Part shown: positions 1 through 46,150 of the stretch, one piece after another
Layout: every line of letters begins with the position of its first letter
Position numbering within the stretch: position 1 is the stretch's first letter
DNA from: an uncultured Lachnospiraceae bacterium
Lineage (GTDB): Bacteria; Bacillota; Clostridia; Lachnospirales; Lachnospiraceae
Assembly: GCA_947173945.1 (NCBI GenBank)
Contig: CAMWGV010000016.1
Span: 1-46,150, forward strand
Reading direction: 5' to 3'
DNA: 46,150 bases
Program-made: the position numbers and the translations under genes
The notes under the pieces: model-generated
What the model was told of the DNA's origin: nothing
Database searches by the model: none
Seen by the model: the letters and a program-made list of their open reading frames with translations, nothing else

Positions 1-16
1 GAAGCATCTGTGGACA

Positions 17-33
17 CACCTGCATAGCAGGTG
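17..33 (+). terminator. Possible terminator hairpin of a gene to the left
   Basis: A 7-bp perfect stem (CACCTGC, loop ATA, GCAGGTG) is followed on the plus strand by GTTTATTTG. It may end a gene lying left of the window. The T-rich tail is weak, so it could equally be the subterminal hairpin of a lost mobile element. Confidence 0.3.
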
Positions 34-57
34 GTTTATTTGTATGTGATACAAGCA

Positions 58-87
58 GAGCATATAGATTTTGGTTTCTATATGCTC
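58..87 (-). terminator. Hairpin downstream of the LRR pseudogene
   Basis: An 11-bp perfect inverted repeat (GAGCATATAGA / TCTATATGCTC, 8-nt loop) lies just beyond the 3' end of the minus-strand LRR remnant. There is no clear T-tract on either side, so the terminator role is inferred from position and stem only. Confidence 0.35.
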
Positions 88-124
88 TAACATTGTTACC
101 ATATTTAACTTTGATTAAAATTTT

Positions 125-540
125 TTATTTATACTTCACATTCTTACCTGCGCCCTTGCTCTTTATAAGCTTCTGGTATGCAACTTTCTTACTCTTTGCT
201 ACCTTTACTGTTGCCTTGGAGTATATTCCCTTGAATGCATTTGCTCCCACATTTGAGCTTTTCAGCTTTGTTGTGCTTATTGTTATACTCTTTAGCTTCT
301 TACAACCATTGAATGCCTGCTTTCCTATTTTCTTTACATTCTTTTGCATATCGGAATGCATACGAATCTTCTTCACCATATATTGTAAGTTTATCACAAG
401 CATAAAACGCTGACGCAGCTATTGCTGTTACGCTTGACGGAATTCCTACTGCTATTAAACTATCACATTACCTAAATGTAGCATCTCCTATCTTCATTAC
501 CCCCCATCGGGATTTATTCCGGGAATTTATAATGTAAATT
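125..540 (-). pseudogene. BspA-type leucine-rich-repeat protein, decayed C-terminal remnant
   Basis: Reading the minus strand gives pieces of BspA-like leucine-rich repeats spread over different frames. The last piece (125-403) reads KKIGKQAFNGCKKLKSI and then the lysine-rich tail typical of the C-terminus of such surface proteins. Upstream, in another frame, are IPSSVTAIAASAFYACDKL and YGEEDSYAFRYAKE. Further upstream IGDATFR runs into TAA where the repeat pattern expects an aromatic residue, and a run of six G appears to hold an extra base. So there is at least one nonsense change and two frameshifts. No start codon with a ribosome-binding site is seen. Family members are secreted or surface proteins; this copy is almost certainly dead. 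Confidence 0.75.
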
Positions 541-796
541 ATGAATAAAAAACTTCTTGAAATAATAATACGCATATGGTAGTATAACTGCAAGGCATTG
601 TATTCTAATTTAATTTGTGGCTTAGCCAATCTTGACTAATCTGTAATCAAATAAACTTCGATGCTTTATTTCACAAAAAAATAGGCAGCGGAGTTGCTGT
701 TTGGAGCAAAAGTATATTTGAGTTATTTTATATATCAAGTTTCTTTTTGAGACAAAGTACAATCTTCTCTGTCTGTAATTACAAGGAGGAGATTTT

Positions 797-1666
797 ATGA
801 ACGGAAATAATGTAAATGTGAGTAAAAAAACAAGTCCAAAAATGAATTGGGAAAAAAGACAAAATATGGATTTGAAGTCAGACACGAAAGCCTTTGAGGA
901 ACTGGAATTTAAGGACGATTTTATGTTTGGGGTTATAATGAGAAATCCTAAATATTGCAAGCCATTTTTAGAAACAATACTTGGTATAAAAATTTTAAAT
1001 ATCGAATATCCGAAAACGCAGGAAACAATTGACATCATGGCAAATGCAAAAGGTGTGAGGTTGGATGTTTATGTTGAAGATGAACATAATACGGTATATA
1101 ACATTGAAATGCAAGTCTCGGTAAATAAAAACCTGCCTAAGAGGTCAAGATATTATCAGGGAATGATAGACCTTAATGTACTGGAAAAGGGCGAGGATTA
1201 TAAAAAACTGAAACGAAGCTATATTATATTTATCTGTACTTTTGATCTATTTGGCAAAGGAAGACATATCTACACATTTGAAAACCGATGTATACAGGAC
1301 TATGAAATTGGGTTAGGTGATGAAACAACGAAAATTATTTTAAACACAAAAGGAATGCTGGATGATGTGACTCCTGAAATGAAACGACTTCTCAATTACA
1401 TAGATGGGAATATTTCATCTGATAAATTTACAAGGGAATTGGAAAATGCGGTGCTATCCGTTAGAAGTAATGAGAAATGGAGGCTGGATTATATGACTTT
1501 ACAGATGCATTATCAGGAACAATTTGAACAAGGACTAGAGCAGGGATTAGAGCAGACGGCAATAAAAATGCTTAAAGACAATGAATTATCTGTCGAAAAA
1601 ATCTCTTTATATACAGGGCTTACAGTTGAACAGATACTTGAACTAAAAGAGAGAATTTTGAAATAG
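797..1666 (+). CDS. Rpn-family recombination-promoting nuclease / putative transposase (PD-(D/E)XK)
   Basis: 289 aa. The N-terminal half carries the PD-(D/E)XK nuclease core of the Rpn/YhgA-like family (often annotated as TIGR01784 putative transposase): the FKDDFMFG entry segment at residues 38-45, Asp90 in RLDVYVED, and Glu104-x-Gln106 in NIEMQV, which matches the D...ExQ catalytic pattern. The C-terminus has the EQGLEQGLEQ repeat and a helical tail usual for the family. A strong AAGGAGG lies 8-9 nt before the ATG. The gene stands alone between an LRR pseudogene and a snapback palindrome. E. coli Rpn proteins are DNA endonucleases that raise recombination; this protein's own activity is inferred. 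Length is normal and no key residue is missing. Confidence 0.85.
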   Translation: MNGNNVNVSKKTSPKMNWEKRQNMDLKSDTKAFEELEFKDDFMFGVIMRNPKYCKPFLETILGIKILNIEYPKTQETIDIMANAKGVRLDVYVEDEHNTVYNIEMQVSVNKNLPKRSRYYQGMIDLNVLEKGEDYKKLKRSYIIFICTFDLFGKGRHIYTFENRCIQDYEIGLGDETTKIILNTKGMLDDVTPEMKRLLNYIDGNISSDKFTRELENAVLSVRSNEKWRLDYMTLQMHYQEQFEQGLEQGLEQTAIKMLKDNELSVEKISLYTGLTVEQILELKERILK

Positions 1667-1764
1667 TTGCACGAAATAAAACGCTACCGAGCAGGACATT
1701 GGGAAGCTTCTGCACTAAAAATTTTTATCTTATACCGTAACATAAACTACACTTTTGCCCAACT

Positions 1765-1865
1765 CAGATGCAGTGGCACATAAGGGCTGTCGCATGAACA
1801 ATATTTATACCATAATAGTGGTATAAATATTGCTCATGTGACAGACCCAAGTACCACTGCGTCTG
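1765..1865. repeat. 101-bp snapback palindrome, MITE-like
   Basis: A long imperfect inverted repeat centred on 1813-1818. The inner stem is 14 bp and perfect (1799-1812 with 1819-1832), the middle stem pairs GCTGTCGCATGA-type sequence with few mismatches, and the outer stem pairs CAGATGCAGTGGCAC (1765-1779) with 1851-1865. It fills most of the gap between two convergent genes. It lacks a T-tract on both strands, which argues against a simple terminator and for a miniature mobile element, although it could still stop transcription. The 11-mer GGCTGTCGCAT is also found, on the minus strand, in the terminator at 32316-32369. Confidence 0.6.
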
Positions 1866-1869
1866 AACT

Positions 1870-2880
1870 TTACGGCAATTCATTCAAGCTTGCAAAACGA
1901 TAACCTTCTTTTTTCAAATTTTTTATAACTGTCCCAAGTGCATCTTTATTAGATTCCGAAACATTATGCATTAAAACAATTGCTCCACTGTGATGATATT
2001 TTTCAAAATGCTTGATTACATAGTCGGCCCCAGGCTGTTTATTTACATCATAATCCAAATATGCCATGCTCCAAAATATAGTTTTGTATCCTAAGTCACG
2101 GGTAATTGTAAGAGTTCTGGCGCTGTATTCTCCCATAGGTGGGCGCAGGTACGGATCCATATCGTATCCGGTCACCTCTTTCATATAACCAGCAGTTCCC
2201 TCAATCTCTTCAATTATTTCCTCATATGACTTCGTTGGCAAGGACGGATGGGTTATGGTGTGATTTCCAACCTGATGTCCCTCCTCTTTCATTCTTTTTG
2301 TCAGTGCAACATTGTCACGTATGTATGTCTTTGTTACAAAAAAGCACGCTGGAACATTTTCCTCACGAAGCACATCCAGTATCTGCTCCGTATATCCGTT
2401 CTCATATCCGCAATCAAACGTTAAATAAATTATTTTCTCGTCCAACGATGAAGATGCATCTGTCGGTGTTGCATTTACCCCTCCATTTAAAGCTCTGTAA
2501 TCCACATAGTAGGCGCTATACTCTGCAAGATTTAGAGCATCATCACAGCCACTCGGCTCATGGGTATCATTTCTTTTAAACCACCATGCATACTTTTCGT
2601 TGGAATAATTATAATATTCTTCCTTATCTTTAATCTTACTCACGATCGGAATACATTTATACCGGGCATCCTCCGTGATATCGCCGGTTTCCGATTCATC
2701 CTCCGTATTTCCACTTTCCGCACTATTTTCATCAATGCTATCCTCTGTTCCACCATCGGTCTCATTTTTATAAGTTATAAATGCTAAATCATGTAACAGA
2801 CATGATAAGTACCCTCCCTTAACCAGAAACACTATAAGTACAACAGCAACTATACCTAAAAAATATAACTTCTTTCTCAA
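1870..2880 (-). CDS. pdaA: PdaA-like polysaccharide deacetylase (muramic delta-lactam forming)
   Basis: 336 aa. Family 4 carbohydrate esterase (NodB fold) of the PdaA type, which removes the N-acetyl group from muramic acid so that the muramic delta-lactam of spore cortex can form. An N-terminal signal anchor (residues 5-29) is followed by an acidic linker (40-72) and then the deacetylase domain. Visible motifs: TFDCGYENG at 154-162 (catalytic Asp), NHTITH at 206-211 (metal His pair), RPPMGEYS at 246-253 and LMHN around 303-306. The start is TTG at 2880, with AAGGA 8-9 nt upstream, overlapping the stop of the preceding gene as TTGA, so translation is probably coupled. Spore cortex role is known for the family and inferred here. 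Confidence 0.85.
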   Translation of the reverse strand: MRKKLYFLGIVAVVLIVFLVKGGYLSCLLHDLAFITYKNETDGGTEDSIDENSAESGNTEDESETGDITEDARYKCIPIVSKIKDKEEYYNYSNEKYAWWFKRNDTHEPSGCDDALNLAEYSAYYVDYRALNGGVNATPTDASSSLDEKIIYLTFDCGYENGYTEQILDVLREENVPACFFVTKTYIRDNVALTKRMKEEGHQVGNHTITHPSLPTKSYEEIIEEIEGTAGYMKEVTGYDMDPYLRPPMGEYSARTLTITRDLGYKTIFWSMAYLDYDVNKQPGADYVIKHFEKYHHSGAIVLMHNVSESNKDALGTVIKNLKKEGYRFASLNELP

Positions 2881-3659
2881 GAGAAAAATTCCTTCAGAAA
2901 GCTGTCAAGGACTTTATCACTCTCAATGGGCGGTGAGGCTCGTTCCTCCACCGAGCTCTCCTGTTTCCCGGCGGCCTCCTCAAAAAATGCGTCTGACTCC
3001 TGCTCCCGTTCCCGCTGTTTTACAACCTGTTTTATCTGATTAACCATCTCCGGGGATGTCTGTCCTGTATCCTCGGTATAAGCCTTTGCCTCAGTAACCG
3101 CAGCCTCCCGTTTTGCTGTCGGTCTCAATGTCGCACGTTGCGTAGCATATTCTCTGGCCGGTGTCAGGTTGTCAATATAATCCTTGATATTAGCCTTCAA
3201 TATTTCCACTTTATTCTTAATTAAAAATATATTCTCAAGTGCAAGCAAAAATGCACATACTATTATACCATTCGCTAAAAACTCTATCATTGCAGGACTA
3301 CCCCTCCACGAAACATCATAATATAGAAATGCTCCTGCCATCAGCATACAATCAAACAATGCAAGGGACACTCCCCATTGTTGCCAAAATGCAAACGTTC
3401 GCCCCATAAATTTCATTTTCTGTATATTTTTATCAACGTAGGCATCACTATTTTTTCCATTTATTCCAAGACTCTGCCTGTTCTTGCATTTCCTTGCAAG
3501 TATCTGAAGTTTTTTATTTTTTGTCATTGCCATATTTTCAGAACCTTTTATCAAAGATTTAATGTATGTATTTGCCATCATTTTCAGTAGTAGTCCCAGC
3601 ACTCCTATCCCCCACAGGATGTAAACATACGTATCCACTTCCATGATTCTTTCAAACAT
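2877..3659 (-). CDS. Unrecognised membrane protein upstream of pdaA
   Basis: 260 aa, family not recognised. Three hydrophobic segments are visible: residues 11-31, about 94-113 and about 123-147. Between the first and second is a basic stretch (residues 40-75). The C-terminal third is soluble, charged and probably helical, with a Glu/Lys-rich segment before the end. The gene overlaps the TTG start of the deacetylase gene by 4 bp (TTGA), so the two are almost surely one transcription unit and possibly function together at the envelope. AGAGGGAAAA precedes the ATG. No catalytic motif could be found; a role in spore or envelope biology is only an inference from its partner. Confidence 0.7.
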   Translation of the reverse strand: MFERIMEVDTYVYILWGIGVLGLLLKMMANTYIKSLIKGSENMAMTKNKKLQILARKCKNRQSLGINGKNSDAYVDKNIQKMKFMGRTFAFWQQWGVSLALFDCMLMAGAFLYYDVSWRGSPAMIEFLANGIIVCAFLLALENIFLIKNKVEILKANIKDYIDNLTPAREYATQRATLRPTAKREAAVTEAKAYTEDTGQTSPEMVNQIKQVVKQREREQESDAFFEEAAGKQESSVEERASPPIESDKVLDSFLKEFFS

Positions 3660-3945
3660 ACTTTTCCCTCTTTCTTTATTTCACTTTTTTTAGAAACTTT
3701 GTTCTCTATTAAAAAACAAAGCTTGTCTCATATATCAGTCACATACAAGGTGTATTCTTACACTCTCAAAAACAGCATATACTGCAAATATACGGGTAAA
3801 CCCACAGTGTTTACACACCCCCTGCTGTCACTGACATTTCGATGTGGTGATTATAAAAAAGGCGAAGTTAAGAAATCAAGCAGTTTCTAACAACAAATAA
3901 ATGCATCTCACGACATAAATCTTTCTTTAATACCTTAATGTGTTG

Positions 3946-4000
3946 TGGTATACTATGACCTGAGGAGGGACCCAGCGAAGCTGGGAGGAGCCCTGAGGTC
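3946..4000 (+). promoter_or_regulatory. Extended -10 promoter and structured leader of the TSCPD-murG unit
   Basis: The 400-bp divergent gap 3660-4062 holds no gene I can support. At 3946-3954 TGGTATACT fits an extended -10 promoter pointing right. Immediately after it, 3957-4000 folds into a two-tier hairpin: GACCT pairs with AGGTC (extended by AGG with one mismatch), and an inner CCCAGC-GAA-GCTGGG stem sits at 3971-3985. No T-tract follows, so this is a leader structure rather than an obvious terminator. The rest of the gap (3660-3940) shows nothing convincing. Confidence 0.4.
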
Positions 4001-4062
4001 CCATTGCTCGAAGTAATCAAAACATGATATATTATATTATTATTAGGAAAGAAGGGCATACT

Positions 4063-4299
4063 ATGAGATATAAAACAACAGGAACCTGCTCTGCCGCAAT
4101 AGACTTTAATATTGTTGACGGCAAATTAACCGATGTGAAATTTCTTGGGGGCTGTAATGGAAATACTCAGGGTATCAGTAAACTGGTTGAGGGAATGAAG
4201 GTTGAAGATGTTATAGCAAGGCTTGAGGGCATCAAATGTGGTACAAAAGGTACATCCTGTCCTGACCAGCTTGCAAAGGCACTCAAACAGACATTGTAG
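4063..4299 (+). CDS. TSCPD domain-containing protein (TIGR03905 family)
   Basis: 78 aa. The motif that names the family, TSCPD, is present close to the C-terminus (GTKGTSCPDQLAKAL), together with further conserved cysteines in TGTCS near residue 7, GGCNG near residue 30 and IKCGT. Related modules occur in the C-terminal region of some ribonucleotide reductases, where cysteines suggest metal binding or redox chemistry; the stand-alone protein has no settled function. I start at the ATG at 4063, preceded by AGAAGGG; an ATG 39 bp further upstream would add a poorly conserved hydrophobic stretch and lacks a ribosome-binding site. Only 11 bp separate it from murG, so the two are probably cotranscribed. 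Confidence 0.85.
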   Translation: MRYKTTGTCSAAIDFNIVDGKLTDVKFLGGCNGNTQGISKLVEGMKVEDVIARLEGIKCGTKGTSCPDQLAKALKQTL

Positions 4300-4310
4300 C
4301 GGAGGTATTT

Positions 4311-5375
4311 ATGAAAAGAATAATACTTACAGGCGGAGGCACCGCCGGTCATGTCACACCTAACATGGCTCTTATTCCTTTTCTTAAGGATAAAGGGTAT
4401 GACATACATTATATAGGCTCCTATGAGGGTATAGAAAAAAAGCTGATTGAGGATATCGGAATTCCATACCACGGCATATCCACAGGCAAGCTCAGAAGAT
4501 ACTTCGACTTAAAGAACCTATCCGACCCCTTCCGTGTTATCAAGGGATTTTCACAGGCGAAAGCTCTCATGAAAGAACTCACACCGGACGTGGTCTTCTC
4601 AAAGGGAGGCTTTGTTTCCGTTCCTGTAGTTCTTGCCGCCAGTTCAAAAAAGGTTCCATGTATTATACATGAATCAGATATGACACCGGGACTTGCAAAT
4701 AAGATTGCGATTCCAAAGGCAGACAAAATTTGTTGCAACTTTCCTGAAACTGTTGAGAAATTACCTGCGGGCAAAGCAGTTGTAACCGGCACTCCAATCA
4801 GAAGAGAGCTGTTTGAGGGTGATGCTGCTGCTGCCATGACATTTTGCGGCTTTACTGAGGTTCGTCCAACACTTCTTATTATAGGTGGAAGCTCTGGCAG
4901 CGTAAGGGTAAATGAAGCAATCTGGTCTTGTCTTGACAGCATACTTGAAACCTTTAATGTCATTCATCTATGTGGAAAAGGTAACCTTAACAATGATTAT
5001 ATTAACAAGAAAAATTACGTTCAATTTGAGTACATTAAACAGGAGCTTGCTAACCTGCTTGCTTTAGCTGATGTTGTTGTTTCACGTGCAGGTGCAAATG
5101 CAATATGTGAGCTTCTGTCGCTGAAAAAGCCAAGTGTCCTTATTCCACTTTCACTCGCAGCAAGCAGAGGTGACCAGATATTAAACGCGCAATCCTTTGA
5201 CAAGAGCGGCTACGCTAAGCTTCTCATGGAGGAGGATGTAAACGACACCTCATTACTTGAGGCTATTACCTATGTATACAAAAACAGGGATACTTATATT
5301 CGTGCTATGGAATGCAACACAAGGCATGATTCCATCACACTTATTATGAATATGATTGAAGAGCTTGCGAAATAA
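4311..5375 (+). CDS. murG: UDP-GlcNAc:lipid I N-acetylglucosaminyltransferase MurG
   Basis: 354 aa, the normal length for MurG. It transfers GlcNAc from UDP-GlcNAc to undecaprenyl-PP-MurNAc-pentapeptide, making lipid II on the inner face of the membrane. The two GT-B domains are visible: the glycine-rich loop LTGGGTAGHVTPN at residues 6-18, SKGGFVS at 97-103, ESDMTPG at 121-127, the second glycine loop GGSSGS at 192-197, SRAGANAICEL at 258-268 and RGDQ at 286-289, the last two lining the UDP-GlcNAc site. GGAGG precedes the ATG. It is located away from a division/cell-wall cluster, following a TSCPD gene, and ends at a strong bidirectional hairpin. Confidence 0.95.
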   Translation: MKRIILTGGGTAGHVTPNMALIPFLKDKGYDIHYIGSYEGIEKKLIEDIGIPYHGISTGKLRRYFDLKNLSDPFRVIKGFSQAKALMKELTPDVVFSKGGFVSVPVVLAASSKKVPCIIHESDMTPGLANKIAIPKADKICCNFPETVEKLPAGKAVVTGTPIRRELFEGDAAAAMTFCGFTEVRPTLLIIGGSSGSVRVNEAIWSCLDSILETFNVIHLCGKGNLNNDYINKKNYVQFEYIKQELANLLALADVVVSRAGANAICELLSLKKPSVLIPLSLAASRGDQILNAQSFDKSGYAKLLMEEDVNDTSLLEAITYVYKNRDTYIRAMECNTRHDSITLIMNMIEELAK

Positions 5376-5394
5376 GTTTATATTAATTTCAAGA

Positions 5395-5424
5395 AGAAAA
5401 GGCATCAACATGTATGCCTTTTCT
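5395..5424. terminator. Bidirectional terminator between murG and the kinase gene
   Basis: AGAAAAGGCAT and ATGCCTTTTCT form an 11-bp perfect stem with an 8-nt loop. It is followed by TTTTCT on the plus strand and by TTCTTCTT on the minus strand, fitting the convergent ends of murG (5375) and the histidine kinase (5429). Confidence 0.75.
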
Positions 5425-5428
5425 TTTT

Positions 5429-6880
5429 CTACATTTGAGTCCATGTTATAACAAATACATTGCTTCCGTTTTCACGCAGATATTTAATTTCTCCCCCATG
5501 TTTTTCCACAATTATTTTTGAAATGGCCAGCCCAAGGCCTGTACCGCCATCGCTTTTTCTTGTCTTATCCCCCCGCACAAAAGCTGAAAACATTTGACTG
5601 GCAAGAGCATCGTCAATGGCTTGTCCGTCATCCGTTACTTTTATGCAAATTTTTTTATCTTCTTTCTCACATGTGATTCCTATGGTGTTACCCATTTTAT
5701 TATATTTTGTGGCATTGGAAAGGAGATTTTCTATCACTCTTTCAAATAATTTCACATCTATATCAGCCATGATTTTTTCTTCTGGAATCGCAATGTGAAA
5801 ATCAAAACCTGCGCTTTCAATTTCATCATAATTTTCTGCACAAATCTTTCTTAGGAATTCACCGATGTCCACTTTTTCTATATTCAGGTTATAGTCCGGA
5901 TTATCCATTTTCAGCATAAAAAACATTTCTTCTATCAGCATTTGCACCCTGTCTGCTTTTACATCAATGGTATGATGATATGCCTCTTGCTTTTCTTCTG
6001 GGACCAGCCCTGCTTCTAATGCATTGGCATAGCTTTTTATTGTCGCAATCGGGGTTTTTATATCATGAGAAAGCTCAAGGAGCATCTGGTTTTTCTGTGC
6101 AACCAATTTTGTATTTTCCTCTTTTTGACGTTCCAGCTCTTTTGTCATCATATTAAAAGTATCTACGATTTGCTCAAATTCTGCTTCCGTTTTTATATCA
6201 AGTATCACACCGTTTTCTCCGGAACGAATTCTTTCCATTCCTTTTACCAGCTTATCCAGGGGATACTTGATTTTTCTTCGCAAATAGAGACTAAATAACA
6301 GCACTTCAATAAGCAGCAGCCCCAAAAAAAGTACAGAAAAATGGTTGCTTTCATTATATGCCACAGAATTACTGTCTCCATTGAAGACAACCGTTATCCG
6401 AGCCTGCATGACATTTCTGCTGTAGATACACAAAAAATATTTATCCGTATTTTTTGCCTTGTAAATGAAGCCTATGTATTCTTCCTTTTTATCTGTAGTA
6501 CCAACGGTAAATTCTATAGAATTAGAATTTTGTTTCTGTATTTCTTTCACGGCAATCAGATCATAAATATCTTCCGGGGTATATTTTTGTGTATCCGTTT
6601 TCTTTTCTCCATAAACTTTTATAATATGATAATCGGAGTCCAGCTCTTCTACCCAGCCGCCAAGGCGTTTTACAGAATCTATATTTTTCACATTGCCATC
6701 ATCATCAACAATATCATATGGCATAAGGTTATCTATCTTCCCTCTGCCAATCAGAAATCCCTCAAGAAGGAGACACGCTGCAAAAGTGAGAATGACAATA
6801 AATAAAAATAAAAGAAAACTTCCGACTAGTTTTGTAAAAATTCTCTTTTTTAACTGTCCTTTTTTAATAGAAAATCCCAT
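5429..6880 (-). CDS. Membrane sensor histidine kinase of the ABC/HExxH operon
   Basis: About 483 aa. Order of parts: transmembrane helix (18-44), an extracytoplasmic sensor region of about 135 residues, a second helix (181-201), HAMP linker, HisKA domain with the phospho-accepting His at about 272 in LSHDIKTP, and an ATPase domain with N-box ENLLSN (383-388) and G2 box GGTGLGLAI (444-452). The G1 box reads DDGQAID, where DxGxGI is usual, so one glycine is replaced. I start at 6880 because AAGGA lies 9 nt before it; an ATG at 6889 overlaps the regulator's stop (ATGA) but its ribosome-binding site would be too close. It is the last gene of a five-gene unit and should phosphorylate the adjacent regulator. 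Confidence 0.9.
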   Translation of the reverse strand: MGFSIKKGQLKKRIFTKLVGSFLLFLFIVILTFAACLLLEGFLIGRGKIDNLMPYDIVDDDGNVKNIDSVKRLGGWVEELDSDYHIIKVYGEKKTDTQKYTPEDIYDLIAVKEIQKQNSNSIEFTVGTTDKKEEYIGFIYKAKNTDKYFLCIYSRNVMQARITVVFNGDSNSVAYNESNHFSVLFLGLLLIEVLLFSLYLRRKIKYPLDKLVKGMERIRSGENGVILDIKTEAEFEQIVDTFNMMTKELERQKEENTKLVAQKNQMLLELSHDIKTPIATIKSYANALEAGLVPEEKQEAYHHTIDVKADRVQMLIEEMFFMLKMDNPDYNLNIEKVDIGEFLRKICAENYDEIESAGFDFHIAIPEEKIMADIDVKLFERVIENLLSNATKYNKMGNTIGITCEKEDKKICIKVTDDGQAIDDALASQMFSAFVRGDKTRKSDGGTGLGLAISKIIVEKHGGEIKYLRENGSNVFVITWTQM

Positions 6881-6885
6881 TGTCT

Positions 6886-7581
6886 TCATTCCTTTTCAAT
6901 TTTGTATCCAAGACCCTTAATTGTGGTAAGAATCTTTGGTGCTTTGGGATTGTCTTCAATTTTCGCCCGCAAATTACCGACATGTACCATAACTGTATTA
7001 TCGTCTGCTACATAATCCTCATTCCATACATAGTCAAAGATTTGTTGTTTCGTAAAGATTCTTCCCTGATTTTTCATAAGCAGTTCCAAAATCAAAAATT
7101 CTTTGGGGGTCAGTTCGAGCTTTTTCCCTCTTTTTTCTGCAATTCCTTCTTCTCTATTTAGTGTAATATCAAAGCATTTCAATACGGGAGTCTGGATTTC
7201 ACTTTCTTCTTGATAAGCATAATTCCTGCGAAGCTGTGCTTTGATTCTTGCAACTACTACCATTGGATTATATGGTTTTGTAATATAATCATCAGCTCCC
7301 AGTTCCAGTCCCAAAATCTTATCATAATCTTCCCCTCTTGCTGTCAGCATAATCGCAGGCACTTTGCTTTCCTCGCGTATTTTTTTCAGCACAGAAAATC
7401 CATCCAGAACAGGCATCATAATATCTAACATTACCAGATGCGGTCGTTCTTTCTCAAACAATTCCAATGCCTCTGCCCCATCGTATGCTTTGATAAGCTT
7501 TATGTTCTCCAGCTCTGTATATAACTCCAGGGCATCAAGCAACTCTATTTCGTCATCCGCTACCAAGACTTTATATTCCAT
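6886..7581 (-). CDS. OmpR/PhoB-family response regulator
   Basis: 231 aa. Receiver domain with the acidic pair at residues 9-10 (VADDE), phospho-acceptor Asp53 in VMLDIMMP, Thr80 and Lys102 (TKP); a winged-helix DNA-binding domain follows from about 130 with the usual NQGRIFTKQQIFDYVW and GLGYKIE elements. AGAGGTGG precedes the ATG. The gene lies 12 bp after the HExxH gene and touches the kinase gene, so all belong to one operon. Regulators of this type bind direct repeats spaced by 11 bp; exactly such repeats occur in front of the first gene of this operon (10087-10107), suggesting self-control. The signal is unknown. Confidence 0.95.
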   Translation of the reverse strand: MEYKVLVADDEIELLDALELYTELENIKLIKAYDGAEALELFEKERPHLVMLDIMMPVLDGFSVLKKIREESKVPAIMLTARGEDYDKILGLELGADDYITKPYNPMVVVARIKAQLRRNYAYQEESEIQTPVLKCFDITLNREEGIAEKRGKKLELTPKEFLILELLMKNQGRIFTKQQIFDYVWNEDYVADDNTVMVHVGNLRAKIEDNPKAPKILTTIKGLGYKIEKE

Positions 7582-7593
7582 TTTCCACCTCTT

Positions 7594-8559
7594 TTATATC
7601 CCCAATTTTTTATAAATAATATTAATAAGTGGCTGAGAAAAATCATAGCTTGCTTTCCATGTACTGTCAAGGTTATCAAGAATCATACATTGTGCCATGC
7701 CGCTATAATAATATTTAGAAGAACCCTTGATATACGAATTAATATTTTCCATGTAATAGCTTTCAAATCTTTTCTTATCGAGATATTTACAGCACATAGC
7801 TTCTATGTAACATGCACTACCTTCCACGCTCGTATAAAAGTCTTCCAGTTTTTGTACCATTTCATCCAACAGAGCATTTCTTTTTTCCTGAATATCTTTA
7901 TATTGCAACATAAGCCTTCTGATTTCTTCTTTATCATTTTGCGTGGTTGCTTTTTTTAACAATTCTGTCCCCTCTTTATATAGGGCAGCTACCTTATCAT
8001 TTTCATCACATTCTTTGACAATCAGCTCTTCTCCATAGTCTTCCTCATCAAAGTCATGCCCTCCATTTAGTTCGGAAATGTTATCTTCAAAATTGTCGAA
8101 CTGCCAGCAATGGAAGCCTTCATGCCAGATTGTTGCAACCTGCTCACTTTGATTATATCCTGAATCACCTGCTACTGCCGTTTCCATACCACCTGCAACA
8201 CCCATGAAGCTTGACATTAGCTCTTTTGTAGGTACGATCACTTCATAATGATCATTTACCTCATATGCAGTGGCCGCAAAGGTATCCAGTACAGGTTTTC
8301 TTTTCTGGATACAATAAGAGCTGCCAGAGGGTATCATAACATAATCATGCTTCCCATCACAAAAGGCAATCGGGTAATCCGTCAGTTTGAAATTCTTAAA
8401 ACCAATTTTATCTATATTTTCCTGTAGTTTGACGGCACTTTCGTAACATTCTTTATCTTCGGCACTTAAGCTATAATTTCCAGTTAAAATGACACCAATA
8501 ACCAAAACAATACCAATGAGCAGGATAACTATTTTTTTCGCTATAATCATTTTTTTCAT
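7594..8559 (-). CDS. Membrane-anchored putative zinc metallopeptidase (HExxH), unrecognised family
   Basis: 321 aa. An N-terminal helix (about residues 9-29) anchors or exports the protein; the rest should be outside the membrane. The segment ATIWHEGFHCWQ at 143-153 carries HEGFH (146-150), a perfect HExxH zinc-peptidase motif, and candidates for the third ligand are Glu247 or Glu253 in EGSACYIEA, about 100 residues on. A charged helical stretch (180-240) lies between. I do not recognise the family. The start is the ATG at 8559, with AGAGGT 6 nt before it; TTG at 8565 is the less likely alternative. It sits between an ABC permease and a two-component pair with almost no spacing, so a role in processing or sensing a transported peptide is plausible but inferred. 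Confidence 0.7.
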   Translation of the reverse strand: MKKMIIAKKIVILLIGIVLVIGVILTGNYSLSAEDKECYESAVKLQENIDKIGFKNFKLTDYPIAFCDGKHDYVMIPSGSSYCIQKRKPVLDTFAATAYEVNDHYEVIVPTKELMSSFMGVAGGMETAVAGDSGYNQSEQVATIWHEGFHCWQFDNFEDNISELNGGHDFDEEDYGEELIVKECDENDKVAALYKEGTELLKKATTQNDKEEIRRLMLQYKDIQEKRNALLDEMVQKLEDFYTSVEGSACYIEAMCCKYLDKKRFESYYMENINSYIKGSSKYYYSGMAQCMILDNLDSTWKASYDFSQPLINIIYKKLGI

Positions 8560-8561
8560 AA

Positions 8562-9317
8562 TCAAACCTCTTTTCTTCTAAATAATCCAAGTGCGATTAC
8601 AAATACATAAATCCAAAGTAAGCCTGTCAGCAGCAGATGTACATCTACCCTATTGTTGACAAGAAACTCTCCTGCCTGTCCCTGTATTCCATGAAGGTTT
8701 GGTACAATATGCAAAATCCCTTTTAACAATTTCCCGCCAAATCCTCCTACTATGCTGTTCAATAATTCCAGCAAGTTGTAAAAAACACCTGCAAGCACCA
8801 GGATTACGCTAAGGGTGCCCGCAACTATTTTAGGCAGGACTATACTGAGCCAGCTTGTCATTACACATACAAGAATCACACCAACAGCAGATATGAAAAA
8901 TGCCGGTAACAGCTTCCACATATCACCCCCATGGTTCTTTGCCGCCATAAATATCAAAAATGAAACAAATAAAATAAGCTCGGCCAGAAGGCTTGCCATA
9001 ATATTTGCCGCAGTAAGCCATGCATGATATGTTCTCTGACTCACCTCTCGTATCAAAACAAGATGGCTGGTTTTTCTCTCATATTCGTCGGGTATAGTGT
9101 TCAGGCTTAAAACCACTGCCATTACACAACTGATTGCATTAATAATATTCAGAAGAATAGGTGAAAGAAGTTTATAGTCCGTAATTTCTTCTCCATTTAT
9201 GGAAATGGTTCCTGTTCCGGTGCTAAAAAGTACAAGTATCAGAATCCCAAGAATACTAACAATATAAAACACTTTCTTTCGTATTTTTTCTTTTAATGCG
9301 GTTACTGCAATAATCAT
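8562..9317 (-). CDS. ABC-2 type transporter permease
   Basis: 251 aa with about six hydrophobic helices: near 18-33, 52-72, 98-125, 136-160, 165-190 and 225-245. The first loop (residues 34-50) contains GTGTISINGEEITDY and is probably extracytoplasmic. The topology matches ABC-2 permeases that export drugs, lipids or peptides. It overlaps the ATPase gene by 4 bp (ATGA) and its stop overlaps the region just before the HExxH gene start, so the genes are translationally coupled. No sequence feature reveals the substrate. GAGGAATGAGGGA precedes the ATG. Only one permease gene is present, so the transporter is probably a homodimer of this subunit plus two ATPases. Confidence 0.8.
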   Translation of the reverse strand: MIIAVTALKEKIRKKVFYIVSILGILILVLFSTGTGTISINGEEITDYKLLSPILLNIINAISCVMAVVLSLNTIPDEYERKTSHLVLIREVSQRTYHAWLTAANIMASLLAELILFVSFLIFMAAKNHGGDMWKLLPAFFISAVGVILVCVMTSWLSIVLPKIVAGTLSVILVLAGVFYNLLELLNSIVGGFGGKLLKGILHIVPNLHGIQGQAGEFLVNNRVDVHLLLTGLLWIYVFVIALGLFRRKEV

Positions 9318-9997
9318 TCCCTCATTCCTCCTATTCGCTCTATAAAAATATCCTGCAGGCTTTTTCCATAATGCTCTTCCTTTTTATCCCATGTGCCAAG
9401 GAGATTTCCATTTCCTATAATGATACCTCTATCACATACCTGCTCAATATCACTCAATATATGGGAATTCAAAATAATAGTTTTTCCTGCTTCTTTTAAC
9501 CTGCCAATTAATTTTATAATCTCAATTCTGCCCATCACATCCAATCCTGCCGTTGGTTCATCCAAAATAAGGAGATCCGGACTTCCTAACAATGCCTGTG
9601 CAAATGCCAGTCGTTGTAACATACCCTTTGAATAATTCTTAATCTTTGTCTTATCTTCCTCAAGCCCTACCGTATTCAAAAGCTTTGCAATTTCTTCCCC
9701 GCTTTCTTTTTTGGGTATTTTCTGAATATCTGCATAATAGGAAAGCACTTCACTTCCATTGAGAAACGGTGGAAAATACGGCGTATCGGGAGAATATCCG
9801 ATTTTTACACCATCATGCATTATAATTTCTCCGCCATCTTTTTTCGTAAGCCCCAGTATCATTTTAATGGTAGTCGTTTTCCCGGCACCATTACTGCCAA
9901 GCAAAGCGAAAACCTCACCGTTATTAATAGAAAAGCTAAGGTTGTTGACAACGCATTTTTTGCCATAAATTTTTTTTAAATTTTTACATTCCAGCAT
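9314..9997 (-). CDS. ABC transporter ATP-binding protein
   Basis: 227 aa. Complete nucleotide-binding subunit: Walker A GSNGAGKTT at 34-42, signature YSKGMLQRL at 122-130 (the usual LSGGQ is replaced by YSKGM, as in many ABC-2 export ATPases), Walker B LLILDEP at 142-148 and the switch His in LNSHILSD. GGGAGG lies 9 nt before the ATG. It is the first gene of the five-gene unit and is followed by its permease with an ATGA overlap. By similarity to the ABC-2 class it would power export or removal of a small molecule or peptide; the substrate cannot be read from the sequence. Confidence 0.93.
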   Translation of the reverse strand: MLECKNLKKIYGKKCVVNNLSFSINNGEVFALLGSNGAGKTTTIKMILGLTKKDGGEIIMHDGVKIGYSPDTPYFPPFLNGSEVLSYYADIQKIPKKESGEEIAKLLNTVGLEEDKTKIKNYSKGMLQRLAFAQALLGSPDLLILDEPTAGLDVMGRIEIIKLIGRLKEAGKTIILNSHILSDIEQVCDRGIIIGNGNLLGTWDKKEEHYGKSLQDIFIERIGGMRE

Positions 9998-10063
9998 GGG
10001 TTTAACCTCCCTGTAAAATTTCTTATCTCACTGTTACTTTCTTTACTGATATCATAAACACCC

Positions 10064-10107
10064 ATACTAAAGTTCCAATAAACGGAACCTAAAGATTACC
10101 TAAAGAT
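10064..10107 (-). promoter_or_regulatory. Putative response-regulator operator and promoter of the ABC/HExxH operon
   Basis: On the minus strand the 10-mer ATCTTTAGGT occurs twice, at 10107-10098 and 10096-10087, exactly 11 bp apart, the spacing used by PhoB/OmpR-type regulators. A partial third unit (ACTTTAG) falls 22 bp further on, in phase. The -10-like TAGTAT is at 10069-10064, 17 bp from the repeats, so the second repeat occupies the -35 position, as in activator-dependent promoters. The first gene of the operon, which encodes its own OmpR-type regulator, starts at 9997. Confidence 0.55.
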
Positions 10108-10127
10108 CCCTTTAATATTTTTACAGA

Positions 10128-10177
10128 CAAAAAAATAAGGCCCTTCTATGATTTTTATTTTTCATAGAAGAACCCTT
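10128..10177 (-). terminator. Terminator of the HD-domain gene
   Basis: On the minus strand GGGTTCTTCTATGA pairs with TCATAGAAGGGCC across a short A/T loop, and TTATTTTTTTG follows directly. This is a good intrinsic terminator 44 bp past the HD-domain gene's stop and separates it from the ABC operon downstream. Confidence 0.85.
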
Positions 10178-10220
10178 TAAATGTTGTTTTACCGAAAAAA
10201 TCAATTTAATCCTTTTTACT

Positions 10221-10811
10221 CTAAAACAGTTCCTTCTCAAGCTGATAAATATAATTTTCTATCATCTGCATACGTTTCGTATACTCAGCTCTTGCCGTAT
10301 CTGTCTTACATCTTCTTATCTTTGGTTTGTTAATTCTATAAAAGTTTTTTATCCTATAGTATGCTTTCTTATACGTCGGATCATCCTCATTTGCGGTTGC
10401 CATAGCATCCCACAGTATTCCTACTGCACCCACTTCATCAAGCAGGTCGGCATCCATAACTATTTTACATTCAAGTGAAAGCTCCTTTTCTGTGTCTTTA
10501 TCAGAATGCATCATAATAATTTCGCCAACTTTTTTTATGATAACAGGGTCAACGCCAATACTGTCAAGATATTCAACTGCAAGCTCAGCTCCTACTTCAG
10601 CGTGAGGACGAGTTTCATCCCATCCTATATCATGCAACAAAGCAGCAAGAGCGATAACATCCAAATCGCCACCCAGCTTAGATTGGAGCTTTATAGCCCA
10701 TCTATATACTCTCATGGTATGTTCATAGCGACTTCTAAATGGATAATTTGGTGGCCTACCGTTTTCAGTGGTCATTTTTTTAACGTATTCTATTACCTCA
10801 GCGTAGTTCAT
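10221..10811 (-). CDS. HD-domain phosphohydrolase
   Basis: 196 aa. The HD superfamily metal ligands are in place: His31 (YEHTMRV), His60-Asp61 (LLHDIGWDE), His102 (MMHSDKD) and Asp120/Asp122 (VMDADLLDE). This arrangement resembles the YedJ-like group of small HD hydrolases, whose substrates are mostly unknown, with nucleotides or phosphate esters being likely. AAAGGGG precedes the ATG. It appears monocistronic, ending at the terminator at 10128-10177, with the SRP RNA gene upstream on the same strand ending about 110 bp before it. The catalytic class is clear from the motif; the substrate is not. Confidence 0.85.
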   Translation of the reverse strand: MNYAEVIEYVKKMTTENGRPPNYPFRSRYEHTMRVYRWAIKLQSKLGGDLDVIALAALLHDIGWDETRPHAEVGAELAVEYLDSIGVDPVIIKKVGEIIMMHSDKDTEKELSLECKIVMDADLLDEVGAVGILWDAMATANEDDPTYKKAYYRIKNFYRINKPKIRRCKTDTARAEYTKRMQMIENYIYQLEKELF

Positions 10812-10919
10812 ATTACAGCCCCTTTAGTCAACATATTCTTCTTAAGGTAAGCATCATACTAAATCATAACATTTTTTTGCTTAAATTACTATACATTTTT
10901 ACAAAATATATTATTAAAA

Positions 10920-11181
10920 CCGTGCGGTTGGCTTTGTGAAGTTCTCATAGACGTTACCTTAGCAGTTAACTCAGCCCAGGCACCCTCGCGGCGCACAAGA
11001 GCTCCTACTTAGTGCTGCTTCGTTCCCGACCTGACACGGTTCATAGGTTCCTGTCGCGCAAGACCCAAACATCAACGCCACTTACTAAGGGCAGCCCTAC
11101 AAGAAACAACCCGAGACCAACCATCACTCCTGCTGTAGCGGATTGCAGGTACAGGGCACCGCTAACTCCCCAGCTGCACGG
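10920..11181 (-). ncRNA. ffs: Signal recognition particle RNA (large bacterial type)
   Basis: The minus strand contains the conserved domain IV hairpin with GTCAGGTCGGGAACGAAGCAGCAC split here as GTCAGGTCGGGAAC and GAAGCAGCAC. The 5' end CCGTGC pairs with GCACGG at the 3' end, giving about 262 nt, the size of the Bacillus/Clostridium type with an Alu domain rather than the 114-nt E. coli form. A T-rich stretch (TTTTAATAATATATTTT) follows the 3' end. TATAAA lies 4 nt before the 5' end and can serve as the -10 element. It follows tadA on the same strand, the usual neighbourhood in Firmicutes. The RNA binds Ffh to target membrane and secreted proteins. Confidence 0.93.
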
Positions 11182-11278
11182 AAGCTTTATAACAATTTTA
11201 AATGCCTATAATGACACTTTTAAAGTATAACTAAAATATTATGTTAAGTCAAGTTTTTTCATTTTCGTTGTTTGATAA

Positions 11279-11767
11279 TTATGTTATCTTTTTCCCGTTT
11301 CTAAGTTCTGTAAAAAATAGTTTCATCATAGCGGAACATTCGTCTTCTAAAATGCCTTTTATTGTCTCAACCTGATGATTAAATTGTTTCATATCCAGCA
11401 AATTTATAATTGAACCGGCACACCCCGCCTTAGGGTTCATGCATCCGATTACCACCCTAGGTATTCGTGCCTGAACAATAGCTCCGGCACACATCTGGCA
11501 TGGCTCCAATGTCACATACATTGTACAATCCTCTAACCGCCAGTCCCCGATAGACTTTGATGCTTTTTTTATTGCTAAAATCTCGGCATGCGCCAATGTT
11601 GTCTTGTCTAAATTTCTCCTATTATAACCTCTTGCTATAACCTTTCCCTCATAAACTATGATACAACCAATCGGAACATCTCCGTTTGCCCACGCCTTTT
11701 TAGCCAGACATATAGCCTGTCTCATATATTTCTCATGTTCTTTTATGTTCCCAACAGAGGTTTCCAT
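11279..11767 (-). CDS. tadA: tRNA-specific adenosine(34) deaminase TadA
   Basis: 162 aa. Converts A34 to inosine in tRNA-Arg(ACG). The zinc deaminase motifs are intact: His60-Ala-Glu62 (HAE, with Glu the proton shuttle) and PCQMC at 89-93 (two zinc cysteines). The sequence between is characteristic of TadA (GDVPIGC at 29-35, ARGYNRR). The length matches the family. AAAGGAG lies 10 nt upstream of the ATG at 11767; an ATG four bases earlier is in another frame. The gene precedes the SRP RNA, as in many Firmicutes. Confidence 0.93.
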   Translation of the reverse strand: METSVGNIKEHEKYMRQAICLAKKAWANGDVPIGCIIVYEGKVIARGYNRRNLDKTTLAHAEILAIKKASKSIGDWRLEDCTMYVTLEPCQMCAGAIVQARIPRVVIGCMNPKAGCAGSIINLLDMKQFNHQVETIKGILEDECSAMMKLFFTELRNGKKIT

Positions 11768-11921
11768 TCATTTTGCTCTCCTTTAGTGAAAGTATACTTT
11801 TTTCTTGCAATGCCAAGAATAAATTATTATTATATACTTATTAATAATCAAACACTTTGAAGTATACACTATTAATATAATATTTTAAAGAAGTTTCCTA
11901 TAAAACCTGAAGGGGGCTGTC

Positions 11922-12479
11922 ATGGGGCCATCTGTTAAATTCATAGATAACTTAATCTTAAGAGTGGAAAATGAAAGCTGTGCCAAGAGCGTTCTGGAGT
12001 TGTACCAGCGCAACAAAATTAACTTCGAACAGTTTGAACCAACACGCCCAAATGACTTTTACACATTAGAATATCATAAGCGCATGCTTCACAGGGAATA
12101 TATGGCATACCTTTCCAATAAATTTATCAGATATTTCATTTATTCTGATAAAAATCCGTCCCGAATCATAGGTGCAATCAATTATAACATAATGAATAAC
12201 GGAAAAAATGATTATGCAGAATTGGGATACAAGGTAGATATCATGTATCAGCAACAGGGAATTGCATATAAAGCCTGCCTGTCCACTTTTGACATACTTG
12301 CCAACGAATATGGGATTGACCGCATAGATGCCCGAATACATCCCCACAACATTGCTTCCATCAGGCTGGCAGAGAAAATCGGTTTCAAACCGATTTGTCT
12401 TGAGCCTAAAAGTGCCAATATACTTGGTCACTATGTTGATTTAATCCGTTATTCAGTTAATATTTCCGAAATCCAATAA
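11922..12479 (+). CDS. GNAT-family N-acetyltransferase, RimJ/RimL-like
   Basis: 185 aa. The acetyl-CoA-binding motif of the GNAT fold is seen in the segment AELGYKVDIMYQQQGIAYKA (about 98-117), with QQGIA taking the place of the usual R/Q-x-x-G-x-G/A loop, followed by the helix and the NIASIRLAEKIGF element typical of RimJ/RimL-type enzymes that acetylate ribosomal proteins or small amines. GAAGGGGGC stands before the ATG. The 3' end overlaps the convergent gene at 12449-13636 by 31 bp. The acceptor cannot be predicted. Confidence 0.85.
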   Translation: MGPSVKFIDNLILRVENESCAKSVLELYQRNKINFEQFEPTRPNDFYTLEYHKRMLHREYMAYLSNKFIRYFIYSDKNPSRIIGAINYNIMNNGKNDYAELGYKVDIMYQQQGIAYKACLSTFDILANEYGIDRIDARIHPHNIASIRLAEKIGFKPICLEPKSANILGHYVDLIRYSVNISEIQ

Positions 12480-13636
12480 CCGAAATTTCCTGTCATAAGC
12501 TTTGTTCTTTTTGCCGGTATAAAAATATTAAAACCAAACATATTGGCAAGATACTTTTCCTTGTTTGTATATACTCCGGGAACCCCTATAACATAGGCTT
12601 CTCTTCTCTCAAATTTTACTTTCCCCATCATTATGTACCTGTAGTGATAATATCCATGTGATAAGAAGCTGTTTATGCCGAGCTTCCAATTGCTCATTGC
12701 CAGCCTCCCTATATCGTGAGGAACAATTTTTACACATTCTACGAACTGACTATCTGCAAAAAGTGGCAGCCTCGGAAATGTATCGAGCATTTCCCTGCAT
12801 ACGTCCAGACAGCTGTTGCCTTTGTTATAATCCTTCTTATTTTCCTCACGGCTGTTTTCATTTATACTTTCTTCACTTGTTCCTGCTATATCTTCACTGT
12901 CTGCCTCATTGCTTTCAGCATTATCAGCTTCATCCGTATCATTTTCGTTTGTATCTTCCATGTCTGCACTGCTTTCCTGATTGCTTTCAGCACTGTGTGC
13001 TTCATCCATGCTATTTTGATTTCTATCTTCTATATCTGCTTCGCTTTCCTGATTACGCTCAGCACCACCTACTTCATTCAAGCTGTTATCAGTTCTACCT
13101 GCTATATCTGCATTACTTTCCTGATTGCCTTCATCAGCCCGATTTACATTACGGTTGGTTTCTTCCTCTACCGCCGCATTTATTCCATCTATCTTTATCT
13201 CCTCAGGCTTGAATAAATATTCATCCCACATGCCTGCCAGAATTTCGCCATCATCACACACAAAAAAAAGACCATCGTATGTATCAAAGGAAGATCCGTC
13301 TCCTAACGGACTATCCCAGTCAAGCTCAAATCTTTTTGTAATAGTGTCCCTCTCCTCAGGCTTAAAATGCATTTCTTCCAAGAAACGAACCTTTGGAGAA
13401 ATTGCGCCATCCGGTCTGTACATAAGATACACAAGACATCTGCATGCTTGCCTTTTGTACATTTTCATCCCAATCTGTATTCGTGCTGTATCTGTTTTTT
13501 TATCTATGGTATTTCGTCTTGGGGGAATAACCCTGTACTCAGATGCGACACGCTGCACTTTTATAAAACCCGCATTTTCACATCTTGCGTTATTTCGGTA
13601 TTTGAATATATAAGATACCCATCTACCTTGCTGCAT
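12449..13636 (-). CDS. Unknown protein with an acidic repeat linker (possibly DUF6128-like)
   Basis: 395 aa. Three parts are visible. Residues 1-175 form a folded domain with many strands (WVSYIFKYRNNARCENAGFIK, GRLAMSNWKLG is in the third part). Residues 176-290 are a very acidic low-complexity linker in which a unit of about 25 residues recurs, each holding NQES-x-AD-(I/M) and ending in DEA/NEV plus AE. Residues 290-395 are a second conserved-looking domain ending in FGYWISEIL. The C-terminal domain resembles, from memory, Lachnospiraceae proteins listed as DUF6128, but I cannot confirm it. No signal peptide or membrane helix is evident. The gene overlaps the convergent acetyltransferase gene by 31 bp. 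Confidence 0.65.
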   Translation of the reverse strand: MQQGRWVSYIFKYRNNARCENAGFIKVQRVASEYRVIPPRRNTIDKKTDTARIQIGMKMYKRQACRCLVYLMYRPDGAISPKVRFLEEMHFKPEERDTITKRFELDWDSPLGDGSSFDTYDGLFFVCDDGEILAGMWDEYLFKPEEIKIDGINAAVEEETNRNVNRADEGNQESNADIAGRTDNSLNEVGGAERNQESEADIEDRNQNSMDEAHSAESNQESSADMEDTNENDTDEADNAESNEADSEDIAGTSEESINENSREENKKDYNKGNSCLDVCREMLDTFPRLPLFADSQFVECVKIVPHDIGRLAMSNWKLGINSFLSHGYYHYRYIMMGKVKFERREAYVIGVPGVYTNKEKYLANMFGFNIFIPAKRTKLMTGNFGYWISEILTE

Positions 13637-13678
13637 AGCAAAACCTCACTTCCCCTTAATTATTGTCCGAGACATAAT

Positions 13679-13709
13679 AAAACAAAAATCTACACACGCT
13701 TCAGCGTGT
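13679..13709 (-). terminator. Terminator between two minus-strand genes
   Basis: On the minus strand ACACGCT-GA-AGCGTGT forms a 7-bp stem and is followed by GTAGATTTTTGTTTT. It lies about 90 bp past the stop of the coiled-coil membrane protein gene and before the start of the acidic-linker gene. Confidence 0.7.
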
Positions 13710-13794
13710 CTGTGTCATAAGCCGACAGCTGCGGCCAATAACACTTATAAATATATATGTCCTGTGAGGTGAAAATATAACATAATGTTGTGCG

Positions 13795-14280
13795 TTATTT
13801 CTCTAAAAGGTTGTCAAGCTCCTGCTTCTTTATTTCCAATTCCTTTATATAATCTGCTTTCATACGTTCATGTCTTTTTATTTGATATACATAATTGTTC
13901 AAGTTGGAAGAACCTCCCTTTTCCTCCTGCTTACAATGTATGTACATAGGAACATGATTCATAACACGTCTTACTGTATATCCAACAAATGAAACGATTC
14001 CACCAAATATCATGATAGTAACATATGTACGCGATATTATATTCATTAAAAAGCGATGTGGATTTGAGAGTATCCACATAAGTAACACTGCCGAAATCAC
14101 CATATATAAACATGTTATTTTAAAATCATTATTTAATTTTTCTAATGCAAAGTTTAAACTGCTTATCTCCTTTTGTTCAAGCTCAATGTTTATCTCAAGA
14201 CTCTCAATTCTGGTTTGAAGCGCGTTTACCTGATTGTATTTTTCATTGGAAGTCTCATCTTCCTTATGTGATAGCTGCAT
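13795..14280 (-). CDS. Small membrane protein flanked by coiled coils, function unknown
   Basis: 161 aa. Residues 15-50 and about 130-160 are predicted coiled coils by their heptad pattern (for example the C-terminal IKELEIKKQELDNLLEK). Between them are two hydrophobic helices, about 54-71 and 84-103, separated by a short turn, so both helical tails should face the same side, probably the cytoplasm. Not recognised. It could be a scaffold or a partner of another membrane complex, but nothing in the neighbourhood tells which. No strong ribosome-binding site is apparent before the ATG at 14280 (GGAGGAATAGGC is close, with a usable GGAGG). Confidence 0.65.
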   Translation of the reverse strand: MQLSHKEDETSNEKYNQVNALQTRIESLEINIELEQKEISSLNFALEKLNNDFKITCLYMVISAVLLMWILSNPHRFLMNIISRTYVTIMIFGGIVSFVGYTVRRVMNHVPMYIHCKQEEKGGSSNLNNYVYQIKRHERMKADYIKELEIKKQELDNLLEK

Positions 14281-14389
14281 GCCTATTCCTCCATACGTTA
14301 TCTTATAATTGTAATAACATTAGTATAAAAAATACATATCAGATATTCAAGACTTTTTGTGTTTACTTTTATGCTTCCCTTCCTTTCAA

Positions 14390-14442
14390 ACAAAAAACAA
14401 GCAGTCGATAATTTCGGGGAAGAAACTATCACTGCTTGTTTA
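14390..14442 (-). terminator. Terminator downstream of the chemoreceptor-like gene
   Basis: AAACAAGCAGT and ACTGCTTGTTT form an 11-bp stem around a 25-nt loop. On the minus strand TTTTTTGTTTG follows, fitting the end of the minus-strand transcript from the gene at 14548-15147. Confidence 0.7.
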
Positions 14443-14547
14443 GGGGAGAGAGGATTCAATATATGAAAAGCTCTTACAGGTTTTAATATAACAATAAAAT
14501 GTGTAAAAAGTATGTTTTCAATGTGAAATGATGTTCACAAATAAACA

Positions 14548-15147
14548 TTAATCACATTCGCTTCCTATATCCTGAACTGCCTCATCCAACTGACGCAGGG
14601 TTTTCTGTATGGCATCATTGATAACACCGGATTCATGGGCCATCTTACCAAACTCATGGGCAACAACCGTAAAGCCCTTACCTGCCTCGCCTGCTCTTGC
14701 TGCTTCAATAGATGCATTAAGTGCAAGTATATTCTGTTTATTTTCAATTTTTTTAAGTCCCTGTGACTTTGCTGTAAGCTCCTTAATAAGAGTTGATGCA
14801 TTGCCTATCTCTGTACTAAAAGAGGAAAGCTTTTCTGCATAAAACATTTTGTTGTATGAAGCCTCAAGCAAACTACGGATAGACATAACAAGAAGCTCAG
14901 CAGCAGCTTCAACCTTATCCTCATCTTCATCCTCATCCAAAGGACCGCCTACAACAGATGCAACCACTACATCATCAACCTCTATATCTTCACTAAATGC
15001 TTCAATGTTATCACGAGAAAATCCTAATGAATTAGACAGGAAATTTCCTTCATCATCAAGAACTACACATATCATGTTTGTAGAAATGGACCACTTCCTG
15101 AGCAACTCGTCCAATTCTTCTATATCCAAATAATCATTTATAGACAT
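14548..15147 (-). CDS. Short soluble methyl-accepting chemotaxis-like signalling protein
   Basis: 199 aa, far shorter than normal chemoreceptors. There is no transmembrane helix. Residues 1-100 form a small acidic domain with DEDEDEDK at 71-78. Residues 134-170 carry the conserved tip of the MCP signalling hairpin ([20 protein letters not shown] and the following [15 protein letters not shown]), which contacts CheA and CheW in chemoreceptors. The long methylation helices are missing, so either this is a minimal cytoplasmic receptor or a dedicated adaptor. AGGTAGGC precedes the ATG. It has its own terminator downstream. Short proteins of this kind are known in Firmicutes, but the partner and signal are unknown here. 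Confidence 0.8.
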
Positions 15148-15292
15148 GTCAGCCTACCTCCGTTCAGCGTATGTTTCTTTTATTTTATACAATTTTAAAG
15201 CAAATTTCAACAATGATTATATAAATGTTTAAAAAATATTTACAAACTCAGACTAAGAATTTAGAATGTATATATTACTTCGGAGGTGTTAT

Positions 15293-16087
15293 ATGTACAA
15301 AATATTTGAAACACATGCGCATTTCGACGATGAAGACTTTGACGAAGACCGGGATAAGCTTCTTTTATCAATGAAAAATAATGGCATAGAAAAGCTTGTT
15401 AATATAGGTGCAGGTCTTGCTTCCTGCAAAAATACATTACAGCTTATGGAAAAATATGATTTTATATATGGTGCAATTGGAGTGCACCCATCTGAGGTAT
15501 CCGACCTTGAAGAATATGATGGTGGTGATACTGCCGCCATAAATGCTCTCAGACAGATGGCGTTGTCTCAAAGCAAAACAGTTGCGATTGGAGAAATTGG
15601 TCTGGATTACCACTATGAAAATACAGATAAGGCATTGCAAAAAAAATGGTTTGTGAAGCAGATGGAGCTTGCGGATGAGCTGAAGCTTCCCATTGTTGTT
15701 CACAGCAGAGATGCCGCCGCAGATACGGTAGACATTATGAAGGCAAACCATGCCGAAACGCTTGGTGGTGTTATTCACTGCTATTCATATACAAAAGAGC
15801 TTGCCAGAGTATTTCTTGATATGGGATATTTTTTCGGTATAGGTGGTGTGATAACCTTCAAGAATGCAAGAAAGCTTGTGGAGACTGTAGAATATCTCCC
15901 CCTGGAAAGTATTGTTTTAGAAACAGACAGCCCATACCTTGCACCGGAGCCATACAGAGGTAAACGGAATTCATCATTGAATCTTCCATATGTGGCTGAA
16001 GCTATTGCCAAAATTAAAAATATATCCGTTGAGGAAGTATACCGCGCAACTTGGAATAATGCTTTAAAGCTTTATAATCTGGAATAG
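15293..16087 (+). CDS. tatD: TatD-family metal-dependent deoxyribonuclease
   Basis: 264 aa. TIM-barrel hydrolase. Metal ligands are visible in THAHFDDEDFD (the HxH at residues 7-9), GEIGLDYHY (Glu), VHSRDA (His), VIHCYS (His) and ETDSPYLAPEPYRGKRN (Asp), the last being the family signature. TatD acts as a 3'-5' exonuclease, linked to repair of oxidative DNA damage and DNA degradation. I start at the ATG at 15293, nine bases after GGAGG; an upstream ATG at 15266 has no ribosome-binding site. Nine bases separate it from rsmA, the usual pair in Firmicutes. Confidence 0.93.
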   Translation: MYKIFETHAHFDDEDFDEDRDKLLLSMKNNGIEKLVNIGAGLASCKNTLQLMEKYDFIYGAIGVHPSEVSDLEEYDGGDTAAINALRQMALSQSKTVAIGEIGLDYHYENTDKALQKKWFVKQMELADELKLPIVVHSRDAAADTVDIMKANHAETLGGVIHCYSYTKELARVFLDMGYFFGIGGVITFKNARKLVETVEYLPLESIVLETDSPYLAPEPYRGKRNSSLNLPYVAEAIAKIKNISVEEVYRATWNNALKLYNLE

Positions 16088-16096
16088 GAGATAGAT

Positions 16097-16969
16097 GTGG
16101 AGAAATTAAGCAACCCTAAGGTTACCATCGAAATAATTAAAAAATATAATTTTGCATTTCAAAAACGCTTTGGTCAGAACTTTCTTATAGACGGACATGT
16201 CATTGAGAAAATAATACGTGCGGCAGACATTTCAAAGGATGACATTGTTTTGGAAATCGGTCCCGGAATAGGAACCATGACCCAGTATTTAGCCGAAGCC
16301 GCCGGACATGTTTATGCAGTTGAAATAGACAAAAATCTTATTCCTGTCTTAGACGAAACCTTATCAGAATATAATAACGTTAACATCATTAATGAAGATA
16401 TATTAAAGGTTGATATTGAAAAGCTTTTCGAACAAGGCAGGGACTGCAAGGTAGTTGCTAATTTACCTTATTATATAACAACTCCCATCATAATGAAGCT
16501 TTTTGAGGAGCATATACCGGCACACTCCATAACCGTAATGGTTCAAAAAGAGGTAGCGGACAGAATGAAGGCAAAACCGGGAACAAAGGATTATGGCGCA
16601 CTTACTCTTGCCGTACAATACTATGCCGAGCCATATATAGCCGCAAATGTTCCGCCAAACTGCTTTATGCCAAGACCAAATGTAGGTTCCGCAGTTATAC
16701 GGCTTAACAGATGGCAGGAACCTCCCGTTAAAGTAATCGATGAACGGCTCATGTTTAAACTCATAAGAGCCTCCTTTAATCAACGGAGAAAAACCTTGCA
16801 AAATGGTATCAATAATTCACCTGAGCTTTCTTTTACAAAGGAACAGGTGGCAGAGGCTTTGTCCCATATGGGGCTTAATGATTCCGTAAGAGGTGAAACT
16901 TTAAGCCTCGAACAATTTGCAGAACTTGCGAATATACTTACGGAATTGTTTACAACAAGCACAAGTTAG
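16097..16969 (+). CDS. rsmA: 16S rRNA (adenine(1518)-N6/adenine(1519)-N6)-dimethyltransferase RsmA (KsgA)
   Basis: 290 aa. Dimethylates two adjacent adenines in the 3' hairpin of 16S rRNA late in 30S assembly. Visible motifs: QKRFGQNFL at the N-terminus, the SAM loop LEIGPGIGTMT, VEIDKN, and the catalytic NLPYYITTPI. The C-terminal helical domain (RASFNQRRKTLQNG) is present. The start is GTG at 16097 with AGGAGA 6-7 nt upstream. It follows tatD by 9 bp and should be cotranscribed. Confidence 0.95.
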   Translation: MEKLSNPKVTIEIIKKYNFAFQKRFGQNFLIDGHVIEKIIRAADISKDDIVLEIGPGIGTMTQYLAEAAGHVYAVEIDKNLIPVLDETLSEYNNVNIINEDILKVDIEKLFEQGRDCKVVANLPYYITTPIIMKLFEEHIPAHSITVMVQKEVADRMKAKPGTKDYGALTLAVQYYAEPYIAANVPPNCFMPRPNVGSAVIRLNRWQEPPVKVIDERLMFKLIRASFNQRRKTLQNGINNSPELSFTKEQVAEALSHMGLNDSVRGETLSLEQFAELANILTELFTTSTS

Positions 16970-17097
16970 GACTATAATTATATAATCTTATTAATAAAAT
17001 AAAAACAACCATTTGTGAAGCTATACTCTATTACTCTTTGTTGTATGTAGTTTTGCAAATATACATTTAAAATAACACATGGAGGAAATACAAATTT

Positions 17098-18288
17098 ATG
17101 ATTAACGAAATGTACAAGGAAATGACAGGAAAGGGTTCTGTCATCCGTCAATTTTTTGCCTATGCTAATGAAAGGGCAAAGGAGGTGGGTCCGGAAAATG
17201 TTTTTAATTTTTCAATCGGAAACCCATCCGTCCCTACTCCTCAGATTTTTACAGACTATATGATAGAGCTCCTGAATACAAAGGATCCTGTTGCACTTCA
17301 TGGCTACAGCCCTAGCTTGGGAATAGACTCTACGAGAGCAGCGATTGCCGAATCCTTAAATAAAAGGTTTGGTATGAACTATAAATCTGACCATATTTTT
17401 ATGGCCACAGGTGCCGCAGGTGCTATTGCGCATGCAGTAAGGTGTGTGGTGACTGACGGAGACGAGGTTCTTACGTTTGCACCATACTTCCCTGAATATG
17501 TTCCATATATTGAAGGAACCGGTGCAAAGCTTACCATTGTCCCTGCTGATACTGAAACATTTCAGATAAACTTTAATGAGTTTGAAAAAGCACTCAACCC
17601 GAATGTTCAGGCAGTTTTAATTAACTCACCTAACAATCCGTCAGGAATTGTTTACTCAACAGCTACAATTAAGAAGCTTGCTGAGATTTTAAATGCAAAG
17701 CAAACAGAATATGGTCACGATATATACCTTATCTCGGATGAACCATACAGGGAAATTGTTTTCGAGGGAACTGATTCACCTTTCATATCAGCCTTTTACG
17801 ATAACAGTATTTGCTGTTACTCTTTCAGCAAATCCGTTTCTCTCCCAGGTGAACGTATGGGTTATGTTGCCGTAAATCCTGCCTGTAAGGATGCATCACT
17901 TATTGTACTTATGTGTGGGCAGATTTCCCGCTTTACCGGACACAATTGTCCGCCGTCCATTATTCAGCTTGCAATTGAAAAAATACTTGATACAACAAGC
18001 GACCTTAGCATATATGAGAAAAATAAAAACATACTTTATAAAGAGCTTACAAGAATCGGTTACCACATTGTTGAACCGGGTGGAACGTTTTACATGTTCC
18101 CTCGCTCCCTCACAGAGGATGCAAATGAGTTTTGCTGGAGAGCGGCAAAGGAGCTTGACCTTATTACTGTTCCGGGAGACAGCTTCCATTGTCCGGGACA
18201 TTTCAGGATATCCTACTGTGTTACAACTGATATGATAGAAAGGTCAATTCCTCTTTTTGAAAAGTTATACAAAATGTACCACGAATAA
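17098..18288 (+). CDS. Class I/II pyridoxal-phosphate aminotransferase
   Basis: 396 aa. Fold-type I aminotransferase related to aspartate aminotransferases. PLP contacts are clear: NNPSG at 179-183, Asp214 in SDEPY, and the Schiff-base Lys245 in YSFSKSVSLPGER. Substrate-binding Arg near the C-terminus falls in GHFRISYCV. GGAGG lies about 12 nt before the ATG, slightly longer than ideal. The gene begins a run of plus-strand genes (malQ, plsC and others). The amino-acid substrate cannot be fixed from sequence alone; aspartate, alanine or an aromatic amino acid are all possible. Confidence 0.88.
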   Translation: MINEMYKEMTGKGSVIRQFFAYANERAKEVGPENVFNFSIGNPSVPTPQIFTDYMIELLNTKDPVALHGYSPSLGIDSTRAAIAESLNKRFGMNYKSDHIFMATGAAGAIAHAVRCVVTDGDEVLTFAPYFPEYVPYIEGTGAKLTIVPADTETFQINFNEFEKALNPNVQAVLINSPNNPSGIVYSTATIKKLAEILNAKQTEYGHDIYLISDEPYREIVFEGTDSPFISAFYDNSICCYSFSKSVSLPGERMGYVAVNPACKDASLIVLMCGQISRFTGHNCPPSIIQLAIEKILDTTSDLSIYEKNKNILYKELTRIGYHIVEPGGTFYMFPRSLTEDANEFCWRAAKELDLITVPGDSFHCPGHFRISYCVTTDMIERSIPLFEKLYKMYHE

Positions 18289-18384
18289 TTATTGTATTTT
18301 AATTCCATATTTTGTATAATGAAACTTGGTGCATTTAACAGGCATCATTTGAATGTTTATATGTATTCTCAGGAGGAAAAATTC

Positions 18385-19917
18385 ATGTTAACCAATAACA
18401 GTGCCGGAAAAAAGCCTAAAAAATATACCGGCATACTTTTACATCCAACCTCTTTTCCGGGACCTTATGGAATAGGAGAGCTTGGTGACAGTGCTTATAG
18501 ATTTATTGATTTTCTTGAGCGTTCAGGACTTAATACATGGCAGGTTCTGCCACTTGGACATACGGGCTTTGGAGACTCACCTTATCAGCCGTTTTCGGCA
18601 TTTGCAGGTCAGCCTCTCATTATAAGTCTGGATCATCTAAAGAAGCTTGGTCTTCTCACAGATTCTGATTTTGCTGATATGCCGTCATGGAATCCTGAAC
18701 AGGTAAGCTATGGTGATCTTATTGAATTTAAGACAGGACTGCTTAAAATAGCTTATGCTCGTTTTATAGATGAAAATTACCATGACAATTTTTCAGGAAA
18801 TAGCGAGCTTATGGCAGAATATAATGATTTTTGCGATAATTCATACTGGCTCGAAGACTATGCTCTATTTATGGCAGGCAAGGATTATCATGATGGTATG
18901 CCTTGGTACATGTGGGAGGATGATCTTAAGAAGCCAACGAAACGTCAGAAAGCTGCATGGATAAAAAAATTGTCTAAGGAAATGGGCTACTACAAGTTTA
19001 TCCAGTTTATATTTTACATTGAATGGATTGACCTTAAAAAATATGCAAATGATAAGGGTATTTCCATAATTGGTGACATCCCTATCTTTATGGCATGGGA
19101 CAGCGTGGATGTATGGGCTGACCAAAGTTTGTTTTTGCTTGATAGCGATGGATACCCTACTGTTGTTGCAGGGGTTCCGCCTGATTACTTTTCAGCTACA
19201 GGCCAGCTTTGGGGCAACCCTCTTTACAACTGGAAGAAGCACACCCAAACCGGTTACGAGTGGTGGCTTAACCGCATTAAATTCCAGCTCACCTTAACAG
19301 ACTTCCTCAGAATAGACCACTTCAGGGGCTTTGACAAGTTCTGGGCTGTACCTTACGGGGAGGAAACTGCAATAAACGGAAAATGGCTTGAGGCACCGGG
19401 AGTAAACTTCTTTACACAACTTGAAGCTACCCTCGGTTATCATCTTCCTATTATTGCTGAGGATTTGGGAGAAATCGATGACTCCGTTATAGAGCTAAGA
19501 GACAAGTTCGGATTTCCGGGCATGAAAATTCTTCAGTTTGCATTTGAAAATCCTGAAGAAAATGACTTCCTTCCTCACAACTTTGTCCGGAATTGTGTCT
19601 GCTATACCGGTACACACGATAATGATACTACTTTAGGATGGTATAACCACGCATATGAAGCATCTAAGGATAAGCTTAGAAGATATTTTTCAACAGATGG
19701 ATATGATATTTGTTGGATTCTCATACGGGCATGCTTTGGTTCGGTTGCCAATATGGCTATCGTTCCTATGCAGGACGTGCTCTCTCTTGACTCATGGGCA
19801 AGATTTAATACCCCTGGTGTCGGTGAGGGAAACTGGGCATGGCGCTACACTCAAAGTGCTCTCACACCTGCACTTGAGGCAAGACTGTATGAAACATGTA
19901 AAATGTTTGGAAGGTAA
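18385..19917 (+). CDS. malQ: 4-alpha-glucanotransferase MalQ (amylomaltase)
   Basis: 510 aa, family GH77, normal length. It moves alpha-1,4-glucan segments between chains and is used in glycogen or maltodextrin metabolism. Catalytic residues are in place: nucleophile Asp311 in LRIDHFRGF, acid/base Glu359 in IIAEDLG and Asp412 in TGTHDNDT. The N-terminal PTSFPGPYGIGELG and VLPLGHTGFGDSPYQ segments are the usual signatures. I start at the ATG at 18385 with AGGAGG 10 nt upstream; the longer frame from 18292 adds residues without homology. The stop is 5 bp before plsC. No other maltose genes are adjacent. Confidence 0.93.
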   Translation: MLTNNSAGKKPKKYTGILLHPTSFPGPYGIGELGDSAYRFIDFLERSGLNTWQVLPLGHTGFGDSPYQPFSAFAGQPLIISLDHLKKLGLLTDSDFADMPSWNPEQVSYGDLIEFKTGLLKIAYARFIDENYHDNFSGNSELMAEYNDFCDNSYWLEDYALFMAGKDYHDGMPWYMWEDDLKKPTKRQKAAWIKKLSKEMGYYKFIQFIFYIEWIDLKKYANDKGISIIGDIPIFMAWDSVDVWADQSLFLLDSDGYPTVVAGVPPDYFSATGQLWGNPLYNWKKHTQTGYEWWLNRIKFQLTLTDFLRIDHFRGFDKFWAVPYGEETAINGKWLEAPGVNFFTQLEATLGYHLPIIAEDLGEIDDSVIELRDKFGFPGMKILQFAFENPEENDFLPHNFVRNCVCYTGTHDNDTTLGWYNHAYEASKDKLRRYFSTDGYDICWILIRACFGSVANMAIVPMQDVLSLDSWARFNTPGVGEGNWAWRYTQSALTPALEARLYETCKMFGR

Positions 19918-19922
19918 GTTAT

Positions 19923-20651
19923 ATGAAAACGTTTGGAGTATTTATAGTTCTCATGGTTGCATTGTTCTTCTCACTTCCGTACCATTGGTACCTGAGGAAG
20001 CTGTGGAAGAAAAATCCTGGGAAATCCTGGGAAAAAAGCCGGAAATATGTTTCGGGATTTTTCAGGACAGAGCTTAAAATTGCAGGATGTACCCCTGAGG
20101 TAATAGGAAAAGAAAATATTCCTTCTGATGGACCCGTCCTTTATGTAGGTAATCACAGAAGCTATTTTGATATACTTGTTTACCATGAAGCAATCGGTAA
20201 GCCTGTAGGCTTTATAGCTAAGATGGAAATGCGCAAACTTCCTCTGCTCCCTTTGTATATGGACGATATCGGATGTCTTTTTTTGGAGCGGGACAACATA
20301 AAGCAGGGGCTTGAAATCATCAATCAAGGGGCTGAATATTTAAAGCTTGGACACTCCATGATTTTATTTCCTGAGGGCCACAGAAATCAGGGTGAGGAAC
20401 TTCTCCCATTTAAAGAGGGCGGCTACAAAATGGCTGAAAAAGCTAAATGCCCTATTGTTCCGGTTGCTATTTCAGGGTCCGATTTGCTCTTGGAATCAGC
20501 TCCAAAAAAACATGTGAGAAAAGGGAAAGTAATCATTGAATTTGGCAAGCCGATTTATCCTATGGAGCTGCCTCCAAAAGAAAGAAAGGCTTTGCTTGCA
20601 ACACTTCCTGACATTATTCAGGGAATGAGAGATAAACATAAAATTAATTAA
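19923..20651 (+). CDS. plsC: 1-acyl-sn-glycerol-3-phosphate acyltransferase (PlsC)
   Basis: 242 aa. Acylates lysophosphatidic acid to phosphatidic acid at the membrane. The first 20 residues are hydrophobic (an N-terminal anchor), and the catalytic HX4D motif is NHRSYFD (His78, Asp83). The second conserved block FPEGHRNQG follows at about 142-150, and the third block VPVAISGSD is present. The ATG lies 5 bp after the malQ stop, with GGAAGG inside the malQ end. Likely part of the same transcript. Confidence 0.92.
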   Translation: MKTFGVFIVLMVALFFSLPYHWYLRKLWKKNPGKSWEKSRKYVSGFFRTELKIAGCTPEVIGKENIPSDGPVLYVGNHRSYFDILVYHEAIGKPVGFIAKMEMRKLPLLPLYMDDIGCLFLERDNIKQGLEIINQGAEYLKLGHSMILFPEGHRNQGEELLPFKEGGYKMAEKAKCPIVPVAISGSDLLLESAPKKHVRKGKVIIEFGKPIYPMELPPKERKALLATLPDIIQGMRDKHKIN

Positions 20652-20666
20652 AGGAGGTACACACCT

Positions 20667-21257
20667 ATGCATTGGTGGGGAATAATGCTTATTATAATGG
20701 CTGTAGCTCTTGTAATCCTCTTTGTACTTTACAAAGTTGGTGATAAGCTGCAAAAGAAACAAATGGCTCAAAAGGAGCAGATTGCAGAGGCTGCACAGCC
20801 TGCAACAATGCTCATCATAGATAAAAAAATCTTGCCACTTAAAGATGCCAATCTTCCTAAAATGGTTATGGAACAAACACCAAAACGATATCAGAAAGCC
20901 AAGCTTCCTATCGTTAAGGCGAAGATTGGTCCGCAAATCATGAACTTCATATGTGATGAAGCAATATTCGATGACGTACCTGTTAAGGGTGAAGTGAAAG
21001 CCATGGTCAGCGGAATATACATAATCAGTGTAAAGAGTGTTCGCGGAAAGAAAAATAACCAGTCTTCTGAGGAAGAAAACGGAAAGAAGAAAAAGAAGAG
21101 TCTCCGGTCAAAAATGGCTGCCAAGCAGGCAGAATATCAAAGACAGTTAAATGAGGAGCTCCTTTCAAAGAAACAAAACAAACCGAAAGAAAAAACGAAA
21201 GACGAGATAAAAAAAGAAAAGGAAAGAGCAAAGAAGATTAAAGATGGACTCAAATAA
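20667..21257 (+). CDS. Unknown protein with N-terminal anchor and lysine-rich tail
   Basis: 196 aa, not recognised. Residues 4-24 are a single hydrophobic helix. A central region (30-125) has a folded look with alternating strands and ends in VSGIYIISVKSVRG. From about residue 130 to the end the sequence is dominated by Lys, Glu and Gln and should form a long charged helix. The orientation is probably N-outside with the charged tail in the cytoplasm, by the positive-inside rule. A strong AAAGGAGG precedes the ATG. The 3' end overlaps the CPBP gene by 14 bp, linking the two. Confidence 0.7.
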   Translation: MHWWGIMLIIMAVALVILFVLYKVGDKLQKKQMAQKEQIAEAAQPATMLIIDKKILPLKDANLPKMVMEQTPKRYQKAKLPIVKAKIGPQIMNFICDEAIFDDVPVKGEVKAMVSGIYIISVKSVRGKKNNQSSEEENGKKKKKSLRSKMAAKQAEYQRQLNEELLSKKQNKPKEKTKDEIKKEKERAKKIKDGLK

Positions 21258-22113
21258 AAGCCTGAAAATTAAAGATATAATTTTTATGTTTTTACCATTA
21301 ATTATCGTAGTGGTGATTCAATATGCTGTTAATATATTTGACGTGCTAATCATTTTTATTTCAAATTTGCTTTCTGATGAAAAAACCGTCAGAGTACGCA
21401 CGATTGAAACAATAATGTCCGATGCATACAATCAGCCAATGAATGCCGCATATATGACTCTTGCCAGATATATTTTATATATACTTATTTTTGGTATATG
21501 GCTTTACCGAATCAGCGCTGCAAGCGAGCGCAAATCAATTGTTCGCCATCCGGCTATATCAACAGCAGCACTGCTTGTTGCAGCCGGTTGGACCGGACAA
21601 ATTTTCGTTGACAGTATTCTTACTCTTGTAAGACCTTATTTTCCACTCACTTTTAAAAACTATGATAAACTTACAACAAATGTAACAGGTGCAGGCTCCT
21701 CATGGGTGTTGCTCCTGGCTGTTTTTGTTGCTGCACCTATCGGTGAAGAATTATTATTCCGGGGATTATTACAAAAATACATAAACAACTTCTTTGATAA
21801 GGTCTTCACGAAATATGTTCCTATCTGTACCATTTTGACACAGGCGCTCTTATTTGCCCTGTATCATGGTAATATTATTCAGGGAATATATGCTTTTATT
21901 ATGGGTATTTTTCTTGGCTGGCTTGCTTTTCGGTTTGACAGTCTGATTCCCGGTATCCTATTCCATATATCAATTAACACTAGTATACTTCTTATACCAA
22001 AAATATTTTTTGCCACTACAATAGCAACCATAATAAGCGGTGTACTGTGTTTTGCAGCATTTTTACTATTTATAAGTCTGATTTACCGGACGAATGATAT
22101 CCGAAATACATAA
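21244..22113 (+). CDS. CPBP-family intramembrane metalloprotease
   Basis: 289 aa. Several hydrophobic helices (about 13-42, 72-90, 108-128, 155-172, 197-225, 236-252, 255-282). The CPBP (Abi/CAAX protease-like) motifs are intact: EEL-x-x-R as Glu168-Glu169...Arg173, His208-x-x-Asn-like HGN, and His241-x3-Asn245. Members cleave inside the membrane or act in bacteriocin self-immunity; substrates are mostly unknown. The first codons overlap the lysine-rich protein's gene by 14 bp. It is the last gene of the plus-strand run and converges with the methyltransferase gene at 22128. Confidence 0.88.
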   Translation: MDSNKSLKIKDIIFMFLPLIIVVVIQYAVNIFDVLIIFISNLLSDEKTVRVRTIETIMSDAYNQPMNAAYMTLARYILYILIFGIWLYRISAASERKSIVRHPAISTAALLVAAGWTGQIFVDSILTLVRPYFPLTFKNYDKLTTNVTGAGSSWVLLLAVFVAAPIGEELLFRGLLQKYINNFFDKVFTKYVPICTILTQALLFALYHGNIIQGIYAFIMGIFLGWLAFRFDSLIPGILFHISINTSILLIPKIFFATTIATIISGVLCFAAFLLFISLIYRTNDIRNT

Positions 22114-22127
22114 AAATTAATCCTAGT

Positions 22128-22757
22128 TTATTCTCCGAGCTCATATATATACACTTTCTCATCCGGGTCAAATCGGTAAGCAGGCAGCTTAATAATTCCG
22201 GCAAGCTTAAAGGGCATATTTCTCATTGTTTCCATCATACTGTATGTACAGTAATATAAAATTACTGTCACCTTTCTCGGAAACTTATGAATGGATTCTA
22301 CAATCTTATTCATAAAATCCTCCAGAATATCCTTGGAAAACGGATTGAACAGATAAAAGAAATTATCCCCACGCTCTATCACATAATCCTCAGCCTTCAT
22401 ATTAAGCAGACAAAACTTTTTCTCCTGATTTTTAAATTTCACATGATAGTAAGCAACATTATCCTGCAATCTTTCATATATTTCTTTATCATACTCTACA
22501 CCTGTCACATTACACAGAAACCTTTGATTGCAATAAAACAAAACCCTGCCCATGCCACATCCAATATCAACAAGTGTATCCTGAGGCGTAAGAGTTATCT
22601 GATCAAATATTTTTATTAATCCCTCATATTCAGATGCCTCATAAGGGTAATAGCATCCCTTTTCATTCCTTTTACTAAATTCCTTACTTGAAAATACTAC
22701 CTCTTCATCCGCAGTATTGACACCAAGAAATTTTTCAAACATTTCTTCCCTGTCCAT
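22128..22757 (-). CDS. Class I SAM-dependent methyltransferase
   Basis: 209 aa. The Rossmann SAM-binding loop is VDIGCGMGR at 63-71, preceded by LTPQDTL, and an acidic residue ending the second strand lies in GVEYDKE. The region FFYLFNPF takes the place of the usual motif IV. Substrate unknown. I start at the ATG at 22757 with AAAGGAAC upstream; the longer frame from 22781 begins with residues lacking a ribosome-binding site. It is followed by nothing on the same strand and ends 14 bp from the CPBP gene. A small-molecule or protein methyltransferase are equally possible. Confidence 0.8.
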   Translation of the reverse strand: MDREEMFEKFLGVNTADEEVVFSSKEFSKRNEKGCYYPYEASEYEGLIKIFDQITLTPQDTLVDIGCGMGRVLFYCNQRFLCNVTGVEYDKEIYERLQDNVAYYHVKFKNQEKKFCLLNMKAEDYVIERGDNFFYLFNPFSKDILEDFMNKIVESIHKFPRKVTVILYYCTYSMMETMRNMPFKLAGIIKLPAYRFDPDEKVYIYELGE

Positions 22758-22784
22758 TAAAGTTCCTTTCAAGCAGCACAAATA

Positions 22785-23204
22785 TCACACACGTTCAGTT
22801 ATTAAAAGCGACAAACTCATTGATAACGGGGGCTCCGCATCTCCATTCATACTTAGCAGATATGTTGTTTCCACTGCCTTACTTCCATCGCTGTGCTCCT
22901 CAAACAAATATTTCTCTGTTTTAACTGTAACTGGTATGTTCCCAAATGGCAAACCATATACCGCATTATGCACAAGCCCTTCTTCATATATTAAATCTGA
23001 TGTTATCTCTCCGCGCTTCGTAACTCTCATATTTCGGGGATTAATTTGCAGCGTTGATCTGGTGATTTGTTTACTTCCCGATAAATCCTCAACATAGACC
23101 AACCTGTAATTCCGCTTTCCCTGGCTTTCCATTACTGCGAAAACCTCCGATTCCGTTCTGTCTCCATTTTCATCTGTTGTAATAAATTTTATATTAACCT
23201 TCAT
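22785..23204 (-). CDS. DUF1934 family protein (YwiB-like)
   Basis: 139 aa. Matches the DUF1934 pattern: a small calycin-like beta-barrel with FITTDENGDRTESEVFAVME at the start, VKTEKYLFEE in the middle and a run of strands to the end. The family has no assigned function. AAGGATTTC lies upstream of the ATG. It lies 58 bp after murI on the same strand, and DUF1934 proteins are often near cell-wall or tRNA synthetase genes in Firmicutes, but no function follows from that. Confidence 0.8.
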   Translation of the reverse strand: MKVNIKFITTDENGDRTESEVFAVMESQGKRNYRLVYVEDLSGSKQITRSTLQINPRNMRVTKRGEITSDLIYEEGLVHNAVYGLPFGNIPVTVKTEKYLFEEHSDGSKAVETTYLLSMNGDAEPPLSMSLSLLITERV

Positions 23205-23262
23205 ATATGAAATCCTTTTTTTTATTTATTAAATATAATATATACAAATTTCAAATATTTAA

Positions 23263-24066
23263 TTAATAACTTTCTATATCAATTATATTTACACCATCAA
23301 CGTGTATCGGCAGAACATTATTTGCGAAAGACTTAAATTTATCTACACCGTCACTTACATAAAAATCATAGACTGGTGATTTACCCTTTGAACAGAGCAG
23401 TCCACTCTCCCCCAGAATGGACTTAAGCTCCTTTGCAGTCTCATAAGCCGGATTAACAAGCGTTACATTTTCTCCCATATACCTTTGTATCGGATTTGCA
23501 AGGAGAGGATAATGTGTACAACCAAGTACAAGCACATCAACATTATATGCCTTGAGCTCTGACAAATACCGATCAACCATATCATCCGTTATTCGATCCT
23601 CAATAAGTCCCTCCTCAACAAGTGGCACAAACAACGGACAGGCTTTTCCAATAACTGTAACATCACTATCAAGCTGTCTTATATATTCCATATATATTCC
23701 GGACTTTATTGTGCCTTCTGTAGCAATGATACCTACACTCTTGGTTTTGGATTTTTCAGCCGCCATTTTGGCACCGGGCCTTACAACACCTACGACCGGA
23801 ACCTCCATTTCCTCCCTCATGTCCTCAAGGGCAAGTGCACTTGCAGTATTACATGCAACTACAATTGCCTTAACCTTTTTTGTCATCAAAAACCGTACTA
23901 TTTGTTTTGAATATTTCAGCACGGTCTGCTTGGATTTACTTCCATATGGAACTCTTGCCGTATCTCCAAAATATATAACATCTTCACTGGGAAGCTGGCG
24001 CATTATTTCCCTCACAACTGTGAGACCGCCTACTCCCGAATCAAATACTCCTATCGGTGCGTCCAT
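23263..24066 (-). CDS. murI: Glutamate racemase MurI
   Basis: 267 aa. Makes D-glutamate for the peptidoglycan stem. Catalytic cysteines Cys72 (ACNTAS) and Cys183 (GCTHYP) are both present, and the N-terminal IGVFDSGVGGLTV and the FGDTARVPYG segment are complete. AGGAGG lies 6 nt before the ATG. The gene sits 9 bp after ddl, so the two form a peptidoglycan precursor operon. Confidence 0.95.
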   Translation of the reverse strand: MDAPIGVFDSGVGGLTVVREIMRQLPSEDVIYFGDTARVPYGSKSKQTVLKYSKQIVRFLMTKKVKAIVVACNTASALALEDMREEMEVPVVGVVRPGAKMAAEKSKTKSVGIIATEGTIKSGIYMEYIRQLDSDVTVIGKACPLFVPLVEEGLIEDRITDDMVDRYLSELKAYNVDVLVLGCTHYPLLANPIQRYMGENVTLVNPAYETAKELKSILGESGLLCSKGKSPVYDFYVSDGVDKFKSFANNVLPIHVDGVNIIDIESY

Positions 24067-24075
24067 AACTTCCTC

Positions 24076-25146
24076 CTATTCTCTTTCGCCTGACATCTCA
24101 ATCAGTGTATCAACAAGCTTTTTTATGTCATAGCCCTTAGCTGCCCAAAGCATTGGGTACATACTGATAGATGTAAAACCCGGAAGTGTATTTATCTCAT
24201 TGAATACAACAGAGTTTGTTACACTTTCCAAAAAGAAATCCACTCTGGAAAGTCCAAATCCATCCAGTGCATTAAAAATCCTTACAGCCTTATCTCTTAT
24301 TTCATCTTCAATACCGGAAGGAAGCTCAGGCCCTATTACTGTTTTGGATTCCCCACTGTAATACTTTGCATCGAAATCATAAAAATCTGCTGCCGCGAGT
24401 ATTTCTCCTACACCGGAAGCCTTTGTCGTTTTGTCGTGTCCCAGAACAGCACACTCAAGTTCTCTGCCGACAATGGTTTCCTCAACAAGTATTTTGTAAT
24501 CATGCTCAGCCGCAATATTAAGTGCTGAAGTAAGAGCCTCCCTATTCTCAGCTTTTGATACTCCCTTGGAGGAGCCTGCCTTTGACGGCTTTACAAAAAC
24601 AGGATAACTAAGCTCTGCCTCCACTCTGCCAACAACCTCATCCATATCTGACAACTGGTTTTTGAGCACGGGTACATACTTGGCCTGCCTGATATTTAAC
24701 GTGTCAACAATAAGCTTTGTATAAAACTTATCCATTGCTGCTGCTGACGCAAGCACACCACATCCCACATATGGAATACCTGCTATCTCAAAAAGTCCCT
24801 GTATTGTTCCATCTTCACCATACATTCCATGAAGCACAGGGAACACAACATCTATTTTTACATTTTCCATATTTTTAAATATATTTCCTTCAACTGCTCC
24901 TATTAGAAGCTCACCCTTGGTATCAGGAGATATAATTGCACTTTTCTTGCTCTGTCTCCAGCTTTCATCCTCAACAGCTTTTATGTCATCCGCTAAAAGC
25001 CACGTTCCTTCCTTTGTTATTCCAATAAGATAAATGTTATATTTTTCATCATCTATCGCCTTTGTTATCGTAACAACTGACATGCATGATATTTCATGCT
25101 CTGATGATTTCCCTCCAAATATAACCGCAATATTTTTCTTTTCCAT
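24076..25146 (-). CDS. ddl: D-alanine--D-alanine ligase Ddl
   Basis: 356 aa. ATP-grasp ligase that joins two D-alanines for the pentapeptide terminus. FGGKSSEHEISCMS is the family's first signature; the second, VFPVLHGMYGEDGTIQG, and the ATP/Mg segments (VKPSKAGSSKGVS, LSRVDFFLE, NEINTLPGFT) are present. The position that decides D-Ala versus D-Lac can be checked by alignment; the segment KYYSGESKTVIGPE contains the usual omega-loop Tyr, favouring D-Ala. AGGAAGAC precedes the ATG. It is the first gene of the ddl-murI pair. Confidence 0.95.
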   Translation of the reverse strand: MEKKNIAVIFGGKSSEHEISCMSVVTITKAIDDEKYNIYLIGITKEGTWLLADDIKAVEDESWRQSKKSAIISPDTKGELLIGAVEGNIFKNMENVKIDVVFPVLHGMYGEDGTIQGLFEIAGIPYVGCGVLASAAAMDKFYTKLIVDTLNIRQAKYVPVLKNQLSDMDEVVGRVEAELSYPVFVKPSKAGSSKGVSKAENREALTSALNIAAEHDYKILVEETIVGRELECAVLGHDKTTKASGVGEILAAADFYDFDAKYYSGESKTVIGPELPSGIEDEIRDKAVRIFNALDGFGLSRVDFFLESVTNSVVFNEINTLPGFTSISMYPMLWAAKGYDIKKLVDTLIEMSGERE

Positions 25147-25268
25147 GTCTTCCTCCGTATAATAATTCGCTTATATATAATAAATGTTCCAAATTCTCAT
25201 AAAAGAACAAAGATATGGTAATTATATCATTTCAGTATATGTAAAATCAAGAACAAAGGGGCTTCGAC

Positions 25269-25332
25269 ACTGCAGTTCGCATCTTAGCAAGCTCCGTAAG
25301 GAGCGTGCCGATAGGAAACGAAGTTTCCTATC
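25269..25332 (-). repeat. Two-hairpin repeat, copy A (free-standing)
   Basis: Copy A of a folding repeat. Hairpin 1 is GATAGGAAAC / GTTTCCTATC, perfect, with a 3-nt loop (25310-25332). Hairpin 2 is GCTCC-GTAA-GGAGC (25291-25304), followed by GCTTGCTAAG-type sequence on the minus strand. The other copies are at 26171-26247 and 40673-40749. Compared with them, hairpin 2 has T-to-C on one side and A-to-G on the other, which preserves pairing. This copy lies between spoIIR and ddl. Confidence 0.75.
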
Positions 25333-25339
25333 AAAGAAC

Positions 25340-25373
25340 AAAGGGCAGCCCTGACATATCAAGACTGCCCTTT
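25340..25373 (-). terminator. Terminator of spoIIR
   Basis: AAAGGGCAG and CTGCCCTTT form a 9-bp stem with a 16-nt loop just after the spoIIR stop, followed on the minus strand by GTTCTTTG. It probably ends the spoIIR transcript; the T-tract is interrupted. Confidence 0.65.
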
Positions 25374-25383
25374 CGCATTTCCT

Positions 25384-26145
25384 CTATAATAACCAGTCGA
25401 GAATTTTAAATCTCACCTTTACCTTATCTTTTTTTACCTCTCTATTTACAAATAGCTTTTCATACTCCTCCGGCGAAATACATCTTGCTATTTCCTCTGC
25501 ATCCTCATTTGTTATAACTGCTGCCGAATCATAAGTATAACATGTCATTGGATATAGAACACACCAGAAATTTTCCCCTTCTGCCTGTCCAATATCTATT
25601 CTCAGAGCCTGATATTCTCCTGCTGGGAAAACCATGTCACCATACTGTCTTATCGGAAAATAATCATTGGAAATATACACATTTATAGGATATGCAAAAC
25701 CCTGTTTCGCCACAACATCAGCAGCTATATCCTGAATATGCCACAAATTTGCTGCCAGATAGTCCATTACTTCCTGCCTTGTCTTATTCCCTTCAAGCTC
25801 ACCGCCTATCTCCATCAAGACTGCATCCCTTACTGCATATTTTAATGCGATATCCTCATCACTGTTACTGTTTGCCTTTACATGAAATCTTAATATTACA
25901 TCCTCAAGACTTGTACATTCCGGTGGATTTGTGTTTGCAGTCAAAAGACCATCCGCATCTATATTAATATCAGACTGCCCATTCTCTGCAAAAACATTTA
26001 CCACCTCATCTGTATATTTGCTTTCCATATTTCCCTCTATAATGCTTTTAAAATGCAGACCGTAGGACAAACCTACCCCACCTACTACACCTAAAAATAT
26101 GCCTATGCAGGCTCCCCGCATTATTCTTCCCATATTGCTTCTCAT
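25384..26145 (-). CDS. spoIIR: Stage II sporulation protein R
   Basis: 253 aa. Secreted signalling protein made in the forespore that triggers SpoIIGA to process pro-sigma-E in the mother cell. The core is recognisable: FHVKANSNSDEDIALKYAVRDAVL, then the PINVYISNDYFPIRQYGDMVFPAGEYQALRIDIG stretch and ENFWCVLYPM. An N-terminal hydrophobic segment (residues 8-30) serves for export. I start at the ATG at 26145 because AGGAGG lies 7-8 nt before it. A longer open frame to 26241 exists only because it reads through repeat copy B. A forespore sigma-F promoter is expected but I could not define one. Confidence 0.9.
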   Translation of the reverse strand: MRSNMGRIMRGACIGIFLGVVGGVGLSYGLHFKSIIEGNMESKYTDEVVNVFAENGQSDINIDADGLLTANTNPPECTSLEDVILRFHVKANSNSDEDIALKYAVRDAVLMEIGGELEGNKTRQEVMDYLAANLWHIQDIAADVVAKQGFAYPINVYISNDYFPIRQYGDMVFPAGEYQALRIDIGQAEGENFWCVLYPMTCYTYDSAAVITNEDAEEIARCISPEEYEKLFVNREVKKDKVKVRFKILDWLL

Positions 26146-26170
26146 AAAAATACCTCCTGCTATTGCTGTA

Positions 26171-26247
26171 AACATCAGCCCATTTCTTAGCAAGTTCCTT
26201 TTGGAACGTGCATATAGGAAACGCAGTTCCCCATATAACATAATTTG
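26171..26247 (-). repeat. Two-hairpin repeat, copy B (in front of spoIIR)
   Basis: 77-bp element nearly identical to copy C (40673-40749), including the flanking CAAATTATGTTATAT. On the minus strand hairpin 1 is GGGGAAC-TGC-GTTTCC-like (with G-U pairs) and hairpin 2 is GTTCC-AAAA-GGAAC, then CTTGCTAAGAAATG. It ends about 26 bp before the spoIIR start codon. Read in frame with spoIIR it would encode RFLYARSKRNLLRN, which is also what copies A and C would encode in the same phase. Confidence 0.8.
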
Positions 26248-26342
26248 CTTTTAACCGATGGCTGTTATTGTAAATATTTCCCATTTTTACTTTTTTTAAA
26301 CTATATAGACCATATTGCACGCAGGGTACTTTGAAGCCTCCG

Positions 26343-26380
26343 GTACTTAGCAAGGTTAATAAAAGTACTTTTTGATTTTT
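26343..26380 (+). terminator. Possible attenuator/terminator before gerAA
   Basis: GTACTT and AAGTAC pair around a 14-nt loop and TTTTTGATTTTT follows on the plus strand. The stem is short (6-7 bp). The loop side contains CTTAGCAAG, also found in the two-hairpin repeat. It may stop stray transcription before the germination operon or act as attenuator. Confidence 0.3.
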
Positions 26381-26446
26381 CTGCATGATAAGAAAAAAAT
26401 GGTACATACTATTTCTACTATTTTTGAATATTTAAGAGGGATTGAC

Positions 26447-27994
26447 ATGGCAAATAATAATCAAAGCATGGATACAGAAAATTTATTTGACAGTAATAAC
26501 AAACTAAAAGTCAATATTAAGCAGGAGCTTGATGAAAATGTGTCTGTACTAAACACACTCTTTGATAAATGTGGGGATGCCGTTCAAAAAACATTTATTA
26601 TAGAAAGAGAGCAGGGTTCTGTCAGAATTCACATTATTTATATTGACGGTCTTACTGATAACAATATGGTAGAAGAAACAATAATCAAGCCTGTCTCCTA
26701 TGAGTGGAGATATGAGAGTGAAAAGGACTTATGGGAATCCATACTTTATCGCGAGGCACAAACCGTAGATATAAAGGAGGAAAAATCCTTTGACCTTGTC
26801 ATAGGCTCTGTGCTTAAAGGCGACACTGCAATATTTGTGGACGGATATGCAAAAGCACTTATCATGTCCACTAAAAAACTGCCGTTAAGAGGAATAAACA
26901 CAAACGACAGTGAGGCTGGAATGAGAGGGCCAAGAGACAGCTTTAACGAAGGCTTTCGCCAGTCAACAGCACTCATCAGAAGACGTATTCGGGATTCAAA
27001 GCTTAAGGTTGAACAAAGCTTTATTGGTCAACGTTCCAGAACCGACTATGCCATCATGTATTTATCTGACATTGTAAAGCCAGGACTTGTGGAAGATATC
27101 AAAGAGCGTTTGGACAAGTATGATATAGACGCAATATACGATAGCGGAATGGCTGAGCATCTTCTCGAGGAAACACCATATTCGCCATTTCCTATTTTTC
27201 AGTCCACTACACGACCGGATAAAGTTGCAGCTGCGATTACGGAAGGTCGCGTTGCAATCGTATTTGATAATTCCCCTGAGGTCATAATTGCACCTGCAAA
27301 TTTTAATATGCTACTTCAGGCATCCGATGACTACTATAACAGATGGGCAGCAGGCACTTTTGCCAGAATTTTAAGATATATCGCAACCTTTATTTCTGTC
27401 ACCCTGCCCGGCTTTTATGTAGCAGTTACCGTTTACCAGAACGAAATAATACCCACAAAGCTCTTGTATGCAATATCATCCGCCAGATCTCTTGTAACGT
27501 TTCCCATTGTGCTGGAGGTTTTAATTATGGAATTTCTGTTTGAGCTTTTAAGGGAAGCCGGTATACGTCTCCCCGGACCTCTCGGAAATACAATTGGAGT
27601 TGTTGGCGGTCTTATTGTAGGACAGTCAGCTGTAGATGCAGGAATAGTCAGTACAATGGTAGTAATTGTAGTAGCACTGACAGCCATTGCATCATTTGCC
27701 ATACCAAACGAAGCTTTTGCCTCGGTTTTCCGACTACTGAAATTCTTTATCCTTCTTACCTCGGCATGCTTTGGACTTTACGGATTTATACTGGGACTTC
27801 TTATAATAGCAATCCATTTGTCAGAGCTTACAAGCTTCGGAGTTCCTTATATGGCACCAACTGTAGGTGGCGGTATAAACGGAATGGAAGGAAGTCAGGA
27901 CTTTTTAGTCCGGTCACCAATTAAGGTAATGGTCAATCGTCCTATGTGGGCACAGAAAAAAAATAAAAGACGTTTAAAGCGCAAAGAGGAGTGA
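26447..27994 (+). CDS. Spore germination receptor subunit A (GerAA/GerKA family)
   Basis: 515 aa. A-subunit of a Ger-type nutrient receptor in the spore inner membrane. The soluble N-terminal part (residues 1-295) contains DFVIGSVLKGDTAIFVDG-type sequence and the RGPRDSFNEGFRQSTALIRRRI segment that is a hallmark of GerA A subunits; residues 300-495 hold about five hydrophobic helices including PGPLGNTIGVVGGLIVGQSAV. AAGAGGG lies before the ATG at 26447; the longer frame from 26372 begins in the intergenic region. It is followed after 6 bp by the GerAB-like gene. The nutrient ligand is not predictable. Confidence 0.93.
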   Translation: MANNNQSMDTENLFDSNNKLKVNIKQELDENVSVLNTLFDKCGDAVQKTFIIEREQGSVRIHIIYIDGLTDNNMVEETIIKPVSYEWRYESEKDLWESILYREAQTVDIKEEKSFDLVIGSVLKGDTAIFVDGYAKALIMSTKKLPLRGINTNDSEAGMRGPRDSFNEGFRQSTALIRRRIRDSKLKVEQSFIGQRSRTDYAIMYLSDIVKPGLVEDIKERLDKYDIDAIYDSGMAEHLLEETPYSPFPIFQSTTRPDKVAAAITEGRVAIVFDNSPEVIIAPANFNMLLQASDDYYNRWAAGTFARILRYIATFISVTLPGFYVAVTVYQNEIIPTKLLYAISSARSLVTFPIVLEVLIMEFLFELLREAGIRLPGPLGNTIGVVGGLIVGQSAVDAGIVSTMVVIVVALTAIASFAIPNEAFASVFRLLKFFILLTSACFGLYGFILGLLIIAIHLSELTSFGVPYMAPTVGGGINGMEGSQDFLVRSPIKVMVNRPMWAQKKNKRRLKRKEE

Positions 27995-28000
27995 TAATAA

Positions 28001-29659
28001 ATGTATCTTGATAACGGAAAAATATCTACAAGACAGGTTCTTCGTATCGGAATCCTTGAAAATATACCTGTGGGAATAATTCTTGTACCTTTTATTACAA
28101 CCAGGCTTGCAGGCACCTACCACATATTTGCCCTACTTTTCGGGCTCATCATGTTTAGTTTATATTGTATTATTATTTATGGATTTTCCAGAAGCTTTCC
28201 TTTAGGTTTTATTGATACACTTCACACCTCAATGGGAACTTTTGGTCGGATACTGGAAGGCATTTATTCCTTACGATATGTAATTAAAGCATCTCTTGTT
28301 GCCCTGTTTTTTTCACTTATTGTGCAGCAATATATGCTTAGAAGCTTTAATCTATGGGTAATTATCATTTCCTTTGTGCTGATATGCGGCTATGGTTCAG
28401 CACGTGATATTGAAAAACGTGGACGTCTTTTGGAATTTTTATTTTGGTGGATGATTATTCCCCTTATTTTCGTTGTTGTATTTTCAATAACTAATATACA
28501 GTGGGAAGTCTTTTCAATTCCAAAGCTTGATGTCTCTGTAATTACCTCAGGTAGTCTATGGGCTGGCAGCTATGGTGTTTTAATTGTCTTAAGCTCAGTA
28601 GAGCTGATGATAATGACAATTTACAGGGAGCGTAAACACCAGTGGAAAAACAGCCTTAATATCTTCATATGGATTGTTATAGCTATCGTACTGTCATACA
28701 TTTATGTTGTGGGCATTCTTGGAGAAGGCTGGGTAAGACATGGTCAGGGCTCAGCCTTGAATGTAATGCAGGCATCCTCCTTCGCAAACGGGACTGTAGA
28801 ACGGCTTGACTATCCGATTTTTGCATTCTGGATAATCGGTGTTTTTGCAACAGCAAGCGGATACATGTTTTATGCAAAGGAATTTGCCGGCTCCATGTTC
28901 AGACTGGAACGGGAAAAAAGCTATAAATGGGCAACATTGGCAATTACTCTTCTGGTTCTTATTGCTATGATACTTTATAACGTTTCATGGTTCAGAGATT
29001 TTGTGGTGGCATATATACTATGGGCAGATATTGCTATAAGCTTAATTATTCCTACGATTTTATTGATAGTACAAAAATGCCGGCAAAGTTCACTACAAAA
29101 GACCTCTGAACATTCCATGGAAAAAGTCTCTGCCGGAAATGTGATAAAGCTTTTCTTTTTAATCACATGCACGTCTCTAATCTTTACAGGCTGTGAAGGA
29201 GAAAAAATGGTAAATGAGCTTGTCAACGGTATATCTGAAAGTGAAGCTATAGACCGCAAAACACCATCCTTAGAGGGACGCTCCTACATCATACGTCTTG
29301 CAATTTCAACAGACCATGAAGCTTCCGAACAGTCATATGGGTTTGCTTTTGAATCCGCAGATCTTTCTGATTATTCCGGTGATTCGGGTGGCTCTCTTAA
29401 AACCAACACCTATTCCTGTGGGGCAGGCAGTATTAATGAGGCAATTGAAATGTTTTATAACGAAAACGGAACAACACCGGATATGGGACATATGGAAAAT
29501 CTTTTATTCGATGGAAGCTGGCAGGATTATACACCTCTGCTTGAGGAATTCAGCACTATGCCAAATGTAAGCAAAGCAATTTCTGTTATTGATTCCTCTG
29601 ATAAAGAATACACCTTAAGAGAATTAATTAAAAATATGTATGATGCCATAGATGCTTAA
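28001..29659 (+). CDS. Fused spore germination protein: GerAB permease plus GerAC first-domain-like tail
   Basis: 552 aa, where GerAB is normally about 365. Residues 1-360 form the ten-helix APC-type permease (GISTRQVLRIGIL-like start, the Y-L-x-SS-V-E-L segment LIVLSSVELMIMTIYRERKH). After a polar linker (361-383) there is an extra hydrophobic segment ending in LIFTGC, a lipobox, at about residues 387-402. The last 150 residues resemble domain 1 of GerAC: a strand pair in SYIIRLAIS, then SINEAIEMFY and MGHMENLLF where GerAC has its S-x-x-EA and GH signatures. Domains 2 and 3 of GerAC are absent. The frame runs straight through, with no good internal ribosome-binding site at the linker Met. 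A separate GerAC gene is not present here. Confidence 0.8.
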   Translation: MYLDNGKISTRQVLRIGILENIPVGIILVPFITTRLAGTYHIFALLFGLIMFSLYCIIIYGFSRSFPLGFIDTLHTSMGTFGRILEGIYSLRYVIKASLVALFFSLIVQQYMLRSFNLWVIIISFVLICGYGSARDIEKRGRLLEFLFWWMIIPLIFVVVFSITNIQWEVFSIPKLDVSVITSGSLWAGSYGVLIVLSSVELMIMTIYRERKHQWKNSLNIFIWIVIAIVLSYIYVVGILGEGWVRHGQGSALNVMQASSFANGTVERLDYPIFAFWIIGVFATASGYMFYAKEFAGSMFRLEREKSYKWATLAITLLVLIAMILYNVSWFRDFVVAYILWADIAISLIIPTILLIVQKCRQSSLQKTSEHSMEKVSAGNVIKLFFLITCTSLIFTGCEGEKMVNELVNGISESEAIDRKTPSLEGRSYIIRLAISTDHEASEQSYGFAFESADLSDYSGDSGGSLKTNTYSCGAGSINEAIEMFYNENGTTPDMGHMENLLFDGSWQDYTPLLEEFSTMPNVSKAISVIDSSDKEYTLRELIKNMYDAIDA

Positions 29660-29668
29660 ATCAACAAA

Positions 29669-29700
29669 TAAAAAAGCGAAACACCGTTTCGCTTTTTTCT
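29669..29700. terminator. Strong bidirectional terminator after the germination operon
   Basis: AAAAAAGCGAAAC-ACC-GTTTCGCTTTTTT is a perfect stem with a long T-run on each strand. It serves the plus-strand germination genes and the minus-strand gene ending at 29743. Confidence 0.92.
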
Positions 29701-29742
29701 TTAATAGTAAACTTTGTTCTGCTTTCTAATATGTAGTTATAA

Positions 29743-30357
29743 CTACTTTTTTGCTTCATCAGCCCACTGGTCTAAGAGCTCGTTTACTCTATCACGTGTC
29801 TTCTGTGATATATCAGGAAGTTTACTTCCCCAAGTCTTAGTAGCATCCTTGTATCCCTTCTCGATAGCCTTTCTCATCTCTTCAACCTTTTCTGAATCAC
29901 CACCGGTTAAAGCCTTTGCGAAATCTACGATTCTGGAAGCTGTCTGCTCAACACCCCAGTAGCCGTCATCTGCAACATCCTTCTTTGCCTGCTCAACAAG
30001 CGATGGATCTACAGCAATCTTGCCATCCTTAACTGCTGTCATCAAATCTCCAAGTGTTGCATACTTGTGAGTCTCACTCTGCTTTGTGAGCAACTTATCA
30101 ACCAATGACTGAAGCTGTGCATAACGAGCCTCTGCATCCTGCTTTAATTTCTCAATCGTTGCTGTGTCAGCCTTACTTGCACTCTTTGTTGTTGCAGTGT
30201 AAGTAGCTGAAGCGGCTTTGCTTGAAGCCTCTGATTTCTCATATACTACAGCAGAATCCTCTGTAGAAGCTGTAACAGTTTCTTTCTTAGCTGTGCTGCT
30301 TGAAGCGGAGTATGTTGCTGTGTACGCACTACTTGAATTAACTCCATTTAATTCCAT
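29743..30357 (-). CDS. Conserved-looking protein with a Ser/Thr/Ala-rich N-terminus, function unknown
   Basis: 204 aa, family not settled. Residues 1-65 are low-complexity Ser/Thr/Ala with Tyr (for example SSSAYTATYSASSS), with no signal peptide. Residues 66-95 form a helix with heptad character. Residues 96-204 look like a compact helical domain with DDGYWGVEQTASRIVDFAKALTGGD split here as DDGYWGVEQTAS and RIVDFAKALTGGD, followed by WGSKLPDISQKTRDRV. I have seen the GYWGVxxTSxRIxxFA pattern in hypothetical proteins of Lachnospiraceae, but assign no function. AAGGAGGG lies upstream of the ATG. Its own promoter region (30483-30534) has a direct repeat and a sigma-28-like element. Confidence 0.75.
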   Translation of the reverse strand: MELNGVNSSSAYTATYSASSSTAKKETVTASTEDSAVVYEKSEASSKAASATYTATTKSASKADTATIEKLKQDAEARYAQLQSLVDKLLTKQSETHKYATLGDLMTAVKDGKIAVDPSLVEQAKKDVADDGYWGVEQTASRIVDFAKALTGGDSEKVEEMRKAIEKGYKDATKTWGSKLPDISQKTRDRVNELLDQWADEAKK

Positions 30358-30482
30358 GTTCCCATACCCTCCTTGGTTTTATTTTATTTACTAACATCCA
30401 ATATATCTGGATGCTAGATTAAGCCCCTCCAACTCATGATACCATCATCTTAGTTGAAAGAGCTTTATATCTTTTATAGGCC

Positions 30483-30534
30483 TGTACTTTCATGTACTTT
30501 CAATATATATATCGTCCTTAAATAGGATTACTTA
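30483..30534 (-). promoter_or_regulatory. Possible regulatory region of the 29743-30357 gene
   Basis: The 300-bp gap 30358-30657 holds no gene. On the minus strand TAAGTAAT (30534-30527), a 10-nt spacer and GACGATAT (30516-30509) resemble a flagellar sigma-28 promoter (TAAAGTTT, 11 nt, GCCGATAA) but with one base too few. Just downstream the 10-mer TGAAAGTACA is present twice head to tail (30502-30493 and 30492-30483). Either could be chance in AT-rich DNA. A small hairpin (ATCCAGATATATTGGAT) precedes the ribosome-binding site. Confidence 0.25.
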
Positions 30535-30657
30535 ACCCTAGATTAGAAAAAATTATTATATAACTTTTTTCAATTTCCAAGCGCTTTCGTCCAGCTTCTT
30601 CTAGACAAAATAATTTAAAACTGATACTATGAAAGCATCTTATTTAGCGGAGGCAGT

Positions 30658-31569
30658 ATGAATACTATTACAAAAACCTACACGGCATATGCCAAGGTAA
30701 ATCTTGCACTTGACGTACTCGGAAAACGACCGGACGGATACCATGATGTCCGGATGATTATGCAAAATTTAAATATATTTGATGAGCTTGAATTTACGGT
30801 TTCAGAAAAAAAATCTGGGGAAGATTTTTCTTCTTCAAAGGCCGAAAATTACAACATTGAAATAGAAACAAACAAGCCTGAGCTTCCGACAGATGAAAGC
30901 AATCTTATTTACAAAGCTATACTTCTCATGTTTAAGGAATACAATGTAAGTGGGGATGTTCACGTCAAACTGACAAAAAACATTCCGATTGAAGCAGGCA
31001 TGGCAGGTGGCAGTTCAGATTGTGCCGCTACCCTGAAAGCAATAAATGATATATTTTCACTGAATGCCACAACAGATGACCTGATGAAGCTGGGGGTTAA
31101 GCTGGGGGCTGATGTTCCTTTCTGCATACTTGGTAAAACTGCATTGTCTGAGGGCATCGGTGAAATACTTACCCCTGTTACAGGACTCCCTGATTGCTCG
31201 GTTCTTGTAGTTAAGCCACCGATTGGTGTAAGTACTGCCCTCATATATAACAATATTAAATGTGATGAACTGACCTCACGTCCCGATACAGACGGTATGC
31301 TTCAAGCTCTCGAAGACCATAATATAATTAAAGTTGCTTCCACTATGGAAAATGTAATGGAAACCGTTACTACAAATTTGTATCCTGAAATAAATCAGAT
31401 AAAGGCAGCCATGAAAAAATATGGTGCATTAAATGCCATAATGAGTGGAAGCGGACCAACTGTATTTGGTATTTTTACGGATTCAGAAAAGGCATGGGAT
31501 GCCGCAATTCACATTGGGGAGCTTGAGCTTGCAACAGATATATTTGTGACAAAACCTGTAAATGCCTGA
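30658..31569 (+). CDS. ispE: 4-(cytidine 5'-diphospho)-2-C-methyl-D-erythritol kinase IspE
   Basis: 303 aa. Fourth step of the MEP isoprenoid pathway: phosphorylates CDP-methylerythritol. GHMP kinase motifs are present: AYAKVNLALDVLGKRPDGYH at 11-30, the ATP-binding PIEAGMAGGSSDCAATLKA (Gly-rich loop), and MSGSGPTVFGIF near the C-terminus. CGGAGG lies 7 nt before the ATG. The GntR gene follows 73 bp downstream on the same strand. Confidence 0.93.
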   Translation: MNTITKTYTAYAKVNLALDVLGKRPDGYHDVRMIMQNLNIFDELEFTVSEKKSGEDFSSSKAENYNIEIETNKPELPTDESNLIYKAILLMFKEYNVSGDVHVKLTKNIPIEAGMAGGSSDCAATLKAINDIFSLNATTDDLMKLGVKLGADVPFCILGKTALSEGIGEILTPVTGLPDCSVLVVKPPIGVSTALIYNNIKCDELTSRPDTDGMLQALEDHNIIKVASTMENVMETVTTNLYPEINQIKAAMKKYGALNAIMSGSGPTVFGIFTDSEKAWDAAIHIGELELATDIFVTKPVNA

Positions 31570-31574
31570 GAAAC

Positions 31575-31630
31575 GTGGCGAAACTATATGATGATTCGCT
31601 ACAATTCGCAGCCAAACAAAGCGAAAGGAA
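31575..31630 (+). promoter_or_regulatory. Structured leader with alternative pairings before the GntR gene
   Basis: Four complementary segments lie in 50 nt: GGCGAA (31577-31582), TTCGCT (31595-31600), TTCGC (31605-31609) and GCGAA (31621-31625). Segments 1-2 and 3-4 can pair, but so can 1-3 and 2-4. Segment 4 overlaps the GAAAGGAATG ribosome-binding region of the GntR gene, so one fold could hide it. No T-tract is seen, so translation rather than termination would be controlled. Alternatively it is DNA-level operator symmetry. Confidence 0.4.
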
Positions 31631-31642
31631 TGAATAATAACT

Positions 31643-32311
31643 ATGAAGCTTGATATAAATATTGATGAGTACCTTCCATTAAGAGAGGTCGTCTTCCGAA
31701 CACTTAGAAATGCAATCGTGCAGGGTGAATTTCAACCTGGCGAACGTCTTATGGAGGTGACCATTGCCAACAAGCTCGGTGTAAGCCGTACACCTGTAAG
31801 AGAAGCTATCCGTATGCTTGAGCTTGAGGGTCTTGTTGTTATGATTCCACGCAAGGGTGCTGAGGTTGCAAACATTACTGTAAAGGACCTTAAGGATGCA
31901 CTTGAAGTCAGAATGGCAATTGAAGCATTATCCGTAAGGCTCGCCTGTGAACGTATAGATGATAAGGGCAAGGAGGAGCTCAAGCAGGTATGTATTGCCT
32001 TCAGGGAAGCCATAAACTCCAAGCTTGTTCCTGCAATTGTGGAGGCAGACGAGGCTTTTCACAACACGATATATCAGCTCTCAAAAAATCCGCGTCTTAT
32101 AACAATTGCATTAAATCTCCGGGAACAGGTATATCGTTACAGGGTAGAATATGTAAAGGATTTCTCTTATCACGATAACCTTGTAACTGAGCATGACCAG
32201 ATTACAAATGCAATTTTACTTGGCGACGCAGAAACAGCCGAGCGTGTTATGAATGAACATATTTACAATCAGGAACAGATTGTAATTAAAAATGTAACTA
32301 ATAAAGAATAA
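31643..32311 (+). CDS. GntR-family transcriptional regulator, FadR/FCD type
   Basis: 222 aa. Residues 10-75 are the winged helix-turn-helix (LREVVFRTLRNAIVQGEFQ, then LMEVTIANKLGVSRTPVREAIRML split as LMEVTIANKLGVSRTPVREA and IRML, with the recognition helix SRTPVREA). Residues 85-215 form the all-helical FCD ligand/metal-binding domain (EVRMAIEALSVRLACE, DEAFHNTIYQLSKN with His, and the late GDAETAERVMNEHI with His). FCD-type regulators sense organic acids or sugars; the effector is unknown. A short leader with alternative stems precedes it. Cotranscription with ispE is possible (73-bp gap). Confidence 0.93.
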   Translation: MKLDINIDEYLPLREVVFRTLRNAIVQGEFQPGERLMEVTIANKLGVSRTPVREAIRMLELEGLVVMIPRKGAEVANITVKDLKDALEVRMAIEALSVRLACERIDDKGKEELKQVCIAFREAINSKLVPAIVEADEAFHNTIYQLSKNPRLITIALNLREQVYRYRVEYVKDFSYHDNLVTEHDQITNAILLGDAETAERVMNEHIYNQEQIVIKNVTNKE

Positions 32312-32315
32312 AAGA

Positions 32316-32369
32316 AAGTGACTGCCGCAGGCGAGCCATACAACTCGAATTTTAATGCGACAGCCACTT
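32316..32369 (-). terminator. Terminator of the SipL-like gene
   Basis: On the minus strand AAGTGGCTGTCGCA pairs with TGCGGCAGTCACTT-type sequence (13 of 15 positions, with G-U and two mismatches) and is followed by TCTTTTATTC, matching an intrinsic terminator after the SipL-like gene. The loop can itself form a small stem. The first arm shares GGCTGTCGCAT with the palindrome at 1765-1865. Confidence 0.6.
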
Positions 32370-32385
32370 CTATCCCCAAACCTCT

Positions 32386-33990
32386 CTATGATTTTACAAC
32401 TATAAGGCGGTCACCCTCCTTAATTATGTCTGATTCAAGATTATTTACCTTTCTGATTGATTCAGTTGTTGCATAATATTTTCTCGCTATTGACCATATA
32501 GTGTCACCTTTTTTAACAATATAGCCTACGATTCCCGGCATGGATGCCTTCTTTTCATAGTCTATGTCACACAACTTCATATCGGTTATAACCTTGGAGG
32601 ACGTCTTTGCAAATACCGATATTCCCAGACTTACCTGAGCCTTTATTTCCAGTTCCTCGCTGTTGAGCAGATTTGCCCCAAGCTGATCCAGACCCGGAAC
32701 AATTCGTATTGACTCGTCACCCGAAAGTGGAACTGTCTCCACCATATATTCGAATGGCACATGTATGTTCATGCAGCTCATTGGGTCATCACTATTTGAT
32801 ATATACAGCACATTACATTTAACTACACCTGAAATATATATATTTCCATTCGTCTCAGGGTTGTTATCTGTTCCGTTATCCGTATCCATTACTTCATCCG
32901 GTTTTTCCACCTTTACTTCATCTATGTCCACACTTCCATACACATGACATATTTGTAACAGCTTCGTAGTTTCTCCGTTAATACGTTTCCTATGGCTTAC
33001 CTTTGCTTTTGCCACATTCCGCATCAAAAGGTTTTCATATTCGAACATCTCCGTTTCTGGCTCGCACTCCACCTGCGGGGAATAAAGGTCACTTAAAATG
33101 GTTACCTCTTTGTCCTCATACATTTTTATGCTCATGTCAACACAGTACTCAACACCTATAATTCTAGGCTCACCATCTGAATCCTGTCGTATGACAACAT
33201 CACCCTTGCCAAGTGTGCAGTTTGATTCCAGTATCATCCCCTCTTTGGCACCCTGACATTCTATTTCCTTTGTGATTGACCTTACAGAGAATAAATACTG
33301 GATAGGTAAATGTTCATCCTGTCCCTTATAAACAACGAATATCTCCACTTCTCCCCTTATCATGAGAGAATTATCTCCCGCCTTTGTTTCCATATTGCGG
33401 AGCTCTACCGAAGACCAAAGCACATTACATATGTTTGGTTTACTTTTTGGTATATCTATATCCTCTTTGATTCGGAAAACATCATGCTTGCATATTGCCG
33501 TTTCCGTAAATGAGGTTTTCTTATACTGACATTCGATTCCCTGTGCATTTTCCAGATTAACAGCAGCATTCACTTTATCCTCTTTGAATACACATACCTC
33601 ATTACCAATGAGTCCCCGGACCTCCAGTTTTCGCGAATTAATTACACTTACCGTCAGATCCTCTATCTGGCACCTGCTTTCTACCCTGTTTGCTTTTGTA
33701 ACACCGTCAACATTTACTATGTCCTCGAATGGTATTTCCCCTGTATATACCTCTAAATTTTGTTTTTCTTTGTCTGTCTTGTACAATGCCTTGAAAAAAA
33801 CGGTCCCTACAACCCGAACCTTTCCGTCATCAGCAATAACATCGTCAACTACGACACATCCATCTGTCGCAATTATTTTTTCTATATCATCCTTGTAATC
33901 CGGAATATTGAAATCATCATCTATCGTAAGCTGAGAGTATTTTGAAGCCTTCAAAATACTGGTATGTATATCTTTCCTTATAAAATCCAT
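32386..33990 (-). CDS. sipL: SipL-like spore coat morphogenetic protein (DUF3794 repeats plus LysM)
   Basis: 534 aa. Residues 1-470 hold three DUF3794 (SPOCS) modules, each with long beta-strands (for example the first, ending in GKVRVVGTVFFKALYKT). The C-terminal LysM domain is at about 486-532 and reads VKKGDTIWSIARKYYATTES and DRLIVVKS. This architecture matches SipL of Clostridioides difficile, which anchors the coat at the forespore by binding SpoIVA. The order and length are typical. TGGAGG lies 4-5 nt before the ATG. SipL function is known in C. difficile and inferred for this protein. Confidence 0.88.
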   Translation of the reverse strand: MDFIRKDIHTSILKASKYSQLTIDDDFNIPDYKDDIEKIIATDGCVVVDDVIADDGKVRVVGTVFFKALYKTDKEKQNLEVYTGEIPFEDIVNVDGVTKANRVESRCQIEDLTVSVINSRKLEVRGLIGNEVCVFKEDKVNAAVNLENAQGIECQYKKTSFTETAICKHDVFRIKEDIDIPKSKPNICNVLWSSVELRNMETKAGDNSLMIRGEVEIFVVYKGQDEHLPIQYLFSVRSITKEIECQGAKEGMILESNCTLGKGDVVIRQDSDGEPRIIGVEYCVDMSIKMYEDKEVTILSDLYSPQVECEPETEMFEYENLLMRNVAKAKVSHRKRINGETTKLLQICHVYGSVDIDEVKVEKPDEVMDTDNGTDNNPETNGNIYISGVVKCNVLYISNSDDPMSCMNIHVPFEYMVETVPLSGDESIRIVPGLDQLGANLLNSEELEIKAQVSLGISVFAKTSSKVITDMKLCDIDYEKKASMPGIVGYIVKKGDTIWSIARKYYATTESIRKVNNLESDIIKEGDRLIVVKS

Positions 33991-34073
33991 ACGACCTCCA
34001 TACTACCCAATTTTAATTATCTATGATTTATATATATTCCCAAATATTTTCTTTTATTCTTAAAATCAATTCC

Positions 34074-34520
34074 CTAGTCAACATTAAACACAACCGGTTT
34101 ATTTATCTTTTCGCATTTTATGACTATATATGGGTACATAGATGGTGCGCCGGTATTATTTGATGCATCCGATGCTGTTCCTGATTCCGTTTTCAGGTCT
34201 GCATCAAAATAGAGTGCATTTTCTGTCAAAAATAAATCATTTACAACCACGCTATAGGTAGACCTGCTATGTTCTCCGTATCCTACGGCAATGTAAAGAT
34301 ACTCACCGCTTATGTATGTCAATTTAAACATTTTTTCTTTCTTTTCGTCAATGATTTGCTTAAGTTCGTCTGGCAGTCTGGTATCATCACATACCGTAAA
34401 TTCTATGTCCTTTCTCCCCTCCTCCTTTCCGACACCTTTACATCCGGTCAGTAACACTGACACAATGCACAGCATAATAAACAAAATCCTGCCAATTAGT
34501 TTTTTAATGTTAATCGCCAT
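34074..34520 (-). CDS. Lipoprotein, PrcB C-terminal-like
   Basis: 148 aa. Signal peptide and lipobox LLTGC end at about residue 27, so the mature protein is lipid-anchored. The mature part contains the pattern YLYIAVGYGEHSRSTYSV, VVNDLFLTENALYFDADL and YPYIVIKCEKINKPVVF, which matches the C-terminal domain of PrcB (PF14343) as I know it, often found in Firmicutes lipoproteins. AAAGG directly abuts the start codon, an unusually short spacing, so the true start may be elsewhere. The gene lies between the SipL-like gene and the YwmB-like gene; whether it has a spore role is unknown. Confidence 0.65.
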   Translation of the reverse strand: MAINIKKLIGRILFIMLCIVSVLLTGCKGVGKEEGRKDIEFTVCDDTRLPDELKQIIDEKKEKMFKLTYISGEYLYIAVGYGEHSRSTYSVVVNDLFLTENALYFDADLKTESGTASDASNNTGAPSMYPYIVIKCEKINKPVVFNVD

Positions 34521-34632
34521 CCTTTATAATTGCCAGGCAAATACCTCTGCCTGCACATCTTTTAAACCATAATATGACAGACAAGCAAAAATAATTCCTT
34601 TTTAAATACATGATATATTATAAGATTATTAT

Positions 34633-34682
34633 CACTGGATTTCATGTCAGCATATTGTAATTACATAACAGGAAATCCAGTG
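34633..34682 (-). terminator. Long-loop hairpin after the YwmB-like gene
   Basis: CACTGGATTTC and GAAATCCAGTG form an 11-bp perfect stem around a 28-nt loop that itself holds the palindrome TGTAATTACA. It lies just downstream of the minus-strand gene that ends at 34711. There is no T-run, so the terminator role is not certain. Confidence 0.4.
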
Positions 34683-34710
34683 TTTATGACATTAAGACAA
34701 TTTGATGAAT

Positions 34711-35472
34711 TTAAAATGATTTATCTACAAATGGTATGGCCTTATGAATCAGCGTCAAATCTTCCGTTTTATCATATGTGATTGCAATATTTACATTGAC
34801 TTTTTCTCCATCCTGATAAACATATTCATTTATGCCACTGCTGTATGCATATACACATATGCCATCCTCAAGCTCAATGCGCTTAACTTCTGTAGCATCC
34901 ATACTTTTGATAAAATCATTTACTTCCGTTTCAATCTCTGTATCTATCATCTTACCCTTTTTCTGTGTACAAATATAAATATTTGTATTAGCCCTCATTC
35001 CTAAGTCATCACATAGCTTAACAAGCTTCTCCTTATAATCATATACCGCCTGTCCTGCCGAACCTTTGAGCTCTATATCAATAAGCACATAATTTTCCCA
35101 TATCTGCTGTCCATAATCGTCTGCCACGGCAATAGATATGAGCCTTATCGTTGTATCTCCCTGCTTTCCTTGTTTTGACAGTTCTGTTGTCTCATTATCC
35201 TTATCTTTCCTGTGATTTATTTCATAACCAGAAACAATTCCCAAGCTTTTCGCAAGATTTTTTACCATTACCTCTTTCGCGCCCACTCCAAGCTCTTCTT
35301 CTCCATAAAAAGCATAAGCCCTCACACTGCCCTCAGACAAGTTTTCCACTCCCTGACTCATGACCTGCGTGACCATCTTCTTTTCTCTGTTCACGGATGA
35401 ATTAATAAATAACTGAATTAAAACTGCTGCCCATATAAGAGCAAGTAAGTATATTTTTGATCTCCTATTCAA
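34711..35472 (-). CDS. YwmB-like protein
   Basis: 253 aa. The first 25 residues include a hydrophobic anchor (KIYLLALIWAAVLIQLFI). The rest follows the YwmB pattern of Firmicutes (TATA-box-binding-protein-like fold): two similar halves, the first in SVRAYAFYGEEELGVGAKEV and the second after GMRANTNIYICTQKKGK, and the closing EDLTLIHKAIPFVDKSF segment. The start is TTG at 35472 with GGGAGG 8 nt upstream; an open frame continues to 35526 but has no such site. YwmB in Bacillus is next to spore genes; role unknown. Its gene is divergent from rsmG with about 200 bp between. Confidence 0.6.
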   Translation of the reverse strand: MNRRSKIYLLALIWAAVLIQLFINSSVNREKKMVTQVMSQGVENLSEGSVRAYAFYGEEELGVGAKEVMVKNLAKSLGIVSGYEINHRKDKDNETTELSKQGKQGDTTIRLISIAVADDYGQQIWENYVLIDIELKGSAGQAVYDYKEKLVKLCDDLGMRANTNIYICTQKKGKMIDTEIETEVNDFIKSMDATEVKRIELEDGICVYAYSSGINEYVYQDGEKVNVNIAITYDKTEDLTLIHKAIPFVDKSF

Positions 35473-35549
35473 AATAACAACCTCCCAAAAGATAATTTGC
35501 ATATCGCATATAAAGATTGTTGACACATATTCAAAAAAAAATACTTGTG

Positions 35550-35667
35550 TGCTATAATGTCATGAGGTGGCTGCCGGAGCTTGTTCATAGCGAGCGGCGA
35601 ATGGCAATCATCATATGAAGCACTAAAAGTGCGAAGCGTAAATATAATATGACTTGCGATGGGAGTA
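35550..35667 (+). promoter_or_regulatory. Extended -10 promoter and structured leader of rsmG
   Basis: TGCTATAAT at 35550-35558 is a good extended -10. The following leader of about 105 nt folds: GCC..GCTTG with CGAGC.GGC, the hairpin GCACTAAAAGTGC (35620-35632), and an outer pairing of GCAA/TTGC with TCATAT/ATATGA. The last stem ends just before GGGAG, the ribosome-binding site of rsmG. TTGACA at 35520-35525 is 27 bp from the -10 and is not its -35. Confidence 0.4.
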
Positions 35668-35671
35668 CTTT

Positions 35672-36388
35672 ATGGAACGATTAAGAACCTATGTAGAAAA
35701 TATAACAAATGGTAGTCATACGCTGACAGATCAGCAGCTTGAGCAGTTTGATAAATTTTATGAAATGCTCATCGAGCAAAATAAGGTTATGAATCTGACT
35801 GCAATAACAGACCGTGACGATGTTATTTTAAAACATTTTATAGACAGCCTTGCACTTGCCCAGTACTTCGACCTGTCAAAAAACATAAGTGTCATAGATG
35901 TAGGAACCGGTGCCGGCTTTCCGGGAATACCGCTCAAAATAGCATTTCCTTGGTTGGACATAACATTATATGACTCCCTCAATAAACGTATTAAATTTCT
36001 TTTAAATGTTATAGATACCCTATCTCTTAAAAACTGCACTGCTTTACATGGCAGGGCGGAAGACGGCGGACGGGATGATTTTCTCAGAGAGCATTTCGAT
36101 TTGGCTGTTTCAAGAGCAGTGGCAAATATGTCCGTATTGTCGGAATATTGTCTTCCATTTGTTAAGATAAACGGATATTTTATACCATATAAAACGGAAT
36201 CCATATCGGATGAGCTTGAAAATGCAAAAAAAGCGATACAAACGCTTGGTGGTAACCATGAAAAAACGGTAAGCCTTACTCTTCCCTCATCAGATATCGG
36301 ACGAAGCTTTCCCTTTATTAAAAAAATCAAAAAGACACCTTCCATATATCCACGAAAAGCAGGAATAGTAAGCAAACAGCCCCTTTAA
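35672..36388 (+). CDS. rsmG: 16S rRNA (guanine(527)-N7)-methyltransferase RsmG (GidB)
   Basis: 238 aa. Methylates G527 in the 530 loop of 16S rRNA. The SAM loop DVGTGAGFPGIPLKI and the N-terminal EQNKVMNLTAITDRDDVILKHFIDS split as EQNKVMNLTA and ILKHFIDS are present, as is the AVSRAVANMSVLSEY segment. I start at the ATG at 35672 (GGGAG six nt before it), not at 35654. In many Firmicutes rsmG lies right before parA/parB; here it is 10 kb away and on the opposite strand. Its stop codon lies inside the terminator hairpin. Confidence 0.93.
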   Translation: MERLRTYVENITNGSHTLTDQQLEQFDKFYEMLIEQNKVMNLTAITDRDDVILKHFIDSLALAQYFDLSKNISVIDVGTGAGFPGIPLKIAFPWLDITLYDSLNKRIKFLLNVIDTLSLKNCTALHGRAEDGGRDDFLREHFDLAVSRAVANMSVLSEYCLPFVKINGYFIPYKTESISDELENAKKAIQTLGGNHEKTVSLTLPSSDIGRSFPFIKKIKKTPSIYPRKAGIVSKQPL

Positions 36389-36401
36389 TGAAAGGGGCTG
36401 T
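36376..36401. terminator. Hairpin overlapping the rsmG stop codon
   Basis: ACAGCCCCTTT and AAAGGGGCTGT form an 11-bp perfect stem with a 4-nt loop AATG. The left arm includes the last three codons of rsmG and the loop holds part of the TAA stop. T-tracts are poor on both strands, but it separates the convergent genes rsmG and the exonuclease. Confidence 0.6.
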
Positions 36402-36408
36402 CTACTTA

Positions 36409-37377
36409 CTATTCGGATAATTGTCTTTTCTTTTTTATATGTCTTTTCTCTTGACGCTTTTCTCTTAGTTCATTTTGTCTGTCCCGGATATTTTCCATAC
36501 CTACCTTATCTGTTGGCAGCATTGTCTTTATGGCAAATACCTTACCATCCTTCGTTTGTTTAAATCGAATCCTACCAGCTACCAATCCATGATACCAGCA
36601 GCGTCCAACGCATGCGTACGTATTTTGCGAATTAACAAACCATTTTATCTTTTTCGAAGTTTTTTTGCCACATTTATAACACCTTATCGTCAATAGTTCC
36701 TTATCAGACAAAGCTTCTGTCTTATCCTCAAATACCCTTGTTATGTGCTCCATATAATGCTTGTGATAAGATATAATCTCTTCATCCTTTTCCGTCGGAA
36801 CATTGTAAACATCATAAGAGTATCGGTCATCCAAATCCTTAGGCTTTATTTTTGCTAAAATCTTACCTGTATAGTATGCATCATTTACAGCCGAGTGAAA
36901 TGGTCTGTCTATTTCCACCTCCATATGGGCAACTGCTTTTTCCAATTTGGATATCTGACCATCCGTACTGGCAACATCGGCATAAATCTGCTGGACATTG
37001 TAATATTTGAGTGGCCGTTCCAACTGTTTCATATAGTAGTAATCCATGTTCGTTTGAAGATAGTTTAAATCCATGGTTCCCCACGTACAGAATATATAAT
37101 CCTCTCCGCACCATTTTATAAACTCCCGGCATACCATGTCAAACGGTCTGCCCTTTCTCAGTGTTGCTTCATCATAATTTAATATAGCCTTAATATGAGG
37201 CTGAAGCTTTTTGTACAACCGTGGCTTTACTATACTGGAGTAGAAATCTATAATATTAAATTTTTCGTCGAGCTTTACAGCTCCAATCTCAATTATCTCG
37301 AATGGCATTCTTGGGTTTTCATATTCATGTCCCCCATAGCATTGGTTCCATTCAAGATCCAAAATCACATAGTTCAT
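36409..37377 (-). CDS. DEDDh-type 3'-5' exonuclease with a C-terminal Cys region
   Basis: 322 aa. Residues 1-180 are an exonuclease domain: Asp7 and Glu9 in VILDLEWNQ, Asp103 in WGTMDLNYL, His161 and Asp166 in HSAVNDAYY, giving the DEDDh set. This resembles KapD/ERI-1 type exonucleases. Residues 230-290 hold four cysteines in CYKCGKKT and CVGRCWYHG that may bind zinc, followed by a very basic tail (EKRQEKRHIKKKRQ) suited for RNA or DNA binding. GGAATG stands before the ATG. It ends next to the rsmG terminator. The substrate (RNA or DNA) is not known. Confidence 0.88.
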   Translation of the reverse strand: MNYVILDLEWNQCYGGHEYENPRMPFEIIEIGAVKLDEKFNIIDFYSSIVKPRLYKKLQPHIKAILNYDEATLRKGRPFDMVCREFIKWCGEDYIFCTWGTMDLNYLQTNMDYYYMKQLERPLKYYNVQQIYADVASTDGQISKLEKAVAHMEVEIDRPFHSAVNDAYYTGKILAKIKPKDLDDRYSYDVYNVPTEKDEEIISYHKHYMEHITRVFEDKTEALSDKELLTIRCYKCGKKTSKKIKWFVNSQNTYACVGRCWYHGLVAGRIRFKQTKDGKVFAIKTMLPTDKVGMENIRDRQNELREKRQEKRHIKKKRQLSE

Positions 37378-37398
37378 ACACCATTCCTGCCATGTGGA

Positions 37399-39027
37399 CT
37401 ATAATTCCATCATCCGTAAATGTGGATATTGTGCCACGCCTTGTTTTTTATTGTTTTCCTTAAAATCCCGATAAATATCGTCCAGCTCTTTTTGCTCATC
37501 ATCGAGCTTGCGGTAAATGTCATCAAGCTCTGTATGTTCATTACCGAGGCGCTGATAAATTCCATCAAACTCTGTGTCATCATCATCCAGCCTACGGTAA
37601 ATTCCGTCAAACTGCGTATCATCGTCACTAAGTCTTTGATAAATTCCGTCAAACTCCATGTCCTCATTATCAAATCTTTGATAACCGTTTTCAAACCCTA
37701 AATCATTATCGGATTTTTTATAATCTTCTTGAAATCCCATATCGCCGGACCTTCGATAATTTTCCTCAAATCCTATATCATCCAGCCTACGGAAATCTCC
37801 TTCATGCGCCATATCATCAAATCTTCGGAAGCTTTTCTCATCCTCCATATCATCAGGTCTTTGATAACCTTTCTCAAGCTCTGTATCATCAAATGGTTGA
37901 GCCCTTCTCCCAAGCTCTACACTATCATGTCTTTGATCATCTTCCTCAAACCATATGTCATCATCATCCAGTTCCCGATAACTTTCCTCAGGACCAGGAT
38001 ACCTCTTATCAAATTTTATATCATCATCCAGCTCCCGGTAATTTCCATCCGTAATTATATCATCTTCGGCCTTTAGGTAATCTTCTTTAAACTCCTTATC
38101 ACCATTGGGGTTTTGGTCATCATCCTCAAAATCCTTATCGTTCGGTCTACGATAATCCTCAAGCCTCATATCATCATCAAACTTACTATAATCTTCAAGT
38201 CCCATGTCATCATCTGGCTTATGATAATCCTCAAGTCTCATGTCATCATTTGGCTTATGATAATCTTCAAGTCTCATGTCGTCATCAAACTTACTATAAT
38301 CTTCAAGTTTCATATCATCATCAAATTTATGATAATCCTCACGTTCTTCGCCATCAGATTTATTATGATTACTCTCAGGTTCTGCATCGTCAGCATCCGG
38401 CTTTTGGTAATCAATTCCAAGCCCTATATTTTCTGAAGTGAGCTTTGAGTACGCTTTTTCCACCTCATTATAACTGTTATCATAATCTAACTTTCCCTCA
38501 TCAAGACGCTTTTGCATTTCATTGAGTATTTCAATCGACTCGTCCTGAGATTTTGCGTTTGCTGCTGCCATCTGTGCAAGAAGAACAGCGATTCTCTCAT
38601 TACTGTTTACCATCTTTGTCGTGTTGTCCATATCTTTTTTAATAAACAGCTTTGCCAAAAGCTTGTCCTGCTCCATAAGCTGTGCCGCAATCCTGTCATT
38701 TTCTTCTTTCATATCAAGCACAACATCAATAATTGCAGCCATACTCTGTCCTCTTGATATTTCCTCACGCTTTGCAACGGAATATATTCCCTTCTCAACC
38801 TTTGTAAGTTCATTTTGTTTGTCAATATTAATCGAAACAACTTCATCAACCTTAGCAAGAATTCCATCAACAAGAAAATAAGTATCCACAATAACAATAA
38901 GTGAAACAGCTATAATAAGCTCTATATTAGAAACCGCTGCTATTATTAAATACATATCAACCAAAAAAGCAGCAACAAATGCAACTGCACTAATTGTAAG
39001 TATTGATTGCGATCTTCCCGATTTCAT
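37399..39027 (-). CDS. Membrane protein with a long acidic repeat tail, function unknown
   Basis: 542 aa. Two hydrophobic helices at about 10-29 and 35-56 form a hairpin, followed by a coiled-coil-like region to about residue 200 (KREEISRGQSMAAIIDVVLD, MEQDKLLAKLFIKK). From about residue 215 to 530 the protein is a degenerate acidic tandem repeat. The best units are 12 residues, LEDYHKPDDDMR, repeated about five times (DNA period 36 bp, 38150-38345); later units expand to 14 residues, FDGIYQRLSDDDTQ. All share an aromatic residue, a Lys/Arg and a DDD cluster. GGAGG lies before the ATG. No family known to me; the tail could bind a basic partner or metal. Confidence 0.7.
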   Translation of the reverse strand: MKSGRSQSILTISAVAFVAAFLVDMYLIIAAVSNIELIIAVSLIVIVDTYFLVDGILAKVDEVVSINIDKQNELTKVEKGIYSVAKREEISRGQSMAAIIDVVLDMKEENDRIAAQLMEQDKLLAKLFIKKDMDNTTKMVNSNERIAVLLAQMAAANAKSQDESIEILNEMQKRLDEGKLDYDNSYNEVEKAYSKLTSENIGLGIDYQKPDADDAEPESNHNKSDGEEREDYHKFDDDMKLEDYSKFDDDMRLEDYHKPNDDMRLEDYHKPDDDMGLEDYSKFDDDMRLEDYRRPNDKDFEDDDQNPNGDKEFKEDYLKAEDDIITDGNYRELDDDIKFDKRYPGPEESYRELDDDDIWFEEDDQRHDSVELGRRAQPFDDTELEKGYQRPDDMEDEKSFRRFDDMAHEGDFRRLDDIGFEENYRRSGDMGFQEDYKKSDNDLGFENGYQRFDNEDMEFDGIYQRLSDDDTQFDGIYRRLDDDDTEFDGIYQRLGNEHTELDDIYRKLDDEQKELDDIYRDFKENNKKQGVAQYPHLRMMEL

Positions 39028-39190
39028 CTGTAACCTCCGAATTATAGTTGTAACAATGTTTTCTAATTTAGATTAAATAAAAACTAATACTACAAATAAT
39101 ATCACAATAAGCTTAATTTTGCAATAAGGGCTGATTTAACACGTACTTGGAAAAATTAGCAGAAACTTGATTTTTATTAACAGCCATGAA

Positions 39191-39230
39191 AACAAAAAAC
39201 TAAGAACCTTGTAAAATCAAGGTTCTCAGC
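39191..39230. terminator. Terminator after the tRNA-Arg gene
   Basis: GAACCTTG-TAAAAT-CAAGGTTC is an 8-bp stem with T-runs on both sides (TTTTTTG on the minus strand, CTTTTTTTC on the plus strand). It ends the minus-strand tRNA gene just to the right. Confidence 0.8.
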
Positions 39231-39240
39231 TTTTTTTCAG

Positions 39241-39314
39241 CGTCGCTAAGAGGATTTGAACCTCCGGCCTACCGCTTAGGAGGCGGTCGCTCTATCCAGC
39301 TGAGCTATAGCGAC
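39241..39314 (-). tRNA. tRNA-Arg, anticodon CCT
   Basis: 74 nt. Minus-strand reading: acceptor GTCGCTA pairs with TAGCGAC, D arm contains AGCTCAGCTGGATAGAG-type sequence, anticodon stem ACCGC/GCGGT encloses CTCCTAA (anticodon CCT, reads AGG), and the T arm has GGTTCAAATCC. The discriminator base is G and CCA is not encoded, so it must be added after transcription. A terminator follows. Confidence 0.95.
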
Positions 39315-39547
39315 ATATCATCAATCCTTATGTATTTTAAATTAATCTATCAGAAAAGTAAATAGTAAATTAAAAAAACTGCTATAATATGTTATAATTA
39401 TTTTAATTAGCATCTACGATAATATTTAAAATAATTCAGGTAATTGACAAACTCATTATTTTAAGTTATGAGATATTTCGTACAACAAATGTCGAAAACG
39501 AGTTTCCCAATTACCTAAACAAATTAAATCATTGTGAGGATTTATAA

Positions 39548-40663
39548 ATGGAACAAAACGAAAATCAGATTTTTGACAAACAGACAACACTTGTCATAGA
39601 CAGGGCTGCTATTTCCCACAACATTAAAGTTATTCGAAAAATCACAGATAAACAGATTATTGCAGTAATAAAAGAAAACGGTTATGGAATGGGTTTAAAA
39701 GCAGAATATGACCTGCTCAAAAAAAATGGCCTTGATTATTTTGCTGTTACAAATACGGCGGAGGCACTTGCCCTCCGTAGCTTTGGTTGCACCGAAACAA
39801 TCCTTCTCCTCACCCCATGTATGTCATATGAGGAGGCAGTTAAACTTAACAATGCAAATATAACATTTGTTGTAGGAAGCATTATACAGGCTAATATTTT
39901 AAAGAAGGTCTCAGAAGCAGGTGGCTCCAAACCTCACGTTCATATTGCGATAGATACAGGCATGGGAAGATACGGTTTTTTCTGGAATCAAATTCCTGAT
40001 TTATCAGAGATTAATAAATATATACAGGTTGATGGCTGTTACACACACCTTCATGGACGCCCTAAAAAATATAAAGAGAATGTCAATACGCAGCTTGAAC
40101 GTTTTAAAACTGCTTTAAAAGCTTTAAAATCACAAGGTATTAACACCGGGTTAAGACATGTAAGCAATTCTCAGGCAACCGTGCTGTTAGGAGACCTAGG
40201 CATGGATGGTGTCCGTGTAGGCTCTGCCATTATAGGTAAAACCTCCTATCACCAGGCAAGGCGCCTTAAATGTGCGATGTGGACCGAAGCTCCTATATAT
40301 CAGACAATGGAATTGCCAAAAGGAAGCACTGTTGGTTATCTTGCAACCGCAAAGCTGAAACGGGACTCCCGGCTTGGCATTGTACGTGCCGGACATGCAG
40401 ACGGAATCTTTTTGTCCTACTCTGACATTCCGGACCAATTTTTGAGTGGAGTTCTTCATTTAATTTCGCTTAAGCTTCGTCCTAAGCATCACATAAGAAC
40501 ATTTACGATAAATGGAAAGCATGTACCTATTGTCGGCTGTGCGGGTGTTTCACATTTTACAATAGACCTTACCAATACAAGTTTCAAGGTTGGCGATATG
40601 GTTCGCATTGAATCAAATCCGCTTATGGCACATCCCGCAGTTCCGAGAAAATTTATAAATTAA
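39548..40663 (+). CDS. alr: Alanine racemase-like enzyme, divergent
   Basis: 371 aa, slightly shorter than the 388 aa of the Geobacillus enzyme. Fold-type III PLP racemase: Schiff-base Lys42 in AVIKENGYGMG, DTGMGRYG at 136-143 (Arg141), Arg223 in GVRVGSAI, and catalytic Tyr264 in VGYLAT. Unusual points: the GYADG segment reads GHADG (282-286), so the second active-site Tyr is His; and the C-terminus ends in AVPRKFIN about 20 residues early. GTGAGGA precedes the ATG. D-alanine supply for ddl fits the rest of the window, but another amino acid racemase activity is possible. It follows the tRNA-Arg gene on the other strand. Confidence 0.8.
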   Translation: MEQNENQIFDKQTTLVIDRAAISHNIKVIRKITDKQIIAVIKENGYGMGLKAEYDLLKKNGLDYFAVTNTAEALALRSFGCTETILLLTPCMSYEEAVKLNNANITFVVGSIIQANILKKVSEAGGSKPHVHIAIDTGMGRYGFFWNQIPDLSEINKYIQVDGCYTHLHGRPKKYKENVNTQLERFKTALKALKSQGINTGLRHVSNSQATVLLGDLGMDGVRVGSAIIGKTSYHQARRLKCAMWTEAPIYQTMELPKGSTVGYLATAKLKRDSRLGIVRAGHADGIFLSYSDIPDQFLSGVLHLISLKLRPKHHIRTFTINGKHVPIVGCAGVSHFTIDLTNTSFKVGDMVRIESNPLMAHPAVPRKFIN

Positions 40664-40672
40664 TGGGCAAAA

Positions 40673-40749
40673 CAAATTATGTTATATAGGAAACTGCGTT
40701 TCCTGTATGCACGTTCCAAAAGGAACCTGCTAAGAAATGAGCTGATGTT
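40673..40749 (+). repeat. Two-hairpin repeat, copy C (in front of an acetyltransferase)
   Basis: 77-bp copy matching copy B (26171-26247) over its whole length. Hairpin 1 is ATAGGAAAC-TGC-GTTTCCTGTAT and hairpin 2 is GTTCC-AAAA-GGAAC, then CCTGCTAAGAAATGAG. It ends 25 bp before the acetyltransferase ATG. The reading frame through it (RFLYARSKRNLLRN) makes a false N-terminal extension on the acetyltransferase, as on spoIIR. Confidence 0.8.
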
Positions 40750-40774
40750 CATAGTGATTACGGAGAAAACATAT

Positions 40775-41269
40775 ATGATAAAAACTATAATAAGAAAATA
40801 TAATGAACAGGATCTCTCTTCCATGATTTCCATTTGGAATGAAGTCGTTGAAGAAGGTATTGCATTTCCACAGGAAGCTTGTCTGACCGAAAGCTCTGGG
40901 AAGGATTTTTTTGCCAGCCAGAGCTATTGTGGTGTTGCAGAAGAAAAAGACACCGGCAAAATTGTCGGACTGTACATATTACATCCCAACAATGTGGGGC
41001 GATGCGGCCATATATGTAATGCCAGCTATGCGGTGTCATCCCATGCAAGAGGCTTACACATTGGTGAGCAGCTTGTGCTTGACTGCATGAAACAGGCAAA
41101 TCATATTGGTTTTAAGCTGTTACAGTTTAATGCCGTTGTTGCAACCAATGTACATGCCAGGCATTTGTATGAACGTATTGGCTTTCAGCAGCTTGGCACA
41201 ATCCCAAACGGCTTCCGCCTGAAGGATGGCAGCTATGAAGATATTTGTCCTTACTATATTGAACTATAA
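40775..41269 (+). CDS. GNAT-family N-acetyltransferase (phosphinothricin-acetyltransferase-like)
   Basis: 164 aa. GNAT fold: N-terminal strand KTIIRKYNEQDLSSMISIWN, the acetyl-CoA loop SSHARGLHIGEQLV (R-G-x-x-I-G), and motif B NVHARHLYERIGFQQLGT. The C-terminal LKDGSYEDICPYYIEL matches small N-acetyltransferases that act on amines. I start at the ATG at 40775, with CGGAG upstream; the open frame to 40679 passes through repeat copy C and is not likely translated. A terminator for the convergent gene lies just beyond the stop. Substrate unknown. Confidence 0.85.
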   Translation: MIKTIIRKYNEQDLSSMISIWNEVVEEGIAFPQEACLTESSGKDFFASQSYCGVAEEKDTGKIVGLYILHPNNVGRCGHICNASYAVSSHARGLHIGEQLVLDCMKQANHIGFKLLQFNAVVATNVHARHLYERIGFQQLGTIPNGFRLKDGSYEDICPYYIEL

Positions 41270-41315
41270 TTATATGATAACTGACAGCTACAGATAACGA
41301 ATTATTAAATCAAAA

Positions 41316-41352
41316 CTTCAGGGGTATGTTATATTCTAACATACCCCTGAAG
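41316..41352 (-). terminator. Terminator overlapping the end of the DUF3881 gene
   Basis: CTTCAGGGGTATGTTA and TAACATACCCCTGAAG make a 16-bp perfect stem with a 5-nt loop. One arm is formed by the last codons of the DUF3881 gene (stop at 41329). On the minus strand TTTTGATTT follows. Confidence 0.75.
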
Positions 41353-42204
41353 CCATACTTCTCCTCTAAATCGTCTACCCTCTTTCGGTTCTCCCTGAAG
41401 GTCAATTTCATTTATACCAATACTGATTATAATATCATTTGCCTCTACAAGCAGATTGTAAACCTTCTCATCCGTAAATTCATTTGTAAGCTTTTCCACC
41501 TTAAGTATATTCCCTAATATCATATAGTGGTCACACTCAACACCGCATGGCATAAAGCTCGTATCTACAATCGAAAGAATATCCTCCCTGTGGATTCTTC
41601 CGCTTACAGAAGTATAAATATCCATTTCCTCAAGCGTAAGATTTTCTATCGCATCAGTGTCTCCATTTCTGGCTGCTGCCAAAAGCTTGTTTCGCAAATC
41701 TCTTTGCTGTGCATCCACCCATTTTTGGTTTTTATCTCTTTGAACACCCAATAATACAGTGGCTCCAATAGAAAGTCCGGACAGCTTAACATTTTTTAAA
41801 TGTCTATTTGAATAATTAAGCCATTTCGACTTTGCATAATCAGCAATATTAAGCAAATAAAATATAAGCGTCATTCCAAGTCTGTAATCATCACATACCC
41901 CGGCATAGGATTCCTTATCCGTCTGCTTTTCTATGGAAATACCTTCATATTCGGAAAATACCTCTCCCTTAAGATATGGATAATAGTGCTCAATAGAAAG
42001 TGCACCATTTATATCATATTCACCTATAAGTGCCAACCCAATCCCTGGTCCAAAATCCTTTTCAATCTGAATAAGAGACGTATCAATACTTATAGTAGTG
42101 ATAATCTTACGATTAGGACTTCTTAAGGTGCTATAATATATCTTTTCAAGCTGTTTTCTTGATTTGTACTGGCTAAAACCAACCGCTCTAAGATAAGAAT
42201 GCAT
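41329..42204 (-). CDS. DUF3881 family protein
   Basis: 291 aa. Starts with MHSYLRAVGFS, the mark of the Lachnospiraceae DUF3881 family, which has no known function. No membrane helix or signal peptide is visible; the second half holds a helical charged region (VDAQQRDLRNKLLAAARNGD) and a C-terminal beta-rich part (GEVWLQGYVRI). GGAGACG lies before the ATG. It lies 65 bp downstream of serS on the same strand and could be the last gene of the parA-parB-DUF4446-serS run. Confidence 0.85.
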   Translation of the reverse strand: MHSYLRAVGFSQYKSRKQLEKIYYSTLRSPNRKIITTISIDTSLIQIEKDFGPGIGLALIGEYDINGALSIEHYYPYLKGEVFSEYEGISIEKQTDKESYAGVCDDYRLGMTLIFYLLNIADYAKSKWLNYSNRHLKNVKLSGLSIGATVLLGVQRDKNQKWVDAQQRDLRNKLLAAARNGDTDAIENLTLEEMDIYTSVSGRIHREDILSIVDTSFMPCGVECDHYMILGNILKVEKLTNEFTDEKVYNLLVEANDIIISIGINEIDLQGEPKEGRRFRGEVWLQGYVRI

Positions 42205-42269
42205 TTGCGTCTCCTTTCCTAAAAATGTAATTTAAAACCAAATAATTATACTTTAAACTTTTGTAGCAT

Positions 42270-43556
42270 TTATTCCTTTGGGCTTATAACAGATTTTCCA
42301 CCCATATAAGGTCTTAACACCTCAGGAATATTAATACTTCCATCTTCATTTAAGTTATTTTCAAAAAATGAAATAAGCATACGTGGAGGTGCAACAACTG
42401 TATTGTTTAACGTATGGGCAAAATATTTTCCATCTTTCCCTTTCACCCTTATCTTAAGTCTTCTCGCCTGTGCATCTCCAAGATTGGAACAACTTCCCAC
42501 CTCAAAATATTTCTTCTGGCGAGGTGACCATGCTTCAACATCATATGACTTTACCTTGAGGTCAGCCAAATCACCGGAACAACACTCTATCGTTCTTACC
42601 GGAATATCCATTGACCGAAACAGATCAACTGTATTTCTCCAAAGCTTATGGAAATAATCCATACTGTCCTCCGGCTTGCACACAACTATCATTTCCTGTT
42701 TTTCAAACTGATGAATTCTGTAAAGACCTCTCTCCTCAATTCCATGTGCACCCTTCTCTTTTCTGAAGCAAGGGGAATAGCTTGTAAGTGTATGTGGCAA
42801 TGTCTCCTCATCAATCATAGTGTCAATATATTTTCCGATCATGGAATGTTCACTTGTACCTATAAGGTAAAGATCCTCGCCCTCAATTTTATACATCATG
42901 GCATCCATTTCCGCAAAACTCATAACTCCTGTAACGACATCGCTTCGAATCATAAATGGAGGAACACAGTAAGTAAAGCCTCTGTCAATCATAAAATCTC
43001 TGGCATATGAAATAATAGCGGAGTGAAGTCTTGCCACATCTCCCATGAGATAATAAAATCCATTTCCTGCGACCTTACGTGCACTATCTAAATCTACACC
43101 ATTCAACCGTTCCATAATTTCTGTATGATATGGGATTTCAAAATCAGGAACAACCGGCTCTCCAAATCTTTCAAGCTCAACATTTTCTGAGTCATCCTTT
43201 CCTATAGGAACGGATTCATCTATAATATTTGGAATAACCATCATAATCTTTTTAAGCTTTTCTTTAACTTCAGGCTCCTGTTTCTCAAGCTCAGCAAGTC
43301 GACTTGCATTCTTAGTAACCTCTTTCTTAACTTCCTCAGCCTCATCCTTCTTTCCCTGAGCCATAAGTGCACCTATCTGCTTTGCAATAACATTTTTCTT
43401 TGCCCTAAGGTCATCAGCCTCCTGCTGAATTTCTCTTGCCTGCTTATCAAGCTCTATGGCCTCATCAACAAGTGGAAGCTTATCATCCTGAAACTTCTTC
43501 TTTATATTTTCCTTAACAATATCAGGATTTTCCCTGACAAATTTCATATCCAGCAT
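42270..43556 (-). CDS. serS: Serine--tRNA ligase
   Basis: 428 aa. Class II synthetase that charges tRNA-Ser (and tRNA-Sec). The N-terminal coiled-coil arm for tRNA binding is at residues 25-110. Motif 2 appears as SPCFRKEKGAHGIEERGLYR (with the TSEHS serine-binding segment before it at about 234) and motif 3 as NTVVAPPRMLISFFEN. Both ends are complete. GGAGG lies 8-9 nt before the ATG. No T-box leader is visible in the 5-bp gap to the upstream gene, so serS must be read from a distal promoter in the parAB unit. Confidence 0.95.
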   Translation of the reverse strand: MLDMKFVRENPDIVKENIKKKFQDDKLPLVDEAIELDKQAREIQQEADDLRAKKNVIAKQIGALMAQGKKDEAEEVKKEVTKNASRLAELEKQEPEVKEKLKKIMMVIPNIIDESVPIGKDDSENVELERFGEPVVPDFEIPYHTEIMERLNGVDLDSARKVAGNGFYYLMGDVARLHSAIISYARDFMIDRGFTYCVPPFMIRSDVVTGVMSFAEMDAMMYKIEGEDLYLIGTSEHSMIGKYIDTMIDEETLPHTLTSYSPCFRKEKGAHGIEERGLYRIHQFEKQEMIVVCKPEDSMDYFHKLWRNTVDLFRSMDIPVRTIECCSGDLADLKVKSYDVEAWSPRQKKYFEVGSCSNLGDAQARRLKIRVKGKDGKYFAHTLNNTVVAPPRMLISFFENNLNEDGSINIPEVLRPYMGGKSVISPKE

Positions 43557-43561
43557 TTTAA

Positions 43562-44128
43562 TTAATCCTCCTTTATATCGAAGCCAAACTCATCCTCTCC
43601 ATCAGCCTCGCTGGTCAAATCTTCAATTTCCTCATCTACGGTTTTTGCTTTTTCAAGAGCTTCCTTTTCCTCATCAGATAAAGGAATGTAAGATTCGCCT
43701 TTAATAATTTCCTTCGCATATGTAAAACAACCCTCACGGGAATGCATGGCATTAAATATTATACCCGTATTTTCATCATCTAACAAAGCCATAACAAAGC
43801 TCAATTTTCCTGCCATCTCATTAAATGCATCATATTTAATAAGACTAACCTTGCTAATACATGAACCAATACGTTTCTTAATCTCTTTATGTTCTTTCGT
43901 GATTCGCTTTGCGTTAGCTTTGACTTGATCCATTTCCTTAAACCGAACGCGTATTATTTTTTCCAGATCAGCGCCCTTTTTGCCACTCATAAGAACTTTG
44001 TACTTTCTTGTTATAATGTTCATTTTATAAATAACAAATATAACAAGACAAATAAGCATAAATACTAACAACGTTAAAACAGTAATAACTGCCTTCGCTT
44101 CAATACCAAAAACAGTATAACCTGTCAT
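43562..44128 (-). CDS. DUF4446 family membrane protein
   Basis: 188 aa. One N-terminal transmembrane helix (about 15-35), then a soluble region with helices and NAMHSREGCFTYAKEI, the conserved part of DUF4446. Position between parB and serS is the usual place for this family in Clostridia. Function unknown; a link with chromosome segregation or the envelope is only suggested by synteny. GGAGGG precedes the ATG. The acidic C-terminus ends in FGFDIKED. Confidence 0.85.
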   Translation of the reverse strand: MTGYTVFGIEAKAVITVLTLLVFMLICLVIFVIYKMNIITRKYKVLMSGKKGADLEKIIRVRFKEMDQVKANAKRITKEHKEIKKRIGSCISKVSLIKYDAFNEMAGKLSFVMALLDDENTGIIFNAMHSREGCFTYAKEIIKGESYIPLSDEEKEALEKAKTVDEEIEDLTSEADGEDEFGFDIKED

Positions 44129-44148
44129 TTGGGTTCCCTCCTACTATT

Positions 44149-45063
44149 CTATTCACTAGCACTGTACAGCATTTGAACTATTCTGTCCAAATCCTCCTGT
44201 GAATAGTACTCTATTTCAATTTTTCCTTTATTTTTATTTTTTGATTTTATAGTTGCCTTAGTTCCAAGAATACCCTTTAGCTTTTCCTCAATATCCTTAT
44301 ATAAAAAGTCCAGATTTTCCTCTGTTACAGCTACATCACCTGCTTTTTTAAGCTTACCTGACAAAAGCTTTTTAACATAAGCTTCCGTATCTCTTACACT
44401 AAGCTTCTTATCAAAAATCATCATGGCAGTATCATATTGCAGTTCTTCATCCTCTATGGAAATAAGAGCACGGACATGTCCTGTAGTAAGCATGTCATCC
44501 ACAAGCATTTGCTGAACCTTATCTGTAAGCTTCAACAAACGAAGTGCATTTGTAATTGTGGTTCTGCTTTTGGAAACCCGTTCCGCAACCTCATCCTGCT
44601 TTAGGTTAAACTCCTTAATCAGTCGTTCATATGCCATTGCCTCCTCTATAGGATTAAGGTCTTCTCTTTGAATATTCTCTATAAGAGCAATTTCTACAAT
44701 TTCTTGATCTGTATAATCCTTTATAACAACCGGAACTTCCTTAAGCCCTGCCATTCTGGCAGCTCTCCATCTACGTTCACCGGCAATAAGCTCATAATAA
44801 CCTTTGCGCTTGGTAACCACAAGCGGTTCAATAACACCAAACTGTTTAATAGAATCTGCAAGTTCCTCCAAAGCATCCTCATCAAACTTTTTACGAGGCT
44901 GCGACTTATTCGGCTCTATTCTATTGATATTTAAAGTCTGCTCAACCTTTTTAATTACTTCTTTAACCCCTATGTTTGGCTTTTCAGCCGTCTGAGCAGG
45001 CTTCACCTCATCTGTTGGTATAAGATTGTCAAGACCCCTACCTAACCCTCTCTTCGTAGCCAT
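44149..45063 (-). CDS. parB: Chromosome partitioning protein ParB (Spo0J)
   Basis: 304 aa. CTP-dependent clamp that binds parS. The N-terminal NTPase/parS-loading part is clear (INRIEPNKSQPRKKFDEDAL, then GERRWRAARMAGLKEVPVVI and the IENIQREDLNPIEEA motif). The helix-turn-helix for parS (KLTDKVQQMLVDDMLTTGHV) follows, and the C-terminus is the dimerisation domain. GGAGG lies before the ATG. It is 55 bp from parA and its target parS is at 46118-46133. Confidence 0.95.
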   Translation of the reverse strand: MATKRGLGRGLDNLIPTDEVKPAQTAEKPNIGVKEVIKKVEQTLNINRIEPNKSQPRKKFDEDALEELADSIKQFGVIEPLVVTKRKGYYELIAGERRWRAARMAGLKEVPVVIKDYTDQEIVEIALIENIQREDLNPIEEAMAYERLIKEFNLKQDEVAERVSKSRTTITNALRLLKLTDKVQQMLVDDMLTTGHVRALISIEDEELQYDTAMMIFDKKLSVRDTEAYVKKLLSGKLKKAGDVAVTEENLDFLYKDIEEKLKGILGTKATIKSKNKNKGKIEIEYYSQEDLDRIVQMLYSASE

Positions 45064-45118
45064 ACATTTCCTCCTTTGAATGTGGCAATTAATTCCTTAT
45101 TATAATCAGGAAATATTT

Positions 45119-45907
45119 TTACAAATTTGCGTAAAGCTTGTTTTTTATAACTTCATCTGCTAAATCTCTATACCCCTGTGCTCCTGCGGAACGACTGTCA
45201 TACAAATTAATCGGAAGTCCAAAGCTCGGTGCCTCTGCAAGCCGTACATTTCTTGGGATAATAGTCTTGTAAATGAACTGGTCAAGATTGTTTTTTACAT
45301 TCTCTACTACCTCAAGCGAAAGATTCGTCCTGGCATCATACATTGTAAATACAACACCTTCTATCTCCAATGCCTTGTTTAACTTCTTCTTAATCAAGTC
45401 AATCGTATAAATAAGCTGTGACAATCCATCCAAAGCAAAAAATTCACATTGTATAGGAACAAGAACCGTATCAGCCGCCGTCATTGAATTTACCGTTAAT
45501 ATTCCAAGTGCCGGAGGACAATCTACAATTATAAAATCGTATTTATCCTTTATGCTGTCAAGAATATTTTTTAATATGTATTGCCTACTATCAGACTCAA
45601 TAAAATCAACTTCAGCACCAGCAAGATTTCTTCCTGCCGGAATCAGGCTAAGATTCAATTTGTGGGAACCCAAAGGGTGCACTATCATACATTCTCCAAT
45701 ATTGCATTCTCCACACATTGCCTCATATATAGTAAGAGGAAGTTCATTTTTGTCAACGCCCAAACCGCTGGTCAGGTTCCCCTGTGGATCCATGTCAACA
45801 GCTAAAACTTTCTTACCTTTTTCTGCAAGGCATGCTGCCAGATTAATTGAAGTTGTTGTCTTTCCTACGCCGCCTTTTTGATTGGCAACAGCTATAATTC
45901 TTCCCAT
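45119..45907 (-). CDS. parA: Chromosome partitioning ATPase ParA (Soj)
   Basis: 262 aa. Deviant Walker A motif NQKGGVGKTTTS near the N-terminus, then VDMDPQGNLTSGLG and the second motif FIIVDCPPALG, all conserved in Soj-type ParA. It binds DNA when ATP-bound and, with ParB, moves or regulates origins; in Bacillus it also controls DnaA. I start at the ATG at 45907 preceded by GGAGG with the normal 8-9 nt spacing; an open frame reaches 45943. The parS site lies 211 bp upstream. Confidence 0.95.
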   Translation of the reverse strand: MGRIIAVANQKGGVGKTTTSINLAACLAEKGKKVLAVDMDPQGNLTSGLGVDKNELPLTIYEAMCGECNIGECMIVHPLGSHKLNLSLIPAGRNLAGAEVDFIESDSRQYILKNILDSIKDKYDFIIVDCPPALGILTVNSMTAADTVLVPIQCEFFALDGLSQLIYTIDLIKKKLNKALEIEGVVFTMYDARTNLSLEVVENVKNNLDQFIYKTIIPRNVRLAEAPSFGLPINLYDSRSAGAQGYRDLADEVIKNKLYANL

Positions 45908-46117
45908 CAATGTGCCTCCAAACATTTTCCCATATTTCAACATTATATCACTTACTTAGAGCTTTCGCCATATCTAAATATAGCCATAAATCTAATACTA
46001 CCACAATATATAGATTTTCATATTGAAACGGAGAAATTTATTATCATTTTAAAATAAAGTGCCTGATTAAGATTCCTTTATTATACTGTTTTTTCATCTT
46101 GATGAAGAACTATTACA

Positions 46118-46133
46118 TGTTTCACGTGAAACA
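46118..46133. promoter_or_regulatory. parS: parS centromere-like site
   Basis: TGTTTCACGTGAAACA, a perfect palindrome and exact match to the parS consensus bound by ParB. It lies 211 bp upstream of parA. The 240 bp around it hold no supported gene and no convincing DnaA box. Confidence 0.96.
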
Positions 46134-46150
46134 ACTGTATATTATAATCC

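Follow-up and report, generated by a model that had tools for sequence, protein, structure and literature searches.

The window, a stretch of 46,150 nucleotides that makes up one whole contig of a 2.84-Mb genome, carries on its minus strand a five-gene operon. Read from the list of open reading frames, it encodes an ATPase, an ABC-2 permease, a membrane-anchored protein with an HExxH motif, an OmpR-type response regulator and a histidine kinase. We propose, at a probability of about one half, that these five genes constitute a defence module that is inducible and autoregulated and acts against membrane-active peptides. An attack outside the cell would be sensed by the kinase, and the phosphorylated regulator would occupy four half-sites, arranged head to tail over the -35 region, and turn on the operon to which it belongs and, it appears, nothing more. 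The ABC-2 transporter would extract the peptide from the membrane, and the metallopeptidase, anchored and of putative gluzincin type, would cut it at the outer face. The gene order, the conservation of catalytic-type residues, a natural gene fusion, the operator and its single place in each genome searched were all computed.

The genes of the operon are tightly coupled, as the initial annotation of this DNA had described: 4-base overlaps occur at three of the four junctions, and 12 bases separate the HExxH gene from the regulator gene (Table 1). Hairpins lie at both borders. The transcript of the upstream gene probably ends at the hairpin that precedes the operator, while the hairpin at the other border is common to the kinase gene and to a converging gene (4311-5375). 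Neither was listed by a simple terminator scan. The converging neighbours at 4024-5375, judged by eye, resemble a TSCPD-type protein and a MurG-like glycosyltransferase.

Table 1 Features of the five-gene operon and its borders in the window
Feature	Positions	Strand	Evidence or remark
ABC transporter ATPase, 227 aa	9314..9997	-	ABC_tran 98.7 bits (Pfam)
ABC-2 type permease, 251 aa	8562..9317	-	ABC2_membrane_2 30.0 bits against a cut-off of 27.2; six hydrophobic segments
Membrane-anchored HExxH protein	7594..8565	-	TTG start; ATG at 8559 possible
OmpR-family response regulator, 231 aa	6886..7581	-	Response_reg and Trans_reg_C (Pfam)
Sensor histidine kinase, 486 aa	5429..6889	-	HAMP, HisKA and HATPase_c (Pfam)
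Predicted regulator-binding array, four half-sites	10068..10107	-	24/24 positions; 0/200 shuffles
Predicted -10 box TATGAT	10051..10056	-	11 nt past the fourth half-site
Hairpin followed by T run	10137..10176	-	-19.3 kcal/mol, z -5.44; between the upstream gene (10221-10811) and the operator
Hairpin 3' of the kinase gene	5394..5425	both	z -4.07 (minus strand), -6.37 (plus strand)

The HExxH protein displays the sequence HEGFH at residues 148-152 if counted from the TTG at 8565, and at residues 146-150, as first annotated, if counted from the ATG at 8559. Retention of the His and Glu residues in homologues had been named as decisive for the system idea, and HExxH is kept in 36 of 36 proteins, which makes this otherwise weak motif credible. 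A downstream EGx(A/P) motif was recovered by pattern in 33 of these proteins and by eye in the remaining three. Residues H148, E149, H152, Q155, E248 and Y286 are invariant, with E248, the candidate third metal ligand, conserved in 15/15 aligned proteins and placed on a long helix in the predicted model; several rows of the alignment begin at a later start codon or frame start than the first one of the ORF. The profile search and structure prediction called for by the initial annotation yielded no catalogued family and an M1-like model: all Pfam and NCBIfam families stay below their cut-offs with this protein, and the predicted model resembles M1-type catalytic domains. Among Pfam models, the M1 model matched neither this protein nor 15 members of its family, S41 gave no match to the protein at E values up to 1, and Peptidase_M66 matched one of the 15 members (E 0.00062). 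The motif, its conservation and the predicted fold are the basis on which we ascribe putative peptidase activity to this protein, which would also bind zinc. By sequence, it appears to represent a peptidase family, predicted to be of gluzincin type, that is absent from Pfam and NCBIfam.

Relatives of the HExxH protein were searched in family, order, class and phylum samples and in a genome collection, and the surroundings of 35 of them were inspected. Related ATPase and permease genes adjoin 21 of the 35, and the full five-gene order, which is thus not unique to the window genome, occurs in 17, some of them cut or with broken frames (L019, L002, L021-L026, L032, L033, L034, L052, L053, L054, L055, L093 and L094). 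In L019 the kinase is cut by the end of the contig. The ATPase-permease-HExxH order of L020 and L103 is followed by the end of the contig after 59 and 668 bases, respectively, while that of L102 has no regulator or kinase within the 10.5 kb fetched. The ATPases (318-319 aa) and HExxH proteins (427-436 aa) of L102 (4858-7943) and L103 (669-3724) are longer. A further membrane protein of 456 aa, MATE-like by eye, is inserted between the HExxH gene and the regulator gene in L021 (7817-9187, genome G214). In L033 (4895-5843, genome G699) the HExxH frame is split into two overlapping ones, with the operator present and the transporter, regulator and kinase frames open. Meanwhile, in L053 (6614-8562), from the one-contig genome G981, the regulator and kinase frames are broken and those of the transporter and HExxH protein are open; this is either decay or sequencing error.

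Strong matches to the HExxH protein are rare, being found in 9 of 397 family genomes including that of the window (E 1e-39 or better), and the only further genome from that genus in this sample had none. This patchy distribution fits an accessory defence function but also other accessory functions. The remaining 14 relatives stand alone (L035, L056-L060, L096-L101, L104 and L105), with frames of 353-554 aa, and 11 of them display no clear N-terminal hydrophobic segment. These cousins may form a larger unnamed peptidase group, and since 14 of 35 stand alone, 11 of them with no clear anchor segment, peptide defence is not a trait of the HExxH family as a whole.

The link between peptidase and transporter postulated in the initial annotation gains support from synteny and from a natural fusion. 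A single permease gene lies between the ATPase and HExxH genes in the window and in the cassette loci, and in L095 permease, anchor and peptidase are fused into a single frame of 624 aa. This frame matches the permease profile at 28-273 (125 bits) and the HExxH profile at 288-621 (82 bits), and its residues 285-305 form a hydrophobic segment. It is immediately preceded by an ATPase frame, and the regulator and kinase genes are divergent. In the class-level samples (391 genomes for each of the two proteins, likely the same 391; identical search settings), the permease profile matched five genomes, exactly the five with strong HExxH matches, whereas in eight further genomes the HExxH matches were weak (E 2e-7 to 9e-5) and the permease was absent. 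As all five matched genomes had supplied sequences to the permease profile, the informative part of this result is the absence of the permease from the other genomes. The distance matrices of the HExxH protein, permease and kinase also agree (r 0.93-0.97, 0/2000 permutations) over 13 of the 22 cassette loci, with kinship ignored (no species-tree control). Such agreement is as expected for a module inherited together, and plain vertical descent would give the same.

The transporter displays the features of the ABC-2 type, an ABC_tran ATPase and an ABC2_membrane match in Pfam. Among 17 permeases scanned at E <=0.001, ABC2_membrane_2 was matched by six, ABC2_membrane_3 by two and ABC2_membrane_4 by one. 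The best NCBIfam model of the ATPase is TIGR03740, lantibiotic protection, at 163.3 bits and below its cut-off of 309.75; that of the regulator is of VanR type, at 244.1 bits and below its cut-off of 350. The kinase has hydrophobic segments at 15-50 and 181-205, and the approximately 130 residues between them form an extracellular domain. The model of this sensor part is weak, with best matches that are Cache/PAS-like. The Cache fold often binds small molecules.

The promoter region of the operon provided insights into its regulation. The sequence ATCTTTAGGT occurs there in two copies 11 bp apart, at 10107-10087. These direct repeats, reported in the initial annotation, are real, but the array is larger than described, comprising four half-sites plus a -10 box. 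The repeats are the first half of the site CTTWAGGT-N3-CTTWAGGT-N4-TTTA-N7-TTTA upstream of the ATPase gene, and in the window the half-sites read, in 11-bp steps, ATCTTTAGGTA ATCTTTAGGTT CCGTTTATTGG AACTTTA. Its full score was never reached by 200 dinucleotide shuffles of the 300 upstream bases, indicating that the window operator is not due to chance. The array is kept upstream of homologues, another of the checks proposed at the outset: 12 of 17 loci score 21-24 of 24, with none of 200 shuffles equal and no equal second place in the locus. The operator is less sure in the five distant loci L054, L053, L052, L034 and L055, because they score only 16-18 of 24, with 0, 2, 3, 11 and 49 of 200 shuffles as good and 1, 2, 4, 4 and 6 equally good places within the locus, respectively. 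All 16 promoters counted (L055, whose register is unclear, was left out) have a TANNNT sequence that starts exactly 11 nt past the fourth half-site, against 0-2 promoters at each of 13 other offsets tested. As for loci inspected later by eye, L094 keeps this spacing and L093 is off by one base. The consensus and the 11-nt offset were taken from the sequences themselves before scoring, so the shuffles gauge strength and not discovery; for L002 and L033 a later start codon or frame start than the first one of the ORF was used, and L095, L102 and L103 were left out of the scoring.

With up to three mismatches allowed (<=3), the full site occurs at one place in each of 11 genomes, preceding the five-gene operon; the reversed site, used as a control, had a single match in each of three of them, and not all of the 11 assemblies are complete. 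It is found once in the window genome, the other hit being the same array shifted by one 11-bp step. A shorter pattern of 27 bases gave, in the same genome, one perfect match, the out-of-register hit and one match with three mismatches on another contig, against two matches for its control. A promoter scan placed TTGGAA-16-TATGAT (9 of 12) at the window -10, in a scan that overall did not exceed shuffles (36 vs 30.8, sd 5.7). The operon is preceded by a direct-repeat operator that its own regulator is predicted to bind, a feature of OmpR-type autoregulated operons. The predicted self-activation by the regulator, suspected from the start, has good support in the conservation of the operator and of its register with the -10 box. 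By analogy with OmpR-family biology, a regulator seated on an array beside the -10 box should activate and not repress.

Because the sensor pair appears to control its own operon alone, the products of this operon are suggested to deal with the signal itself. We infer that the substrate is a peptide, as well as its degradation, maturation or sensing and the direction of its transport. Extrusion and destruction are the simplest reading, since the ATPase is nearest to lantibiotic-protection models (below cut-off) and the peptidase is anchored at the outer face. In the portion of PMC8003753 consulted, a transporter and two-component pair of Corynebacterium raised nisin resistance two-fold over the empty vector, and the operon together with its S41 peptidase raised it four-fold. 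According to the same portion, nisin did not induce that operon, which by analogy would count against the defence reading, as would the weakly matched Cache-like sensor of the present kinase. The peptide in question is very improbably one made by the strain itself. LanC-like genes are found in two of 17 cassette genomes (G349 and G1324), on contigs other than that of the cassette in both cases, and are absent from 15 of 17, including the genome of the window; self-immunity to a lantibiotic is therefore not the general case.

How closely the two effectors cooperate bears on the mechanism. In the nsr system, transporter and peptidase are taken to work side by side. Here, it is possible, if tentative, that a peptide pulled from the membrane passes straight to a gluzincin that is fused with the permease or docked onto it. 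Extraction and destruction would then take place in one ATP-driven step, by a machine distinct from nsr. The fusion in L095 also agrees with another mechanism, in which no peptide is moved and ATP hydrolysis by the ABC-2 transporter opens or positions the attached peptidase, whose target would be an envelope protein or peptide. FtsEX acts in this way on cell-wall hydrolases, and NosFY on NosD. The permease is ABC2_membrane_2-like and, of the bacterial proteins among the listed solved relatives of the ATPase, NosF (130 bits) scores best, but ABC-A lipid transporters outscore it (up to 185 bits) and the best NCBIfam model of the ATPase is that of lantibiotic protection, leaving this mechanism unlikely.

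A transporter, a peptidase and a two-component pair are also the usual parts of peptide signalling, and this operon matches the list. The peptidase would then trim a secreted peptide, the transporter would export it and the kinase would sense it. Such a role is improbable: no precursor gene is seen in the operon, in line with the initial annotation, the ATPase is devoid of a C39 leader-peptidase domain (Pfam), and the operator stands at one place per genome, so that no separate precursor-peptide gene carries it in the 11 genomes. We also consider it improbable that the HExxH protein serves mainly in sensing, cleaving or presenting a ligand or cleaving the kinase, with the transporter as sole effector. 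Its gene lies between those of the transporter and the regulator in the five-gene loci, and its distance matrix correlates with that of the kinase (r 0.934, 13 loci), although this correlation is equally expected from vertical descent. Against this role, the fusion in L095 joins the peptidase to the permease and not to the kinase, and L102 retains ATPase, permease and peptidase with no kinase pair in the fetched region; L103 and L020 are uninformative on this point, as their contigs end.

As far as searched, the uncatalogued peptidase family is new, and so are its association with a small ABC-2 transporter and with a kinase that has an extracellular domain, the permease-peptidase fusion and the rigid four-step promoter. 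These findings connect a peptidase family with a transporter and with a sensor of its own, the natural fusion being a physical clue. If the defence reading is true, the module would account for part of the resistance of such bacteria to bacteriocins or host peptides. Its promoter, with its single target, could serve directly as a reporter to find the inducer and hence the substrate.

Compared with known systems, the HExxH protein may have the catalytic fold of M1 aminopeptidases, but family M1 was rejected by sequence, as no M1 model of Pfam matched. The protein has 323 aa and an N-terminal anchor, unlike M1, and 95 residues separate its second His from the Glu, whereas about 18 do so in M1 aminopeptidases. 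The BceAB-type pairing invoked in the initial annotation did not hold for either the permease or the kinase. In the partial descriptions consulted, BceAB-type permeases have about 650 aa, 10 helices and a large extracellular domain, against 251 aa and six hydrophobic segments here, and their kinases are intramembrane-sensing without an extracellular domain, against about 130 residues between the membrane segments here. The CprABC and LanFEG systems, as partially described, share some features with the module, with six-helix ABC-2 permeases of 238-252 aa and a kinase with an extracellular loop, and the best NCBIfam model of the ATPase is of that kind, at about half its cut-off. They were rejected on this ATPase score (163.3 vs 309.75 bits, TIGR03740) and on their two different permeases, against one permease gene here; the definition given for them includes no anchored peptidase, which is present here. 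In its head-to-tail half-sites and 11-bp period, the operator is similar to that of RR_1586 of C. difficile, a regulator that in vitro recognises an 11-nt TTAAG-type motif present as a direct repeat; it differs from the type, as excerpted, in its four half-sites, its fixed register to the -10 box and its one place per genome searched (PMC6222199).

The nsr operons of S. agalactiae (NSR, NsrFP and NsrRK) and Corynebacterium (nsr-like) combine, in the excerpts consulted, an anchored peptidase and a two-gene ABC transporter with an OmpR-type regulator and kinase in the same operon, as here (PMC5786555, PMC8003753). The window likewise has an anchored peptidase-like protein beside an ABC transporter and a two-component pair, and two of the Corynebacterium nsr-like transporters are described in such an excerpt as having no extracellular domain (PMC8003753). 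According to the same partial accounts, NSR is an S41 serine peptidase, NsrP has 651 aa, 10 membrane helices and an extracellular domain, and NsrK has 262 aa, whereas here we found an HExxH protein, a permease of 251 aa with six hydrophobic segments, and a kinase of 486 aa with an extracellular domain. Membership in NSR was rejected, with no S41 match and HExxH conserved instead. As tested defining features of BceAB, LanFEG/Cpr and NSR were absent here, the module was not filed under any of them. By analogy, the best reading is that it works like nsr, as its metallo-counterpart.
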